Of a DNA stretch of 60,370 bases, positions 1-60,370 are shown piece by piece. Source of the stretch: Deltaproteobacteria bacterium (GTDB taxonomy: Bacteria; Desulfobacterota; Binatia; UBA9968); contig VGTH01000032.1 in the NCBI GenBank assembly GCA_016874755.1, positions 1 through 60,370 of the forward strand, written 5' to 3'. Each line of letters begins with the position of its first letter. Position 1 is the stretch's first letter. The notes under the pieces were generated by a model that saw nothing but the letters and a program-made list of their open reading frames with translations, made no database searches and was not told where the DNA came from. The position numbers and the translations under genes are program-made.

Positions 1-5
1 CCTCA

Positions 6-806
6 GTGTGCTTTTCTCTCATCGGCGTATCCTTTCCTGCCTGCGCCAACAGGCAGCCTTTCGTTTTTAGATTCGCGAAAGGGTACGCCTACCTATTTCC
101 TATTTCCACACGCTTTGATCATAGCTCGGAGCTAAAGCCCTATTTAGCTAAGCAGGTCTGCTTCACCTATCTCGAGCCGGGGGATCCGCAAAACAGCGAA
201 GATCTGATGACGGTGGGGTATCTGATGGACTTGGCGACCCAGGCGGGCTACGAGCCGCGGATCATGCGCATCGACGACCTCGGTTGGGACCCGGACCAAA
301 ACTGTTTCGTCGGTATCGAAGACCAACCGCTGCGCAGCATCTTTAAGCTCTACCCTTGGGAGTGGCTGCTCAAGGATGAATTTGCCGCCCAGCTGCTCGC
401 CAACTATCCGTTCACCCAATGGATCGAGCCAATTTGGAAGATGCTGCTTTCCAACAAGGGCATCCTCCACATTCTCTGGGAGCTGTTTCCCAACCATCCG
501 AACCTGTTGGAATGCTATTTCGACGGCCCGCGCAGGATGACGAACTACGTCAAGAAACCGTTATTCTCGCGCGAGGGCGCCAACCTGACGATCAAGACAA
601 GTGTCAACGAGCAGATGACGGAAGGTCCCTACGGCGCCGAGGGGTTCGTCTATCAAGCGCTGGCACGTGTGCCGAACCTAGACGGCGGCTTTCCGATCTT
701 AGGGAGTTGGGTCATCGATGGAACGGCGGCCGGCCTGGGCATCCGCGAGTCGAAAACCCCGGTGACCGACAATCTGAGTTGCTTTGTGCCGCACCTCTTC
801 GAGTGA
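6..806 (+). pseudogene. N-terminally truncated glutathionylspermidine synthase-family protein
   Basis: From about position 156 the frame matches the C-terminal ATP-grasp part of the glutathionylspermidine synthase / YgiC-YjfC family: an acidic IDDLGWD stretch, the FKLYPWEWLLKDEF block, WKMLLSNKGILHILWE and a GSWVIDGTAAGLGIRE end. Family members are about 380 residues. Here only about 215 are recognisable, and the first 50 codons read from a GTG at 6 look unrelated. A 7-bp hairpin (CTGCCTG at 37-43, CAGGCAG at 50-56) lies in that unrelated part, so the 5' half seems replaced by other DNA. Enzymes of this fold ligate a carboxylate to an amine using ATP. The truncation probably leaves it inactive. 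Confidence 0.6.
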
Positions 807-813
807 CGCGCGC

Positions 814-1836
814 TTATTTGAAAATCTGCTTCAACCGCGCCACCAAGCCGCTTTCGAGCTGCAAGACATTTAACACGCTTTTCTCCAGCTCTTCGCCATT
901 GAGCGGGTTGATGTCGATGTTGCCCTTGTGCGCTTCGGCGAGAAAATCCGGGTCTTTCATCGTCTCAGTAAACGCCCGGCGCAAGGCCTGCACGCGGTCC
1001 TTCGGCGTGTTAGGCGGCAACACGTAAGGCCGCACCGAGGCGCCGTGGGCCTGCGCGACGGCGCTGAATATCCTGCGACCGTCTTCAGTTTTGATCAGAT
1101 CGCCGGGCAAGGCATACTTGGTCAATTCAGGATGGGACTTCCCCGCCAGCTGCAATACGATATTCAGCATGCCGCTGTCCATCTCGTTGCGCCAAGTGGA
1201 GCGCGTCGACTGCCAGGAATTGGTGATACCGAGAACTTCGCCATTGTTGAACGCCAAGCGGATGTCCGCCGTGCCTTTGTAGCCGGCCACCAGCTGAATC
1301 GGCAGACCCATGACGTCGCGCGCCACCGCGGTCAGGTCGTCGGTGCCGGCGCCGAAACCAGCGCCGCCGAACTTCACCACCGTCTTCGCCGCCACCCATT
1401 GCTGAATGCTGGTGAAGCCGGTGTTTTTGTGCAAACCGAGAATAAAATTGTCCTGCGCCGGCGCGCCAATATATTCGAACCTCTTGGCGTCAAACTCGAT
1501 GCCCGGCTTGCCCAAAATCTGCTGCAGAAACAGACCGCCGATGAAATGGCCAACGGTCAAACCCTCGGCCTTGGCAACACGAAAAATATGGTTCGCCGAA
1601 ATCATGCTGCCAGCACCGCTCATGTTCTCGACCACGATCGTCGGGTTGCCCGCCACGTGCTTGCCCATGTGGCGCGCAATCAAGCGCGAGTAGGTGTCGT
1701 AGCCGCCGCCCGGCGGAAAGCCGACGACGATGCGCAAGATCTTGCCGCGGTAGAACTGCTCCTGGGCAGACACTGCGCCGAGACCGATCAAGAGACCTGC
1801 CAAGGCAACAACCAAGAAAAGAACACGTTTCAGCAT
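814..1836 (-). CDS. Bug-family (TctC-like) extracytoplasmic substrate-binding protein
   Basis: The 340-residue product has a signal peptide (residues 1 to about 24, cut after VSA-Q) and then the Bug-family fold, with IVVGFPPGGGYDTYSRLIARH at the start of the mature protein and a VVENMSGAGSM block. Bug proteins bind small carboxylates or aromatic acids in the periplasm and deliver them to tripartite tricarboxylate transporters. No TctA/TctB membrane genes are visible nearby, which is usual for this much-duplicated family, so the ligand cannot be named. The start is the ATG at 1836. A relic of a second Bug gene lies just upstream on the same strand. Confidence 0.9.
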   Translation of the reverse strand: MLKRVLFLVVALAGLLIGLGAVSAQEQFYRGKILRIVVGFPPGGGYDTYSRLIARHMGKHVAGNPTIVVENMSGAGSMISANHIFRVAKAEGLTVGHFIGGLFLQQILGKPGIEFDAKRFEYIGAPAQDNFILGLHKNTGFTSIQQWVAAKTVVKFGGAGFGAGTDDLTAVARDVMGLPIQLVAGYKGTADIRLAFNNGEVLGITNSWQSTRSTWRNEMDSGMLNIVLQLAGKSHPELTKYALPGDLIKTEDGRRIFSAVAQAHGASVRPYVLPPNTPKDRVQALRRAFTETMKDPDFLAEAHKGNIDINPLNGEELEKSVLNVLQLESGLVARLKQIFK

Positions 1837-1875
1837 GGAGATTTTTGCCCCTTTTTGGTGAACTCACCGACAAGA

Positions 1876-2055
1876 CTATGCCGCCACTGTCATTCTGAGC
1901 CGAAGCCGAAGAATTCGCTTCAACCGAACGGTTTTGCCTTTGTAAAAACCGTCGTCGGGCGTCGCCGCATGGACATGGGCCGCCAGCCACGCCACCACCA
2001 ACACCGCCGCCAAGAGTCTCGCCGCCTGGATTGCTTTATTAGCGCTCCGATCCAT
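1876..2055 (-). pseudogene. 5' relic of a second Bug/TctC-type gene
   Basis: Reading leftward from ATG 2055, about 44 codons encode a hydrophobic signal peptide ending AHVHA and a mature start TPDDGFYKGKTVR, the hallmark beginning of a Bug-family binding protein. At 1923 this gives way to the dispersed repeat at 1888-1922, and the frame stops at 1876. Nothing downstream continues the protein. It is therefore the first seventh of a gene whose remainder was lost, and it lies head-to-tail with the intact Bug gene at 814-1836. Too short to be functional. Confidence 0.65.
1888..1922. repeat. Short dispersed repeat at the break point of the Bug-gene relic
   Basis: The stretch holds the CATTCTGAG / CCGAAGCCGAAGAATTC type sequence that I recall as a common dispersed spacer repeat in GC-rich uncultured genomes. 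It sits exactly where the relic loses homology, so it marks an insertion or deletion junction. Only one copy is seen in this window. Confidence 0.4.
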
Positions 2056-2254
2056 GTAGCTTAGACGCCCCGGGTCGTTTCTCTATCAACGGGCCAGGCC
2101 GTTTTCAACGCTTTTGCCGAACTTGCCAATGAAAAAAGCCGGTTATAAACAGAACCCTGACGTCGCTTCGCCGTTTATCGCCCGCGCTCCGGCGATTTTT
2201 CACCTCGATGGCGCGCGCGCGATGAATGTCTGGTAGGCGCTTGGGAGGAGCCAG

Positions 2255-3010
2255 ATGAAATTGACAATCCTTGGATCGGGCACCAACCTGCATCCGACTC
2301 GCGCGGCGGCGGGTTACCTTCTCCAGACCGACAACCTGATGCTCTTGGACTTCGGACCGCGCACGTTGAGCAACTTGCTCAAAACCGACGTCAACCACCA
2401 CCACATTACGCACATCCTTTTCTCTCACTTTCACGCCGATCATTTTTCTGACTTCATCACGTTCTTTTTCGACGCCGTGATCTACGCGAAACACCAGGGC
2501 GGTGTTCGTCCGGACCTAACGATCATCGGTCCGCGGGAAACCAAGAAACTCATGCGCGCGATCATGACGAGCTTTCCCAGTTTTTCACCGCCGCCCTTCG
2601 GCGTCACTTTCAAAGAAGTCGGTGACCGCCGATTCACCATCGGAGATACGACCGTCACGCCGCGAACGATGACCCACGTGCCCGACCTCCATGCGGTCGG
2701 CTATCGTATTGACTATCGCGGCCAGGCAGTTGCCTACTCGGGTGACACCCAGTACTGCGACAACGTCGTGCGGCTTTGTGCTGACGCCGACGTTGGCGTG
2801 CTCGATTGTTCTTGGCCAGCCAACAAACCAGGTCCCGCCCATCTCCACGCACGCGATTGCGGACGCGTTGCGAGCGAAGCGGGACTCGGCCGTCTCGTAC
2901 TCTCACACTTTTATCCGATTGCCGAACGCTACGACGTGAAGGGTCAGGCCGGAGAAATATTCAAAGGCCCGATTGTGATGGCCCGAGATAGATTGGCAGT
3001 CAAGTTTTAG
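2255..3010 (+). CDS. MBL-fold metallohydrolase (RNase Z / arylsulfatase-like)
   Basis: The 251-residue protein is a compact beta-lactamase-fold hydrolase. It starts MKLTILGSGT, the strand-turn typical of the RNase Z-like branch, then carries SHFHADH (HxHxDH di-zinc site, about residues 57-63), a later His at THVPDLHAVGY, the bridging Asp in AYSGDTQYCDN and a last His in LVLSHFYP. The ATG at 2255 follows a GGGAGGAG ribosome site at about 2242. The exosite arm needed for tRNA processing is not evident, so a general phosphodiesterase or hydrolase of small substrates is as likely as RNase Z. It appears to be a single-gene unit. Confidence 0.88.
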   Translation: MKLTILGSGTNLHPTRAAAGYLLQTDNLMLLDFGPRTLSNLLKTDVNHHHITHILFSHFHADHFSDFITFFFDAVIYAKHQGGVRPDLTIIGPRETKKLMRAIMTSFPSFSPPPFGVTFKEVGDRRFTIGDTTVTPRTMTHVPDLHAVGYRIDYRGQAVAYSGDTQYCDNVVRLCADADVGVLDCSWPANKPGPAHLHARDCGRVASEAGLGRLVLSHFYPIAERYDVKGQAGEIFKGPIVMARDRLAVKF

Positions 3011-3845
3011 CTTTTGCTAAATTCACGCGCGGCTTTGGCAAGATTCTCCGTCGTGCCGACGTCGAGGCAAGCGGTTTCCGCAAACTTGACGCTCTGGAAC
3101 ATAAGGCCCGCCTTGAGCGCCTCCTGAAACACCGCCCCAACCGCCAAATCGCCGCCGGGATCGTTGGTTTTGTTCGCCCAGCGCGACAGGTTTCGGCGCG
3201 TCTCCTCGGTCTGTAAGAACCGGTGCAAAAACTCGGTGAACCGCGGCGTCCAGACCGCACAGTCCCATCCATGGGACAAAGCGGTCTGCGCCGGCTTCAT
3301 GACGATGGCACGGATGCGGCCGTCTCCATCGGTATCGACCATGTCCCACAGATGGCGGTGTTCGATTTGCTGTAAGCCTAAGACGACGTCTGCACCGGTG
3401 GCATCTTGCTGTGCGATCAAGCGGGCAAATGCGTCTTGCGGCTCAAAGAGGATATCGGGGAACCCAAAGGCCACTCGATAGGAGGCCAGGAAGGCATACG
3501 CGCGGTCGATCGTGTCCGGCGGGCCGAGCGAGCCGGAATCACGACATAGGCCAATGACAGGCCGACATCGCAGCCTTCCTGCAAATAGGCGGGAATGTCC
3601 CATTTGCCGTCCCTAAGGACTATTACCGTCCGGGTAATTCCGGCGTGCCGAAACTTCTCCAGCAGGTATTCCACCGCGACTTTCGGCCTCGCCACGCCCG
3701 TGCGCGAATCGATCACCTGCCCGACCGGCACAATCTCTTTGCTGCATTGGAGCGGCTGCAAGCGCGTCCCGCGGCCGGCAGCTGGGATGACTCCCACAAC
3801 CTCGAGGTCCGAGTCGGCAGTCGAGGGCTGAGACGAAGAACTCAT
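3007..3845 (-). pseudogene. Nucleotidyltransferase (GalU/RmlA-like), frameshifted
   Basis: From ATG 3845 the frame shows the sugar-nucleotidyltransferase start VIPAAGRGTRLQPLQCSKEI (G-x-G-x-R-L signature) and LRDGKWDIPAYLQEG. At about 3510-3545 homology jumps to another minus frame, giving PDTIDRAYAFL, FGFPDILFEP and a tail to 3007. Joined, the halves give a nearly normal enzyme that would transfer a nucleotide to a sugar phosphate. One indel separates them. No slippery heptamer or hairpin suggesting programmed shifting is seen. Either a recent inactivation or an assembly error. Confidence 0.7.
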
Positions 3846-3904
3846 AGACTATGGATTGTGCCGAAACTCCATCCAGCACCCGGCGACGAGCTATAGTCTC
3901 GGAC

Positions 3905-4252
3905 CTACGCGAATCGCTTGTAAATCGCGTCGGTTTTGGCCGCCATGATGAAGTCGTTTTTATGCAGGTTCTTGATCTTGTGGGTCCACCAGGTAACGGC
4001 AACCTTGCCCCATTCGGTGGTGAGCCTGGGATGATGGCCCTCTGCTTCGGCGGCCGCGCCGACGGCGTCAGTGAAGGCGATGGCGTCTTTGAAGTTCTTG
4101 AACTTAAACAGGCGATCGAGCTTAGGGATGTTGTCTTCGGTGACCACCTTCCACTCGGGGATCTTCGGTTGCAGCTCTTGCATCTCCCCGGGCGTCACCG
4201 AGGGTGCGCCAACCCGACAGGCTTCACATTTCTGTTCAGTCAGTTCTTCCAT
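3905..4252 (-). CDS. phhB: 4a-hydroxytetrahydrobiopterin dehydratase (PCD/DCoH family)
   Basis: The 115-residue product carries the pterin-4a-carbinolamine dehydratase core: [21 protein letters not shown], with the catalytic His pair and Trp-His, followed by [15 protein letters not shown]. The N-terminal extension has a CEAC motif, common in bacterial PCDs. The enzyme dehydrates the 4a-hydroxy pterin made by aromatic amino acid hydroxylases. No hydroxylase gene is in the window, so recycling of pterins in general is a reasonable alternative role. It follows the LLM oxidoreductase on the same strand after a 90-base spacer that contains a repeat half. Confidence 0.92.
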
Positions 4253-4289
4253 GTTCGACTCCCAGGATAAATCTCGCGCAGACCGCTTG

Positions 4290-4335
4290 GGTCAATTCTC
4301 TCTCTTTGCGAGCTTTGCGGCTTTGCGCGAGGCTT
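4290..4335. repeat. Half copy of the GCGCAAAG-type palindromic spacer repeat
   Basis: The spacer reads as repeated CTTTGCG units ending TTTGCGCGAGGC. The same unit forms the right arm of the palindrome at 10049-10124. Only one arm is present here. Confidence 0.45.
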
Positions 4336-4342
4336 TCCTTCC

Positions 4343-5395
4343 CTACAATTTTGGCATCACGGCTTCGGCAAACAGCTGCATGGACTCTTTCACATGGCCG
4401 TGGGGCACGGTGCCGATATTGAACCAGGTTAGAAGCTGTGTCGCCCCAGTTCTTTGCTGGAGCTCTTTGATCTTTTCGACAGAAGACGCGGTATCGCCAA
4501 TCACGGCGTGCTTGGCGCAGACGACGTCATAGCCGACCACGCTGCCGGCGGCGGTGCGCAGACGCGCTGGCAACTCTTGGCCCCGGCGCACCAGCCAATC
4601 GGTATAGTCTAAGCGCAGATCGAGAATAGTCTTGAAGTAGCTCATCACGCCCGCCTGGGCGCGCGCTTCGGCTTCAGCCGTCGTCTTCGCTATATGCATC
4701 GGCACCAGCAGGCCCAACTCTTTGCCTTTACGGTCGTGGCCGTATTTCTTCAGGCCCGCCCAGTAGGCATCGGCGAACTCATACACTTGATCGGGAGCCC
4801 GGGTATGAATCGGCAAAAACAGGTTGACACCCAGGCGCGCGCCAACGTCGACCCCGTCGAGGGAACTGGTCGCCATCCAAAACGGCGGCAGCGGTTTCTG
4901 CACCGGCTTGGGATTGACGATCACTTCGGGAACCGTGAAGAACTTGCCGTCATAGCTAATTTTCTCTTCGGACCAGCCGCGCCGAATGATTTCCAATCCT
5001 TCGACCATGACGTCGTGGGTCGAGCGATGATCGCCGCCGAAACACTCATAGGCGCGGCTATGCGGATGGCCGCCGCCGGCGGCGAACTCCATGCGCCCGC
5101 CGCTCACCAAATCGAGCATCGCCGCTTGCTCGGCCAGCTGCACCGGGTGGTGCACCGGTAAAGTATTCACCGCCACGCCCAGGCGCAGCCGCTTGGTGCG
5201 CTGCGCCGCCGCGCCAAGCACGACGTAGGGCGCAGACAAGAGTGAGAACTGCGGCTGGCAGTGGATTTCAGCGAGCCAGTAGGTATGGAACCCCAGGCGG
5301 TCGGCAAGCTCGGCTTGCTCCAGGAACTCTTCTAACCGCGTCGCTGGCGAAGTGCCGGGCGGGCATTGGATTTCGGTAAATAAACTGCATTTCAC
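4343..5395 (-). CDS. LLM-class flavin/F420-dependent oxidoreductase
   Basis: At 350 residues this is a bacterial luciferase-like TIM-barrel oxidoreductase. Visible signatures are AELADRLGFHTYWLAEIH, LRLGVAVNTLPVHHPVQLAEQAAMLD with SGGRMEFAAGGG, and a C-terminal TWFNIGTVPHGHVKESMQLF segment common in long-chain alkane or limonene monooxygenase-like members. Such enzymes use FMN or F420 to oxidise small organic substrates. The window also encodes CofH, so F420 is plausible, but the sequence alone does not decide the cofactor. It is the third gene of a minus-strand run behind the GGT-like gene and the unknown gene at 5425-5949. Confidence 0.9.
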   Translation of the reverse strand: MKCSLFTEIQCPPGTSPATRLEEFLEQAELADRLGFHTYWLAEIHCQPQFSLLSAPYVVLGAAAQRTKRLRLGVAVNTLPVHHPVQLAEQAAMLDLVSGGRMEFAAGGGHPHSRAYECFGGDHRSTHDVMVEGLEIIRRGWSEEKISYDGKFFTVPEVIVNPKPVQKPLPPFWMATSSLDGVDVGARLGVNLFLPIHTRAPDQVYEFADAYWAGLKKYGHDRKGKELGLLVPMHIAKTTAEAEARAQAGVMSYFKTILDLRLDYTDWLVRRGQELPARLRTAAGSVVGYDVVCAKHAVIGDTASSVEKIKELQQRTGATQLLTWFNIGTVPHGHVKESMQLFAEAVMPKL

Positions 5396-5424
5396 GACTG
5401 TGCTCTCCCCTTGCCGCAGCTCAG

Positions 5425-5949
5425 TTACTCACCTTTGTCAAAATCGACATCGATGGATGGCCCGCTGGCACGAGTCTTGGTGCGGAGAAACTGTGAATAA
5501 CCTTCGAACGACTCCATCGTATGTTCCTCAGTGCGTTCGGTGCCGTCCTGCTCTTCAAGTCGCAGCGTGACTTGATCGCCGCGGCGGCGCATCCCTGCAA
5601 GCCGCATGCGGCGCAGATCGATATAAGCGCCAATGGTCCGCAACCGCGTCGACAGCTTGGCGAAATCCGGCGCTTGATCGGGCACGCGGCGCTGTCCCTC
5701 GCCGCGATAGTTGAGCCATTCGATGTCGACGGGCGTGTAAAGATACAACGCCTCATCGATGTCGTCTTCCCAGATGCCGCGCCACCAGCGGCGCAGCGCT
5801 GAGCCCGCGATCGGTTTCTGGGTGGTACGGTTGCGCACTTCGTAATTGCGCTCGATGACCAACAGATCGAAATCGACAATCCGCTTTTCTTCAAGCGACT
5901 GCCCGATCGCACGCAGGATGTACGAATAGCTCGCGCGCCGATTCTCCAT
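5425..5949 (-). CDS. Conserved-looking hypothetical protein
   Basis: A 174-residue soluble protein with no signal peptide, membrane segment or motif I recognise. It is charged and Arg-rich, with a Trp-rich centre (RRWWRGIWEDD) and an acidic C-terminus. Codon use resembles its neighbours. The antisense frames here are shorter and lack family signals. It lies 29 bases upstream of the LLM gene and 76 bases downstream of the GGT-like gene, all on the minus strand, so co-transcription is likely. No function is proposed. Confidence 0.6.
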   Translation of the reverse strand: MENRRASYSYILRAIGQSLEEKRIVDFDLLVIERNYEVRNRTTQKPIAGSALRRWWRGIWEDDIDEALYLYTPVDIEWLNYRGEGQRRVPDQAPDFAKLSTRLRTIGAYIDLRRMRLAGMRRRGDQVTLRLEEQDGTERTEEHTMESFEGYSQFLRTKTRASGPSIDVDFDKGE

Positions 5950-6025
5950 GATCAGAGCATTGCACCGGTTGAGTCGTTGATGTCGTAAGAAGCGGCACGC
6001 CCTAGAGCAAACTTAGCAAATACGG

Positions 6026-7630
6026 TCAGTAACCCAGCGCGTATGCGACTCGACGCGGGTCCGCCCCTCCCATCCAACAGCTATTTTCTTCGTCGCGCAC
6101 GATGATTTTGGCACTGCCGAACGACCAGCGGTCGACAATCGCCACCGGGTGACCGCGGCGGCGCAGCTCATCGACAGTTGTGGCCGAATAGCCTTCTTCC
6201 AAGCGCAGCGATTCCGGCAGCTGGTCGCGCGGCGGCGTGCCGGGCATGTGGCTCCAACGCGGCGCTTCGACGGCGCTCTGCGGGTCCATCTGCAGATCGA
6301 CGATGTCGTGAATGATTTGGAAATTGGTTTGCGGCTGCTCGTCCGCGCCCGGGCTGCCGCCCACCATCAGCACTCGGCCATTGCGCAGCACCATGTAGGT
6401 ATTGAGCGTGTGCGCCGGCCGCTTGCCGGGCTTGAGCGCGTTGGCTTTGCTGGCATCGAGGCCGAAGCTGCACAAACGATTGTTCATGGTCACGCCGGTG
6501 TCACCGGCGATGACGCGCGAACCGAAGGGTGCAAAGACGCTCTGAATAAATGAGATCGCATTGCCGTCACGATCGGCAGCGCAAAGGTAGGTCGTGTCGC
6601 TGCTCTGATTGGCGACGGGCTTGGAGCGTTGCCGCAGGATTTCTTCGGTTAATTTGCGCCGCTCGGCGGCATGTCCCTTAGAAATCAATTGCGGAATAAT
6701 TTTGGGGTCGCCAAAAGCCGGATCTTCGAGGTATTGAATGCGATCTTCAAAAGCGAGTTTTTTGGCGGCGATTTGAAAGTGCAGCATCTCCGCCTGGGAC
6801 ATCTGGCCTGAGTGAAACGGCCAGGCCTCGACGATGTTGAGCATCTCCAGGACCATAAAGCCCTGCGACACCGGCGGCTGCTCATAGACCATGGTATCGC
6901 GATAGCTGGAGCTCAACGGTTCCTTCCACTGGGCCACCAATGGCTGCAAGTCCTCTTGGGTGAGAATGCCACCCTCCGCTTTGATCGCGGCACAGATCTT
7001 GTCGGCCACTTCGCCGGAATAAAAACCGCTGCGCCCGTGGCGCGCGATTTTTTCCAGGACATCGGCGAGACCTTTTTGGATCAGAATATTGCCCGGTTTC
7101 GGTTTGCCGAAGGGCTGGCGATACACCCGATCGACGGCGGGAAACTCGGGCGCAAATTCGTTGATGCCTTCGACGAATTCCTGCGCAATCGGAAAGCCGT
7201 CGCGCGCGATGCGCACCGCATCGCGCATCAGGAAAGCCAGCTCTTTGGTGCCGTATTTCTTGTGCAGCTCCAGCCAGCCGTCCACCGCGCCAGGCACGGC
7301 CACGCTGAGCGGCCCTGACTGCGGCACGGCCTTCAAGCCGCGCTCTCGGTAGTAGTCAATCGTCGCCTTGGCCGGCGCTGGGCCGCTGGAGTTAATCGCT
7401 TCGACTTCGCCGCTTTTCTGCATGTATATCAGGGCAAACAGATCGCCGCCCGGACCACTCGCCTCCGGCTTGACGATCGCCATCACGAACGCCGCCGCCA
7501 GCGCGGCATCGACGGCGTTGCCGCCTTCGCGCAGCACGTTGACGCCGGCTTGGCAGGCCAGGTGGTGGCCGGCTGAGACCATGCCGTTTTGGCCCATCAT
7601 GATGGGCCGCGCCGCTTTGGTGAATTTCAT
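6026..7630 (-). CDS. Gamma-glutamyltransferase-family Ntn-hydrolase
   Basis: The 534-residue protein has the GGT arrangement: NVLREGGNAVDAALAAAF near the start, SGPGGDLF, and the autocleavage site SSDTTYLCAADRDGNA with the expected nucleophile Thr at about residue 346, then GVTMNNR and GGSPGADEQPQ. No signal peptide is present, unlike classical periplasmic GGTs, and the usual TTH is TTY. It probably acts in the cytosol on a gamma-glutamyl or other amide substrate. Its ATG overlaps the stop of the upstream amidohydrolase gene by four bases (ATGA), indicating translational coupling. Confidence 0.88.
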   Translation of the reverse strand: MKFTKAARPIMMGQNGMVSAGHHLACQAGVNVLREGGNAVDAALAAAFVMAIVKPEASGPGGDLFALIYMQKSGEVEAINSSGPAPAKATIDYYRERGLKAVPQSGPLSVAVPGAVDGWLELHKKYGTKELAFLMRDAVRIARDGFPIAQEFVEGINEFAPEFPAVDRVYRQPFGKPKPGNILIQKGLADVLEKIARHGRSGFYSGEVADKICAAIKAEGGILTQEDLQPLVAQWKEPLSSSYRDTMVYEQPPVSQGFMVLEMLNIVEAWPFHSGQMSQAEMLHFQIAAKKLAFEDRIQYLEDPAFGDPKIIPQLISKGHAAERRKLTEEILRQRSKPVANQSSDTTYLCAADRDGNAISFIQSVFAPFGSRVIAGDTGVTMNNRLCSFGLDASKANALKPGKRPAHTLNTYMVLRNGRVLMVGGSPGADEQPQTNFQIIHDIVDLQMDPQSAVEAPRWSHMPGTPPRDQLPESLRLEEGYSATTVDELRRRGHPVAIVDRWSFGSAKIIVRDEENSCWMGGADPRRVAYALGY

Positions 7631-8652
7631 GCTGCTTCCATTCCGAGAATCTTAGCGGCATTGCCGCCGAGGATTTTCGCTTTGTCAGTGGCGCTCAGAT
7701 CGAGGCCGTCGAGTGCCTTGAGGCTATTCTTGACCAAGATCGCACCCTCTTCCGGACCGTAGGGATAGTTGGTGCCAAGCACCATGCGATCCGCGGTAAA
7801 AAAATCTTTGACGCAGCGCAGTGTCGATGCCGGATGGTCCGCCGTGTCGACGTAAAAGCGGCGAAATTGATCGAGCGGATTCTCGGTTAGGCCGTATTTG
7901 TGGCGAATCTCATCGGTGCGCCCGGTGTAAATATTGATGGCGCGTTGCGCGAAAAACGCCAACACGCCGCCGACGTCGGCGACCACCCAGTTAATTTCCG
8001 GAAAGCGCTCCAGCACGCGGCCGTAAACCAACCGCGTCATCGCCACCGTGCTGTCGAAGGCCCAGCCAAAGATCAAGGTCGGCATGATGTCGATGCCCAC
8101 CGCTTCAGTCGCCAGTGGCGCGGTCGGATGCACGTAGACCGGCAGTTTGTATTTCACCAATCGTTCGTAAATCGGAAACAACTCCTCGCGATCGAGGGGC
8201 TGGCCGTTCAGGTTGGCAAAACAGCCAAAGCCGCGCAGTCCCAACGCGTTGACCGACCGTTCCAATTCATCGAGGGAATCTTTGATCGACGCCGTTGGCA
8301 AAGTAAAAAAACCGATAAAGCGCTTGGGATGTTGGCGCACAATCGCCGCGATGGCATCGTTGGCCACCCGCGCCATCTTGATGGCATCGTCGCGCCCATA
8401 GCGGTCGGCGCCGGGCGCCGGAATCGTCAGCACATGAAGATCGATGCCAAGCTGATCCATCAACTGCAGCCGCTTGTCGATATTCTGCCCCTGAAACGTC
8501 GCGGTATTGATGCGGCACTTTAACTGCTTGTCGTAAAAATAATTCATGCCGCTGTGCGGATCGGGCGCTTCGAGCACGACGGCGCCATCGAGCCGCTTCA
8601 TCTCGTCGATGTAGGCGGCCGGAAACACGTGCGCTTGGAAGTCGATGATCAT
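7627..8652 (-). CDS. Amidohydro_2-family protein with degenerate metal site
   Basis: The 341-residue TIM-barrel protein resembles ACMSD-type decarboxylases and hydrolases (IIDFxAH start, GLRGFGCFANLNG, YVHPTAP, RFYVDTADHP, MVLGTNYPYGPEEG). Several canonical zinc ligands appear changed. The first motif is DFQAH instead of DFHxH (Gln6), the usual HxGG His is Asp at about 226 (ADVGG), and the usual GTDYP Asp is Asn295. His8 and His175 remain. The catalytic metal may therefore be lost or held differently. It is coupled to the GGT-like gene, which suggests a shared substrate, but which one is unknown. Confidence 0.85.
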   Translation of the reverse strand: MIIDFQAHVFPAAYIDEMKRLDGAVVLEAPDPHSGMNYFYDKQLKCRINTATFQGQNIDKRLQLMDQLGIDLHVLTIPAPGADRYGRDDAIKMARVANDAIAAIVRQHPKRFIGFFTLPTASIKDSLDELERSVNALGLRGFGCFANLNGQPLDREELFPIYERLVKYKLPVYVHPTAPLATEAVGIDIMPTLIFGWAFDSTVAMTRLVYGRVLERFPEINWVVADVGGVLAFFAQRAINIYTGRTDEIRHKYGLTENPLDQFRRFYVDTADHPASTLRCVKDFFTADRMVLGTNYPYGPEEGAILVKNSLKALDGLDLSATDKAKILGGNAAKILGMEAA

Positions 8653-8687
8653 ATAAACCTAATGTGTCACTCTGCGTAGCTGGAAAC

Positions 8688-8771
8688 TCACCGCGAAGAC
8701 ATGGAGAACGCGAAGCTAGGCCAAAGGGAAAACAATTTCCGCACCTCGTGGACTTCGTGTCTTCGCGGTGA
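8688..8771. repeat. CACGAAG-family palindromic spacer repeat, copy 1
   Basis: The arms TCACCGCGAAGAC (8688-8700) and CTTCGTGTCTTCGCGGTGA (8753-8771) are inverted copies that can form one long hairpin. Related copies lie at 13852-13940 and 34203-34294, always in spacers. Confidence 0.7.
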
Positions 8772-8779
8772 AAAATCCC

Positions 8780-9811
8780 TTACAGGCCGTATAGCGCCCG
8801 CGCGTTGTCGTCGAGGATCTTATTGACCACCGGCGCCGGCACCTGGCCGTCTTCTTTCAGTTTGCGCAACGCGAGAATCTCCGACGAGGTGTCGTTGTGA
8901 CCGTAGTCGGTGCCGATCACCAGCATATCATCGCCGGAGTATCGCAACACGGTCGGCAGGTCGTCGTCAGTCTGGCAGGCCACCCAAATTTTATTTTTGC
9001 GCAGCACCTGGCTCTTGTCGACCTTGGTCCCGCCGCGCTCATAGCGGCGCGCGTAGTCGTGAACGACGTAGGGAACCCACTGCGCGCTCACTTCGATAAA
9101 CGCCCATTTCGTTTTGGGAAACTTTTCGGGGATTTTATAAAAGATCAACGAATGAAACGAGCCGACGACCGCGAGCTTGAAGCGGTTGAAGCCGCATTCG
9201 TCGGCAAAATAGTCATGCACCGCGAAGCTGCCGGTCGCCGAATGCACGCAAATCGGCAGATCGAGTTTCCCCGCTTCTTCGTAGAGCGGAAAGAAATAGG
9301 AATCGTGCAGCCGCTTCTCGCCTTCGAGGCCGCGAATAAAAATACCGCAGGCGCCGTTTTCTTTGGCATGGCGCGCCTCTTTCAAAGCTTCGTCCATGGA
9401 CAACAACGGCAGCACTGCAACCCAACGCAGGCGATCGGGCGCTTTTTTCCAGATATCGATCAGCCAGCGATTGTAGCTGCGCGTCACGCCAAGCTCGACA
9501 TCGGGACGTTTGGTAAACGGTCGCAGGAACACCGTCGGGTAGAGCACCTGGACGTCGACGTTTAACTCATCCATATGTTTCAAGCGCGCCGCGATATCTT
9601 CCATTTCGCGCGATTCACGCGTGGTGTCGTCGTAGCCGACGTTGCGCGCTTTGCCGAGATAGGTTTCATCGATCAGCCACGATTCCCCGCCCGAAGTCGG
9701 ATCACTGGGCGTCGGCACAATGCGCGGCCGCAGGGCGCGCTCCGATTCCAACATATAAGACCAAGTCCGCTCGGTCTCCAAAACATGTGCGTCTGAGTCG
9801 ATGACTGCCAT
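8780..9811 (-). CDS. Amidohydro_2-family metal-dependent hydrolase
   Basis: The product has the amidohydrolase-2 pattern with a DxDxH first motif (IDSDAHVLE), a mid-barrel ICVHSATGS, and the terminal metal Asp in IGTDYGHND. ATG 9811 is preferred over the in-frame TTG at 9817 because AGGAGG sits at 9821-9826, nine bases upstream. The protein is a close paralogue of the one at 19441-20514: both have ERTWxYM near the start and TDYGHND plus EILALRxL near the end. The family covers decarboxylases and hydrolases of small aromatic or lactone substrates. The substrate is unknown. Confidence 0.9.
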   Translation of the reverse strand: MAVIDSDAHVLETERTWSYMLESERALRPRIVPTPSDPTSGGESWLIDETYLGKARNVGYDDTTRESREMEDIAARLKHMDELNVDVQVLYPTVFLRPFTKRPDVELGVTRSYNRWLIDIWKKAPDRLRWVAVLPLLSMDEALKEARHAKENGACGIFIRGLEGEKRLHDSYFFPLYEEAGKLDLPICVHSATGSFAVHDYFADECGFNRFKLAVVGSFHSLIFYKIPEKFPKTKWAFIEVSAQWVPYVVHDYARRYERGGTKVDKSQVLRKNKIWVACQTDDDLPTVLRYSGDDMLVIGTDYGHNDTSSEILALRKLKEDGQVPAPVVNKILDDNARALYGL

Positions 9812-9813
9812 AA

Positions 9814-10031
9814 TCAAAGTCCTCCTAATCTCGGCCCCGTGCCGCGCGCCGGCGGCTGCCTGCCGGCCTTCTCGGTTTTCGATCCCACTGAATTATTGCA
9901 CCCCTGGCAGGTATAGTCGTACAACTCGCCGTCGGGCAATACCAGCAGCAAGCGCTGGCGCACCGGCATGGCGCGCTTGCACTTGTCACAATAGAGAACG
10001 CCGCGTTAAATTCGCCAAACTGCTCCGCCAT
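9814..10031 (-). pseudogene. Small zinc-ribbon protein gene, frameshifted
   Basis: ATG 10031 opens MAEQFGEF, but the informative part is in another minus frame: CDKCKRAMPVRQRLLLVLP then YDYTCQGCN, a two-CxxC zinc ribbon, ending at TGA 9816-9814. That frame has no start of its own; a TAA lies five codons before the first Cys codon. A one-base indel at about 9995-10010 would join MAEQFGEF to the ribbon and give a protein of about 70 residues. The stop lies two bases before the ATG of the amidohydrolase, whose ribosome site is inside this gene, so the two were once co-translated. Confidence 0.55.
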
Positions 10032-10048
10032 AGGTTACTCGGATATTT

Positions 10049-10124
10049 TCGCGCAAAGAACGCCAAGGCCGCAAAGTTTCGGAACCAACTGAATTTCTTT
10101 GCGACCTTTGCGCCTTTGCGCGAG
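10049..10124. repeat. GCGCAAAG-family palindromic spacer repeat
   Basis: The left arm (CGCGCAAAG, about 10050-10058) and the right arm (CTTTGCGCG, about 10114-10122) face each other around an AT-richer loop. The half copy at 4290-4335 matches the right arm. It lies just 3' of the EF-G2-like gene. Confidence 0.6.
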
Positions 10125-10131
10125 GCTATTC

Positions 10132-12219
10132 TCAGTGCTCGGCCTGCTTTCTCGCCTTCGCTTCTTTAATCACCTTCTCGGCCAAGTGCGCCGGCAATTC
10201 TTCGTAGTGGGAAAACTCCATGTGAAACTCGCCGCGGCCGCTGGTGATCGAGCGCAGATCGGGGGCGTATTTCAACACTTCCGCCATCGGCACTTTCGAT
10301 TTGATCACCTGGGTGTGCCCCTTGGTGTCCATGCCGAGCACTTTGCCGCGCCGGCTGTTCAGGTCGCCGATCACGTCACCCATGCAATCGTCGGGCACCG
10401 TCACTTCCATGCTCATCACCGGTTCGAGCAAGACCGGCTTGGCTTTTTCCACGGCGTTGCGAAAGCCCATGGAGGCGGCGATCTTGAAGGCCATATCTGA
10501 CGAATCGACGTCATGATACGAGCCGTCATAGAGCGTTACTTTGACATCCACCATCGGATAGCCGGCCAAGTGGCCATGGGTCATCGCCTCGCGCACGCCC
10601 TTTTCCACCGCAGGTATATAGTTGCGCGGAATCGCGCCGCCGACGATCTCGTCGACGAACTCAAAGCCAGCGCCCGAGGGGAGCGGTTCGATTTTTATCC
10701 AGGTGTCGCCAAATTGGCCGTGGCCGCCGGTCTGCTTCTTCAAACGGCCTTGGGCGCTCGACTTACCGCGAATGGTTTCCTTATAGGGCACCTTCGGCGC
10801 TTTGAGCACGACTTCGGCGCCGTACTTGCGCTTGAGCTTTTCGACGATGACCTCGACATGCTGTTGGCCCATGCCGGAAAGAATGAAGTCGCGGGTTTCC
10901 TCGTCGCGATGGAGCTCGATGGTTTGGTCTTCCTCCATCATCTTGTGCAAGCCCTGCGGCAACTTATCTTCGTCAGCTTTGCTTTTGGGTTCCAACGCAA
11001 AGGAAATATTCGGCGAAAAATGCACCGGCGCGGCATACTGGATCGGCGCCTTCTCATCGCACAGCGTATCGCCGGTGGCGACGTCTTTGAACTTGGCCAC
11101 TGCAACGATCTCACCGGCCACCGCGTCTTTGATCGCTTCCTGCTTCTTGCCTTCCAAACGAAAGAGATGGCCAGTGCGCTCCTTCACCTGCTTGTTGGAG
11201 TCATAGATCGGCGCATCCTGGGCCAGTTTGCCGGAAAGAATCTTCAGCACCGAGAGCTTGCCGGCGAAGGGATCGATGATGGTCTTGAACACGTAGGCTG
11301 AGAATGGCGCATCGGCGGCACGCGGCCGTTTTTCCGTTTCGCGAGTGACCGGGTTGGTCCCTTCGATGGCTCCTTCGTCGAGCGGCGATGGCAAATAGTC
11401 CAGCGCCGCGTCCATCAACTGGGCAATGCCGATTTGCCGCGCTGCCGAGCCATAAACGATCGGAAACAGCGTGCGTTCGCAGGTCGCCTTGCGGATGGCT
11501 TTCTTAATTTCTTCAGCGCTCAATTCTTGACCGTCGAGATATTTTTCCAACAGGGCGTCGTCGGTCTCGGACACCGCTTCCAACATCTTTTGGCGCATGT
11601 CGTCCGCTTCGGCCCTGAGATCAGCAGGAACGTCAGCTTCGCTAAATTTGCCGGTGTCGCCGTCGTAGATAAAGGCTTTCATCGTCAAGAGGTCCACCAC
11701 ACCTTTGAACTCAGCCTCGGCACCGATGGGCATTTGCAGATGGACGCCCTTGGCTTCGAGATTCTTAAGTACCTCATCGACGCGCTCGACCACCCCGGAC
11801 TGCTCGTGATCGACTTTGTTGACGAAAATAATTCGGCTCACGCCGTCGTCATTGGCTTGATTCCAAAGCCGCTCCGCTTCGACCCGCAGCCCCACCGAAG
11901 GATTCAGGACAAAAACCGCTCCATCGACGCCACGCAAACAATGAAAAGCGTCGGCAAGAAACGCGGCATAGCCTGGCATGTCGACCAGGCTTAATAAATG
12001 TTTTTTCCAATTGATGGAGTGGAAGGCGGACGAGATCGAAACATGGTGCTTGATCTCTTCGGGCTCGTGGTCCAAGACCGACGTGCCGTCCTGTACTTTT
12101 CCCAGCCGCTGAGTCGCCCCCGCCGCAAACAGCATCGCCTCGCCGAGCGAGGTCTTGCCCGCGCCCCCGTGACCCAGAATGCCGACGTTACGAAGTTTTT
12201 CGAGCTCCGCTACAGCCAT
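10132..12219 (-). CDS. EF-G paralogue (EF-G2-like translational GTPase)
   Basis: The 695-residue protein has the five-domain EF-G architecture. The G domain shows GHGGAGKTS (16-24), DMPGY (80-84) and NKVD (134-137); domain IV has GHGQFGDTWIKIEPL; domain V ends in SRRGKVLGM and TSGRGEFHMEFSHYEELP. The catalytic His of canonical EF-G (DTPGH) is Tyr, as I recall for Thermus EF-G2. Factors of this group bind ribosomes, but their cellular job is not settled. The ATG at 12219 follows GGAGGGG. It lies downstream of coaX on the same strand. Confidence 0.9.
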   Translation of the reverse strand: MAVAELEKLRNVGILGHGGAGKTSLGEAMLFAAGATQRLGKVQDGTSVLDHEPEEIKHHVSISSAFHSINWKKHLLSLVDMPGYAAFLADAFHCLRGVDGAVFVLNPSVGLRVEAERLWNQANDDGVSRIIFVNKVDHEQSGVVERVDEVLKNLEAKGVHLQMPIGAEAEFKGVVDLLTMKAFIYDGDTGKFSEADVPADLRAEADDMRQKMLEAVSETDDALLEKYLDGQELSAEEIKKAIRKATCERTLFPIVYGSAARQIGIAQLMDAALDYLPSPLDEGAIEGTNPVTRETEKRPRAADAPFSAYVFKTIIDPFAGKLSVLKILSGKLAQDAPIYDSNKQVKERTGHLFRLEGKKQEAIKDAVAGEIVAVAKFKDVATGDTLCDEKAPIQYAAPVHFSPNISFALEPKSKADEDKLPQGLHKMMEEDQTIELHRDEETRDFILSGMGQQHVEVIVEKLKRKYGAEVVLKAPKVPYKETIRGKSSAQGRLKKQTGGHGQFGDTWIKIEPLPSGAGFEFVDEIVGGAIPRNYIPAVEKGVREAMTHGHLAGYPMVDVKVTLYDGSYHDVDSSDMAFKIAASMGFRNAVEKAKPVLLEPVMSMEVTVPDDCMGDVIGDLNSRRGKVLGMDTKGHTQVIKSKVPMAEVLKYAPDLRSITSGRGEFHMEFSHYEELPAHLAEKVIKEAKARKQAEH

Positions 12220-12248
12220 AACTGAGATTCCCCTCCTTCAGGATCAAT

Positions 12249-13043
12249 CTATTTTTGCGCTCGCGTTTTTACTTCTTGCAGTGAGTTCCTTTCATAGATC
12301 AGCCTCAGCCCCTCCAGCGTCAGAAATTCATCGACTTCATGGATCGTCGAACATTCCGACGCGACCAACGGCGCCAAGCCGCCGGTGGCGACCACTTTGG
12401 CGTCGATGGCATGTTCTTTTTGAATGCGCTCCACCAGGCCGTCGACCAGGCCGACGTAGCCGTAAAAGATTCCCGCTTGAATCGAGGTCACGGTATTGCG
12501 TCCGACAACCTCCTTGGGCTTGACAATTTCGATGCGCGGCAGCTTCGACGCCCGTTGAAACAACGCTTCGAGCGAAATCGACAGACCGGGCGCGATGGCG
12601 CCGCCGACGTACTCGCCTTTTTTGGAAATCAGATCGATGGTCGTCGCCGTGCCAAAATCAACGACGATGCAGGTGTCATGATACTTTTCGTAGGCGGCGA
12701 TGCCGTTGACGATGCGATCCGCGCCGACGTCTTTGGGGCTCTCGTAGAGAATCGGCATACCGGTCTTGATGCCCGGGCCGACAATGAGCGGCTCCAGTTT
12801 AAAAAATTTCTGCGCCAGCTCCTGGATGACCGTCAGCATCGGCGGCACCACACAAGAGACCACGATGGCAGTGATCTGATTGGGCCGAATCGCCGCGTTT
12901 TGCACCAGCTGCGTGATGATGACACCGTACTCGTCGGCGGTGCGCTCGGCGACCGTCAAGAGCCGCCAGTGGTTCACCAGTTTGTTGCCCTGGTAGAGGC
13001 CCAGAACGATGTTGGTGTTACCGATATCGATGGCTAACAACAT
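12249..13043 (-). CDS. coaX: Type III pantothenate kinase
   Basis: The 264-residue CoaX carries the ASKHA phosphate-binding start [17 protein letters not shown], a [15 protein letters not shown] block, [24 protein letters not shown] and a C-terminal [11 protein letters not shown]. It phosphorylates pantothenate, the first step of coenzyme A synthesis, and needs a monovalent cation. An in-frame extension to 13295 is open but has no family signal, so ATG 13043 is chosen. It follows birA after five bases, the classical birA-coaX pairing. Confidence 0.95.
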
Positions 13044-13048
13044 GCGGT

Positions 13049-13849
13049 TCAATCTTCCACAGGAATCACGTCGCCGGCCAAAATCCGCTCCCGCGCGCCG
13101 TTTTCGCGCTCGATGATCAACGCGCCGTCGCGGTCGATGCCCTGGGCGTGGCCGACAATGGTTTGGTCGATCATCTCCACCCGAACAAGGCGCCGATGCA
13201 AAGCAAAATAGCTCTGCCAACGCGCGGCAACGGCGGCAAAACCCGACTCCTGGAGAATTCCATAACACCTGTCGAGGTCGTGAATCAATCGGCAAATGAA
13301 GGATTCGCGGTCAACTGGCTGGCCGCGTAATTCCAATAAAGAGCTGGCGCGTTGGCGAATTTCCTCGGGCATGGCGCGCACTGGAAAATTGAGGTTCACC
13401 CCGATGCCGAGAATGACAAATTCCAATCGCTCGGCGCTGCACGAAGACTCGGTGAGAATGCCCGCCAACTTCTTGCCGCCGACCAGAATATCGTTGGGCC
13501 ACTTGATCGTCGGCTGCATTGGAATGAATGCGGCAACGGCATCGGCCAACGCCACCGCCGCGGCGAGGGTGACTTGCGGCGCATCCACCGGCGCCAGTCG
13601 CGGGCGCAAAATGAAAGATATGTAAAGATTGACAAACGGCGGCGACACCCAGCTGCGGCCCAGCCGGCCGCGCCCGGCGCTCTGCTGCTCGGCGATGACG
13701 ATCTCACCATCGGCTGCGCCGTTTTCAGCCAGCTGACGGGCGACTTTGTTGGTAGAGTCGGTTTCTAAGAGATGATGGAGGTTTGCGCCGAGGCGCGTTG
13801 TGACGAGGCCGGCTTGAATGCGCGAGAGTTGTAATGATGAGTCTGGCAT
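13049..13849 (-). CDS. birA: Biotin--[acetyl-CoA-carboxylase] ligase, no HTH domain
   Basis: The 266-residue enzyme has the biotin protein ligase core [21 protein letters not shown] (biotinyl-AMP loop) and [18 protein letters not shown], followed by a small C-terminal SH3-like domain ending [12 protein letters not shown]. The N-terminal winged helix of bifunctional BirA is absent, so it should biotinylate carboxylase subunits without repressing transcription. It lies between nadC and coaX, separated from nadC by the palindromic repeat at 13852-13940. Confidence 0.95.
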
Positions 13850-13851
13850 GT

Positions 13852-13940
13852 TTCACCACGAAGGTACGAAGGACACGAAGTCCGGAATGAGACTTTCTCG
13901 ATTTCCTCTTAACTTCGCCTCCTTCGTGTCTTCGTGGTGA
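13852..13940. repeat. CACGAAG-family palindromic spacer repeat, copy 2
   Basis: The left arm (TTCACCACGAAGG from 13852) and the right arm (CTTCGTGTCTTCGTGGTGA, ending 13940) form a long hairpin in the nadC-birA spacer. Its arms match the copy at 34203-34294 more closely than the copy at 8688-8771. Confidence 0.75.
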
Positions 13941-13949
13941 GTCCGATCC

Positions 13950-14798
13950 TTACACATTCATCGTAATCTTCATGTTGAAGTCCACCACGGGAGCGGAGTG
14001 GGTCAATGCGCCGGAGGAAATAAAATCGACGCCGGTCTCGGCGACCTGGCGGATCGATTCCAACGTGATACCGCCGGAGGCCTCGACCCAGGCGCGCTTG
14101 TTGACGAAATTTACCGCCTCGGCCATTTGCGGCAACGTCATGTTATCGAGCATGATCACGTCGGCGCTTGCCTCGATCGCTTCCTGCACCTGTTTCATGC
14201 TGCCGGCTTCGACTTCGACCTTAGCCATAAACGGCGCATGGCGCCGCACCGCTTTCACCGCTTCGCCAATCGAACCGGTCGCCTCGATGTGATTGTCTTT
14301 GACCAGGGCGGCATCGTAGAGGCCAATGCGATGATTGGTGCCGCCGCCCATGCGCACGGCATATTTCTGCAACGTGCGCAGCCCCGGTGTGGTCTTGCGC
14401 GTGTCGAGCACCTTGCACGGAAAGTCTTTCACTGCATCGACAAGTTTTTTCGTCAGCGTCGCCGTGCCGGATAGCTGCTGCAAAAAATTCAGCGCCGTGC
14501 GCTCGCCGAGGAGCAGCGCGCGCACCGGGCCGACGGCCTCTGCGGCCACCGTTGCGGCGGTCACCGACGCGCCGTCCTTGACGAAGTGGTGGATCTGCAC
14601 CTTCGGGTCGATGAAATAAAAAATCCGCTCGAGCAGCACCAGACCGGCAACGACCCCGTCTTTCTTGGCGCGAAACAATCCCTTGCCTTGGGCGTCGGCG
14701 GCGATGGTCGCCATCGTCGCCAAGTCGCCGGCGCCGATGTCTTCGTCCAACGCGTCGCGGATCAAGCGCTCGATTTGCGGGCTGACTAGAATATCCAT
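13950..14798 (-). CDS. nadC: Nicotinate-nucleotide pyrophosphorylase (quinolinate PRTase)
   Basis: The 282-residue NadC has GERTALNFLQQLSGTAT, the substrate-binding LDTRKTTPGLR, YAVRMGGGTNHRIGLYDAALVKDNH and VEASGGITLESI. It makes nicotinate mononucleotide from quinolinate and PRPP, with loss of CO2, in de novo NAD synthesis. nadA and nadB are not in the window. Only five bases separate it from the end of valS upstream, so it is probably co-transcribed with valS. Confidence 0.96.
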   Translation of the reverse strand: MDILVSPQIERLIRDALDEDIGAGDLATMATIAADAQGKGLFRAKKDGVVAGLVLLERIFYFIDPKVQIHHFVKDGASVTAATVAAEAVGPVRALLLGERTALNFLQQLSGTATLTKKLVDAVKDFPCKVLDTRKTTPGLRTLQKYAVRMGGGTNHRIGLYDAALVKDNHIEATGSIGEAVKAVRRHAPFMAKVEVEAGSMKQVQEAIEASADVIMLDNMTLPQMAEAVNFVNKRAWVEASGGITLESIRQVAETGVDFISSGALTHSAPVVDFNMKITMNV

Positions 14799-14803
14799 GT
14801 CCG

Positions 14804-17551
<2,748 letters not shown>

Positions 17552-17581
17552 GGCCTAATTTATATTCTTCCTTTAATCAAA

Positions 17582-18079
17582 CTAATCTTCCTCGACGATC
17601 TCGGTGAGCTCGATGACCCCTGCCGGCTGATCTTCCACAAGCGGCGCCAGCGGCGCCTCGGCTTTCTGCTTCTTAGTCGGCACTGGGCGTGCCCCGCGCT
17701 TCGGCCGTTCCGTTTCCGGCGCTTCCACTGCGGCGCCAGTCTCGCTGCTAAAACATTGGCGCAGAGCCGTTTTCAAGCCATCTCTACCGATCGGCGCCTG
17801 CAAGCGCGCCAGTCCAGCACGCTCAGCCATTGGGACCCCTTCGACGCCATCGATCAACACCATGGGCAGCGACGCACTGCGCAGCGCTTCTAGAGTTTCT
17901 TCGGTTAGGGCACCGGTTTCCTGCAACGCCGCAAGATCGACAACTAGCGCGTCAAACTCTGCTGCAGCAATTTTATTGTCGAGCCGGGCAATCGATTTCA
18001 CGTCATGTTCCGGCGCCAGCGCCGCAAGCAACGCATGCCGCAGCATGCGCTGCGGTTCTATCACCAAGATTCTGCTCAT
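17582..18079 (-). CDS. Pseudo-receiver protein with charged tail
   Basis: About 165 residues. The first 110 look like a receiver fold (MSRILVIEPQRMLRHALLAAL, then DALVVDLAAL carrying the Asp, and LQAPIGRDGLKTALRQCF). Key residues differ from phosphorylatable receivers: the acidic pair is EP, and the conserved Lys of the KP motif is Gln. The remaining 55 residues are low-complexity, Pro/Lys-rich and acidic at the end (ELTEIVEED). ATG 18079 is chosen over GTG 18085. The gene sits 30 bases upstream of valS and diverges from tRNA-Leu. A phosphorylation-independent adaptor is possible but unproven. Confidence 0.55.
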   Translation of the reverse strand: MSRILVIEPQRMLRHALLAALAPEHDVKSIARLDNKIAAAEFDALVVDLAALQETGALTEETLEALRSASLPMVLIDGVEGVPMAERAGLARLQAPIGRDGLKTALRQCFSSETGAAVEAPETERPKRGARPVPTKKQKAEAPLAPLVEDQPAGVIELTEIVEED

Positions 18080-18165
18080 AGGCACCCGTTAAATTGGCGT
18101 TTATCTTGACAACGCCCTGAACCCCAAGTTACAAAGAATCCGGCAATTGTGAGACCCATGTTTGA

Positions 18166-18252
18166 GCGAAAGTGGCGGAATTGGCAGACGCGCAGGACTC
18201 AGGATCCTGTGGGGTAACACCCGTAGGGGTTCAACTCCCCTCTTTCGCACCA
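18166..18252 (+). tRNA. tRNA-Leu(CAG)
   Basis: The acceptor arms GCGAAAG (18166) and CTTTCGC (18242-18248) pair and are followed by A and an encoded CCA. The D-arm (TGGCGGAATTGGCAGACGC) and T-arm (GGGGTTCAACTCCCC) are standard, a long variable arm (TGGGGTAACACCC) marks a class II leucine tRNA, and the anticodon loop CTCAGGA gives CAG. Confidence 0.95.
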
Positions 18253-18454
18253 AATCACCTGCTTTTTAGCACACAAGTCGAAGATTCTCTATTCTCTTTG
18301 GGCGATTCTCAAAACTAGCCGCCGAAGCTGGTGACGACCGTCCTAGTCAAGACGCGAGATCAAACCTGCGGATACGTGCCGGCGCAAGCCGGCGCGGGGG
18401 CGCAAGTGCCAAGCAAGATAGAATATGAGTGGGTTAGTTAGCTAAAGAAGAGTA

Positions 18455-18504
18455 GAACAAAATAGCAGGGCCGTGCCCGGCAATCCCCGAACGCGGTCCC
18501 TGCT
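18455..18504 (-). terminator. Rho-independent terminator of the TPR gene
   Basis: On the minus strand AGCAGGGACCG (18504-18494) pairs with CGGCCCTGCT (18473-18464) and is followed by ATTTTGTTCT. It lies directly after the stop of the TPR gene at 18512. Confidence 0.6.
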
Positions 18505-18511
18505 GGTGCCG

Positions 18512-19180
18512 TTACATGCTGGATTCGGACACCGAGGTTGCGGCTACGCCGGCCTCGAAGGCATCGAGCGCCCACGGACAGCGGATGGCGAGCCAGGGAT
18601 TTTCGCCGAGCAGCTTTTTCAGAATGCCGCGCGCCCGCTCATCGGTGGGTTCCGCTTTGGCCGATTCGGTCAAAGCCCACGCCGCACCCAATGGGTTACT
18701 CTGTCCCATGAGACTAATGCCCAGGTTGCGGTAGGCGCTGGCGCGCGACCAATCGAGCTCCAGAGCCTTTCGGCAGTGGCGTTCGCCTTCTGGGTAGCGA
18801 CCCAACGAATTCAAACAGAAACCTATATTATTGAGCAGCACGTATTTGATCTTGCTGGTCGTCGGTTCCAGCGCCAGCGCGGCGTTAAAATGTTTGACAG
18901 CGTGCTCTAGATCTTTCTCGTCAGTGGCGATCTGACCGAGCGCAAGAAAGCAGTGGACTTTGTGCTCGCCGTTCTCACTGGTCCCGACAAAGCGTTGCAA
19001 CAAGGCTTTGGCGGCATTGAGCCGATCCATGCCGCGATAATAACCTACAACAAACAACATCCAGCGAAAGTACTCGTCCGGTGTCGAGCTCTTTTGCAAA
19101 CGCTCGAGCAGCATCTTCTCAGTGTGCTGGGTCGGCGTATCGGTCGATGAAGGTAAGTTTTTCTTTTCGTCGTTATTCAT
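18512..19180 (-). CDS. Tetratricopeptide-repeat protein
   Basis: A 222-residue soluble protein with a short polar N-terminus and then at least three TPR-like helix pairs (VHCFLALGQIATDEKDLEHAVKHF, NNIGFCLNSLGRYPEGERHCRKAL, AYRNLGISLMGQSNPLGAAWAL). TPR proteins are protein-binding scaffolds; the partner is unknown. ATG 19180 has GGAG five bases upstream, better than the upstream TTG in the same frame. It appears monocistronic, closed by the terminator at 18455-18504. Confidence 0.8.
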   Translation of the reverse strand: MNNDEKKNLPSSTDTPTQHTEKMLLERLQKSSTPDEYFRWMLFVVGYYRGMDRLNAAKALLQRFVGTSENGEHKVHCFLALGQIATDEKDLEHAVKHFNAALALEPTTSKIKYVLLNNIGFCLNSLGRYPEGERHCRKALELDWSRASAYRNLGISLMGQSNPLGAAWALTESAKAEPTDERARGILKKLLGENPWLAIRCPWALDAFEAGVAATSVSESSM

Positions 19181-19440
19181 GGTCTCCGGTAAGAGCAACG
19201 CCGATACCAGGGACCAAAGCGACTCTAAAATGCGAAATTGCGCTCTCCCCTACTAAATAACTCAAACCGGTTGGGTGTTGGATTGGAAATCGCTCAGAAC
19301 GCCGACTGAGACAGGGCAGCTGCACCCGAGTTGCGGCATGCGCCCCCGGAGTTGACGTCGTTTTTCAACTTTCTTGACAAGAAATCCTGCCTGAACAGCG
19401 AATGAGAGCAGTAGACAACTTTCCCAAGGGTTGGTTTGTG

Positions 19441-20514
19441 CTACAGCGCGAACAGACACCTCGGGTTGTCGTCGACGATCTTTTGATATTGCCCTTCAGT
19501 GATCATGCCGCTAGTTCTGAGATTACGCAGCGCCAAGATTTCCGTCGACTGATCATTGTGACCATAGTCGGTGCCGATTGTGATGTTGTCTTCGCCGGAG
19601 TATTTCAAGATGTAGTCGACATCATCGTCGGTTTGGCAAGTGACGAACTGGCGATATTCTTTCATCGGGTTGGCGGGCAGCTCCTTGCCCTGGGTTCCCC
19701 AACGGCGCTGCAAGTCTTTGACGACGTACGGGATCCAATTGGCCGCTGCTTCAGCCCAGTGAAAACGCAGCTTGGGGAACTGGATCGGCACTTCGCCCAT
19801 GATGATCGAATGAAATGCGCCGATCACCGGAATGCGAAACTTCCAGAAGCTGCCGCCGCCGTTGTATTGGGACACCATGTCGGCGTTGGCCGGGCTGCCA
19901 TTGCCGACGTGGACGCCGACCATCATGCCCAGGCGGCATACCTCGTCATAGAGCGGATAGAAATAAGGGTCGCTGATCATGCGCGTGCCCTCGATGCCGC
20001 GCATGAAAACGCCGACGGCACCGTTCTGTTTGCAGAAGTTGAGCTCTTCCAGAGATGCCTTCATATCGAGCAGCGGCAAGACACAAATCCAGCGCAGACG
20101 CCCGGCGCCCTGTTTCCAAATATCGGCGAGCCAACGATTGTAGCCCTTGCTGATGGCAATCTCCCAGGCCGGTTTGTCACTGATTTGCTCGATGAACATG
20201 GTCGGGTAAATCACCTGGATGTCGATGCCGAGCTCATCCATGTGTTTGACCCGTGCCGCGACATTTTCCATCTCGCGGGTCTCTTGCGAGGTGCCCATCA
20301 CGCGACCCGTGCGGCGCGCCACGTCGTCCATTTCCTGCGCGGTCATGACCACGCGCACAAGACCGCGAATTTTTCCGTCGATGAACCAAAACTCGCCCTT
20401 GCCTTCGCCGCGCGGTTTGACGATCACCGGCCGGTATTTCTGATCGGCCTTCTCCATATAGTCCCAAGTGCGTTCACTTTCGACGACGTGTGCATCGGAA
20501 TCGATGGTTGCCAT
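19441..20514 (-). CDS. Amidohydro_2-family metal-dependent hydrolase
   Basis: The 357-residue product is a close paralogue of the one at 8780-9811: it starts MATIDSDAHVVESERTW, carries the mid-barrel VGVHVGNGSP and FHWAEAAANWIPYVVKD, and ends with IGTDYGHNDQSTEILALRNL. ATG 20514 follows GAGGAGGG with good spacing, so the frame upstream to 20550 is excluded. The metal-ligand set (DxDxH, His, Asp) looks intact. The substrate is unknown; relatives include decarboxylases of aromatic acids. No obvious operon partner. Confidence 0.9.
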   Translation of the reverse strand: MATIDSDAHVVESERTWDYMEKADQKYRPVIVKPRGEGKGEFWFIDGKIRGLVRVVMTAQEMDDVARRTGRVMGTSQETREMENVAARVKHMDELGIDIQVIYPTMFIEQISDKPAWEIAISKGYNRWLADIWKQGAGRLRWICVLPLLDMKASLEELNFCKQNGAVGVFMRGIEGTRMISDPYFYPLYDEVCRLGMMVGVHVGNGSPANADMVSQYNGGGSFWKFRIPVIGAFHSIIMGEVPIQFPKLRFHWAEAAANWIPYVVKDLQRRWGTQGKELPANPMKEYRQFVTCQTDDDVDYILKYSGEDNITIGTDYGHNDQSTEILALRNLRTSGMITEGQYQKIVDDNPRCLFAL

Positions 20515-20589
20515 GATGGAGCCCTCCTCTCTGGCGCGACTGTCGCGCAAATCGGCGCTGGAAGCAAATATTTTCCTCGGGCCATGCGC

Positions 20590-21831
20590 CTATTTCGCAA
20601 TGGTGTCCGAAACAATGCGAAAGCTTTTCGCCGGCGCTGCTTTGGATAGATACTCGACCGGCACCGCAATGCTGTTGCCGTCGCGCAACGAGGTAAAATG
20701 CGGCGACATGATTTCGATGCCGGCCTCGTTGAACTTGTCTTGGATGTTCTGGTGCAGCTCGGAAAGGATCTCCAGCGATAACCGTGCTTCGGTGGTGAAG
20801 ATATTCAACTCATAGGCTACGGTGAAATCGTTCAACGCCGTCTGCAAGATAAACGGCGCCGGGTCGTCTTTGACACAGGCCGTGGCTTTCGCGGCGGCGA
20901 TCAGTCGCTCGTGCACATGCCGCCAGGGCGCGTCGTAACCGATGGTCACCGTCGTGTGCAGGATCAGGCCGGTCTCATCGGTCATACCGCTGTAGGTGAT
21001 CATATGGTTGCCCAGCACCATGGCGTTGGGAATCGTTACTTCGACGTTCTTCACGGTGCGCACGCGCGTAATCAACAGCGTCTTTTCAATGACGTCGCCA
21101 AAGGTATCGGCGATCTTGACGCGGTCACCGACGTTGAATGCACGCATGTAGATCAGCGCCGTGCCGGCGACTAAATTGGCCACCACCGCCGTCGAACCAA
21201 GGGAGAGCAGTACGCCGAGAAAAATCGAAATGCCTTGAAACGCCGGACTGCCAAATCCCGGCAGGTAGGGCGACGCCAGGACCACGGCGAAGAGCACAAT
21301 CAAAAAGCACAATAGCTTTGGAGTGGGCTGTGCCCATTCGGCGTGAAATCCAGGAACGTAAATCGTGCCCTTGTCAATCTCGCCAAGCAGAAAGCGAATA
21401 AAGCGCACCAGATAACGCGTGACGATAGCAATGACCAGTATCGACAGCAGGTTGGGAGCAAACCCGATCAATCCGCCGATTAGCTGCTCGACCGGAGTCC
21501 AGGCGTAGGGCAGCAGAGTCGCGGCGATGTGCCGACTTGCCGGGAACACGCTCAGAATCGCCGGCACGCAAACATAGAGCGCGATCAACAGCAAAACCAA
21601 GCGCACGCCCTGCGACATCCGCCCCAACACCTGCTGCGCTTGATCCGAGAGCTCCGAGTCTGATTTCTGCGCTTGATCCGGTGGGCGATGTTCTCGATGC
21701 CACTCCGTGACGCGCCGCTGCACCTTGCGCAGCAGCCAATCGACGATCTTGCTAGCCAACAAAAGTGCGGCAATGACCGCCAATACAAGGCCCAGAGCAT
21801 AGCCGCTATCGCCGGCCAACAACCACTCCAT
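20590..21831 (-). CDS. MscS-family mechanosensitive channel
   Basis: The 413-residue membrane protein has about five hydrophobic segments, a TM3-like helix (ISIFLGVLLSLGSTAVVANLVAGTALIYMRAFNVGDRVKIADTFGDV, given as the pore and the start of the beta domain) and a cytoplasmic MscS domain ending near AGIEIMSPHFTSLRDGNS. It should open under membrane tension and release solutes during osmotic downshock. It is larger than E. coli MscS (286 residues) because of an extended N-terminus. The gene is on its own strand unit next to the amidohydrolase gene. Confidence 0.9.
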   Translation of the reverse strand: MEWLLAGDSGYALGLVLAVIAALLLASKIVDWLLRKVQRRVTEWHREHRPPDQAQKSDSELSDQAQQVLGRMSQGVRLVLLLIALYVCVPAILSVFPASRHIAATLLPYAWTPVEQLIGGLIGFAPNLLSILVIAIVTRYLVRFIRFLLGEIDKGTIYVPGFHAEWAQPTPKLLCFLIVLFAVVLASPYLPGFGSPAFQGISIFLGVLLSLGSTAVVANLVAGTALIYMRAFNVGDRVKIADTFGDVIEKTLLITRVRTVKNVEVTIPNAMVLGNHMITYSGMTDETGLILHTTVTIGYDAPWRHVHERLIAAAKATACVKDDPAPFILQTALNDFTVAYELNIFTTEARLSLEILSELHQNIQDKFNEAGIEIMSPHFTSLRDGNSIAVPVEYLSKAAPAKSFRIVSDTIAK

Positions 21832-21963
21832 GCGCTAACTCCGTTCTTTGCAGCTAAATCGATTGAGCTTAGCCTTTATCATTAGGCGGCAAATAAATGC
21901 CAGCCGGTTCCCACCACGCGCGTTTCTCATTGACTGTGCTGCGCGCCCAGAGAACTCAGGCCC

Positions 21964-22527
21964 CCGAGTGAGTTGGTCGGTAAGAAGATCGGCATCTCAA
22001 GTTTCGGCGGCGCCACCGAATGGGCGGTGAACCTGGCGTTGAAAGAATGGAATATTCCGCGGGAGTCGGTGACCTTGTTCGCCAACGACGCTGGCACCAA
22101 TCGGCTTTTAGCGTTGGCGACCAAGGCCGTCGACGCCGCGGTCGTGGCACCGACGGAGAGCGGCGAAGCGGTGCCCCGCGAGTTTCTACAGAAACAGCGC
22201 GACCAGGTTAAACGTTTTCTGCAAGCCTATAGCGAAGCGGTGGCGGTCTTTAAAAGCAACCGCGAGCGCAGTATCGCGGTTTACGAAAAGCGGCTCAAAC
22301 AACTGGACAAGAAAGTCATCGACGAGACCTACGGCTACTTTGCGCCGCAGTTCTTCCTGCCGCCGCGCGTGCCGTTGGACGGCGCCCGCTGTACCATGGA
22401 GTTGGTCGCCCAGCGCGCCGCCACTCCGGGCAAAACCGAACCCAGCACGGACAAATTCGTCGACAACAGCATCGTCGACGACCTCGCCGGTGAAGGCTTT
22501 TTCAAGTCATTGCCAGCCGCGAAATAG
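21964..22527 (+). pseudogene. Relic of an NMT1/THI5-type substrate-binding protein gene
   Basis: The frame enters at ELVGKKIGISSFGGATEWAV, the usual middle of an NMT1-type binding protein (compare LKGKKLGVTRFGALSDFGI in the intact gene at 58062-59048). The signal peptide and first lobe, about 110 residues, are missing. A second gap of about 30 residues follows AAVVAPTESGEA, where the next recognisable block (VKRFLQAYSEAVAVFKSN) begins too soon. The C-terminus (DNSIVDDLAGEGFFKSL) is normal. The gene has decayed by two deletions. Confidence 0.65.
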
Positions 22528-22531
22528 TTTT

Positions 22532-23623
22532 TCACAAGAGGCTTTGCGACACGCGCGGTTTTTCTCGCTCCGATAAACGCTGTAAAGAGCTGCCCAGTTC
22601 TTGGCGCAAGCCTTCGAATCTCGTTGCCACATCACCAATGGGACCCGGCGTGTCGGTGTCGATGGGCCGGGTCACACAGCCCTCGCTGACCTTCCACACT
22701 TGCAACGATAGGCGCTCCAACGGCCGGCTAATTCGCGCGAGGAGGCAATAGGCAGCGCCGAAGACTACACAGAGCATGGCTATGATGGCGAGGCTGATCG
22801 TCCAGACAAGACGCAGGCTCTCTTCTTTTAAACGATCCTGCCGCACGCCAATGTGCACCATACCGGCGTGGCCTTCGCGTATGGGTGCGCGCAAATCGTA
22901 AACCACGGCCCCCTGGAAGGTGACCACCCGCTGACCGTCTTCATCGAAGCTGGGACGCGCAAATGCCGCAGCGACCTCGGGCCGTTTCCCAGTATGCGCC
23001 CAGAGGTTTTCCAGGTTGTCGGCAATAACCAGATAGGCGAGCTCTTTTCTCGACAATTGCTTCAATAGGAGCGCCCGTGCTTGAGCGGGATCGTTCGCCA
23101 CCACATGAGGAGCAACCGCTTCTGCCAACACCGCCGCCAGAGCACGACCCTCACGCACCGGTTGGTGTTGTAACAAGCCCGGAATGGCATAGAACACCCA
23201 GCCGATGGCGCTGCCGGCGAAGAGCAGCAGTATCGCCGCACAAGCGACGATTAGCTTACGGCGCAGCAGCGGCGGGTTAGGGCGCACGATCGCGGCACTA
23301 TCCAAAGTGACAATCGCGCGCGCCGTGCCGCCGGATGCAGCCGCCTCTACTTGACCAGACCCAAGTCGCAACGTTCTGCGGAAGAAAAGCCCCGATAGCA
23401 CGGCCCCTGTCAGCGCAACGACAGCGAAGATAAGCGGCTTAGAGTCGATGGTAGATAGCCAGCCGCTCGAACGCGAAATTTGATCGACCCAGCGAAGTCC
23501 ATTGGGCAATCCCGAAGTCATCCCGTGCAAAGCCTCAGGCCCATACAACACTAGAAATACGTTGGCGGTCGCCAAGCACAGCAGCGTGGCGAGAAACAGC
23601 GGCGGTAAGAACCTGCGGTTCAT
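22532..23623 (-). CDS. Membrane sensor with HAMP domain and no output domain
   Basis: A 363-residue protein with four predicted membrane segments (about 7-27, 62-81, 123-146, 272-296). Residues 147-271 form a single-Cache-like periplasmic sensor (REGRALAAVLAEAVAPHVVANDPAQ, then MVHIGVRQDRLKEESLR) and 297-349 a HAMP-like linker (ISRPLERLSLQVWKVSEG). The protein ends there without kinase, cyclase or methyl-accepting domain. Residues 84-98 (TLRLGSGQVEAAASG) look like a short repeat-derived insertion. It is on the same strand as, and 168 bases downstream of, the co-polymerase/recombinase-like gene, so the two may act together. Confidence 0.7.
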   Translation of the reverse strand: MNRRFLPPLFLATLLCLATANVFLVLYGPEALHGMTSGLPNGLRWVDQISRSSGWLSTIDSKPLIFAVVALTGAVLSGLFFRRTLRLGSGQVEAAASGGTARAIVTLDSAAIVRPNPPLLRRKLIVACAAILLLFAGSAIGWVFYAIPGLLQHQPVREGRALAAVLAEAVAPHVVANDPAQARALLLKQLSRKELAYLVIADNLENLWAHTGKRPEVAAAFARPSFDEDGQRVVTFQGAVVYDLRAPIREGHAGMVHIGVRQDRLKEESLRLVWTISLAIIAMLCVVFGAAYCLLARISRPLERLSLQVWKVSEGCVTRPIDTDTPGPIGDVATRFEGLRQELGSSLQRLSEREKPRVSQSLL

Positions 23624-23791
23624 TTCTGTTTGGCAGCGTGCTCCAGGTCAATTAGCGATCGTCAAAAAATAGACGATACGGCTTAAGGCCTATTCAAGCA
23701 GCCGCAGAAAATTCTTCGGATTTAAAAAGGTGTTATCTGAGGAGTTGAGGCCACGGCATCCTATCGCCGTGAACCCTGAGGATGTAGTGGC

Positions 23792-25831
23792 TCAAGCCGA
23801 CCCACGCGCGGCGTCACGCAGCGTCGGCATAATGTGCTCACCCGGCTCTAGAGCACGCTTGCTCGCACTGCCCGCCATCGCTCCATACATGGCCGTGGTG
23901 TCAGCGGAGAGGGGACCGACGATGCGGGCCAGCTCGCTAAAACGGATGCCCTGGCGCACGAGGAAAGCAATATAGGTATGGCGAATCACCGCAGCAGTAA
24001 CCTCCGCGGGATTTTCCAACGCGGCATCGTGCGCCGCATAGGCGATGATCGATTCGATCGGGCTGACTGCGGTGCCATTGGCCGGCGCAAGTTTAATTAA
24101 CCGCTCGTCGGCTGGCCTCTGCCTGCTTGCGCGCTGCTGGGTTAGCCACTGACAGACCTCAGCGGACAGCGGGATCTCCCGCGGCGCGGCTGCGCCGACG
24201 CGCAGCCGCAGAGCCGAAACATCGATATCGGCCCAACACAGCTCGGCCAACTCTTCAGCGTTCACACCGAGCAGCAGTGCGGTTATGGCGAGCCGGCACT
24301 CCTCATCAGCGGCGGCCAATAACTTTTTGAGCTCGGCGCCGTTCAGCTCGCGCAGCACGGGCAGCGGCGCCGTGAGCTGGGCTGGCGCCGCGCTGACATC
24401 GATCGCCGGCGTTGCTGCAGCAGCGCCGAGGCCGGCGTTTACCACTGTGGGTTGGCCAAGCGGATAGGCTAGCGGCCCCGGCGCGACAACGATATTGAAA
24501 GGCTCCGACTTGGGCGCCAACAGGAACTCGGCTAACCACGCGGCTAGGAAGCCCAGCGCCAACGCTGCAGCCAACGCGACCGCCGCGTCGCGCGTGTAAT
24601 CGGGGCGCCAGGGCGACAAAGGCGTGGCGGCGGCTTCGATGATTTTGAACTGCGGCTTGCGCGAACTCTCGCGCGCCTCCATGCGCACCATCCGCTCGGC
24701 ACTGCGCCGCTGCGCCAACTCCAAGGCGCTCAACTCCTCTTGCAAGGCTTTGTACTCGCCGAAGCGTCCCGAAAAAGTCTGCGCGACGCTCTCTTCACTC
24801 GCCTGCTGGGCCTTGAGTTTCTCCAAGGCATCTTGCGCTTGCGCCGCTTCCTGCTCGGCGTCGGCGAGATTGGCCTGCCAGCTCGACTCTTTTTCCTGTG
24901 CCAGTTGCTTTTCCAGTGCGGGAATGAGCTTCTGCAGCTTCACCGCCTGAGGCTCACGCTTAAGATAGTTGCTAGTGTAGCGCCGCTCGAGATCGCCCGA
25001 CTCTTCCCGCGCTTGCAGCAGTTGCTGCTCGAGCGCCGCCAGGTTGGGATTATCCTTGGCATGGGTCGGCCGCTTGCCGGAAGCGATCTGCGCTTTGATG
25101 GTGCGCAACTTGGCCTGCGTATTGACGGCCTTTTCCTGCGCCGCGTTCAGCGCCGTGCCCAAACCTTTGGCCCGGGCGAGGGTTGGATTCTCTTCGCGCT
25201 CCTGAGAAACGATGCCGTGGCGAGCGCGAAAACTGGCCAGCTCCTTGCGCTTTTGCAGCACCGCGGCATCATACTTGGCCAGCTCTTCCTTGGTCCGCGC
25301 GCGCTCTTCTTTAGTGGCGCTGATGAACTCTTCACCGCGCCGCGCCGCGTAGATGGCCATCAAGTTATTGAGCGCCGGCGCCACGAGCTCCGCTCGGCCG
25401 CCTATCGCGGTCAGATGGACTACCTGATTGCCCGCCTCTGCGCGCAGCGAGATCATTTTGCGCAGCGCTTCGATGCTTTCCGCTTCAGAGGAAGAAATCG
25501 TTAGCCCCTTGGCTGCCAAGCGATCGCGGAGCTCCTCCAGTGCCGGCCGGCTGGTCAGAAACTCCATTTCGGTCAGAAATAAATCGGGCGCTTTGCTGTT
25601 GATCAGGGTCGGATCGTTGGCATCGGCCAGAGGCTTTTCCGCCGGTGTAATCGCCAGCTTAGCCAGCGCGCGGTACTCGGCCGGCCGCGAATAGACGTAG
25701 AATAACCCGGCGGCAGCTGCGCTTAAGAAAACTGCGCAAAAAACCGGCAGGCGCCAGTTGCGTGGTGGCGCGCGCAGCTCGCCGGTGGCTCGGTCTAGAA
25801 CATAGGGAAAACGCCGCCTAAATATTGACAT
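23792..25831 (-). CDS. Wzz/GumC-type polysaccharide co-polymerase fused to a degenerate tyrosine-recombinase domain
   Basis: About 679 residues. TM1 lies at 29-47, a Wzz-type periplasmic start at 48-100 (AEYRALAKLAI), a long coiled coil rich in Glu/Gln/Lys at about 170-390, and the Pro-rich TM2 entry ATPLSPWRPDY at 403-413 with TM2 to about 439. Normally a BY-kinase or nothing follows. Here a 50-residue linker leads to residues 490-650, which read like a phage-integrase catalytic core: ITALLLGVNAEELAELCWADID, IPLSAEVCQWL, VIRHTYIAFLVRQGI, LARIVGPLSADTTAMYG. RHT and Tyr649 are kept, but Arg I is Asn524 and the GH box is GP. ATG 25831 is chosen over TTG 25837. No exopolysaccharide genes are nearby. 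Confidence 0.75.
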   Translation of the reverse strand: MSIFRRRFPYVLDRATGELRAPPRNWRLPVFCAVFLSAAAAGLFYVYSRPAEYRALAKLAITPAEKPLADANDPTLINSKAPDLFLTEMEFLTSRPALEELRDRLAAKGLTISSSEAESIEALRKMISLRAEAGNQVVHLTAIGGRAELVAPALNNLMAIYAARRGEEFISATKEERARTKEELAKYDAAVLQKRKELASFRARHGIVSQEREENPTLARAKGLGTALNAAQEKAVNTQAKLRTIKAQIASGKRPTHAKDNPNLAALEQQLLQAREESGDLERRYTSNYLKREPQAVKLQKLIPALEKQLAQEKESSWQANLADAEQEAAQAQDALEKLKAQQASEESVAQTFSGRFGEYKALQEELSALELAQRRSAERMVRMEARESSRKPQFKIIEAAATPLSPWRPDYTRDAAVALAAALALGFLAAWLAEFLLAPKSEPFNIVVAPGPLAYPLGQPTVVNAGLGAAAATPAIDVSAAPAQLTAPLPVLRELNGAELKKLLAAADEECRLAITALLLGVNAEELAELCWADIDVSALRLRVGAAAPREIPLSAEVCQWLTQQRASRQRPADERLIKLAPANGTAVSPIESIIAYAAHDAALENPAEVTAAVIRHTYIAFLVRQGIRFSELARIVGPLSADTTAMYGAMAGSASKRALEPGEHIMPTLRDAARGSA

Positions 25832-25950
25832 ACTCAAAAAGCCGATTGCTAAGTTGCGCTATTTTAGACGAAGTCGACAGGAGTTGTCCAAAGGTTCCGA
25901 GGAAGGTTTTTTGGCTTGCGTCAGTTGCCCTTCCCCGTTAGATAACTCCC

Positions 25951-26481
25951 ATGTCAATTCTCAAAGTCACCCGCTTGGGCCATCCGGTGCTGCGCACGGT
26001 CACGAAAAATCTTACGGCTAAAGAGATCCAGTCGCCGGCCATGCAAAAATTCATCGACGATATGGTCGAGACCATGAAAGAGTACGACGGCGTCGGCCTG
26101 GCGGCCGATCAGGTGCATGAATCAAAGCAGGTTTGCGTGCTCGAAGTGGCCGACAACCCGCGCTATCCGAACAAATCGAAAGTTCCGTTGACGGTCCTGA
26201 TCAACCCCAAGATCACGCCAATTGGCGAGGAGACCGAAGAAGACTGGGAAGGCTGCCTGAGCATCCCCGATCTGCGCGGCCGGGTACCGCGCCACAAGAG
26301 CATTCACGTCCAAGCCCTCGACCGCAATGGCAAGTCCGTCGACTTTGTCGCCCACGATTTTCACGCCCGGGTGATCCAGCACGAATATGACCATCTAAAT
26401 GGCAGGGTCTACCTCGATCGCATGAATGACTTTTCCACGCTGACGTTTTTGCAGGAGTTTGGCCGCTACTGGCTGCGCTGA
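25951..26481 (+). CDS. def: Peptide deformylase
   Basis: A complete 176-residue deformylase with motif 1 GVGLAADQV, motif 2 EGCLSIPDLRG (metal Cys) and motif 3 VIQHEYDHLNG (HExxH metal and catalytic residues). It removes the formyl group from nascent proteins in the cytosol. It is divergent from the co-polymerase gene and 41 bases upstream of cofH on the same strand. No fmt gene follows, unlike the common def-fmt pair. Confidence 0.96.
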   Translation: MSILKVTRLGHPVLRTVTKNLTAKEIQSPAMQKFIDDMVETMKEYDGVGLAADQVHESKQVCVLEVADNPRYPNKSKVPLTVLINPKITPIGEETEEDWEGCLSIPDLRGRVPRHKSIHVQALDRNGKSVDFVAHDFHARVIQHEYDHLNGRVYLDRMNDFSTLTFLQEFGRYWLR

Positions 26482-26522
26482 ACAATGTTGTCTTTAGCGA
26501 ACCGAACAGCTAAAGTCGCGCA

Positions 26523-27818
26523 ATGGATTTTCCGCACCTGCAGACTTCTTTGACGCGGCTCTTGTCGACGCTGTCGCCGACGACGGCGGGTATCATCGAT
26601 CGCGCCGTTTCTGGCGACGATTTGTCCATCGATGAAGCAACCCACCTGTTCGACGCTGAAGGCTCAGAGCTCCTAGCCTTGGCCGCCGCGGCGGATTATC
26701 TGCGCGCACAAACCGTCGGCGATGTGGTTACTTATGTCATCAATCGCAATATCAACTTCACCAACGTCTGCGTCAAAGCCTGTGGTTTTTGCGCCTTTAG
26801 CCGCGGTCATTTGGCCGAGGAAGGTTACTTTCTACCCATCGATGAAATCCTGCGCCGCGCCGGCGAAGCGCGCGAACTCGGCGCCAGCGAGGTGTGCGTC
26901 CAGGCGGGCCTCGCTCCCGGCATGGAGGGCTGGCACTACGTCAAGCTTTGCCGCGCGTTGAAAGAGGCGTTTCCCGATTTACACATCCATGGTTTTTCGC
27001 CAGAAGAAGTACTTTATGGCTCGACGTTGACCGGCGCCAGCATCCGCGAGTATCTCATGGCCTTGAAAGACGCCGGCGTCGGCAGTCTGCCTGGCACTTC
27101 GGCCGAAGTGTTGGTCGACGACGTGCGCCAGCAGATATCGCCGGGGCGGATCACCGCCGAGCGGTGGATCGAGCTGATCCAGACGGCGCACGATGTCGGC
27201 ATCCCCACCACTTCGACGATCATGTACGGCCATATCGAATCGTCGCGCCACAAGGCGATGCATTTGGCGATTCTCCGCGATATCCAGAAGCGCACCGGCG
27301 GCATCACTGAGTTCGTGCCGTTAAGCTTTGTCTACGAAGAAGCGCCGATGTCGCAGCGCAAGAAGCTGACCTCTTTGCGCCGCGGCGCCAGCGGTGCGGA
27401 AGTGATGAAGATGTACGCCGTGTCGCGCCTCATGCTCAACAACCATATCCCCAACCTGCAGGTTTCCTGGGTCAAAGAGGGCCCCAAGCTGTCGCAGATT
27501 GCCCTCCTCGCCGGCGCCAACGATTTCGGCGGCACGTTGATCAATGAGAGTATCTCGACGGCTGCCGGAGCCGGCTACGGCCAATTGATGAAGCCATCGC
27601 AGTTCCGCGGCATGATTCGCGAGATGGGCAGAATTCCCGCCGAGCGCTCGACTACGTATCGCAAAGTGAGAGTCTTCGAGACCGAGGAACAGACTGTCGA
27701 CCTGCTCGACCAGGTGGATGACAACGATGAGCGCTTCGGTTCCTATCAAAATTTGATCCGCCTAAAAGGATACCGCTTTAGAGACTTCTACCGCGACAAC
27801 AAACAAGCCAAGCAGTAG
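26523..27818 (+). CDS. cofH: FO synthase subunit 2, radical SAM
   Basis: The 431-residue radical SAM enzyme has CVKACGFC (CxxxCxxC cluster) preceded by NINFTNVC and followed by FSRGHLAEEGYFL, then VCVQAGLAPGMEGWHYV, SPEEVLYGSTLTG, GSLPGTSAEVLVDDVRQ and the C-terminal GANDFGGTLINESIS. This set fits CofH, which joins tyrosine to 5-amino-6-ribitylaminouracil on the way to the F420 chromophore. MqnC/MqnE are the main alternatives, but the motif order and length favour CofH. cofG is not in the window. It implies an F420 user, consistent with the LLM oxidoreductase at 4343-5395. Confidence 0.88.
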   Translation: MDFPHLQTSLTRLLSTLSPTTAGIIDRAVSGDDLSIDEATHLFDAEGSELLALAAAADYLRAQTVGDVVTYVINRNINFTNVCVKACGFCAFSRGHLAEEGYFLPIDEILRRAGEARELGASEVCVQAGLAPGMEGWHYVKLCRALKEAFPDLHIHGFSPEEVLYGSTLTGASIREYLMALKDAGVGSLPGTSAEVLVDDVRQQISPGRITAERWIELIQTAHDVGIPTTSTIMYGHIESSRHKAMHLAILRDIQKRTGGITEFVPLSFVYEEAPMSQRKKLTSLRRGASGAEVMKMYAVSRLMLNNHIPNLQVSWVKEGPKLSQIALLAGANDFGGTLINESISTAAGAGYGQLMKPSQFRGMIREMGRIPAERSTTYRKVRVFETEEQTVDLLDQVDDNDERFGSYQNLIRLKGYRFRDFYRDNKQAKQ

Positions 27819-27921
27819 CGCAGAGTTCTCGCCGTTTCGAGTCTAGGGCTTCCACCTCTCCCACTGCTACAAAACCGAGCGAACAACCCGGAACCTGGAA
27901 CCCCAAACCCGCAACGATTCA

Positions 27922-28503
27922 ATGCAAGGCGATCCCGCGCAGTTTGAAACCATCGGCAGCCGACTGGGCTTCGAGGTCGCCGAGGAGCGGCCGGGCTATC
28001 TGCGATTGACCTGGCAGGGGCCGCGTTTTCCGGCTTTCCTCTGCCTTGGCCTCGCACTCGCACTGCTGTTCATTTCCATTCCCATCGTCCAAGCAATCCA
28101 GCTGCGCGGTTTCACCGGCGCGGCCGGCTCGCTCTGGTACTTTCCTTTGATGAACGTGATCCTGTTCGTCATCGCGCTCTATCTCGTGACCCAACGCCGC
28201 AGCATAGAAATCGACAGCGCGCAGAAGCGCGTCACGCTGCGCCGCCGTAGCCTACTGCGCGTCCATCACCTGGAAATTGGCTTTGATGAGATCGCTAAGC
28301 TAGCCGAAGGCATGGACCAGGTCGAAAGCGGCTTTGCGCTGGCCGGCTCCACCGCCGCACAGACTTATCCGGTGCCGTCCCTGCGCATCATCCATCGCGA
28401 CGGCACGTCGATACTACTCGATCGCGCCAGCAAACGGCGCATTGAAGCGTTGGTTGGGCGAGTTGGCCACAAGCTTGGCGAAATCGCGAGCCATCTTGGC
28501 TAG
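27922..28503 (+). CDS. Small membrane protein of unknown function
   Basis: A 193-residue protein with two clear hydrophobic segments (about 37-56 and 73-90) and a soluble C-terminal half that looks beta-rich (RRSIEIDSAQKRVTLRRRSLLRVHHLEIGFDEI, then SLRIIHRDGTSILLDRASKRR), reminiscent of a PH-like domain. No named family is recognised. It lies between cofH and the TIR/FxsC gene, with 103 and 144 bases of spacer, so it may be unrelated to both. Confidence 0.55.
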   Translation: MQGDPAQFETIGSRLGFEVAEERPGYLRLTWQGPRFPAFLCLGLALALLFISIPIVQAIQLRGFTGAAGSLWYFPLMNVILFVIALYLVTQRRSIEIDSAQKRVTLRRRSLLRVHHLEIGFDEIAKLAEGMDQVESGFALAGSTAAQTYPVPSLRIIHRDGTSILLDRASKRRIEALVGRVGHKLGEIASHLG

Positions 28504-28647
28504 TTTGGACAAGCCCCTTTCCGAGATCCGCGACGTTGCAAATTTCGTGCTTGATGAGGTATATCGCGGTGCTAGTTACCATTGCGCTGTGGATGCAAAG
28601 GCTCCTTAATAAGACTAAACTGGTTCCTGCTCATGGAGAGAGCCGTC

Positions 28648-29892
28648 ATGTATTTCTTTTTCAGTTACTCTCGCCAGAACAACGACAGCTTCCTGCGAGA
28701 CTTCTTCAATGATTTGAACACCGCCGTGAAGGAACTTGTCGGCGAAAAGAACGACGCCGGGTTCTTCGATCAGAAAGGCTTGGAGCCAGGTGAGTTGTGG
28801 GAGAGCGAGCTCGAACAGGCGCTTTCACAAGCGCGTGTGTTCATCGCAGCCGTCACCGCGGGGTACGTCAAAAGCGAATATTGCGGCAAAGAGTGGGCCG
28901 CGTTTGAGGCCCGTCTAAGTGCCTATGCCACTGCCAAAAATGTCGTAGCGCCGCCGCTTATTTTGCCTGTCTATTGGCATCCATCCGAAGAGCCATTGCC
29001 AGAATCCATTGGCCAGCGCCAATACAAGTTCGGCGATCCCAAAGAGATCTACAATCAGAAGGGTCTAAAATATGTTTATCGATTGAAGCAGCGCTTTGAG
29101 ATGGAGCAGACCAACTTCGTCGATGCGCTAGCCGCAAAAATCGTCAGCCTATACAAACAATTTGGCAATTTCGATCAGCAGCCTACGGTGCCCAAACTTG
29201 CCGACCTGGCCTCGCCGTTCACCCACACAGCGCAGACGGCAGCGCCTGGTGTTCCTGCGGTCGAGGCCAAAGGCCCCAAGCGGGTGCGCTTCGTTTTCGG
29301 TGCCGCTAAACCGGGCGAGATTACGGGCGCCGGCAAAAAGAATATTCAACCCTACGGTGCTGGAGGCGGAGAGGAATGGCAGCCCTATTTTCCCGGGGCA
29401 AAGAAAATCGGCTCGATTGCGCGGCAAACCGCCGCACTCGACGAGCTGAATCTATGGTCGGAACAGTTGGACATCACTCAGCAACTGCCCATCCAAATCC
29501 GCGACGCGGAAAACCAGCGAGAGCTTGTCATCATGTTCATCGATAGCTGGACTGCGGGCCTGCCGCAATATCAAGCCATCCTGCAATCCTTCGATCAACA
29601 AAACTATCTCAACTGCAGCGTTATAGTGCCATGGAACGAGAATGATCCGGACAATCAACAAAACAACCAACAATTGCTGGGCGCGCTCAACGCAACTTTC
29701 CAGTACCGCACGCGAAATCAGAACGATCTCTACTATCGCCCGCTAATCAAGAATGAAGATGAGTTGCGCAAACAGCTAGTGGACGTGTTGGTGCGCCTGC
29801 GCGCCGAGATCATTAACAAATCAAGTCCACCCCAAGGAAATCTTCCCACAAACGGTGGCACCCGGCCGTTGATCGAGGGCCCCGGCAGTTAG
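28648..29892 (+). CDS. TIR-domain FxsC-like protein
   Basis: Of 414 residues, 1-170 form a TIR-like domain: MYFFFSYSRQ, GFFDQKGLEPGELWESELEQAL, ARVFIAAVTAGYVKSEYCGKEW, where Glu82 is at the position of the catalytic Glu of NAD-cleaving TIRs. Residues 212-388 match the FxsC C-terminal domain (VRFVFGAA, EEWQPYFPG, ELVIMFIDSW, VIVPWNENDP). FxsC belongs to the FxSxx-COOH peptide systems of actinobacteria; no such peptide or rSAM gene is here. ATG 28648 is chosen because GGAGAG lies seven bases upstream; the in-frame region to 28582 lacks signal. The ATPase gene starts seven bases after its stop, so they form one unit. Confidence 0.85.
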   Translation: MYFFFSYSRQNNDSFLRDFFNDLNTAVKELVGEKNDAGFFDQKGLEPGELWESELEQALSQARVFIAAVTAGYVKSEYCGKEWAAFEARLSAYATAKNVVAPPLILPVYWHPSEEPLPESIGQRQYKFGDPKEIYNQKGLKYVYRLKQRFEMEQTNFVDALAAKIVSLYKQFGNFDQQPTVPKLADLASPFTHTAQTAAPGVPAVEAKGPKRVRFVFGAAKPGEITGAGKKNIQPYGAGGGEEWQPYFPGAKKIGSIARQTAALDELNLWSEQLDITQQLPIQIRDAENQRELVIMFIDSWTAGLPQYQAILQSFDQQNYLNCSVIVPWNENDPDNQQNNQQLLGALNATFQYRTRNQNDLYYRPLIKNEDELRKQLVDVLVRLRAEIINKSSPPQGNLPTNGGTRPLIEGPGS

Positions 29893-29899
29893 CACAACA

Positions 29900-32179
29900 A
29901 TGACCAACACCGATAACAGAGCCGGGCGCATCGTCACGTTTTACTCCTACAAGGGCGGTACCGGCCGTTCGATGATGCTGGCCAATACGACATGGCTTCT
30001 GGCAAGCGCGGGGCACGACGTGCTCATGGTGGATTGGGACCTCGAAGCACCGGGCCTGCATCGCTACATGGCGCCGTTTTTGACCGACCCACAAATGACC
30101 GACTCCAATGGCTTAATCGATCTGGTGGTGGCTTACGCCGCCGATGCCGTCGGCCTCCAATCGAAGGAGACACCAGCCTCAGCCGAGTGGTACCGCAGTA
30201 AAGCGGACGTGCTCGAATACGCGGTCAGTATCAATTGGAAATATCAAAGTGGCGGCACGTTGAGCCTGCTTTCCGCCGGGCGGCAAGGTGGCGCTTATGC
30301 GACCAAGGTCAACACTTTTAGTTGGCAAAACTTCTACGAACGCTTGGGCGGCCATGCTTTCTTCGAAGCACTCAAAGCCTCGATGCGCGCGAACTTCGAT
30401 TTCATCCTGGTCGACAGCCGCACCGGCGTCAGCGACACGGCCGGCATCTGCACTGTGCAATTTCCCGATGCCCTAGTCGTGTGTTTCACGCTCAACAATC
30501 AGAGCATCGAAGGGGCAGCGGCGGTTGCACGATCGGTGCAAAAACAGAAAGGTCAAGAGTTTCGTATCTATCCAGTACCCACACGTCTCGACAATAGCGA
30601 ATCAGATAAGCTTCTCGATCGTTGGAAACTGGCGAAGGAGCGTTTTGCTGAGCTATTGCCAACTGGCTACTCTGCCTCCTACTGGGACGACGTGGCCAAT
30701 CTTTACGTGCCGAAATTTGCTTACGAGGAGATGTTAGCCCCCTTCGCCAATAGGTTTGACGATCCGGCAAACCTTAACCTGCTGACACACTCGTGCCGAT
30801 TGGTGGCCGCGACGTTCGGCGTCCAAGTAACCCCCGAAGTCATCGACGACGAGGTGCGCAGCAATGTCCTCGATCATTTCGCCGGCCGCGCCGCGGCCTT
30901 ATCGCCGGAAGAGGCGCGTAAATATGCCGACGAGAAGAAACAGAAAGAGCAGGAGGAGTTTGCGCGCGCGGTTCGTCAAGCGCAGGACGAAACTCGTCTC
31001 GCCGAACAACAACAACGCAGCGCGGCGGTCGAACAAGCCCGGGCCCAAGCAAAGCAAGAAGCGGCGGTCGAGCTGAACGCCGCGGTGCGCCGCAAGAGCT
31101 GGCAGTGGGCTGCTCTTGCGGCAGCCGTGTTGATTGCAGTCGTGAGTTTGTTCGCCATCACCGACTACCGCAGACGCCAGCAGACCGAAGCTGCGGAGGC
31201 GGCCGTCCGCGCCGGCGATGAAGCCCTAAATCTAAACCGCGGCGAGGAAGCGATCAAAGCCTACACTCAGGCCATAGCCGACGGACAAGCAAGCGCCATC
31301 GTCTACGCCAAACGGGCCACCGCCCTAGCAAAGGTGGGGCGAACGGTAGACGCGCTGCGCGATTGGGACAAAGCCGTAACCTTAGCGCCGGGCGATGGCA
31401 AGATCCTCCAGGCTCGGGCGCAAACGCGCCTCGCCACCGGTGACAGCAAAGGCGCAGTTGCCGACTTAAAAGAACTGCTCCAGCGCGAACCCGAGAATCT
31501 TACCGTTGTCGAGCTTCTGGCGCGCGCCCATGAGCGAGACGGCCAATTTGCCGAGGCGATTCCCCTCTACTCTCAACTCCTCGAGAAAACCACCGACCTG
31601 GAAGCCCGACAGCGCTACCTCGTCAGCCGTGCCGATCTGCATAAGAAAGCGGGTGACAAAGCCAAGGCCATCGATGACTTTCGTCGGATTGCCAAAGAGT
31701 TCGCCAACACGCCGACTGCCGACTACGCAGTAACCCAGCTCAAAGATCTCGGGGTGACACCATCGCCAACACCAGCGAAAGTTGCCGTGGCGCCTGTTGT
31801 TTTCATCCAATACATGGACGCCGCCGATGAAACGCTCGCGCAATCCCTGCGCGACGTCGTTCAGAGTCAGGGCATCAAGGTGCCGACGATTCAAATCAAG
31901 ACCGGACCGCGGCGAGGCGAAATTCGCTATTTCCATGCCGATGACTTGACGAGTGCGGCCAAGGTGAAGGGCATCGTCGAAAGAGAGTTGGCAAAACGGC
32001 GCAGCCTGGTGTCGTTACCGATTCGGCCGTTTGACGGGCTCAAACTAAACGCTCGCCCCGGACTCATCGAAGTTTGGCTGCCGGACTTGAAGACGGTCAA
32101 CGAACGCCCGGTCGCAAGCCTGCCTTCGTTTGATCCCGAGCAGAGAGCGCCGCAACAGTTTTTGATTCCAAAGAGATAA
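29900..32179 (+). CDS. KGGTGRS SIMIBI-type ATPase with TM, TPRs and C-terminal domain (FxsT-like N-terminus)
   Basis: A 759-residue protein. The N-terminus has a deviant Walker A of ParA/MinD type (VTFYSYKGGTGRS, 13-24) and VDWDLEAPGLHRYM (44-57), strongly reminiscent of FxsT. Walker B-like FILVDSRTGVSDTAG is at 168-182. A charged coiled coil spans about 335-395, one TM about 401-421, TPR-like repeats about 425-600, and 632-730 a separate alpha/beta domain with EIRYFHADD and IEVWLP that I recall at the C-termini of other signalling proteins but cannot name. The FxsT NB-ARC is absent. It probably works with the TIR protein at the membrane, as a sensor or switch. Confidence 0.85.
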   Translation: MTNTDNRAGRIVTFYSYKGGTGRSMMLANTTWLLASAGHDVLMVDWDLEAPGLHRYMAPFLTDPQMTDSNGLIDLVVAYAADAVGLQSKETPASAEWYRSKADVLEYAVSINWKYQSGGTLSLLSAGRQGGAYATKVNTFSWQNFYERLGGHAFFEALKASMRANFDFILVDSRTGVSDTAGICTVQFPDALVVCFTLNNQSIEGAAAVARSVQKQKGQEFRIYPVPTRLDNSESDKLLDRWKLAKERFAELLPTGYSASYWDDVANLYVPKFAYEEMLAPFANRFDDPANLNLLTHSCRLVAATFGVQVTPEVIDDEVRSNVLDHFAGRAAALSPEEARKYADEKKQKEQEEFARAVRQAQDETRLAEQQQRSAAVEQARAQAKQEAAVELNAAVRRKSWQWAALAAAVLIAVVSLFAITDYRRRQQTEAAEAAVRAGDEALNLNRGEEAIKAYTQAIADGQASAIVYAKRATALAKVGRTVDALRDWDKAVTLAPGDGKILQARAQTRLATGDSKGAVADLKELLQREPENLTVVELLARAHERDGQFAEAIPLYSQLLEKTTDLEARQRYLVSRADLHKKAGDKAKAIDDFRRIAKEFANTPTADYAVTQLKDLGVTPSPTPAKVAVAPVVFIQYMDAADETLAQSLRDVVQSQGIKVPTIQIKTGPRRGEIRYFHADDLTSAAKVKGIVERELAKRRSLVSLPIRPFDGLKLNARPGLIEVWLPDLKTVNERPVASLPSFDPEQRAPQQFLIPKR

Positions 32180-32222
32180 CCGTTCGTTTACGCGCCGAGC
32201 AACCCAACAAAGGCAAAATTAC

Positions 32223-32257
32223 TTGACTGTATAATTATACATTTATATAGTAACATC
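32223..32257 (+). promoter_or_regulatory. tetR promoter with a 14-bp palindromic operator, apparently leaderless
   Basis: The -35 TTGACT (32223-32228) and -10 TATAGT (32246-32251) are 17 bases apart. The perfect palindrome TGTATAATTATACA (32228-32241) fills most of the spacer, as for an autoregulated TetR operator. The ATG at 32258 is seven bases after the -10 box and no ribosome site is present, so the mRNA would begin at or next to the start codon. Confidence 0.7.
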
Positions 32258-32893
32258 ATGACTCGCCCTAGCCGGAACATCGACCGGTTGCTCATCGACA
32301 CCGCGCGCGAGCTGTTGCCCCACATGGGCTGTCGCGGCTTCTCGATTCGCCAGCTTACCGAGCGGGCGGGCGTCAATTTGGGCATGTTTCATTACCACTT
32401 CAAAACCCGCGACAACTTTCTCTCTATTGTGCTGCAAGGCGTGTATGAGGAAATGTTCTCGCGTTTGAGCTTTCAGGCTCACGCCGAACGTGCCCCCGTG
32501 GAAAATCTCCGCGCCGCCGCGAACGTGCTTGGGCGCTTCCTGCGCGACAACCGCTTGCTGTTTCGCCGGCTCCTGCCCGATGCAATGGCGGGCGATACGG
32601 TCGCGCAGGATTTCTTGCGCCGCAATTTTCCGCGACACCTTGGTGTCATGACGGGTCTGATCGGCGACGCACAGCGCGCCGGCGAACTCCGCCGACTGCC
32701 GTTGTTTCAAGCCATGGCGTTTCTCGCCGGCGCGGTGGGCATGCCGATTATGATGGCCACCGCCATGTTAGAGGGGCGCTTCGCGCCGTCGATTGTGGAC
32801 AACCTTGAGCAAGACGTCTTGAGCGACACCGCAATCGGCCAGCGCGTCGATATGGCGCTCGCGGGTTTACGCCCCTCATCGCGACAGGCATAG
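32258..32893 (+). CDS. TetR-family transcriptional regulator
   Basis: A 211-residue TetR regulator with the N-terminal HTH (GFSIRQLTERAGVNLGMFHYHFKTRDNFL, residues about 28-57) and a helical ligand domain of AcrR type. It probably represses its own promoter at the palindrome in 32228-32241 and, with it, the efflux genes that follow eight bases later. The inducer is unknown; such pairs often respond to the exported compound. Confidence 0.92.
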   Translation: MTRPSRNIDRLLIDTARELLPHMGCRGFSIRQLTERAGVNLGMFHYHFKTRDNFLSIVLQGVYEEMFSRLSFQAHAERAPVENLRAAANVLGRFLRDNRLLFRRLLPDAMAGDTVAQDFLRRNFPRHLGVMTGLIGDAQRAGELRRLPLFQAMAFLAGAVGMPIMMATAMLEGRFAPSIVDNLEQDVLSDTAIGQRVDMALAGLRPSSRQA

Positions 32894-32901
32894 AAAAAAT
32901 T

Positions 32902-34149
32902 ATGAGTGGGTCACGATGGTTGAAGCGCGGGATCTGGATCGCCGCGGTGCTCGCGCTGATGCTCGCGGCAGTCTCGCTATGGCGTGCGCGCGGCACCGAA
33001 GTCGCGCTGACGCAGCCGCGCACGCAAACCATCGTGCAGTCGTTGGTTGTCTCCGGCCGGGTATCCAGCATCGCCAAAGTGGACATCTCAGCGACCATCA
33101 CCGGTCGCGTGGAAACCGTCCTGGTGCGCGAGGGCGATGGAGTCCGCGCCGGCCAAGCGTTGGTCGAGTTGGATAGCGCCGAGTTACGCGCTGCGCTGGC
33201 GCAAGCCAAAACCGCCGAGGCCAACGCTAGCGCGCGCTTGCGCACCCAGCAGCAGATGAGCGCGCCCATGGCCAAGCAAGCCCTCGCCCAGGCCGAAGCC
33301 CGTCTACGTGCCGCCGAGCGCGACCTCAAGCGCCAGCGCGAACTGTTCGACAGGGGTTTCATCTAACAGGCCAAACTCGATGACTCGACGCGCGACTATG
33401 AAGTCGCCCAAGCGGCCTACGAATCCGCGCGCGCCCAAGCCGCCGCCAATGAGGCGGGTGGCGCCGAACGCGACCAGGCGTTGACCCAGTTGAGCCAAGC
33501 CACTGCTGCGCGCGAGCTTGCCGAAGCGCGCCTGGCGCAGGCGACGCTGCGCGCGCCGGCGGCTGGCCGTGCGATTCGCCGCGACGTTGAGCCAGGTGTG
33601 GTGGTGCAACCCAACCGCGCCCTGCCGCTACTGAGTTTGGCCATCGCTGGAGAGACGCGGCTCATCGCGCAGATCGACGAGAAAAATCTCGCCGGCTTGG
33701 CGCTGGGCGAAGTCGCCGCCGCCTCGGCCGATGCCTTCCCGGAACAACGTTTTGAAGCCACGCTTTTCTATCTCGCGCCCGGGGTCCAAGCCGACCGCGG
33801 CACTGTGGAGGGGCGTTTCCGCGTCGATCGGGCGCCGGAATTTCTGCGCGACGATATGACGGTGTCGATTGAAATCGTCATGGGCAGGCGCGACAACGCG
33901 CTCACCATTCCCAGCGCGGCGCTGCGTGAAAAAGACGGCCAGCGCTTTGTGCTGGTGATCAACGGTCATGTTGCCACCCTGCGCGAAGTCAAAACCGGTC
34001 TGAGCGCGCCGGGGACCGTGGAAATCCTCTCGGGCCTGAGCGCGGCGGATCAAGTGATCACCGCAGGCAATGTTGCAGCGGGCACCCGCGTGCGTCCGGC
34101 GCGGGCGCGACCAAAGACCGCGTCCGAAGCGCCGCCGGGCATGCGCTAG
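32902..34149 (+). pseudogene. HlyD/MacA-family membrane fusion protein with internal stop
   Basis: One frame of 416 codons reads as a complete periplasmic adaptor: N-terminal TM (about 8-24), biotinyl-lipoyl half ITGRVETVLVREGDGVRAGQALVELD, coiled-coil hairpin, second lipoyl half LRAPAAGRAIRRDVEPGVVV, and a beta-barrel end with LTIPSAALRE. It is cut by TAA at 33364-33366 in RGFI-stop-QAKLDDS. Relatives I recall carry Ser at this spot, so a TCA-to-TAA change is likely. TAA has no known recoding, so the gene is inactive unless this is a base-call error. It would link the ABC pair downstream to an outer-membrane exit. Confidence 0.8.
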
Positions 34150-34361
34150 TGTAGTGTCTCACTAATAAACGTGCTTATTGTTGTGACACGCTCTCATGTT
34201 TTGCACCACGAAGATCACGAAGGGACACGAAGTTCGGAAAAGAATTTACTGTTTTCTTCTCTTACCTTCGTGTACTTCGTGCCCTTCGTGGTGAAAATCC
34301 CTCTTCGGGCTCCAGCCACAAATTTGGCATAAGGTACAATCAGCGTGAGACATTGCACTAG
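34147..34361. mobile_element. MITE-like element with 16-bp terminal inverted repeats
   Basis: TAGTGTAGTGTCTCAC (34147-34162) faces GTGAGACATTGCACTA (34346-34361); 14 of 16 positions pair. The ends are TA, as for IS630/mariner-type target duplication. Removing the 213 bases after the first TA would leave the hlyD stop TAG only a few bases before the permease ATG, restoring a tight operon. It carries no ORF and encloses the palindromic repeat at 34203-34294. Confidence 0.6.
34203..34294. repeat. CACGAAG-family palindromic spacer repeat, copy 3
   Basis: The left arm GCACCACGAAGATCACGAAG and the right arm ending CTTCGTGCCCTTCGTGGTGA form a hairpin inside the MITE-like element, matching the copies at 8688-8771 and 13852-13940. 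Confidence 0.75.
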
Positions 34362-34367
34362 ATATTC

Positions 34368-35582
34368 ATGATGAAGCTTGGTTTTGAATGGAAGCTCGCG
34401 CTGCGCTTTTTGGGCGAAGGGCGATTTCAGTCGACGCTGATCATCGCCGGCGTGACGCTGGGCGTGGCGGTGATCGTCTACATCACCTCCATGCTCGCTG
34501 GCTTACAGGGCAACATGATCCGCAATCTGCTCGACACGCAAGCGCACATCGTGGTGCGTCCCCCAGATGAAATCGTGCGGCCGCAGCTCCCCAGCGCGGA
34601 CACGGCGCGGGCGATACAGCCGCGCGCACAGCGCGTGTTGTCGATCGACAATTGGCAGACGTATTTGCGCTACATCGAGCGCGTGCCCAGCATTATCATC
34701 ACCTCGCCCCTGGCGAGCGGCTCGGCGCTGGCGGTGCGCGGCGAGGCCACGCGCGGCATCACCTTGTTCGGCGTGGAGCTGGAGCGCTACGCGCGCATCG
34801 TCGCGCTGCGCGACAAACTTCAAGAGGGCGAGTTTCGCCTCGGCGCCGGCGAAGCCCTGATCGGCGTCGAACTGGCAAAAGATTTCGCGCTGCGCATGGG
34901 GGATCGCTTCAACATCACGACCGAGGCGGTCAGCGAGCCGTTTCTGGTCAGCGGAATTCTCGATCTGGGCAACCGCCAAGCCAATCGCACCAACGTTTAC
35001 ATCAACCTGCACGCCGGGCAGAACTTGCTGAAGCTGCCCGGAGGCATCACCAGTTTAGAGTTGCGCGTAGGCGACATCTACAAAGCCGAAACCATTGCCC
35101 AAGAACTGCAAGCCGGCACAGGTCTCAAGGTAGAGAGCTGGATGACCACCAACGGGCAACTACTGTCGACCTTGCGCGGTCAAGATGTGACCACGATTTT
35201 CATCCGCGCCTTCGTCGCTCTGATTGTAGTGCTCGGTATCGCCAGCGTGCTGATCGTCAGCGTAGTGCAAAAGCAAAAGGAAATCGGCATTCTGCGTGCC
35301 ATGGGTGCCTCGCGCGGCCAGATGACGCGCGTGTTCCTGATGCAAGGTGCCATCGTCGGCGTGATCGGCTTCATCCTGGGTTCGGTGCTGGCGTACTTGT
35401 TGATCGAAGCGTTCATTACCTTTGTCAAAGGCACGGACGGTAATCCGATCTTCCCCATCATCTTTTTACCGGAGACCGCGCTGTCGACGTGTTTGCTGGC
35501 GATTGCCGCCGGCGTCATTGCCGCGATCGCGCCGGCGCGCAGGGCCGCCAAGCTCGATCCGGCGCAGGCGATTCGAGGCTAG
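34368..35582 (+). CDS. ABC transporter permease (FtsX/MacB-type)
   Basis: The 404-residue permease has TM1 at about 23-45, a large periplasmic MacB_PCD-like domain (about 46-270), and three C-terminal TMs with the FtsX motif VVQKQKEIGILRAMGAS before the last two, ending ARRAAKLDPAQAIRG. It is of the LolC/MacB mechanotransmission type. Start is ATG 34368 or 34371. It forms a pair with the ATPase three bases downstream. Its link to the adaptor gene is interrupted by the MITE-like element, which might also carry off or replace its promoter. Confidence 0.93.
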   Translation: MMKLGFEWKLALRFLGEGRFQSTLIIAGVTLGVAVIVYITSMLAGLQGNMIRNLLDTQAHIVVRPPDEIVRPQLPSADTARAIQPRAQRVLSIDNWQTYLRYIERVPSIIITSPLASGSALAVRGEATRGITLFGVELERYARIVALRDKLQEGEFRLGAGEALIGVELAKDFALRMGDRFNITTEAVSEPFLVSGILDLGNRQANRTNVYINLHAGQNLLKLPGGITSLELRVGDIYKAETIAQELQAGTGLKVESWMTTNGQLLSTLRGQDVTTIFIRAFVALIVVLGIASVLIVSVVQKQKEIGILRAMGASRGQMTRVFLMQGAIVGVIGFILGSVLAYLLIEAFITFVKGTDGNPIFPIIFLPETALSTCLLAIAAGVIAAIAPARRAAKLDPAQAIRG

Positions 35583-35585
35583 TCA

Positions 35586-36299
35586 ATGGCCGCGCTGCTG
35601 GAGCTCGACAACATCCGCAAATCCTATGGCACTGGGACAGCGGTGGAGACAGAGGTGTCGCACGGCATCCACTTGACCCTGCAGCCGGGTGAATTTGCCG
35701 CGCTGATCGGACCTTCAGGGTCGGGCAAGAGCACGTTGCTTAACATCATCGGTTTACTCGAGCGCGCTAGCGCGGGCTCGCTCAAGTTGAGTGGCGTGGA
35801 GATGACACAAGCGAGCGAAGATGAATTGACGCGAGCCCGTCTGACCACGCTTGGCTTCGTGTTCCAGTTTCATAATCTGTTGCCGGCCTTCACCGCCTTG
35901 GAAAACGTGCAAATGCCCGGTTTGGTATTAGAGAGCGATTTCACCGCGCCGCGTCGAAAGGAAGCGCTGACCCTGCTCGAGGCCGTAGGCTTGAAAGGCG
36001 CCGAAGCCAAGAAGCCCGGTCAGCTCTCCGGCGGCATGCAGCAGCGCGTAGCGATTGCGCGCGCGCTGGCGCTGTCGCCCAAACTGGTGCTGGCCGATGA
36101 GCCGACCGGCAATTTGGACACCAAAACCGCCGACGATATCTTCGTGTTGCTGCGCCGCTTCAATGTCGAGCGCGGCACGGCGTTCCTGGTGGTGACGCAT
36201 GATCCCGACTTGGCCGCGCGCTGTGATCGCGTAATCCGATTGGTCGACGGCAAGATCGCGGCCGATGCCAAGCATGAAGCCGGCGAGCCTCTGGCGTGA
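35586..36299 (+). CDS. ABC transporter ATP-binding protein (LolD/MacB-type)
   Basis: The 237-residue ATPase shows Walker A GPSGSGKST, Q-loop FQFHNLLPAFTALENV, signature LSGGMQQRVAIARAL and Walker B LVLADEPTGNLDTKT, with the H-loop in VVTHDPDLAARCDR. It powers the FtsX-type permease encoded just upstream. The set TetR, adaptor, permease, ATPase resembles MacAB-type efflux of antibiotics, peptides or lipids; the substrate is not visible. This is the last gene of the operon. Confidence 0.95.
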   Translation: MAALLELDNIRKSYGTGTAVETEVSHGIHLTLQPGEFAALIGPSGSGKSTLLNIIGLLERASAGSLKLSGVEMTQASEDELTRARLTTLGFVFQFHNLLPAFTALENVQMPGLVLESDFTAPRRKEALTLLEAVGLKGAEAKKPGQLSGGMQQRVAIARALALSPKLVLADEPTGNLDTKTADDIFVLLRRFNVERGTAFLVVTHDPDLAARCDRVIRLVDGKIAADAKHEAGEPLA

Positions 36300-36380
36300 A
36301 CGCCGCGAAGCCGAAAGAGAAAACCTAGCGTAGCTTGAATACAACCAACGGAGTCAAGCGAATCCGCTCTAGAGAGAATT

Positions 36381-39239
36381 CTAGAGCAGCTCCACCGGAT
36401 GCTTCGCCTTCCTACCGGCCAGATGATCGATCTGTTGGCGGCAGGAAATCCCCGGCGCGGCGACTTCAATGTCCCTGTCCGCCGCTTTGACCGCTGGCGC
36501 TAGGCGCCGGTTGCCAATCTTAGTCGACAGCTGGTAGTGCTCTTTTTCAAACCCGAAGGAACCGGCCATGCCGCAGCAGCCGGAGTCGACTTCACTGACT
36601 TCGTAGCCGGCAGCTTTGAGCATCGCCACCGTCGGCGCGGTGCCAACCAGCGCTTTTTGATGGCAGTGGCCGTGCAGCAAGACCTTTTTACCTTTGCCGA
36701 CCGGATCGAGCTTTAGTTTTCCAGCTGTCATTTCGCGCTCGACGAATTCTTCGAGCAAAAAGCTATTCTCAGCGACTTTCTTTGCCGCAGCGGTTCGAAT
36801 AAATTCAGGATACTCGTCGCGCAGCGTCAACAAGCACGACGGTTCGAGGCCGACGATCGCTATCCCCTTCTCTGCGTAGGGCGCAAGCTTATCGATGTTC
36901 CACGCCGAGTTTTCTTTGGCCTGACTGAGCATGCCTTTGGAGATCATTGGCCGGCCGCAGCATTTCTTGTCGACCAAAACCACACGGTAGTTAGATCTCT
37001 CTAAGAATCGCGTTGCGGCGATCGCGACATCGGGCGTGTTAAAGTTGTTGAACGTGTCATGGAACAAAACCACCTCGCCTTGACTGCCGTCCCCTACGGC
37101 TTTGTGCGCACGAAACCAATCGTCAAAGGACTCGTTGGCAAATGCTGGCAAGGGTCTGCGACGGTCGATGCCAGCAAATAGCTCCATCAGCCAGCGATTG
37201 AGTGAGGAATTCGCTACTAAGTTTGCAATCGGTGCGAGCTTTGAGCCAATCCGATTGAGCGTCTCGATGTGACCAAACAACTTGTTGCGCAGCGGCAGAC
37301 CGTTGACCCGATGGTAATGATCGAGGAACTCATACTTGAGCTTGGCCATGTCAACGTTTGATGGACACTCGGCTTTGCAGGCTTTGCATTCCAAGCAGAG
37401 ATCCATCACTTCGTATAAGCGCTTGCCGGTGAACTCTTCCTTCGGCACTTTGCCGGATAACACCGTCCGTAGCGCGTTGGCGCGGCCGCGCGTCGAATGC
37501 TCTTCGTCCAACGTGCCCATGTAGGACGGGCACATGGTGCCGTCGAGCTTTTTGCGGCACTCGCCCATGCCGGTGCACATCTCGACCGCACGGGCGAAGC
37601 CGCCCTGCTCGCCGAAATCCAGCGTCGTTTGCGGCTGCCAAGTTTTGTATTGCGGGCTGATTTTGAGCGACTCGGTCATCGCCGGCGCATCGACGATCTT
37701 ACCGGGGTTTAGAGTATTCTTCGGGTCGAAGGCGCGCTTCACTTGGCGAAACGCGTCGTACAAGGCCGGGCCAAAGAGCTTGGCGTTGAAGTGGCTGCGC
37801 GCCAGACCGTCGCCATGCTCGCCGGACATGGAGCCGTTGAATTCGAGCACCAAATCAGAGATGGCGTTGGAAATGGAGACCATTTTGTCGCGCTCGCTCT
37901 CCTCTTTGAGATTTATCAGCGGGCGAATGTGCATGCAGCCGACCGAACAATGGCCGTAGTAGCCGGCGACGGTATCGTGCTTGGCGACGACTTCGCGAAA
38001 ACGACGAATGAACTCCGGCAGCTTGGCCGGTTCGACGGCGGTGTCTTCGACGAAGGCGATCGGCTTCTTGTCTCCTTTTGTGCCAAGCAACAACCCCAAC
38101 CCCGCTTTGCGCACTCCCCATATCGCTTTGACTTCCTCTGCCTTGAACGCCAGCGTTGCGGCGTAGCCGATTTTTTCTCGCTGGCGGACTTCTTCGAGCT
38201 TCATGACTTGATGGCGCACTTCGGCTTCGCTCTCGCCGGCGTATTCGACCATCAGCAACGAATCGGGCGTGCCCTGCACAAAACCCAGCTTGCGCGATTG
38301 CTCAATGTTGCCGCGCGCGAGATTGAGAATCATCTTGTCAGTCGATTCCATCGCGTAGGGCGCCGTCTTCAAGACGATCTGGGCGCATTCGAGAGCTTCG
38401 ATGCCGTCGTTGAAATGAATCACGTTCATCGCCGTGAATTTGGGCTTCGGCACCAGCCGCATCTTGGCCTCGACAATGGTCGCCAGGGTGCCCTCGGAGC
38501 CGGTGACCATGCGCGATAAGTTGAACGGCTGCGGTTTGATGAATTCATCGAGATTATAGCCCGACACCCGCCGCATGATTTTGGGATAGCGCGCCAAGAT
38601 TTCGTTCTTATACTGCGCCGCCAGCCGAAATACTTCGCGGTAGGCACGGCCTTCGATACTGTCCTGTTTGCTCTTCTGCTCGACCATGTCCGGCGAAAAG
38701 TCTTTCAAAACGACTTCAGTGCCGTCGGCGAGCAAGCAAGTCAGCTCGATCACGTGATCGAGGGTTTTGCCGTAGGTTAACGAATGGGCACCGGAGGAAT
38801 TGTTGCCCACCATGCCGCCGATGGTGGCGCGATTCGATGTCGACGTATCAGGGCCGAATTGCAGCCCTTGACCGCGGACGTGGGCGTTCAATTCATCTTG
38901 CACGACGCCCGGCTGGACGCGGCACCAGAGCTCTTCTTTGTTCACTTCGAGCACGTTCTGCATGTACTTGGAAAAATCGAGCACAATCGAATGGCCGACG
39001 CATTGGCCGGCGAGCGACGTGCCGCCGCCGCGTGACAACACCGAGACACCGAGCTTGCTCGCCAGCTCGATCACCGCCTGCACGTCGCCTTTGTGCTTGG
39101 GGACAACCACGCCGATCGGTTCGATCTGATAAATCGACGCGTCGGTGGAATAGAGCAGTCTGGAATACTGATCGAAGCGGATATCGCCTTCAATGCGGTT
39201 TTTTAGTTCAGATTCGATTTCGAAGTAGTCTCGGCTCAT
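36381..39239 (-). CDS. FAD-linked oxidase / Fe-S (GlcD-GlcF fusion, YdiJ/Dld type)
   Basis: A 952-residue fusion. The N-terminal half is a PCMH flavoprotein (LSRGGGTSLAGQCVG and TIGGMVGNNSSGAHSLTYGKT bind FAD; FAD-oxidase C domain with HCSVGCMHIRP and GEHGDGLARS). The C-terminal half binds two [4Fe-4S] clusters (CTGMGECRK...CPSYMGT and CLECKACKAECPSNV) and has two CCG domains (KCCGRPMISKG, DSGCCGMAGSFG). Such proteins oxidise 2-hydroxyacids (D-lactate, glycolate or 2-hydroxyglutarate) and pass electrons to quinone. ATG 39239 is chosen; the open frame continues to 39695 without homology. Monocistronic. Confidence 0.92.
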   Translation of the reverse strand: MSRDYFEIESELKNRIEGDIRFDQYSRLLYSTDASIYQIEPIGVVVPKHKGDVQAVIELASKLGVSVLSRGGGTSLAGQCVGHSIVLDFSKYMQNVLEVNKEELWCRVQPGVVQDELNAHVRGQGLQFGPDTSTSNRATIGGMVGNNSSGAHSLTYGKTLDHVIELTCLLADGTEVVLKDFSPDMVEQKSKQDSIEGRAYREVFRLAAQYKNEILARYPKIMRRVSGYNLDEFIKPQPFNLSRMVTGSEGTLATIVEAKMRLVPKPKFTAMNVIHFNDGIEALECAQIVLKTAPYAMESTDKMILNLARGNIEQSRKLGFVQGTPDSLLMVEYAGESEAEVRHQVMKLEEVRQREKIGYAATLAFKAEEVKAIWGVRKAGLGLLLGTKGDKKPIAFVEDTAVEPAKLPEFIRRFREVVAKHDTVAGYYGHCSVGCMHIRPLINLKEESERDKMVSISNAISDLVLEFNGSMSGEHGDGLARSHFNAKLFGPALYDAFRQVKRAFDPKNTLNPGKIVDAPAMTESLKISPQYKTWQPQTTLDFGEQGGFARAVEMCTGMGECRKKLDGTMCPSYMGTLDEEHSTRGRANALRTVLSGKVPKEEFTGKRLYEVMDLCLECKACKAECPSNVDMAKLKYEFLDHYHRVNGLPLRNKLFGHIETLNRIGSKLAPIANLVANSSLNRWLMELFAGIDRRRPLPAFANESFDDWFRAHKAVGDGSQGEVVLFHDTFNNFNTPDVAIAATRFLERSNYRVVLVDKKCCGRPMISKGMLSQAKENSAWNIDKLAPYAEKGIAIVGLEPSCLLTLRDEYPEFIRTAAAKKVAENSFLLEEFVEREMTAGKLKLDPVGKGKKVLLHGHCHQKALVGTAPTVAMLKAAGYEVSEVDSGCCGMAGSFGFEKEHYQLSTKIGNRRLAPAVKAADRDIEVAAPGISCRQQIDHLAGRKAKHPVELL

Positions 39240-39263
39240 GATAATTGTCGTTGTCGCGAGAGT

Positions 39264-39283
39264 GGGCGACCGGCCATTCGCCC
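39264..39283. repeat. Short inverted repeat in the oxidase-transporter spacer
   Basis: GGGCGA and TCGCCC flank an 8-base loop. It may be part of a dispersed spacer repeat or a weak hairpin after the EamA-type gene. No U-tract follows on either strand. Confidence 0.3.
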
Positions 39284-39301
39284 CTACAAGATTCGGATGC
39301 G

Positions 39302-40177
39302 TTAGATCATTCTTAGCACCAACACGCCAGCAACAACTAGGCCCGCCGCGATACCATCCCAGAATGTTACTTTTTCGATGCCCCGCAGGAACAGCTTTAC
39401 GAGAAAAAAACTGACGATGGGCTGGGCGCTCCAGATTGGCGCGGCGATCGATGCCGGTGCATGGATCAGGGCTCTGAACGTAAACGTCGAGCCAATAGCA
39501 TAAAGCACACCGGCGCTGATGAAACAAAGCAAACTTTGGGTTGGAATTGTTTGCCGCTTGAGCTCGATCTTGAGCAGACTGCCTAGCGTCAACAACAGAA
39601 CCAATCCGGTGGCATGCATGATCAGCGCGCCGAGAACCGGCGGACCGCCATAGTCGGTGCCGAATTTCTTGAGCACGGGCACCACACCGTAGCACAGCGT
39701 CGCCAGCACCGAAGTCGCGGTGAGCTTGCGTTGCGCCCTGCCGTTTTCCTTGGCTTCAGGATCGGTGACGAAGAAAACTCCTGAGACGATCAGAACCACC
39801 CCCACGAGCACGGCCCAAGATAACCGTTCATGTAAGACGGCAGCCGCCAACATTACCGTAATCAGTGGCGATGAATTATTTAGCGACTGCGCCCGGGAGG
39901 CGCCGATTTGGTCGACACTTTTGACGAACAAGGTACGGCCGAGATAGGCACCGATAACTCCCGTGCCGGCGAAGATGAGCAGAGCCTGCGTGGGAACATT
40001 CTTGGCGAAGAAATCGCCTTCGATCAGAGAGGCAACGATCAAAGTCACTAGAATCGTTGCCTGCTGCACCAAGGTGGCGGCGCTGACATTGGAATTTACC
40101 AAGCCGCGCTTGACCAACACCGGGCTGGTGCCCCAGAAAAGACCGGCGATGACAGCGTAAATGACACCGGTCTGCAT
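39302..40177 (-). CDS. EamA/DMT-superfamily transporter
   Basis: A 291-residue protein with about ten hydrophobic segments arranged as two EamA repeats (GLFWGTSPVLVKRGL in repeat 1, the Ser/Asn-rich SLNNSSPLITVML at its end, and AGVLYAIGSTFTFRALIHAPASIAAPIWSAQPIVSFFLVKLFLRG in repeat 2, given as part of the second half). DMT proteins export or import small metabolites; the substrate cannot be read from sequence. It starts four bases after the stop of the glycosylase gene, so they share a transcript. Confidence 0.88.
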   Translation of the reverse strand: MQTGVIYAVIAGLFWGTSPVLVKRGLVNSNVSAATLVQQATILVTLIVASLIEGDFFAKNVPTQALLIFAGTGVIGAYLGRTLFVKSVDQIGASRAQSLNNSSPLITVMLAAAVLHERLSWAVLVGVVLIVSGVFFVTDPEAKENGRAQRKLTATSVLATLCYGVVPVLKKFGTDYGGPPVLGALIMHATGLVLLLTLGSLLKIELKRQTIPTQSLLCFISAGVLYAIGSTFTFRALIHAPASIAAPIWSAQPIVSFFLVKLFLRGIEKVTFWDGIAAGLVVAGVLVLRMI

Positions 40178-40181
40178 CGAT

Positions 40182-40868
40182 TCACGCCGACAGCATCACG
40201 CGCGCCTGCTTGAATATCGCGTGAAACATCGGTTGGGTCAGTTTGCCGGTGAACGTGTTTTGCTGACTCGGGTGATAGGAGCAGATCAACCTCGGACCGT
40301 GCGGCAATTCGACGGCTACGCCGTGGCCGAACTTGGGTTTGGGCTTTGGCACCACGCCACCCGCCTCTTGGAACGCGCTCAAGTAGGCATCGAAAGCGAT
40401 CTTGCCGAGCACGATCACAACTCGAACCTGGCGCTTCAACAGTATCAGCTCATCGACCAAATAAGACCGGCAACGTTGAAACTCCGTGAGACTTGGCTTG
40501 TTATCCGGAGGCACGCAATGAACCGCGGCCGTGACGTAACAATCGCTAAGTTTGAGGCCATCGCCGCGATGGTCCGAATTGGGCTGATTGGCAAAACCCG
40601 CCGCATGCAGCGCACCATAAAGCCAATCGCCGCTGCGATCGCCGGTGAACATTCTGCCGGTGCGATTTCCGCCGTGGGCCGCCGGCGCGAGCCCGACAAT
40701 CAAAAGGCGTGCTTTGTCGTCGCCAAAAGCCGCTAGAGGCTTGGCCCAATAAACCTGTCCCTGATACCGCCGTGGCGGCTTTTTCGCGCAGGCCTCGCGC
40801 CAGCGTACCAGGCGGGGGCATTTACGGCAGCGGACAACTCGATCGTTAAGTTCGGCGAGACTATTCAT
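40182..40868 (-). CDS. Uracil-DNA glycosylase, family 5 (UDGb)
   Basis: The 228-residue product carries the family 5 motifs GLAPAAHGGNRTGRMFTGDRSGDWL (motif 1, with Ala where most families have an Asp or Asn) and HPSQQNTFTGKL (motif 2), plus the four Cys that bind an Fe-S cluster (CRKCPRL near the start, DCYVTAAVHC in the middle). It excises uracil, hypoxanthine or xanthine from DNA. ATG 40868 is preferred over an upstream TTG at 40898. It is the first gene of a two-gene unit with the transporter. Confidence 0.93.
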   Translation of the reverse strand: MNSLAELNDRVVRCRKCPRLVRWREACAKKPPRRYQGQVYWAKPLAAFGDDKARLLIVGLAPAAHGGNRTGRMFTGDRSGDWLYGALHAAGFANQPNSDHRGDGLKLSDCYVTAAVHCVPPDNKPSLTEFQRCRSYLVDELILLKRQVRVVIVLGKIAFDAYLSAFQEAGGVVPKPKPKFGHGVAVELPHGPRLICSYHPSQQNTFTGKLTQPMFHAIFKQARVMLSA

Positions 40869-41060
40869 GTGTTTCTGAGAAGTTTTCGAGGCTAACAAGT
40901 GTCGGCGCCATTGTCTACGGCGCGGCAGGGGTTGGCCTTGATCGGATATCCGCTACTCCGTTATGTCTATGCCTGACACGGCAACTTGTTCCGACGGCGT
41001 CTAGGCTTCGTCCCAGCACCAGGAAGGTGAAGCGAGTTCGGGATTTTTATCTACACTTGG

Positions 41061-41171
41061 TTGAACAATCGCCAGGAAGATATTCAGCGCGCCACCCGCG
41101 ACGCCAATACGATTCTCGGCATCATCGGCGCCGAACAAGACCGAATGGTCACTCGCAGTAAGCAAATCCTC
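41061..41171 (+). pseudogene. Possible relic of a Cache-type sensor gene
   Basis: About 37 codons read RATRDANTILGIIGAEQDRM followed by VTRSKQILQ, which resembles the membrane-proximal helix of double-Cache sensors (the RDA...AEQ.R...GTRQLL pattern I recall). Nothing before or after continues it, and there is no ATG. Evidence is one short match from memory. Confidence 0.3.
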
Positions 41172-41429
41172 CAGGGGGGTCTAGCGTCGGGCGTGTTAGC
41201 GTGCAAACAAATTTTTTTCTGCTATCATATAATCAATCGATGAATTGCCAGGGGATTGGGTGGCCATAAGTTGGCGCCCCTGCATCAGGCAATTGCATGC
41301 AAAGCTAGCCAGGTTATTGAAATTGTTCCTCGCAGCGTTACTCGCCTTCGGTAGAAAAACCGCCATGGCCGAGGCTTTTCGAACCCTCACGGGAAACGCA
41401 ATTGTGCGCCTCAGATTGTGGCGATTCGC

Positions 41430-41458
41430 TTGACAGAAAACCAAGAGCCGGATACTGG
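41430..41458 (+). promoter_or_regulatory. Candidate promoter of the sdh operon
   Basis: A perfect TTGACA (41430-41435) is followed after 17 bases by TACTGG (41453-41458), a weak -10. The GTG start of sdhC at 41497 has AGAAGGAAG upstream, giving a leader of about 30 bases. Confidence 0.4.
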
Positions 41459-41496
41459 AACAGAATTGATCTAGAAAATTAGAAGGAAGTAAAACC

Positions 41497-42276
41497 GTGG
41501 CAGATAAATCGCTAACGCTTGATCAATTTCGCACCCTGCGAAAAGATAACTGGTGGACCGAGCCGTTGATCGTGGTCCTTGTTTTAGGTGCCTTCGGCAT
41601 CTACGCCACCTGGGCGGCGTTTCAAAACGCCTATTACTACGCCGATCCTTATCTCTCGCCGTTCTACTCGCCTTGTGTGTCGGCCAATTGCCAACACGTC
41701 ACGCTGCCGTTGATAGGCTCCTGGTGGAATCTCTCGCCGGCGTTTTTGATTCTCTGGATTCCCGGCGGCTTCCGCGCCACCTGTTATTACTACCGCAAAG
41801 CTTATTATCGCTCGTTCTTCCAATCGCCGCCGGCTTGCGCGGTGCGCGACGCCGCCAAGGGATATAAAGGTGAGACCGGGTTTCCATTTATTCTGCAGAA
41901 CATTCATCGCTACTTCTTTTATCTATCGATCGTCATCCTGGCGTTTCTCTGGTGGGATTTTCTGCTCGCCTTCTCGTTCCCGAACGCCGCCGGCGGGCGC
42001 AGCTTTGGCATGGGACTAGGAACCATCGTTTTGGGCGTCAACGCTTTCCTGCTTACCCTGTTTTCGCTTTCGTGTAACTCCTGCCGCCATGTGTGCGGTG
42101 GTTACTTGAACCAATTCCATAAGAATCCCGGCAAGTTTAAACGCTGGACTTTCATTTCGCGCCTAAACGAGAAGCACATGGAATATGCCTGGGTCAGCCT
42201 GGTCTGGGTGGCACTGAGCGATGTTTACGTGCGACTCCTGTCGGCCGGCGTGATTTCCGATTTGAGGTTTTTCTAA
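41497..42276 (+). CDS. sdhC: Succinate dehydrogenase membrane subunit, Sdh1 type
   Basis: A 259-residue integral membrane protein with about five TMs. The segment AFGIYATWAAFQNAYYYADP and YLSPFYSPC closely recall the membrane subunit of mycobacterial Sdh1 (Rv0249c). It should bind quinone, with conserved His and Cys residues (LSCNSCRHVCGGYL) near the end. GTG start at 41497 with AAGGAAG seven bases upstream. Its stop overlaps the sdhA start by one base (TAATG), so it is the first gene of a coupled sdhCAB operon. Confidence 0.85.
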   Translation: MADKSLTLDQFRTLRKDNWWTEPLIVVLVLGAFGIYATWAAFQNAYYYADPYLSPFYSPCVSANCQHVTLPLIGSWWNLSPAFLILWIPGGFRATCYYYRKAYYRSFFQSPPACAVRDAAKGYKGETGFPFILQNIHRYFFYLSIVILAFLWWDFLLAFSFPNAAGGRSFGMGLGTIVLGVNAFLLTLFSLSCNSCRHVCGGYLNQFHKNPGKFKRWTFISRLNEKHMEYAWVSLVWVALSDVYVRLLSAGVISDLRFF

Positions 42277-44072
42277 TGGCGGATAAATACGAAACTCACG
42301 ATTACGATGTCGTTGTCATCGGCGCCGGCGGCGCCGGTTTGCGGGCGGCCATCGAAGCGTCGGCCCAGGGCGTCAAGACGGCGCTGGTTTGTAAATCGCT
42401 GCTCGGTAAAGCCCACACCGTCATGGCTGAGGGCGGCATTGCGGCCGCCATGGGCAACGTCTATCCGGAAGACAACTGGAAAGTTCACTTCCGCGACACC
42501 ATGCGCGGCGGCAAGCTGTTGAACAACTGGCGCATGGCGCAGATCCACGCCCAGGAGGCGCCCGACCGGGTTTTGGAATTGGAAGAATGGGGCGCGCTGT
42601 TCGACCGTACCAAAGAAGGCTTGATCCTACAGCGTGACTTCGGCGGCCATCGCTACGCGCGCCTGGCCCACGTTGGCGACCGCACCGGCTTGGAAATGAT
42701 TCGCACGCTACAGCAGCATGCCGTCCATCGCGGCATCGACGTGTATATGGAGTGCAACCTGCAGCGTTTGCTGACCGATGGCGGCCGCGTCAGCGGCGCC
42801 TTCGGCTACTGGCGCGAGAGCGGCAAGTTCATTCTATTCAAATGCAAGGCCGTGGTGCTCGCCACCGGCGGCGGCGGCAAAGCTTGGAAAGTCACTTCAA
42901 ATTCCTGGGAATACACCGGCGATGGCGTCACCATGGCGGCCGACGTCGGCGCCGATTTGATGGACATGGAGTTCATGCAGTTCCACCCCACTGGCATGGT
43001 ATGGCCGCCCAGTGTGCGCGGCATTCTGGTCACCGAAGGCGTGCGCGGCGACGGCGGCACCTTAAAGAACACCGCCGGCGAGCGCTTCATGTTCAACTAC
43101 ATTCCGGACTTCTTCAAAGCGGAAACTGCTGAAACCATCGAAGAAGCCGAACGTTGGTACGACGACAAGCGCAACAACCGGCGCACGCCGGATTTGCTGC
43201 CGCGCGACGAAGTGGCGCGCGCGATCAACTCAGAAGTCAAAGCCGGCCGCGGCACACCCCATGGCGGGGTCTTCCTCGACATCGCGTCGCGCCGCCCCGC
43301 CGATTACATCCAAAAACGCTTGCCGTCGATGTATCACCAGTTCAAAGAGCTGGCTGACGTCGACATCACCAAAGAGCCGATGGAAGTCGGCCCGACTTGT
43401 CACTATGCGATGGGCGGTGTGCGCGTCAATGCCGACACCACGGCGACGACGTTCCCGGGACTATTCGCCGCCGGCGAAGTGGCCGCCGGACTGCACGGCG
43501 CCAATCGGTTGGGCGGCAACTCGCTCTCCGACCTGCTGGTTTTCGGCCGGCGCGCGGGCCTTCATGCCGCCGAGTACGCCAAGAAAGCGGGCGCGGTGAA
43601 GGTCGACGATGCGATGGTGGAAAATCATGCCAAGACCATGCTCGCGCCGTTTGAGTCCAAGGGCAACGAAAACCCCTACAGCATCCATGCCGATTTGCAG
43701 CAATGCTGCCAGGACCTAGTTGGCATCATTCGGGTCGAAGCGGAATTGAAGCAAGCCTTGGACACGATTCAACGATTGAAAGCACGCGCCCACAACGTTC
43801 ACATCGAAGGTAATCGACATTACAACCCGGGCTGGCATTTGGCCCTTGATCTCCATTCGCTGCTAACCTTCGCCGAGGCGGCCACCACGGCGGCCATCGA
43901 GCGCAAGGAAAGCCGCGGCGGCCACACTCGCGACGACTACCCCAACACCGATGCTAAATACGCCAAGGTCAACATTGTCCAACGGCTAAAAGGCGGCAAG
44001 ATGGAGCTGTTTCAAGAGCCTCTTCCAGAAATGCCGGACGAACTAAAAGCACTGCTTGAGGAGAAGAAGTAA
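42276..44072 (+). CDS. sdhA: Succinate dehydrogenase / fumarate reductase flavoprotein subunit
   Basis: The 598-residue flavoprotein has the dinucleotide fold VVIGAGGAGLRAAIEA, the covalent-FAD His motif AHTVMAEGGIAAA, active-site blocks QFHPTGMVWPPSVRGILVTE and GPTCHYAMGGV, and the C-terminal Arg-rich segment SRGGHTRDDYP. It oxidises succinate to fumarate and passes electrons to SdhB. It is coupled on both sides by TAATG overlaps. The order C-A-B matches Sdh1 of actinobacteria rather than the four-subunit proteobacterial enzyme. Confidence 0.96.
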   Translation: MADKYETHDYDVVVIGAGGAGLRAAIEASAQGVKTALVCKSLLGKAHTVMAEGGIAAAMGNVYPEDNWKVHFRDTMRGGKLLNNWRMAQIHAQEAPDRVLELEEWGALFDRTKEGLILQRDFGGHRYARLAHVGDRTGLEMIRTLQQHAVHRGIDVYMECNLQRLLTDGGRVSGAFGYWRESGKFILFKCKAVVLATGGGGKAWKVTSNSWEYTGDGVTMAADVGADLMDMEFMQFHPTGMVWPPSVRGILVTEGVRGDGGTLKNTAGERFMFNYIPDFFKAETAETIEEAERWYDDKRNNRRTPDLLPRDEVARAINSEVKAGRGTPHGGVFLDIASRRPADYIQKRLPSMYHQFKELADVDITKEPMEVGPTCHYAMGGVRVNADTTATTFPGLFAAGEVAAGLHGANRLGGNSLSDLLVFGRRAGLHAAEYAKKAGAVKVDDAMVENHAKTMLAPFESKGNENPYSIHADLQQCCQDLVGIIRVEAELKQALDTIQRLKARAHNVHIEGNRHYNPGWHLALDLHSLLTFAEAATTAAIERKESRGGHTRDDYPNTDAKYAKVNIVQRLKGGKMELFQEPLPEMPDELKALLEEKK

Positions 44073-44827
44073 TGGCTGAACAACAAGTCCATATGCGGGT
44101 GTGGCGCGGCGACGCGAGCGGCGGCGAGTTTAAGGACTACCATCTGGCCGTCGGCGAAGGCCAAGTCGTGCTTGACGTCATCCATGCCATCCAGGCGCAG
44201 CAAGCCGGCGACCTGGCGGTGCGCTGGAACTGCAAAGCCGGCAAATGCGGCTCATGCAGCGCCGAAGTCAATGGCAAGCCGCGGCTTATGTGCATGACGC
44301 GCATGAACACCTTCGAGCCGGGGGCAACCATCACCGTCTCGCCGATGCGAACCTTTCCGATCATTCGCGATCTGGTCACCGACGTTTCCTACAACTTTCA
44401 AAAGGCCAAAGAGATTCCGGCCTTCAAGCCCAAAGCGAAAGAATCCGATGGCACACGTCGAATGTTTCAGGAAGACATCGACCGGGTTCAAGAATTTCAC
44501 AAATGCATTGAGTGCTTTCTCTGCCAGAACGTCTGCCACGTCATCCGCGACCATGAAGACAACAAGCCGGCTTTCTCCGGGCCGCGCTTCTTCGTGCGCT
44601 TGGCATCGCTGGAGATGCACCCCCTCGACAGCAACGATCGCATGGAGTTGATCAAGGCCAAGGCGGGTCTCGGCTATTGTAATATTACCAAGTGCTGCAC
44701 CGAGGTCTGCCCCGAGCACATTCACATCACCGACAATGCGATTATTCCGCTGAAAGAGCGCGTGGTGGATCGTTTTTACGATCCGATCGCCAAGTTGATG
44801 GGGCTATTTTCGAGCAAAAACAAATAG
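44072..44827 (+). CDS. sdhB: Succinate dehydrogenase iron-sulfur subunit
   Basis: The 251-residue subunit has the [2Fe-2S] motif CKAGKCGSCSAEVNGKPRLMC, the [4Fe-4S] motif CIECFLCQNVC and the third-cluster motif CNITKCCTEVCPEHI. It carries electrons from the flavin to quinone. It overlaps sdhA by TAATG and ends the operon, before the repeat and hairpin at 44829-44946. Confidence 0.96.
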   Translation: MAEQQVHMRVWRGDASGGEFKDYHLAVGEGQVVLDVIHAIQAQQAGDLAVRWNCKAGKCGSCSAEVNGKPRLMCMTRMNTFEPGATITVSPMRTFPIIRDLVTDVSYNFQKAKEIPAFKPKAKESDGTRRMFQEDIDRVQEFHKCIECFLCQNVCHVIRDHEDNKPAFSGPRFFVRLASLEMHPLDSNDRMELIKAKAGLGYCNITKCCTEVCPEHIHITDNAIIPLKERVVDRFYDPIAKLMGLFSSKNK

Positions 44828-44828
44828 G

Positions 44829-44920
44829 ATTCCAGATTCAAAATTACACATTCCAGATTGTTCAACACCTGACATGTGCGTTGTGCGCAATCTGGAATTT
44901 TGAATCTGCAATCTGGAATT
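44829..44920. repeat. Imperfect palindrome of ATTCCAGATTC type
   Basis: ATTCCAGATTCAAAATT on the left faces AATCTGGAATTTTGAATCTG on the right around a GTTCAACACC-type centre, forming a long imperfect hairpin between two convergent transcription units. It resembles other dispersed spacer repeats of the window, but only one copy is here. Confidence 0.5.
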
Positions 44921-44921
44921 T

Positions 44922-44946
44922 AAGCTTCTCGCAAAGCGAGAAGCTT
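44922..44946. terminator. Bidirectional hairpin, overlapping the pilU-like stop codon
   Basis: AAGCTTCTCG (44922-44931) and CGAGAAGCTT (44937-44946) form a perfect 10-bp stem with a 5-base loop between the convergent sdhB and PilU-like genes. The stop of the minus-strand gene (TAA, 44947-44945) lies inside the stem. A-rich or T-rich flanks exist but no long U-tract. Confidence 0.5.
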
Positions 44947-46120
44947 AATAAGTGCGAATCCTGAACGCCGACCCCTTCGACGCATCGGCGCCGTTTAACG
45001 CATTCTTCGGCAACTCCGTGTCCGCGCCGTTGGCAGGCGCATCTTCTTCCAGAGTCAATCCGGCAAGCTTGATCTTCAAGCGCAGGTTGTTGGCGCTGTC
45101 GGCGTTGGCGAGGGCTTCTTCCAAGCCAATTTTCCCGTCCCGGTACAGTGTAAAGAGCGCTTGGTCGAAGGTTTGACAACCTTCGTGAATACCCTGCTCC
45201 ATCGCTCCCTTAAGCTCATCCACTTCACCCTTTTTAATCAAATCTTTGACAAATGGCGTGTCGACCAAGACTTCAACCGCAGGCACGCGGCCGCCGTTGA
45301 CGCTGGGCATCAGCCGCTGGGCGATGATCGCACGCAAGTTGAGCGATAGCTGCAGGAGCACCTGCGCATGTTTGAGGGGCGGAAAAAAGTTCAAGATACG
45401 CTCGAAGGATTGGTTAGCGTTGGTCGAATGGAGCGTGCCCAAACACAGGTGGCCGGTATCGGCAAAGGTAATCGCCGCTTCCATATTCTCCGCGTGGCGA
45501 ATTTCACCGATCAGAATGACATCCGGCGCTTGGCGCAACGCGTTGGTCAGGGCGCTCTCGAAGGATTGGGTATCAAAGCCCACCTCGCGCTGGGTCACGA
45601 TCGATTTCTTGTGACGATGGACATACTCGATCGGGTCTTCGATGGTCAGGATATGGCCGGATTGATTGGTATTACGATGATCGATCATTGCGGCTAACGA
45701 GGTCGATTTACCGGAACCGGTGCCGCCCACCACCAGGATCAAGCCCCGTTTGAGCAGCGAAATATCTTTCAGCACCTGCGGCACGCCCAGGGATTCCAAA
45801 TCGGGGATCTCGACCGTAATGCGGCGAATCACCAGGCCGATGGAGCCGCGCTGGCGAAAAACATTGACGCGAAAACGGCTGACGTTGGGCAACGCGATGG
45901 CGAGGTTCAGTTCGTTATGGCTATTAAACTCTTTCAATTGCTCGTCACTGACGAACGTCTTGACGAGCTCTTCCAAGTCCTTGGGCTTAAGACCTTCTCC
46001 GGCTCCCTCTTCAAGAGAGCCATTAACACGGAACATCGGCGGCCGCGCGACCGTAAGATAAAGGTCCGAGGCGTTGCGCCCGAGCATTTCCGTGCAGAGA
46101 TCGTAGACGTCGACGCTCAC
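44945..46120 (-). CDS. PilU-like twitching ATPase
   Basis: A 391-residue type IV pilus ATPase with Walker A GGTGSGKST, Asp box ILTIEDPIEYVHRHKKSIVTQREVG, Walker B DVILIGEIRHAENME and a His box GHLCLGTLHSTNANQSFERI. The C-terminus is extended by about 50 residues (low complexity). It begins with GTG 46120, two bases after the stop of the pilT-like gene. PilT/PilU pairs power pilus retraction, with PilU the auxiliary motor. No pilin genes are in this window. Confidence 0.87.
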   Translation of the reverse strand: MSVDVYDLCTEMLGRNASDLYLTVARPPMFRVNGSLEEGAGEGLKPKDLEELVKTFVSDEQLKEFNSHNELNLAIALPNVSRFRVNVFRQRGSIGLVIRRITVEIPDLESLGVPQVLKDISLLKRGLILVVGGTGSGKSTSLAAMIDHRNTNQSGHILTIEDPIEYVHRHKKSIVTQREVGFDTQSFESALTNALRQAPDVILIGEIRHAENMEAAITFADTGHLCLGTLHSTNANQSFERILNFFPPLKHAQVLLQLSLNLRAIIAQRLMPSVNGGRVPAVEVLVDTPFVKDLIKKGEVDELKGAMEQGIHEGCQTFDQALFTLYRDGKIGLEEALANADSANNLRLKIKLAGLTLEEDAPANGADTELPKNALNGADASKGSAFRIRTY

Positions 46121-46121
46121 G

Positions 46122-47198
46122 TTAGCCTCCGATGCGGCCCGCCACCGCCCCCGCTGGCGCCGCGCCGAACAGGTTCGGCGTCATGCTTTTCAACTGGGCC
46201 TCTTCGCGGCTAATGATGCCGCGGCCGGCGAGTGCCATGAGCGCCATGTCCATGGTCTGCATGCCGTCTTTTTGACTGACCTGCATGGTGCCAGGTGTCT
46301 GGTGAATTTTACCTTCGCGGACCAAGTTACGAATGGCGGTCGTGCCGGTCATGATTTCCAAGGCGGCCACACGCCCGCCGCCTTTCTTTTTACAAAGTGT
46401 CTGGGTAATAACTGCCTCCACCGACTCGGCGAACTGCGCGCGTATCTGCGCCTGCTGGCCCGATGGGAAAACGTCGATGATACGGTCGACGGTTTTGGGC
46501 GCGCTCGATGTATGCAGCGTGCCAAACACCAGGTGGCCGGTCTCGGCGGCGGTGAGCGCCAATTGAATAGTTTCGAGATCGCGCATTTCGCCGACCAGAA
46601 TGATGTCCGGGTCTTCGCGCAACGCCGCGCGCAACGCATTGGCGAAACTGAAAGTGTGCGGCCCCAACTCGCGCTGGTTGACCAGACACTTTTTCGACTG
46701 ATGGACAAATTCGACGGGATCTTCGATCGTTAGAATATGTCCTTCGAAGTCGTTGTTGAGATGGTCCACCATGCCCGCCAGCGTCGTCGATTTACCGGAG
46801 CCGGTTGGGCCGGTCACGAGGATGAGTCCCTTTTCTTTGTCGCACAGTTGCCGGAGTATTGGCGGCATGCCCAACTCATCGAGGGTTTGAATCTTGGTGG
46901 GAATGGTTCGAAAGACGGCGCCCTCGCCTTTGCGCTGCAGAAAGACGTTGACACGAAAACGGGCGACGGGTCCGAGCTCGAATGAGAAGTCGCATTCATG
47001 GGTTTCTTCGAAGATTTTGCGCTGACCGTCGCTCATGATGTCGTAGACCAAAGCGTGCACCGCTTCGCGCTCCATGGGTGGGTGGTCGAGCTTTTTCAGA
47101 TCGCCGTGGATGCGGATCATCGGCGGCTCGCCAGAGCTCAGATGACAGTCGGAAGCGTTCTGTTCGACGGCAAACGCCAATAGTTGGGTTATATCCAC
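46122..47198 (-). CDS. pilT: PilT-like twitching ATPase
   Basis: The 358-residue PilT has Walker A GPTGSGKST, Asp box ILTIEDPVEFVHQSKKCLVNQRELG, Walker B DIILVGEMRDLET and His box GHLVFGTLHTSSAPKTVDRI, the Thr-Leu-His arrangement of retraction ATPases. The GTG start at 47198 has GAGGGG six bases upstream, so the longer frame to 47255 is excluded. It is the first gene of a two-gene unit with the PilU-like ATPase. Confidence 0.9.
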   Translation of the reverse strand: MDITQLLAFAVEQNASDCHLSSGEPPMIRIHGDLKKLDHPPMEREAVHALVYDIMSDGQRKIFEETHECDFSFELGPVARFRVNVFLQRKGEGAVFRTIPTKIQTLDELGMPPILRQLCDKEKGLILVTGPTGSGKSTTLAGMVDHLNNDFEGHILTIEDPVEFVHQSKKCLVNQRELGPHTFSFANALRAALREDPDIILVGEMRDLETIQLALTAAETGHLVFGTLHTSSAPKTVDRIIDVFPSGQQAQIRAQFAESVEAVITQTLCKKKGGGRVAALEIMTGTTAIRNLVREGKIHQTPGTMQVSQKDGMQTMDMALMALAGRGIISREEAQLKSMTPNLFGAAPAGAVAGRIGG

Positions 47199-47337
47199 GC
47201 TTTGCCCCTCAGTATGAGTTCTTCTCAAAGCAATGCATCGGCACAGGTAGCGCAAACTAAAAGCTAAGCTGCAAAAATCTCGTCATCGCGGGAAGTTTCT
47301 TGCCTTTTCGGGTGAAAGCCGTTAACTAGGGCTACAA

Positions 47338-48108
47338 ATGACAAACCGAGTTGCCATCGTGACCGGCGGCGGTACAGGTATCGGCAAAGCCATCGCCGCC
47401 TCGCTGGCGCGCAGCCGCGCCAAAGTAGCCATCACCTCGCGCAACGTTAAACATCTGGACAGCGCCACGGCGGAGCTCGCCGCGAAAAACTTGACGGTCG
47501 TCCCGGTGCAAATGGACGTGCGCAAGAAAGCCGACGTGGAGCGCGCGGTCGCACACATCGTCAGCCAATGGGGGGCGATTCACATCCTCGTCAACAACGC
47601 CGGCATCTCAGGATTGAGCCTCATCGACGATGCCGACGACAGCCGTTGGCTCGACATTGTCGACACCAATTTGAACGGCATGTATCTAATCACCAAGGCA
47701 GCGCTGCGCCACATGCCGGACCATCAAGGCGGCCGCGTGATTAATATTTCGTCGGTGCTGGGCAAATTCGGCGTGCCCGGCTACACGGCCTACTGCACCA
47801 CGAAGCATGGCATGATCGGTTTTACCCGGGCGCTTGCCCTGGAAGTGGTCGGCCGCGGCATCACCGTCAACACGGTTTGTCCTGGGTGGGTCGACACTGA
47901 AATGGCGACCCTCGGCATCAACGAAACGGCTGCCCTGCAGGGCATCACAGCGGAACAATTCAAAGCCCAGGCCGTCGCCAATGTGCCGATCAAACGCTTT
48001 CTCGAAGCCGAGGAGATCGCTGAGATGGTCGCCTACCTCGCCTCGGACATGGCCAAGGGCATCACCGGACAAGCCGTGAACGTGTGCGGCGGTCAGACCA
48101 TGGTTTAA
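47338..48108 (+). CDS. Short-chain dehydrogenase/reductase
   Basis: The 256-residue SDR has the NAD(P) motif TGGGTGIGKAIA, NNAG, catalytic NISS and YTAYCTTK (YxxxK), with a PGWVDTE C-terminal substrate region and a final NVCGGQTMV typical of FabG-like enzymes. It reduces a ketone or oxidises an alcohol; the substrate is unknown. Nineteen bases separate it from the aldehyde dehydrogenase gene. Confidence 0.93.
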   Translation: MTNRVAIVTGGGTGIGKAIAASLARSRAKVAITSRNVKHLDSATAELAAKNLTVVPVQMDVRKKADVERAVAHIVSQWGAIHILVNNAGISGLSLIDDADDSRWLDIVDTNLNGMYLITKAALRHMPDHQGGRVINISSVLGKFGVPGYTAYCTTKHGMIGFTRALALEVVGRGITVNTVCPGWVDTEMATLGINETAALQGITAEQFKAQAVANVPIKRFLEAEEIAEMVAYLASDMAKGITGQAVNVCGGQTMV

Positions 48109-48127
48109 ACCTACTTCTCCATCCGCA

Positions 48128-49645
48128 ATGAGTTCCACACTCACCGTTCGTAGTCCCGCCACCGGCGAAAAACTCGCCGAGCTGCCGGTTGCGTCACGGG
48201 AATCTGTTACAGCCGCCGTGGAGCGCGCGCGGGCCGCGCAACTCCATTGGCAAGAAACGAGCTTTTCGGCGCGGGCCAAAATCATGCTCCGGCTGCGCGA
48301 TGTTTTGATCGACGAGCAGGAACGGCTCGCTGACATCGTCACCTCGGAAACCGGCAAGCCGCGCGGCGACGTTTACGGCAACGAACTTTTCTACGTCTGT
48401 GATGCCCTCGGTTTTTGGGCCCATCATGCCGAACAATTGCTGCGCACCGAGCGGCTGACGCCGCATTTAATGATGTTTCGCTCGAAGAAGGTCTATTCAG
48501 CCTATCTCCCGCTCGGGGTCGTCGGCATCATCAGCCCGTGGAACTTCCCCCTGGTGCTAACCGCCGGCGATGCTGCGCCTGCCTTGATGGCCGGCAACGC
48601 GGTTATCATTAAACCTTCGGAACTGACACCGCTAACGGCTTTGTTCGTCGCCGAACTCGCCGTCAAAGCAGGCCTGCCGGAAAACATCCTGCAAGTCGTG
48701 GCTGGCGCCGCCGAAACGGGCCAGGCATTGATCGACAGCGTCGACATGATTGCCTTTACCGGTAGCGTCGAAGTCGGCAAGGCCGTGATGCGCCGGGCGG
48801 CCGATCGCTTGATTCCAGTATCGCTTGAACTAGGCGGCAAAGACCCCTTGATTGTGCTCAAAGATGCTGACCTCGAACGCGCCGCCAACGCCACCGTGTG
48901 GGGCGCCCTAATGAATGGCGGCCAAGTTTGCACTTCGATCGAGCGGGTCTACGTCGAAGAACCGGTCTATCAGAGCTTTGTCGAAAGAGTCGTCGCCAAA
49001 GTGCGCGCCGTGCGCCAAGGCCCGAGCGCCGACGAGGTCGAGATCGGCAGCATGTCTTCCGCCGAGCAGTTCCAAAAAGTCTCGGCGCAAGTCGCGGATG
49101 CCATGGCCGCCGGCGCGAGAGCGCTCACCGGCGGGCAGGCCAATACGAAGCTCGGCGGCCTCTATTACGAGCCCACGGTGCTGGTGGATGTAAACCACAG
49201 CATGAGCGTAGTCCGCGACGAGACCTTTGGACCGGTCATTCCGATAATGCAAGTCCGCGATGCCGAAGAAGCGGTGCGGCTCGCCAATGATTCACCCTAC
49301 GGTTTAGATGTCTGCATTTTTTCCGGCGATAAGAACCGCGCGCAGCAATTGGCCAAACGGCTCAACACCGGCACGGTCTGTATCAACGATGCACTGGTCA
49401 ATTATATCATCCCCGACACGCCCATGGGCGGGGTCAAAGAGAGCGGTTTTAGCCGCCGCCACGGCGCCGAAGGCATCCGCAAATATTGCCGGCAGCAGTC
49501 CTTGGTCATCGACCGCGTTGGCCTGAAAGCCGAGTTCCCCTGGTTTCCCGCAAGCCACAAAAAAACCGAGCAGCTGCGCCGCATGATCAGCATTTTCTGG
49601 CGCTCCGGCTGGCGCAACAAGTTCAAGCTGCCGAAGGGCAACTAG
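48128..49645 (+). CDS. Aldehyde dehydrogenase
   Basis: A 505-residue ALDH with Rossmann block FTGSVEVGKAVM, Glu motif LELGGKDPLIV and the nucleophile Cys in GGQVCTSIERVYVE. The catalytic Asn motif is NFPLVLTAGDAAPALMAGN. The C-terminus has about 35 extra basic residues (HKKTEQLRRMISIFWRSGWR), probably an amphipathic tail that could touch a membrane. Together with the SDR this could convert an alcohol to an acid in two steps. Confidence 0.92.
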   Translation: MSSTLTVRSPATGEKLAELPVASRESVTAAVERARAAQLHWQETSFSARAKIMLRLRDVLIDEQERLADIVTSETGKPRGDVYGNELFYVCDALGFWAHHAEQLLRTERLTPHLMMFRSKKVYSAYLPLGVVGIISPWNFPLVLTAGDAAPALMAGNAVIIKPSELTPLTALFVAELAVKAGLPENILQVVAGAAETGQALIDSVDMIAFTGSVEVGKAVMRRAADRLIPVSLELGGKDPLIVLKDADLERAANATVWGALMNGGQVCTSIERVYVEEPVYQSFVERVVAKVRAVRQGPSADEVEIGSMSSAEQFQKVSAQVADAMAAGARALTGGQANTKLGGLYYEPTVLVDVNHSMSVVRDETFGPVIPIMQVRDAEEAVRLANDSPYGLDVCIFSGDKNRAQQLAKRLNTGTVCINDALVNYIIPDTPMGGVKESGFSRRHGAEGIRKYCRQQSLVIDRVGLKAEFPWFPASHKKTEQLRRMISIFWRSGWRNKFKLPKGN

Positions 49646-49744
49646 GGTTTGGTTTCGCGTTGAAACCGTCCGCTTGCAGTCGCAGTGGGATTCAACTAAG
49701 TAATTTGTTTATTAATAACTCAATTTACGCAGAGGTGAATCGGC

Positions 49745-51127
49745 ATGGCTAAAGACTTACCCAGTTTTATCGCGAAGGAAGGCGCTAACCGCGAAGGTTC
49801 GGTCATTCGCGAGAAGAATTTCATCGACGCGAACAATTACGAGACCGTCGCTTACTTAAAGCATCTCGACGTGCGCAACGAACCCAAGATGGTGCTGTTC
49901 GAGAACCTGCCCGCGCTCAACGGCCAGAAGTCGGATTTTCCGATGTTCTACAACCCGTGGGTTTCGCGCCAGTACATCGCCGACTCCCTCGACATGGGCG
50001 ACATCAAATCGCCCATGGAAGTAAGCCTTGAAGTCGCCAAGCTCGAGCAGCAGCAGGGCAAGCTGGAAATCATCCCCGCCGACAAAGCGCCGGTGAAGCA
50101 GGTGGTCCTGACCGGCGACAAAGCCGACCTGCGCGTCCTGCCCATGCCGATGCATCAGAAAGGCGACTCCGGGCCCTACCATACAATGACCTGTGCGATG
50201 AAGGGACTGAACGCCGACTTCTACGACATCACCTTCACCAAGAACAAATACCATGACCCAAAACACATGAGCTTCTCGGCGCACAAGCACCATCACCTGG
50301 AAGCGATGGCCTGCGAATATGAAGAGAAAAATCTGCGCGCTCCGGTGATCGTCATCTTGGGCCACCACCCAGCGTTTTATCTGTCGTCCTGCGCCATGAC
50401 CGCCATGGGCAACAACGACTACATGACGGCCTCGGCATTCTTAAAAGAACCGCTGCGCCTGACGCCGTCGACTACGTGGGGCGAGAAGTTCATGGTGCCG
50501 GCCGACGCCGAGGTTATCATCGAAGGCGAGATTCTCCCCGGCGTGCGCAAGGAGCAGAACCCCTTTGGCGAGATCCTGGGCTACGCTCAACCCAAAATGG
50601 ACGTGCCGGTCATCGAAGTCACGGCAATCACGCATCGCCGCGGCGGCATCGTTGAAGACTTCTGGCCCGGCCACATGGATCATTGGAATTTGGGCAGCGT
50701 GCCGAAAGAAGGCAGCACCTACAATGTGATCAAGAAAAACGTCCCGGGCATCACCGGCATCCATCTCGCTGCCTCGGGCTGCGGCCGCTGCATCTGCTAC
50801 ATCTCGATCAAGAAGGAATTCGAGAACGAGCCCAACAAAGCCGGCATGCAGGCCTTTGTCGAAATGCCCAATTTGAAACTGGCTGTCGTCGTCGACGAAG
50901 ATATTGACGTGTTCAACGAGCGCGAAGTGATGTGGGCGGTGGCAACCCGTGTCCACTGGGACAAGGACATCGAGATCATCCGCGAAGTGCAAAGCTTCCG
51001 CGGCTGGTTGGGCGACACGGTGGCGATCATCGACGCGACGATCCCACTGCGTATGAAAAAAGAGTGGCCGATCCGCAATGAAGTCGAACCTGCGGCGTTC
51101 GAGCGGATGGCAAAGTTCTTCAAATAG
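49745..51127 (+). CDS. UbiD-family decarboxylase
   Basis: A 460-residue UbiD-type enzyme with NPFGEILGYAQP and VVDEDIDVFNEREVMWAVATR, typical of the prenylated-FMN binding and active-site region. Family members decarboxylate or carboxylate aromatic and unsaturated acids. No UbiX-type flavin prenyltransferase is nearby, so cofactor supply must come from elsewhere. The ATG at 49745 follows GAGGTG. It lies 100 bases after the ALDH gene, and an SDR-ALDH-UbiD order suggests a degradation path for an aromatic or branched substrate. Confidence 0.9.
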   Translation: MAKDLPSFIAKEGANREGSVIREKNFIDANNYETVAYLKHLDVRNEPKMVLFENLPALNGQKSDFPMFYNPWVSRQYIADSLDMGDIKSPMEVSLEVAKLEQQQGKLEIIPADKAPVKQVVLTGDKADLRVLPMPMHQKGDSGPYHTMTCAMKGLNADFYDITFTKNKYHDPKHMSFSAHKHHHLEAMACEYEEKNLRAPVIVILGHHPAFYLSSCAMTAMGNNDYMTASAFLKEPLRLTPSTTWGEKFMVPADAEVIIEGEILPGVRKEQNPFGEILGYAQPKMDVPVIEVTAITHRRGGIVEDFWPGHMDHWNLGSVPKEGSTYNVIKKNVPGITGIHLAASGCGRCICYISIKKEFENEPNKAGMQAFVEMPNLKLAVVVDEDIDVFNEREVMWAVATRVHWDKDIEIIREVQSFRGWLGDTVAIIDATIPLRMKKEWPIRNEVEPAAFERMAKFFK

Positions 51128-51133
51128 AAAAAG

Positions 51134-51227
51134 GATTGGAGTGATGGGGGTATTGGAATACTGGGGTGCTGGCTAAGCCTCCGGACCCATCGCTCCATTG
51201 CTCCACCACTCCAATGCCCCAATTCCG
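51134..51227. repeat. Imperfect TTGGAGTG-type palindrome
   Basis: The left part (TTGGAGTGATGGGGG and ATTGGAATACTGGGG) faces a right part (CACTCCAATGCCCC and AATTCC), all in the spacer before the selenoprotein gene. One copy in the window. Confidence 0.45.
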
Positions 51228-51235
51228 GAGGTGCC

Positions 51236-51583
51236 ATGGCCGAAAAGATCCGCTTCATCTACAAAGCCACTTGAACCACTTGCCGAAAAGCAAGAAGTTT
51301 CTTGCAAGCGAAAAAAGTGGATTTTGAAGAAAGAGAATACGGCAAAAATCCATTCACTGAAAAAGAGCTGCGCGAAATCATCGGCGACGATCCCATTGGG
51401 CCGTTTCTCAGCACGCGCACGCCGCTCTACAAAGAAAAGAACATGAAGCTGAAGCCGCCGTCAAAAGACGAAGCGATCAAGCTCATGCTGAAGGATCCGA
51501 ACCTGCTCAAACGGCCGGTGATTATCAAAGGCAAGAGAAAACTGACCGGCTTCAACGAAGCTGAAGTGAAAGAATTGCTATAG
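51236..51583 (+). CDS. ArsC/Spx-like thioredoxin-fold protein with in-frame TGA (probable selenocysteine)
   Basis: ATG 51236 (GGAGG four bases upstream) opens a 115-residue ArsC/Spx-family protein. Codons 1-12 read [12 protein letters not shown], codon 13 is TGA (51272-51274), and the frame goes on [15 protein letters not shown] to the stop at 51583. Spx and similar proteins have CxxC here, so TGA takes the place of the first Cys, giving a UxxC redox pair (U13, C16). The rest is normal: [13 protein letters not shown], and [10 protein letters not shown] with the conserved Arg-Pro. A SECIS-type hairpin follows. The enzyme could be a reductase of arsenate, or a thiol-disulfide switch. Confidence 0.75.
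51272..51320 (+). ncRNA. Candidate bacterial SECIS element
   Basis: Just after the TGA (51272-51274), CCACTT (51276-51281) pairs with AAGTGG (51315-51320), and an upper stem GCAAGA/TCTTGC (51290-51295 and 51300-51305) closes the loop AGTT. The loop G is 22 bases after TGA, inside the usual 16-37 range, and is followed by U, as SelB-binding hairpins prefer. Confidence 0.65.
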
Positions 51584-51621
51584 ACGCTTGGGTCCAGCGG
51601 ATTTGTGAGAAACAGTTTTCG

Positions 51622-52491
51622 ATGGCAGAAGAAACACTTTCAGGGCTGAAATTATTCAACCGCGGCAAAGTCCGCGACATTTACGATCTCGGCGACAAAT
51701 TACTGCTCGTCGCCAGCGATCGCATCTCGGCCTTCGACGTGATTCTGCCGACGCTGATTCCGGACAAAGGCAAAATTCTCACGCAGCTTTCGCTCTATTG
51801 GTTCGGCGTGATGCAAGACATCGTGCCGCATCATCTGATCAGCGCCAACGTCGACGATTTCCCCGCCGCCTGCCAGCCGCACCGCGCCAAACTCGAAGGC
51901 CGCACCATGCTGGTCAAGAAAAGCCACCCGGCGCCGGTGGAATGCGTCGTGCGCGGCTATCTAGTCGGCTCGGGCTGGAAGGACTACCAGAAAACCGGTG
52001 CGGTGTGTGGCATCGAATTGCCCAAGGGGCTGGTCGAAGCCGCGCGCTTGGACCAACCTATCTTCACGCCATCGACCAAAGCCCCGATCGGTGAGCACGA
52101 CATCAACATCAGCTTTGATGAAATGGCAGCGAAGATCGGCAACAAACTAGCCACCAAGTTGCGCGACGCCACGATCGCGATCTATAGCCGCGCGCGAGCA
52201 ATGGCCGAAAAAAAAGGCATCGTCATCGCCGACACCAAATTCGAGTTCGGCATGGAGGGCGATGACATCATGCTAATCGACGAGGTCCTCACCCCCGACT
52301 CGTCGCGCTTCTGGCCCATGGATGGCTACAAACCCGGCCAAACCCCCGACAGCTTCGACAAACAATACGTGCGCGATTATCTCTTAAAGCTTCCCTGGGA
52401 CATGAAATCCCCCCCGCCGGCGTTGCCGCCGGAAGTCGTCAAGAAGACCCAAGACAAATACGCCGAAGCGCTGCGCCGGCTGACGACTTGA
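51622..52491 (+). CDS. purC: SAICAR synthetase
   Basis: The 289-residue PurC shows [47 protein letters not shown] and [14 protein letters not shown], and the [10 protein letters not shown] block that binds aspartate. It joins aspartate to CAIR in purine synthesis. It is of the longer, monofunctional type seen in many Gram-negatives and yeast. It follows the ArsC/Spx-like gene after 38 bases; co-transcription is possible, and its end is marked by the terminator at 52572-52599. Confidence 0.96.
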
Positions 52492-52571
52492 CTAGCTACT
52501 AGCTTCCGTAAACCCGCTGACTCTCAAGAATTTTCACAACGGCGGAAGCGAATCAAAGTCCCCAGAAAGCG

Positions 52572-52599
52572 AAAACCCCTTGATTTCTCAAGGGGTTTT
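52572..52599. terminator. Bidirectional Rho-independent terminator
   Basis: AAAACCCCTTG (52572-52582) and CAAGGGGTTTT (52589-52599) form an 11-bp stem with loop ATTTCT. It can end purC (plus) and tRNA-Gly (minus), since both sides end in T-rich strands. Confidence 0.8.
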
Positions 52600-52602
52600 A
52601 AG

Positions 52603-52679
52603 TGGAGCGGGTGATCGGGGTCGAACCGACGACCTTATGCTTGGCAAGCATACGCTCTAGCCAACTGAGCTACACCCGC
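52603..52679 (-). tRNA. tRNA-Gly(GCC)
   Basis: On the minus strand: acceptor GCGGGTG, D-arm TAGCTCAGTTGGCTAGAGC, anticodon loop TTGCCAA (GCC), T-arm GTCGGTTCGACCCCGAT, acceptor CACCCGC, then T and encoded CCA. All arms pair normally. Confidence 0.95.
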
Positions 52680-52724
52680 ATGTCAATAAGAGGTACCTGA
52701 AGCGGAGCGTTTTGTCAATTTAGT

Positions 52725-53291
52725 TCAGCGTGCCCGCGCCAGGCGCAGACGAAAAAATTGCACATGATAGCCGATGCCGGACCAGACGGCCAAGATGGCG
52801 GACAAGATGCAGAAGTAGAGTCCCGCGACGAAAAAATCAAAACCCCAATATTCATAGTGAACCAAGAATCCGACGACAGCGAATGCTTGCAAGATGAATT
52901 TGTATTTGCCGAGAGTCTCCGCTTGCATGACAATTCCTTCCGTCAGTGCAATGCCGCGGACCACAGTCACGGCGGTTTCTCGGGCTAGAATTATCACCAC
53001 AAGCCACGCTGGCACGCTGGGCTCATTGGGGCGATCCATCGCGGCAAGCATGACCAGCGCGGAGGCCACCATCAATTTGTCTGCCAAGGGATCAAGGATC
53101 TTGCCAACGTCTGAAACGCTGCGGTTGCGCCGCGCCAGATAGCCATCTAGGTAATCGGTGATCGACCCCAGGATAAAGAGCACGGCAGCAAGTAGACCTG
53201 ACGTCCGATCGCTGAAGGTCAGCAGATAAACCAGGACCGGGATAATCAGAATTCTAACCAGGCTAAGAAAATTGGGGAGCGTCCAGACCAT
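52725..53291 (-). CDS. pgsA: CDP-diacylglycerol--glycerol-3-phosphate 3-phosphatidyltransferase
   Basis: The 188-residue membrane enzyme has the CDP-alcohol phosphotransferase motif with D, DG, AR, G, D and D in order (TDYLDGYLARR then GKILDPLADKLM) and four hydrophobic segments. It makes phosphatidylglycerol phosphate. ATG 53291 starts MVWTLPNFLSLVRIL, the usual PgsA N-terminus; the longer frame upstream has no homology. It lies 34 bases after the lytic transglycosylase gene. Confidence 0.92.
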   Translation of the reverse strand: MVWTLPNFLSLVRILIIPVLVYLLTFSDRTSGLLAAVLFILGSITDYLDGYLARRNRSVSDVGKILDPLADKLMVASALVMLAAMDRPNEPSVPAWLVVIILARETAVTVVRGIALTEGIVMQAETLGKYKFILQAFAVVGFLVHYEYWGFDFFVAGLYFCILSAILAVWSGIGYHVQFFRLRLARAR

Positions 53292-53325
53292 GGACTTGCT
53301 GCAATTATCTTGGCGAGAAACCGCG

Positions 53326-53949
53326 CTACCGCTGTGCTTTTTGGAGCAGTTGCCAGCCGCGAGTCCGGTATTGATCCCAATATTGTAGGACGCGGCGGAC
53401 ATATTCGCGCGTCTCGGCGTAAGGTGGAATGCCGCCATGCTTATCGACCGCGCCGCTACCGGCATTGTACGCCGCCAGTGACAGCGATACATGGCCTTGG
53501 TGGCGGGCCAGTAACATTTTGAGATAGCGCACGCCGCCATCCACGTTGTGGTAAGGATCGTAGGGCTCGAAAACATTCAACAACCGCGCCGTGTCGGGCA
53601 TGAGCTGCATGAGCCCCATTGCGCCTTTGTGCGACCGAGCGTTGGAATTGAAGCCCGATTCCGCTCTGATCACCGCGCGAATCAAGTCGGCATCCAAGCT
53701 GTGCCGGCCGGAGGCGTTTTGAATGAGATCTTCATAGTTGCTGCCCGAATTGACGATGGCAGAACTCGGCCCATAAGTCGTGCTGGTTTCGCGGATGACG
53801 CGACGAAAGCCGGCATGGGTCGGCGCGTTGGTAAAATGAACAATGCCATCTTTGTCCTGGTACATGTACACATCCGCCCGAGCCCTTGTTGGCGCCAGAA
53901 GGACCGCAAAAGCCAGGAATGCTACCAAAATTGACGTGCGCGTTTTCAT
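53326..53949 (-). CDS. Lytic transglycosylase (SLT) with DUF4124-like N-terminus
   Basis: About 207 residues. A signal peptide (1-26, cut ARA-D) is followed by a short DUF4124-like domain (VYMYQDKDGIVHFTNAPTH), then the SLT domain: AVIRAESGFN with the catalytic Glu, KGAMGLMQLMP, and LAAYNAGSGAV. It cleaves peptidoglycan glycan strands to 1,6-anhydro ends in the periplasm. ATG 53949 is chosen, though GTG 53958 is possible. Confidence 0.92.
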   Translation of the reverse strand: MKTRTSILVAFLAFAVLLAPTRARADVYMYQDKDGIVHFTNAPTHAGFRRVIRETSTTYGPSSAIVNSGSNYEDLIQNASGRHSLDADLIRAVIRAESGFNSNARSHKGAMGLMQLMPDTARLLNVFEPYDPYHNVDGGVRYLKMLLARHQGHVSLSLAAYNAGSGAVDKHGGIPPYAETREYVRRVLQYWDQYRTRGWQLLQKAQR

Positions 53950-54054
53950 CGGAACCACTCAAAAATCTCGCTCAGGATAAACGCCCAAGTTTCCTCTGTC
54001 AATCAACAAATCGGCGTTCGGAAGCCCCTGCTTTACGGCCTTTTCAGGCCTCTA

Positions 54055-54489
54055 CTAACGCTGATAGACCAGCCCATTAGCGCTGGCGAGCTTGCTTACT
54101 AATGCCAAGTCACCGTCGAGAAAATCATAGCTATTCAGCTCGCTAAACTTCGCCCATGTAATCTGTTCAAAGGCGAGATTTGCGATCTCACCCCTAAATC
54201 CGCTGACTGCAAAAAAACGCAACTGCACTTCGACGATCTCCGCGTAGACGTGATTATAACTGTACATTTCATTGGCACCGTCGATCTCAATACCGAGCTC
54301 TTCTTTGAGCTCCCGCGACAGTGCCGCGTAGGGTTCTTCGGCTAGCTCCACCTTGCCACCCGGGAACTCCCACTTGAGCGGAAACCGCCCCTTGGCGCTG
54401 CGCTGGCAGACCAGCACGCAATCATCCTTAGAGATCAACCCCGCGACGACGTGAATTTTTTTCAGCGGGCTCATTTCCATTGATTGCAT
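54055..54489 (-). CDS. MutT-type Nudix hydrolase
   Basis: The 144-residue protein has the full Nudix box GGKVELAEEP through RELKEELGI (GX5EX7REUXEEXGU, U hydrophobic) after VVAGLISKDDCVLVCQRS. It should hydrolyse oxidised nucleoside triphosphates such as 8-oxo-dGTP, which prevents mutation. Start ATG 54489 sits only a few bases from the tRNA-Arg fragment, whose DNA forms its upstream region. MutT or a related pyrophosphatase of dCTP type are both possible. Confidence 0.9.
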   Translation of the reverse strand: MQSMEMSPLKKIHVVAGLISKDDCVLVCQRSAKGRFPLKWEFPGGKVELAEEPYAALSRELKEELGIEIDGANEMYSYNHVYAEIVEVQLRFFAVSGFRGEIANLAFEQITWAKFSELNSYDFLDGDLALVSKLASANGLVYQR

Positions 54490-54492
54490 GAG

Positions 54493-54535
54493 CGCGCCCG
54501 GAGGGATTCGAACCCCCAGCCCTCAGATCCGAAGT
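54493..54535 (-). pseudogene. 3' half of a tRNA-Arg(TCG) gene, possible att relic
   Basis: On the minus strand the sequence reads ACTTCGGATCTGAGGGC, then the T-arm GGGGGTTCGAATCCCTC and acceptor CGGGCGC with discriminator G. The anticodon loop CTTCGGA (TCG) is nearly whole, but the D-arm and 5' acceptor are absent. A 3' tRNA end without its 5' half is what an integrative element leaves as its far attachment site. Confidence 0.65.
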
Positions 54536-55272
54536 TCACGTCGCCCCCGAGCGGCAGCAACCAAGGTGTAAATTATTCAACGACTTACGTCAATAATCCA
54601 ACGCTATTTCCATCTGGTTTGCTGCTGTTTTCGGCTATTTTGGAAACATGAATGGAAACAAATCTAAGGCGCCAAATCTGATACTTCTCACCGCCTCCGG
54701 TACACAAGCAAAACTACGCAAGGGCCGTACCGCGTCAAGCATCTTTTGCAAAGCATTAGTTTTCAAGTGCCAATCTGGAATCGAGGCTCTCTATTTCATC
54801 AGCCGAAAGACGCGTTCCGGGATCATTGGCAACGCCTGCGCTACAGCACCCAAGCTTGGCGTAAGGCTGCGGCAATGGCGGGCACCAGTTGCCGATGCCG
54901 AACACAACCGAGCCTTAATCCGGCCCGTAACATCTAAGCGGATGCATGGCACGACCGACGTCGGCGGCTGATAGGTAACTCAAGAGCCGGATGCTGCCGA
55001 CTTCGGGATCGACGGCACCGCTCGCTCGGATTCCTGCCGAGCGGCGCTCCAAAGAACCGTTCGCGCGCATCCCAAGCGTTCTCAGGTTCGGGCCAACCGC
55101 GCGACGGTGGATGTTCTCATCGAGCAGATAAGGGATTGGCCTCTAGCCGGGTCCCGCGATAAAGCTCCGCGCATAGAAAAGTTCATTTACAATGCCGATA
55201 CGGCGCTGCGCTTGGAATTTGCCAAAGCCGTTGGATTCGATACTCCTCAGCTCGACGCAGGGCTATTCATTC
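54536..55272. other. Gene-poor stretch beside the tRNA fragment
   Basis: Frames here are short and match no family I recognise. One of them holds AFRDHWQRLR, which could be a scrap of an integrase, but this is weak. I see no intact gene in these 737 bases. Together with the tRNA fragment it suggests the decayed remains of an integrated element. Confidence 0.4.
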
Positions 55273-56514
55273 TCATCTTTTCGCCACTTCTTCTTTCCTG
55301 CGATTGCAAACATTTAACGCCGCCATGGCGTAGACCTTGGTGCAGTTGACCATGTTGGTGATGCCGACACCGCGGCGCACGCCGGTCGGCGAATCCCACT
55401 CTGCGCCCGCCTTGGTTTCCGTCGGATCGACCAGGTGGGTACCGAAACCGGGGCCGTAGGTGATCGCCGGAACACCGTATTGCGCGATGCGCGAGCCATC
55501 GCTGGTGATACCGTAGCGGATCGGCTTGGCGTAGGGCACCGGGGCGCCAAAGACTTTTTTGTGCGAACTCTCCATAATTTTGACCAAGGGCTCGCTCTTG
55601 GAAATCTCGTAACCGGGGGTCGTCAGATAAAGCTCGACGCGATAGCCTAGAATATCGCTTTCACGCTTGGCGACTTTCTCGACCACGGCTTCGATATCGC
55701 GCTTGATCGCCAGCGGCACCGCGCCTGGCAGCATTTTCACAATCACGAAAATGTCGGTGGTTGGCCGCGTGCCTGGTTTAAATGCGTTGCCGCCGTCAAT
55801 AGCCCCTATTTGCACGGTGGGCAGCATGAACTTGTGCGGGTTCTTGCGTTGATACTCCTTCTCCCATTCCTGAATCGCCTGCGCGACTTTGCACGCGGCG
55901 AGGACGAACTTGGTTGCTTTGCCATCGACGCTGACGCGCGCCCAGAGCAGGCCCGAGTTGCCGATTTGCAGCTGCAGGCCGGTCGGCTCGCCGATGATGC
56001 ACATGTCGGCCATGACGCCGTGGTCCATCAAGTAGCGCGCGCCCACGCCGGCGCCGCGATACTCTTTACCATGAAAGCGGCCGATCTGGGCCTTTTCGAT
56101 TTCACCGACCACGCCGGAGATAATCAGATCGCCTTTGAGTCTCACTCCGGCTTTCTGTAGAGCCGAAACGGCTTCAATGTAACAGGGAAAGGCCGCCTTC
56201 ATATTGACCAGGCCGCGGCCGTAAATGCGATCCTCATCGACTACCGTCTCCTGCGGCGCGTCGAAGTGATCCATATGAGCGTTGAACATCAACGTTGCGC
56301 CGCCACCTTTGCCTTTGAGCCGGCCGATTACGTTGGGGCGCCCGTCTTCGACATACTGATACTCAACATCCATGCCCAGCTTTTCGAATTCACCGCCCAA
56401 ATAACGCGCGACGTTCTCTTCGCTGCCGGTGATGCTGACGGTGTTGGCGAGGTTGCACGCCAACTCAACAATCCGCTCACGATCGACCTGTTCCAACACT
56501 TCTGCTTCCATCAA
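55273..56514 (-). CDS. M20-family metallohydrolase (ArgE/DapE-like) with unusual metal site
   Basis: The 413-residue protein has the M20 fold: FNAHMDHFDA (first metal His and Asp), a GRGLVNMKA block, GVVGEIEKAQIG, CIIGEPTG, a dimerisation domain, and the late GPGFGTHLVDPTE with its His. Two key spots differ from the family: the bridging Asp of GRGxxDxKG is Asn, and the second Glu of the EE pair is Ile. Family members remove acyl groups from amino acids or cut dipeptides. Activity of this one is uncertain; if active the metal site must differ. It is monocistronic. Confidence 0.85.
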   Translation of the reverse strand: MMEAEVLEQVDRERIVELACNLANTVSITGSEENVARYLGGEFEKLGMDVEYQYVEDGRPNVIGRLKGKGGGATLMFNAHMDHFDAPQETVVDEDRIYGRGLVNMKAAFPCYIEAVSALQKAGVRLKGDLIISGVVGEIEKAQIGRFHGKEYRGAGVGARYLMDHGVMADMCIIGEPTGLQLQIGNSGLLWARVSVDGKATKFVLAACKVAQAIQEWEKEYQRKNPHKFMLPTVQIGAIDGGNAFKPGTRPTTDIFVIVKMLPGAVPLAIKRDIEAVVEKVAKRESDILGYRVELYLTTPGYEISKSEPLVKIMESSHKKVFGAPVPYAKPIRYGITSDGSRIAQYGVPAITYGPGFGTHLVDPTETKAGAEWDSPTGVRRGVGITNMVNCTKVYAMAALNVCNRRKEEVAKR

Positions 56515-56746
56515 AGCCCCCTTTCATACCCGGATTTTCAAAATTATCTTTCTATGTCTATCACGCCGTTACAGATGACCTCAACAGGCTCGCCTTACCT
56601 ACGCAGAGTCTGACTTGACAAGTAAATACTTGCGCACGGCGAGTCCGAGGTTTGATTTGTCTGGCTCCTTGCTCCCTGCCCATAGTATGGGGCGGGGATT
56701 GGTTGAATTTCGTTACCTCCAACGGTTATATTGCTGGTACAGAATT

Positions 56747-56765
56747 TTTTTTGTGGGGGGGGGGG
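56747..56765 (+). other. T8-GT-G9 homopolymer tract before the amidohydrolase start
   Basis: Eight T (56747-56754), then GT, then nine G (56757-56765) end eight bases before ATG 56774. The G-run lies where a ribosome site would be. Such tracts slip during replication and could change promoter or ribosome-site spacing. Confidence 0.5.
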
Positions 56766-56773
56766 ACTTTACC

Positions 56774-57910
56774 ATGCGCGTCATCGATGCTGACGGCCAC
56801 GTCGAAGAAAATCCGATTACTTTTAGCGACAAATATTTTGCCCCAGAGTTCCGTCCGTTCAAGCCTCAGGTAGTACCCGGCACCGAAGAGGGCCTCGCCT
56901 ATTGGATGATCGACGAGCAGCTTTTGCCGCGCCGCGTCGGCCGCGGCTGTAACAATCTAGGCACGCCAACCAGCTACAACGGTAAACCGGTGCGCCACGC
57001 GCAGCGCAAACCGGACACGCTCGGCAGTATGGAGCTCACCAACCTCGACGAGCGCCTGCAGATATTGGACGAGGAAAATATCGCGATACAAGTGATGTAC
57101 CCGACGCTTTTTCTGGCGTACCCGCTCAGCAGCAACCCCGCCTATGTCTCAGCCATGTGCGACGCTTACAACCGTTGGTTGGGCGACGTACTGGGCCGCC
57201 ATGAGCGCCTCAAGTGGGTCGGTGTGGCGAACCTCGACGATATCCCTGCTGCGCTGAACCAAGTCAAAGAGGCGAAGAAGCTCGGCGCCGTCGGCATGAT
57301 GATCCTTGGCACAGCCGGCGATCGACTGCTCGACGATCGCGGCCTGCTGCCCTTTTACGAAGTCGTCGAGGCAGAGAACTTGCCTCTGGCTGTCCATGTC
57401 GGTTGGGCCTGCCCATCGCTGAACAATCTTTACACGCACATCTACCCCTCAGGTGTCATTCCATTCTTGATGCCCGTGTTGATGGGCATGGTGTCGATGA
57501 TGAGCGGCGGCATCTTCGACAAGTTTCCAAATCTGCGGGTGGTCTATCTCGAAGCGGGCTGTCTGTGGGTGCACTTTATCCTCGAGCGGCTGCATCATCG
57601 CTTTCAACACTCTGGGACAAATCTCTCGAATATTGTTTCACGCACCGCGCCGATTCAAAAACTGGCACCGGAAGAATACATTAAAAAGGGCAATCTCTAT
57701 TTTAGTTCCGAAGTTGAAGACATATTGTTACCGCAGGTGTTAGATCTGGTTGGCGACACGCAGCTGATGTTCGCTTCAGACATGCCGCACGGCGATCGTG
57801 AGAGATTCGCAGCAAGAACATTGACCGATCGCAAAGACATCAGCCAAGCGGCAAAGAGGAAGATTTTGGAGATCAATCCTGCGCGGTTCTATAATTTGCC
57901 TGGATTTTGA
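56774..57910 (+). CDS. Amidohydro_2-family metal-dependent hydrolase
   Basis: A 378-residue amidohydrolase-2 protein starting MRVIDADGHVEENP (DxDxH), with LAVHVGWACPS (metal His), VVYLEAGCLWVHFILERLHHR and the terminal LMFASDMPHGDRE with the metal Asp. ATG 56774 begins the family-typical N-terminus, so the open frame from 56615 is excluded. It is more distant from the pair at 8780 and 19441 than those two are from each other. The substrate is unknown. The homopolymer tract at 56747-56765 is directly upstream. Confidence 0.9.
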   Translation: MRVIDADGHVEENPITFSDKYFAPEFRPFKPQVVPGTEEGLAYWMIDEQLLPRRVGRGCNNLGTPTSYNGKPVRHAQRKPDTLGSMELTNLDERLQILDEENIAIQVMYPTLFLAYPLSSNPAYVSAMCDAYNRWLGDVLGRHERLKWVGVANLDDIPAALNQVKEAKKLGAVGMMILGTAGDRLLDDRGLLPFYEVVEAENLPLAVHVGWACPSLNNLYTHIYPSGVIPFLMPVLMGMVSMMSGGIFDKFPNLRVVYLEAGCLWVHFILERLHHRFQHSGTNLSNIVSRTAPIQKLAPEEYIKKGNLYFSSEVEDILLPQVLDLVGDTQLMFASDMPHGDRERFAARTLTDRKDISQAAKRKILEINPARFYNLPGF

Positions 57911-58061
57911 TTCGATTTTATCGGCGCCCGTCAAAAGGCCAAAAAGTTGACGCCTCCTCGTTCCTCGCTAAGGCTCTGCGCCAACGAGCGGCGCGCCCAA
58001 AGCAACCTTTCACCCCAACAACTCGCCGACCGATCCGACCGCCACGCCAGCTAGAATCATC

Positions 58062-59048
58062 TCAACTCTTGCCCAGAGCTTTGATAAAGCCACTCTGCTC
58101 GATCTCGCGGATCAAATCGCTTCGGATGAAGCTGTCGTAGTCGGTCGTGCGCGCTTTGGGGTCTTTTATCTGATCGAGGACAGTTTTCACTTCTTCACCG
58201 GACGGCGTCGGGACGAGACGGAAGTAGCGCTGGGTGAACAGGTCATAGGTCTCGTCGAGCACGGCTTGCTCGTCCATCTTGGTGTATTTTTTCAACACTC
58301 GGATGGCGAAGTCGCGGTTGCGGCGCAGATAGTGGGTCGACTCAATGATCGCTTTAAGAAAATTCAAAACCACCAGCCGGTTGGTTTTGATATACGCTTC
58401 CGTGGTCATGTACGAGAGCCCAGGATAGCGAATGCCCAGGTTACCCAGGTCCATCATTTCCCTAAAACCCAGATGCTTGGCTTTGGTCAGCGCCGGCGAC
58501 GACAGCGCGCCGCCATGAATGGCGCCGTTCTGCATGGCGGCCAAGATTTCCGGCAGGCCGCCCAACTGCAAGATCGCCACGTCTTTTTCCGGTTGCAAGT
58601 TGACCTTCTCGAGATACTTCCGGATGCCGAAGTCACTGAGCGCACCGAAGCGGGTGACGCCGAGTTTTTTGCCCTTCAAATCCTGTGGTGATTTCAGATC
58701 GGAATGAACCATGAGGCTTTGCGGCGTGGTATCGAGCAGCGTCGCGAACATCACTGCGTCGGCGCCGCCGACTCTGGCCAAGATGCTGCCCGTGCCGGCG
58801 CCTTGAGTGATCTGGGTTTCGTTGGCTATGGTCGTCGACATGGCGCGAGGCCCGCCGCCGATGTAGATCGAGCCGACTTCGAGTCCATGTTTATTGAACA
58901 GCCCGGCGTCGACGGCGACCCAGGACGACAGCGACGCCGCACCAATGGACGAGTAGCTCATGCGGATACGCGTGAGATCTCTGCTCTGCGCGAACGCTAT
59001 GCTGGGGATAAGTAGAACGGTGAAACTCAGGAATCGAATGAGGCGCAT
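58062..59048 (-). CDS. NMT1/THI5-type ABC substrate-binding protein
   Basis: The 328-residue protein has a signal peptide (1-20, cut AFA-Q), then the SsuA/THI5-like fold: IRMSYSSIGAASLSSWVAVDAGLF, TITQGAGTGSILAR-like second block, LKGKKLGVTRFGALSDFGIRKYL, and VVLNFLKAIIESTHYLRRN. Such proteins feed nitrate, sulfonates or pyrimidine precursors to ABC importers, but no permease or ATPase gene is adjacent. The relic at 21964-22527 belongs to the same family. Confidence 0.9.
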   Translation of the reverse strand: MRLIRFLSFTVLLIPSIAFAQSRDLTRIRMSYSSIGAASLSSWVAVDAGLFNKHGLEVGSIYIGGGPRAMSTTIANETQITQGAGTGSILARVGGADAVMFATLLDTTPQSLMVHSDLKSPQDLKGKKLGVTRFGALSDFGIRKYLEKVNLQPEKDVAILQLGGLPEILAAMQNGAIHGGALSSPALTKAKHLGFREMMDLGNLGIRYPGLSYMTTEAYIKTNRLVVLNFLKAIIESTHYLRRNRDFAIRVLKKYTKMDEQAVLDETYDLFTQRYFRLVPTPSGEEVKTVLDQIKDPKARTTDYDSFIRSDLIREIEQSGFIKALGKS

Positions 59049-59399
59049 GGTTAAAAGGGTTCCTCCGCCCGTAGTCCTATCCCGGCCGTATGACTGCCGT
59101 CAAGGGGAGAATTTTCACCGCGCAGAGCATTGACGGTGGGTTCAAACCCGGGCAGTAACAATGTCTCACCGAACATGCGGATAAGGCTTTTTTCCAGTGT
59201 AATTTGCGTTTGATCGAGCGGCGCCACGCGGCCGATCACAGGAGAGACACCATGTGGAAACACCCTTGGCCACCGTTGCAGCTGATTGTTCTGGCGCTTG
59301 CCCGGATCTCAGACCGCGCCAGGCCCTGGCGAATTTACCTGGCCCGACGGTACGCTCAACGCGCAGGAGTCGAATGCAATGCGTACTGATCGCTATGCG
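59049..59399. other. Spacer upstream of the binding-protein gene
   Basis: It holds only short frames. The best is 59252-59389 on the plus strand, with GGAGAG before its ATG and 45 codons, which matches nothing I know. No repeat or hairpin of note is seen. Confidence 0.4.
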
Positions 59400-59813
59400 C
59401 TAGGGAATAATTTGAAATGTTTTCCGTTGACCCAATCGATACACACCAAAACCACGCCGGTCCAGAGTAAAAACCCAATCGGTTTCTAGTTCCCCGCCGA
59501 GGGCAACTAACGTCGCATCGGCGTAATCCATCGGCACATTGCGGTAGCGCTCCATCAATGCGGACACTCGTCTCAAGCTCTTGATTGACGCCGGCACAAG
59601 CTGAAATGCTCCTCTGAGGATAAATTCAAGAGCGTTCTTCTGTGCACGCCAATGAGGTCCGACCAAGTAAAGTGTCTCTGTAAGGACAGCTTCGGTCGTA
59701 ACGATGGGCCCATTCCAGGCTTCGAGCGCCGCGACGCAATCGTCGTGCGCATTCTCGTCGCGGTCAACGAGCGCGACAAACGCTCCAGTGTCCAGCAAGA
59801 GCTCAACGGGCAC
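59400..59813 (-). CDS. vapC: PIN-domain toxin of VapC type
   Basis: A 137-residue PIN-domain protein: LLLDTGAFVALVDRDE with the first Asp (residue 8), a second acidic site in TTEAVLTET, MDYADATLVAL with another Asp, and VFTLDRRGFGVYR at the end. PIN toxins cleave tRNA or rRNA. It overlaps the upstream RHH antitoxin gene by 11 bases, the usual order, so the pair is coupled and probably self-regulated. Confidence 0.88.
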   Translation of the reverse strand: MPVELLLDTGAFVALVDRDENAHDDCVAALEAWNGPIVTTEAVLTETLYLVGPHWRAQKNALEFILRGAFQLVPASIKSLRRVSALMERYRNVPMDYADATLVALGGELETDWVFTLDRRGFGVYRLGQRKTFQIIP

Positions 59814-60051
59814 GGCGCATCCGCTGAATTAGATATTCGCGGTGTCGTTGACCTAAATCCGGACGGCCGCTAGCGACGATGCCGAGCAGATCGCGAACCT
59901 TGTCAATGGGCCGCACCTCTGGCTCACTATCCAGAAACTGCTCCAAAGCTTGCCGCACGATTTCCGACCGTTTGCGCTTCGACCGCTTCGCCGATCTCTC
60001 GAGCTTCGTTGCCAAATCCACCGGCAGCCGCATAGTCAATTGACGCTCCAT
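59803..60051 (-). CDS. vapB: Ribbon-helix-helix antitoxin
   Basis: The 82-residue protein begins MERQLTMRLPVDLATKLERSAKR, the strand and helix of an RHH (CopG-like) DNA-binding domain, then SEIVRQALEQFLDSE. The C-terminal half should wrap the toxin. ATG 60051 is chosen because GGAGG lies nine bases before it, while an upstream ATG at 60078 precedes that site. The promoter and operator at 60070-60106 are directly upstream. Confidence 0.82.
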   Translation of the reverse strand: MERQLTMRLPVDLATKLERSAKRSKRKRSEIVRQALEQFLDSEPEVRPIDKVRDLLGIVASGRPDLGQRHREYLIQRMRRAR

Positions 60052-60069
60052 AGACCACTTACCTCCATT

Positions 60070-60106
60070 GCATTCCATTGTAATGCATTGTTTTGCAAAT
60101 GTCTAA
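60070..60106 (-). promoter_or_regulatory. vapBC promoter with inverted-repeat operator
   Basis: On the minus strand TAGACA (60106-60101) and TACAAT (60083-60078) stand 17 bases apart, each matching the consensus at five of six positions. TGCATT and AATGCA (within 60070-60088) form an inverted repeat with a 7-base spacer across the -10 box, as expected for RHH autorepression. Confidence 0.6.
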
Positions 60107-60274
60107 AGCCAACAATGCACCAATCTCCCGCCACGAGCTCTGCCTCTATCGCGCTATCGGTCTGGTCAATCAAGACATCGTGCTGGCGAAGGCAATTTTC
60201 GCAATTTTCAAAGTGTGTTGGAGAAGGGATTGGGACAAGATCGGAGCCGTTGTCAATAGGTGTGTAAAAAGATA

Positions 60275-60370
60275 CTAGGCGGCGACCCTCATCTCTTTGC
60301 CATTGTCATACTTCGTCCCGCGCGCTACTTTTCCGACAAGCTGTGGTGCGTTCAGTTTGCGGAAGCTCTT
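60275..60370 (-). CDS. C-terminal end of a probable transposase (continues beyond the window)
   Basis: The last 31 codons read KSFRKLNAPQLVGKVARGTK and then YDNGKEMRVAA before TAG 60277-60275. The FRKLNAP...V..G......G pattern recalls the C-terminus of IS256-like or related transposases, but this is from memory and short. The 168 bases between it and the vapBC promoter hold nothing I can name. Confidence 0.35.
   Translation of the reverse strand, partial: KSFRKLNAPQLVGKVARGTKYDNGKEMRVAA

Follow-up and report, generated by a model that had tools for sequence, protein, structure and literature searches.

Locus and gene organization

The window, by which we mean the whole 60,370-nucleotide stretch of DNA analysed here, contains a short forward-strand gene of the ArsC/Spx type with an in-frame TGA near its 5′ end; the features discussed below are collected in Table 1. 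The gene begins with an ATG at 51236 and ends with a TAG at 51581-51583, and the GGAGG of its ribosome-binding region ends four bases 5′ of the ATG. When the TGA is read through, the product matches Pfam ArsC (PF03960) at an E-value of 3.3e-18 (66.2 bits, cut-off 24) and TIGR01617 at 89.3 bits (cut-off 75.05). Reading frame, Pfam match and TIGR01617 match agree with the preliminary description, which had proposed an otherwise intact ArsC/Spx-type gene with TGA in place of the first Cys of the redox motif, a good ribosome site before the ATG and a frame open to a normal stop. More specific models stay below their cut-offs for this protein: NF041106 (ArsC_rel_Se_1) gives 32.9 bits (cut-off 85), TIGR00014 (glutaredoxin-type arsenate reductase) 47.2 bits (cut-off 106.05), and the Spx models NF002459, NF009210 and NF009885 give 77, 59.7 and 56.5 bits (cut-offs 123, 159 and 152). 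The window's own genome holds one match to the protein only.

Table 1. Features of the locus, with positions counted from the first letter of the window.
Feature	Coordinates	Strand	Remarks
Putative UbiD-like decarboxylase gene	49745..51127	+	Upstream neighbour; named from its sequence
Ribosome-binding site region CGGAGGT	51226..51232	+	Read directly from the sequence
Putative ArsC/Spx-like selenoprotein gene (TIGR01617)	51236..51583	+	115 aa; Sec13; UxxC at residues 13-16
In-frame TGA, read as selenocysteine	51272..51274	+	Aligned with the first Cys of CxxC
Putative bacterial SECIS core	51290..51305	+	6-bp stem GCAAGA/UCUUGC, loop AGUU; loop G at 51297
Putative purC-like gene	51622..52491	+	Ends in TGA as stop

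In 14 of the 18 loci of the near lineage, window included, a gene that we take to encode a UbiD-like decarboxylase lies upstream in the same orientation and ends within some 215 bases; one of the exceptions (G012) has 48 bases of upstream sequence only. This neighbour was found upstream in none of the 11 loci examined from families f11 and f15, and the link is therefore limited to the near lineage. The downstream gene, presumably purC-like, lies within the fetched flank in 4 of the 18 near loci. Separating the UbiD-like gene from the putative selenoprotein gene is a spacer (51128-51235) with a palindrome-like look and five partial matches elsewhere in the genome (20-94 bases, 70-100% identity), suggesting a dispersed small repeat.

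Distribution of TGA and Cys forms

The TGA is conserved in relatives. In particular, a search of 35 genomes at the order level (E ≤ 0.001) found matches in 21. In 18 of these the match spans 102 or more of the protein's 115 residues, and every one of the 18, among them the window's genome, has the TGA. G007 gave a 3′ fragment only, and G006 and G018 gave weak matches of 33%; in G017 a 31-residue fragment accompanies the full match. At the class level (148 genomes, E ≤ 1e-14, with weaker matches left out of the counts), 62 genomes match, own included: 48 with TGA, 13 with Cys and one with the 3′ fragment. Among the 61 matches that span the site, the TGA occupies the same alignment column in all 48 Sec forms, and the 13 Cys forms have TGC or TGT there. 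An even draw of 395 genomes across the phylum gave six matches at E ≤ 1e-20, all inside the class and the own genome among them. Left out of the Sec/Cys counts were the G007 fragment (L048/L093) and a Paludibacter match of 35% identity (L057); alignment A1 holds 29 of 31 loci, without L048 and without L032 (G015), whose frame departs near its 3′ end. The named close relatives are five 'Deltaproteobacteria bacterium' MAG records and, in addition, one labelled Syntrophobacter.

The G007 fragment directly follows a frame resembling a monothiol glutaredoxin; it is either a decayed copy or an assembly join.

A tree of the Sec and Cys forms, made by a quick method from 115 columns and with 6 of its 58 inner branches starred, needs at least six Sec/Cys changes, three of which are forced by starred branches, with gain and loss not separable. 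As judged from these sequences, Sec/Cys exchange is repeated within the class.

A local hairpin downstream of the TGA

Bacterial SECIS elements have a G in the first two positions of the loop, about 16-37 nt after the UGA. The element in the window fits this rule with a spacing of 22 bases from the TGA to the loop G, as do 47 of the 48 Sec forms. These counts come from a free search for hairpins of at least 5 or at least 6 bp that lie at the right distance from the UGA and have a G at loop position 1 or 2, compared with 200 rounds of synonymous recoding in which the window's codon usage was applied to all genomes. With at least 5 bp required, 47 of the 48 Sec forms have a hairpin, against a null mean of 12.9 and a null maximum of 21; with at least 6 bp required, 45 do, against a mean of 5.8 and a maximum of 17. 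The sequences are related, and the counts are not independent draws; a perfect 5-bp hairpin was not found in one Sec form, G075. By the same rule, 7 of the 13 Cys forms have a 5-bp hairpin (null mean 4.0, maximum 9) and 5 have a 6-bp hairpin (1.6, maximum 5). That 48 genomes share the TGA at one codon, 47 of them with the hairpin, excludes chance.

Residues 19-23 (ARSFL) are encoded by GCA-AGA-AGT-TTC-TTG in all 18 near forms while the flanking codons vary, and the frozen codons include rare synonyms by window usage (GCA 7.7%, AGA 4.3% and AGT 8.3%). Further, the stems differ between genera with their pairing kept (GCAAGA/UCUUGC, CGCAAGA/UCUUGCG, CAGGA/UCCUG, GCGCGGG/CCUGCGC and GCGCGCA/UGUGCGC). 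In one form from f5 and one from f15, the stem GCAAGA/UCUUGC is retained around a GGUC loop despite a protein sequence of ARGLL there. When the register is fixed, 92% of cells are paired across 46 Sec rows, versus 21-65% in slid versions; G120 and G108 were left out of these rows and are both in the free-search count of 48. The 13 Cys rows have 66% paired cells, and one slid version (+2) has 71%. The free search was used because the stems are shifted in genera g23 and g58 and are misread in a fixed register.

Folding energy behaves differently from the hairpin itself. A single-sequence fold of the region after the TGA in the window's gene gives a z-score of -2.4 versus dinucleotide shuffles; over the 51 bases from the TGA, the energy of this gene is not exceptional versus synonymous recodings, 30 of 300 being at least as stable, and energy does not separate the Sec forms from recodings, with six Sec forms above 200 of 300. 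It is only the specific local hairpin, and not folding energy, that sets the Sec forms apart. Rfam matched neither the window's hairpin nor the one that follows the selD TGA in this genome, which makes its silence on the former uninformative. Accordingly, the preliminary description of a hairpin directly after the TGA stands in part: the GU-containing loop and its G at 22 bases are as described, but the outer stem, which starts 4 bases after the TGA in the window, is not generally kept in the folds of relatives, and the conserved part is the inner hairpin.

Several Cys forms may keep traces of the element. AGTTTC is present in G048 and G062 (both of genus g29) and in G068, and G055 has AGCTTC; in G062 and G055 the 5′ arm lies at the same place as in the Sec hairpin, with a wider 6-base loop. 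These stretches may be decayed SECIS elements.

The hairpin also bears on whether the true product could be a shorter protein of 93 aa, starting at a TTG (51302) after the TGA. Such an open reading frame exists mechanically, but its product would be missing both the first strand and the active-site UxxC, conserved residues lie upstream of the TGA, and the TTG sits inside the frozen hairpin, which accounts for its conservation; this shorter product is very improbable.

Selenocysteine machinery

The window's genome assembly (99.55% complete, 101 contigs) contains a full set of sel genes: tRNA-Sec (selC) at 75.9 bits (gathering score 47), selA at 600.3 bits, selB at 411.4 bits and selD at 381.7 bits, with selA, selB and selD side by side on one contig (C16). 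The selD gene has an in-frame TGA of its own (noted at L018:2300-2460), which falls within AGUAAKLGP and precedes a strong 9-bp hairpin whose loop is GUG. This context is the usual place of Sec in SelD, and the selD TGA independently points to UGA being read as Sec in this genome.

Across the class, selA is over cut-off in 20 of 22 Sec genomes and selB in 24 of the other 26. The four Sec genomes without a match over cut-off are G002 and G014, where selA and selB were both searched, and G105 and G132, where selB alone was searched; these four are assembled in 210-670 contigs, with a completeness of 85% and 53% for two of them. Of the 13 Cys genomes, 4 of the 7 examined for selA have it over cut-off, and selB is over cut-off in 6 of 9, among them all 6 genomes outside those 7; G055, G062 and G063 are without selA and selB over cut-off. 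The presence of sel genes is a blunt criterion in this class, since 77 of 97 relatives have selA over cut-off and Cys forms also occur in sel-bearing genomes.

Reading of the in-frame TGA

The conserved UGA at a Cys column, the conserved and covarying hairpin, the full set of sel genes and the Cys forms in relatives together make it very probable that the gene encodes a selenoprotein and is not a broken gene. SelB carrying Sec-tRNA would bind the hairpin just 3′ of the UGA, and selenocysteine would be inserted as residue 13, where the ArsC/Spx/glutaredoxin-like fold has its attacking Cys. The checks proposed at the outset point the same way: selA, selB, selC and selD were all located elsewhere in the genome, the TGA falls on the Cys column of the homologues, and both Sec and Cys homologues were found in related genomes.

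The alternative of a nonsense mutation, or of a sequencing or assembly error, in a Cys-type ArsC/Spx gene would need a single point change, which is all that separates TGA from TGC or TGT, and 13 relatives do have Cys there. However, the same codon is TGA in 48 genomes, and the codons before it vary synonymously with their residues kept, which would be expected if the 5′ portion and the remainder form one translated frame. A sequencing error at the TGA is implausible, given its recurrence in those genomes, and a mutation or error of any kind is a scarcely credible account. Genome-wide recoding of TGA to another amino acid, for which no supporting point was found, can be dismissed with similar assurance, as TGA ends 6 of the 16 window open reading frames examined, the genome has the full Sec apparatus, and the 13 relatives that do not carry the TGA all have Cys at this position.

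Structure and likely role

An AF2 model of the protein has a mean pLDDT of 88.1, and a PDB search with it returns Spx (1z3e, TM 0.83) as the best match, then ArsC-related proteins and ArsC. Aligned with Spx, U13 corresponds to C10, C16 to C13, R61 to R60 and Pro53 to G52. G52 of Spx is needed for alpha-CTD binding; this glycine is absent from the window protein, with Pro53 at the aligned position. The protein shares with Spx (1z3e, 3gfk and others) its fold, the position of CxxC and the STR and RRP/KRP motifs, at about 30% identity; Spx differs in having Cys instead of Sec, a longer C-terminus and G52.

A selenol/thiol oxidoreductase is the favoured role, and probably the right one, because the Spx, arsenate reductase and ArsC_rel_Se_1 models all score below cut-off. 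The Sec13 selenolate would attack an oxidised substrate, Cys16 would resolve the adduct as an Se-S bridge, and thioredoxin or glutaredoxin would reset the bridge. A selenoprotein acting like Spx or MgsR, as a redox-sensing regulator bound to RNA polymerase, agrees with the TIGR01617 score over cut-off, with Spx being the nearest in solved sequence and fold, and with the alignment of U13 and C16 to the Spx cysteines; but the Spx-specific models lie far under cut-off (at best 77 of 123 bits), Pro53 replaces the glycine, and the protein has 115 aa versus 131 for Spx, leaving such a regulator an unlikely option. Less likely again is an extended form of this idea, a Sec-based redox switch of the Spx/MgsR type that would act as a selenol-tuned sensor on RNA polymerase or a partner protein. 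Over part of its distribution such a switch would be linked in function to UbiD-type decarboxylation, within a class where Sec and Cys have been exchanged repeatedly at its active site.

Relation to known selenoproteins

The conserved domain of the closest described set is cd03032, the ArsC_Spx domain. UxxS arsenate reductase selenoproteins appear in 2005 (PMC1088965) and ArsC-like selenoproteins in 2006 (PMC1794560). The 2008 Global Ocean Sampling survey lists 'Arsenate reductase 2, cd03032, UxxC' in its Table 2 with 42 sequences from 21 samples and 238 Cys homologues, placing it among 51 previously described families (PMC2398784). Both the UxxS and the UxxC types recur in reviews of 2022 and 2026 (PMC9312934, PMC13188914), and NF041106 ArsC_rel_Se_1, 'ArsC family (seleno)protein', appears as a UxxC selenoprotein in the latter (PMC13188914). 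The earlier impression that the ArsC/Spx family is not widely described as a selenoprotein is therefore corrected by these entries of 2005, 2006, 2008, 2022 and 2026 and by the existence of the NCBI model.

The window protein resembles 'Arsenate reductase 2' in its ArsC/Spx-type domain and in a UxxC motif with Sec first, a comparison made by domain type and motif alone; that set comes from a metagenome survey (PMC2398784), whereas the window's set is genome-anchored in one class. It shares fold family and UxxC with NF041106, but scores below that model's cut-off, as given above. The model matches 22 of the 29 A1 members at E ≤ 0.001, with a best value of 2.9e-11; that best match, at an estimated 44 bits or so, would also lie below the cut-off. 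With the UxxS arsenate reductase selenoproteins (PMC1088965, PMC9312934) it shares the ArsC superfamily and Sec at the catalytic Cys, and it differs in having UxxC with CRKA...KRP versus their SRG/SRK...QRP. A limited search found nothing in the literature on the form of the window's lineage, which is not proof of absence.

A distinct second ArsC selenoprotein of 117-120 aa occurs in other families of the class (L094-L100). All seven of these loci, chosen for a flagged TGA, have the TGA in a UxxS motif (for example, YHNPGUGQSRG...LMQRP), and they resemble the published UxxS arsenate reductase selenoproteins. UxxS paralogues are also present in G042 and G091, genomes with a Cys Spx-like form.

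The kind is already in print, and the window gene is an additional ArsC/Spx-type UxxC selenoprotein under the NF041106 cut-off. Because it falls below this cut-off, routine annotation may miss the gene or call it truncated. What is added is a genome-anchored, class-wide set with a UbiD-like neighbour in most near loci and with repeated Sec/Cys exchange. Moreover, with 48 Sec and 13 Cys forms in one class and comparable SECIS codons, Sec/Cys exchange and SECIS decay become traceable.
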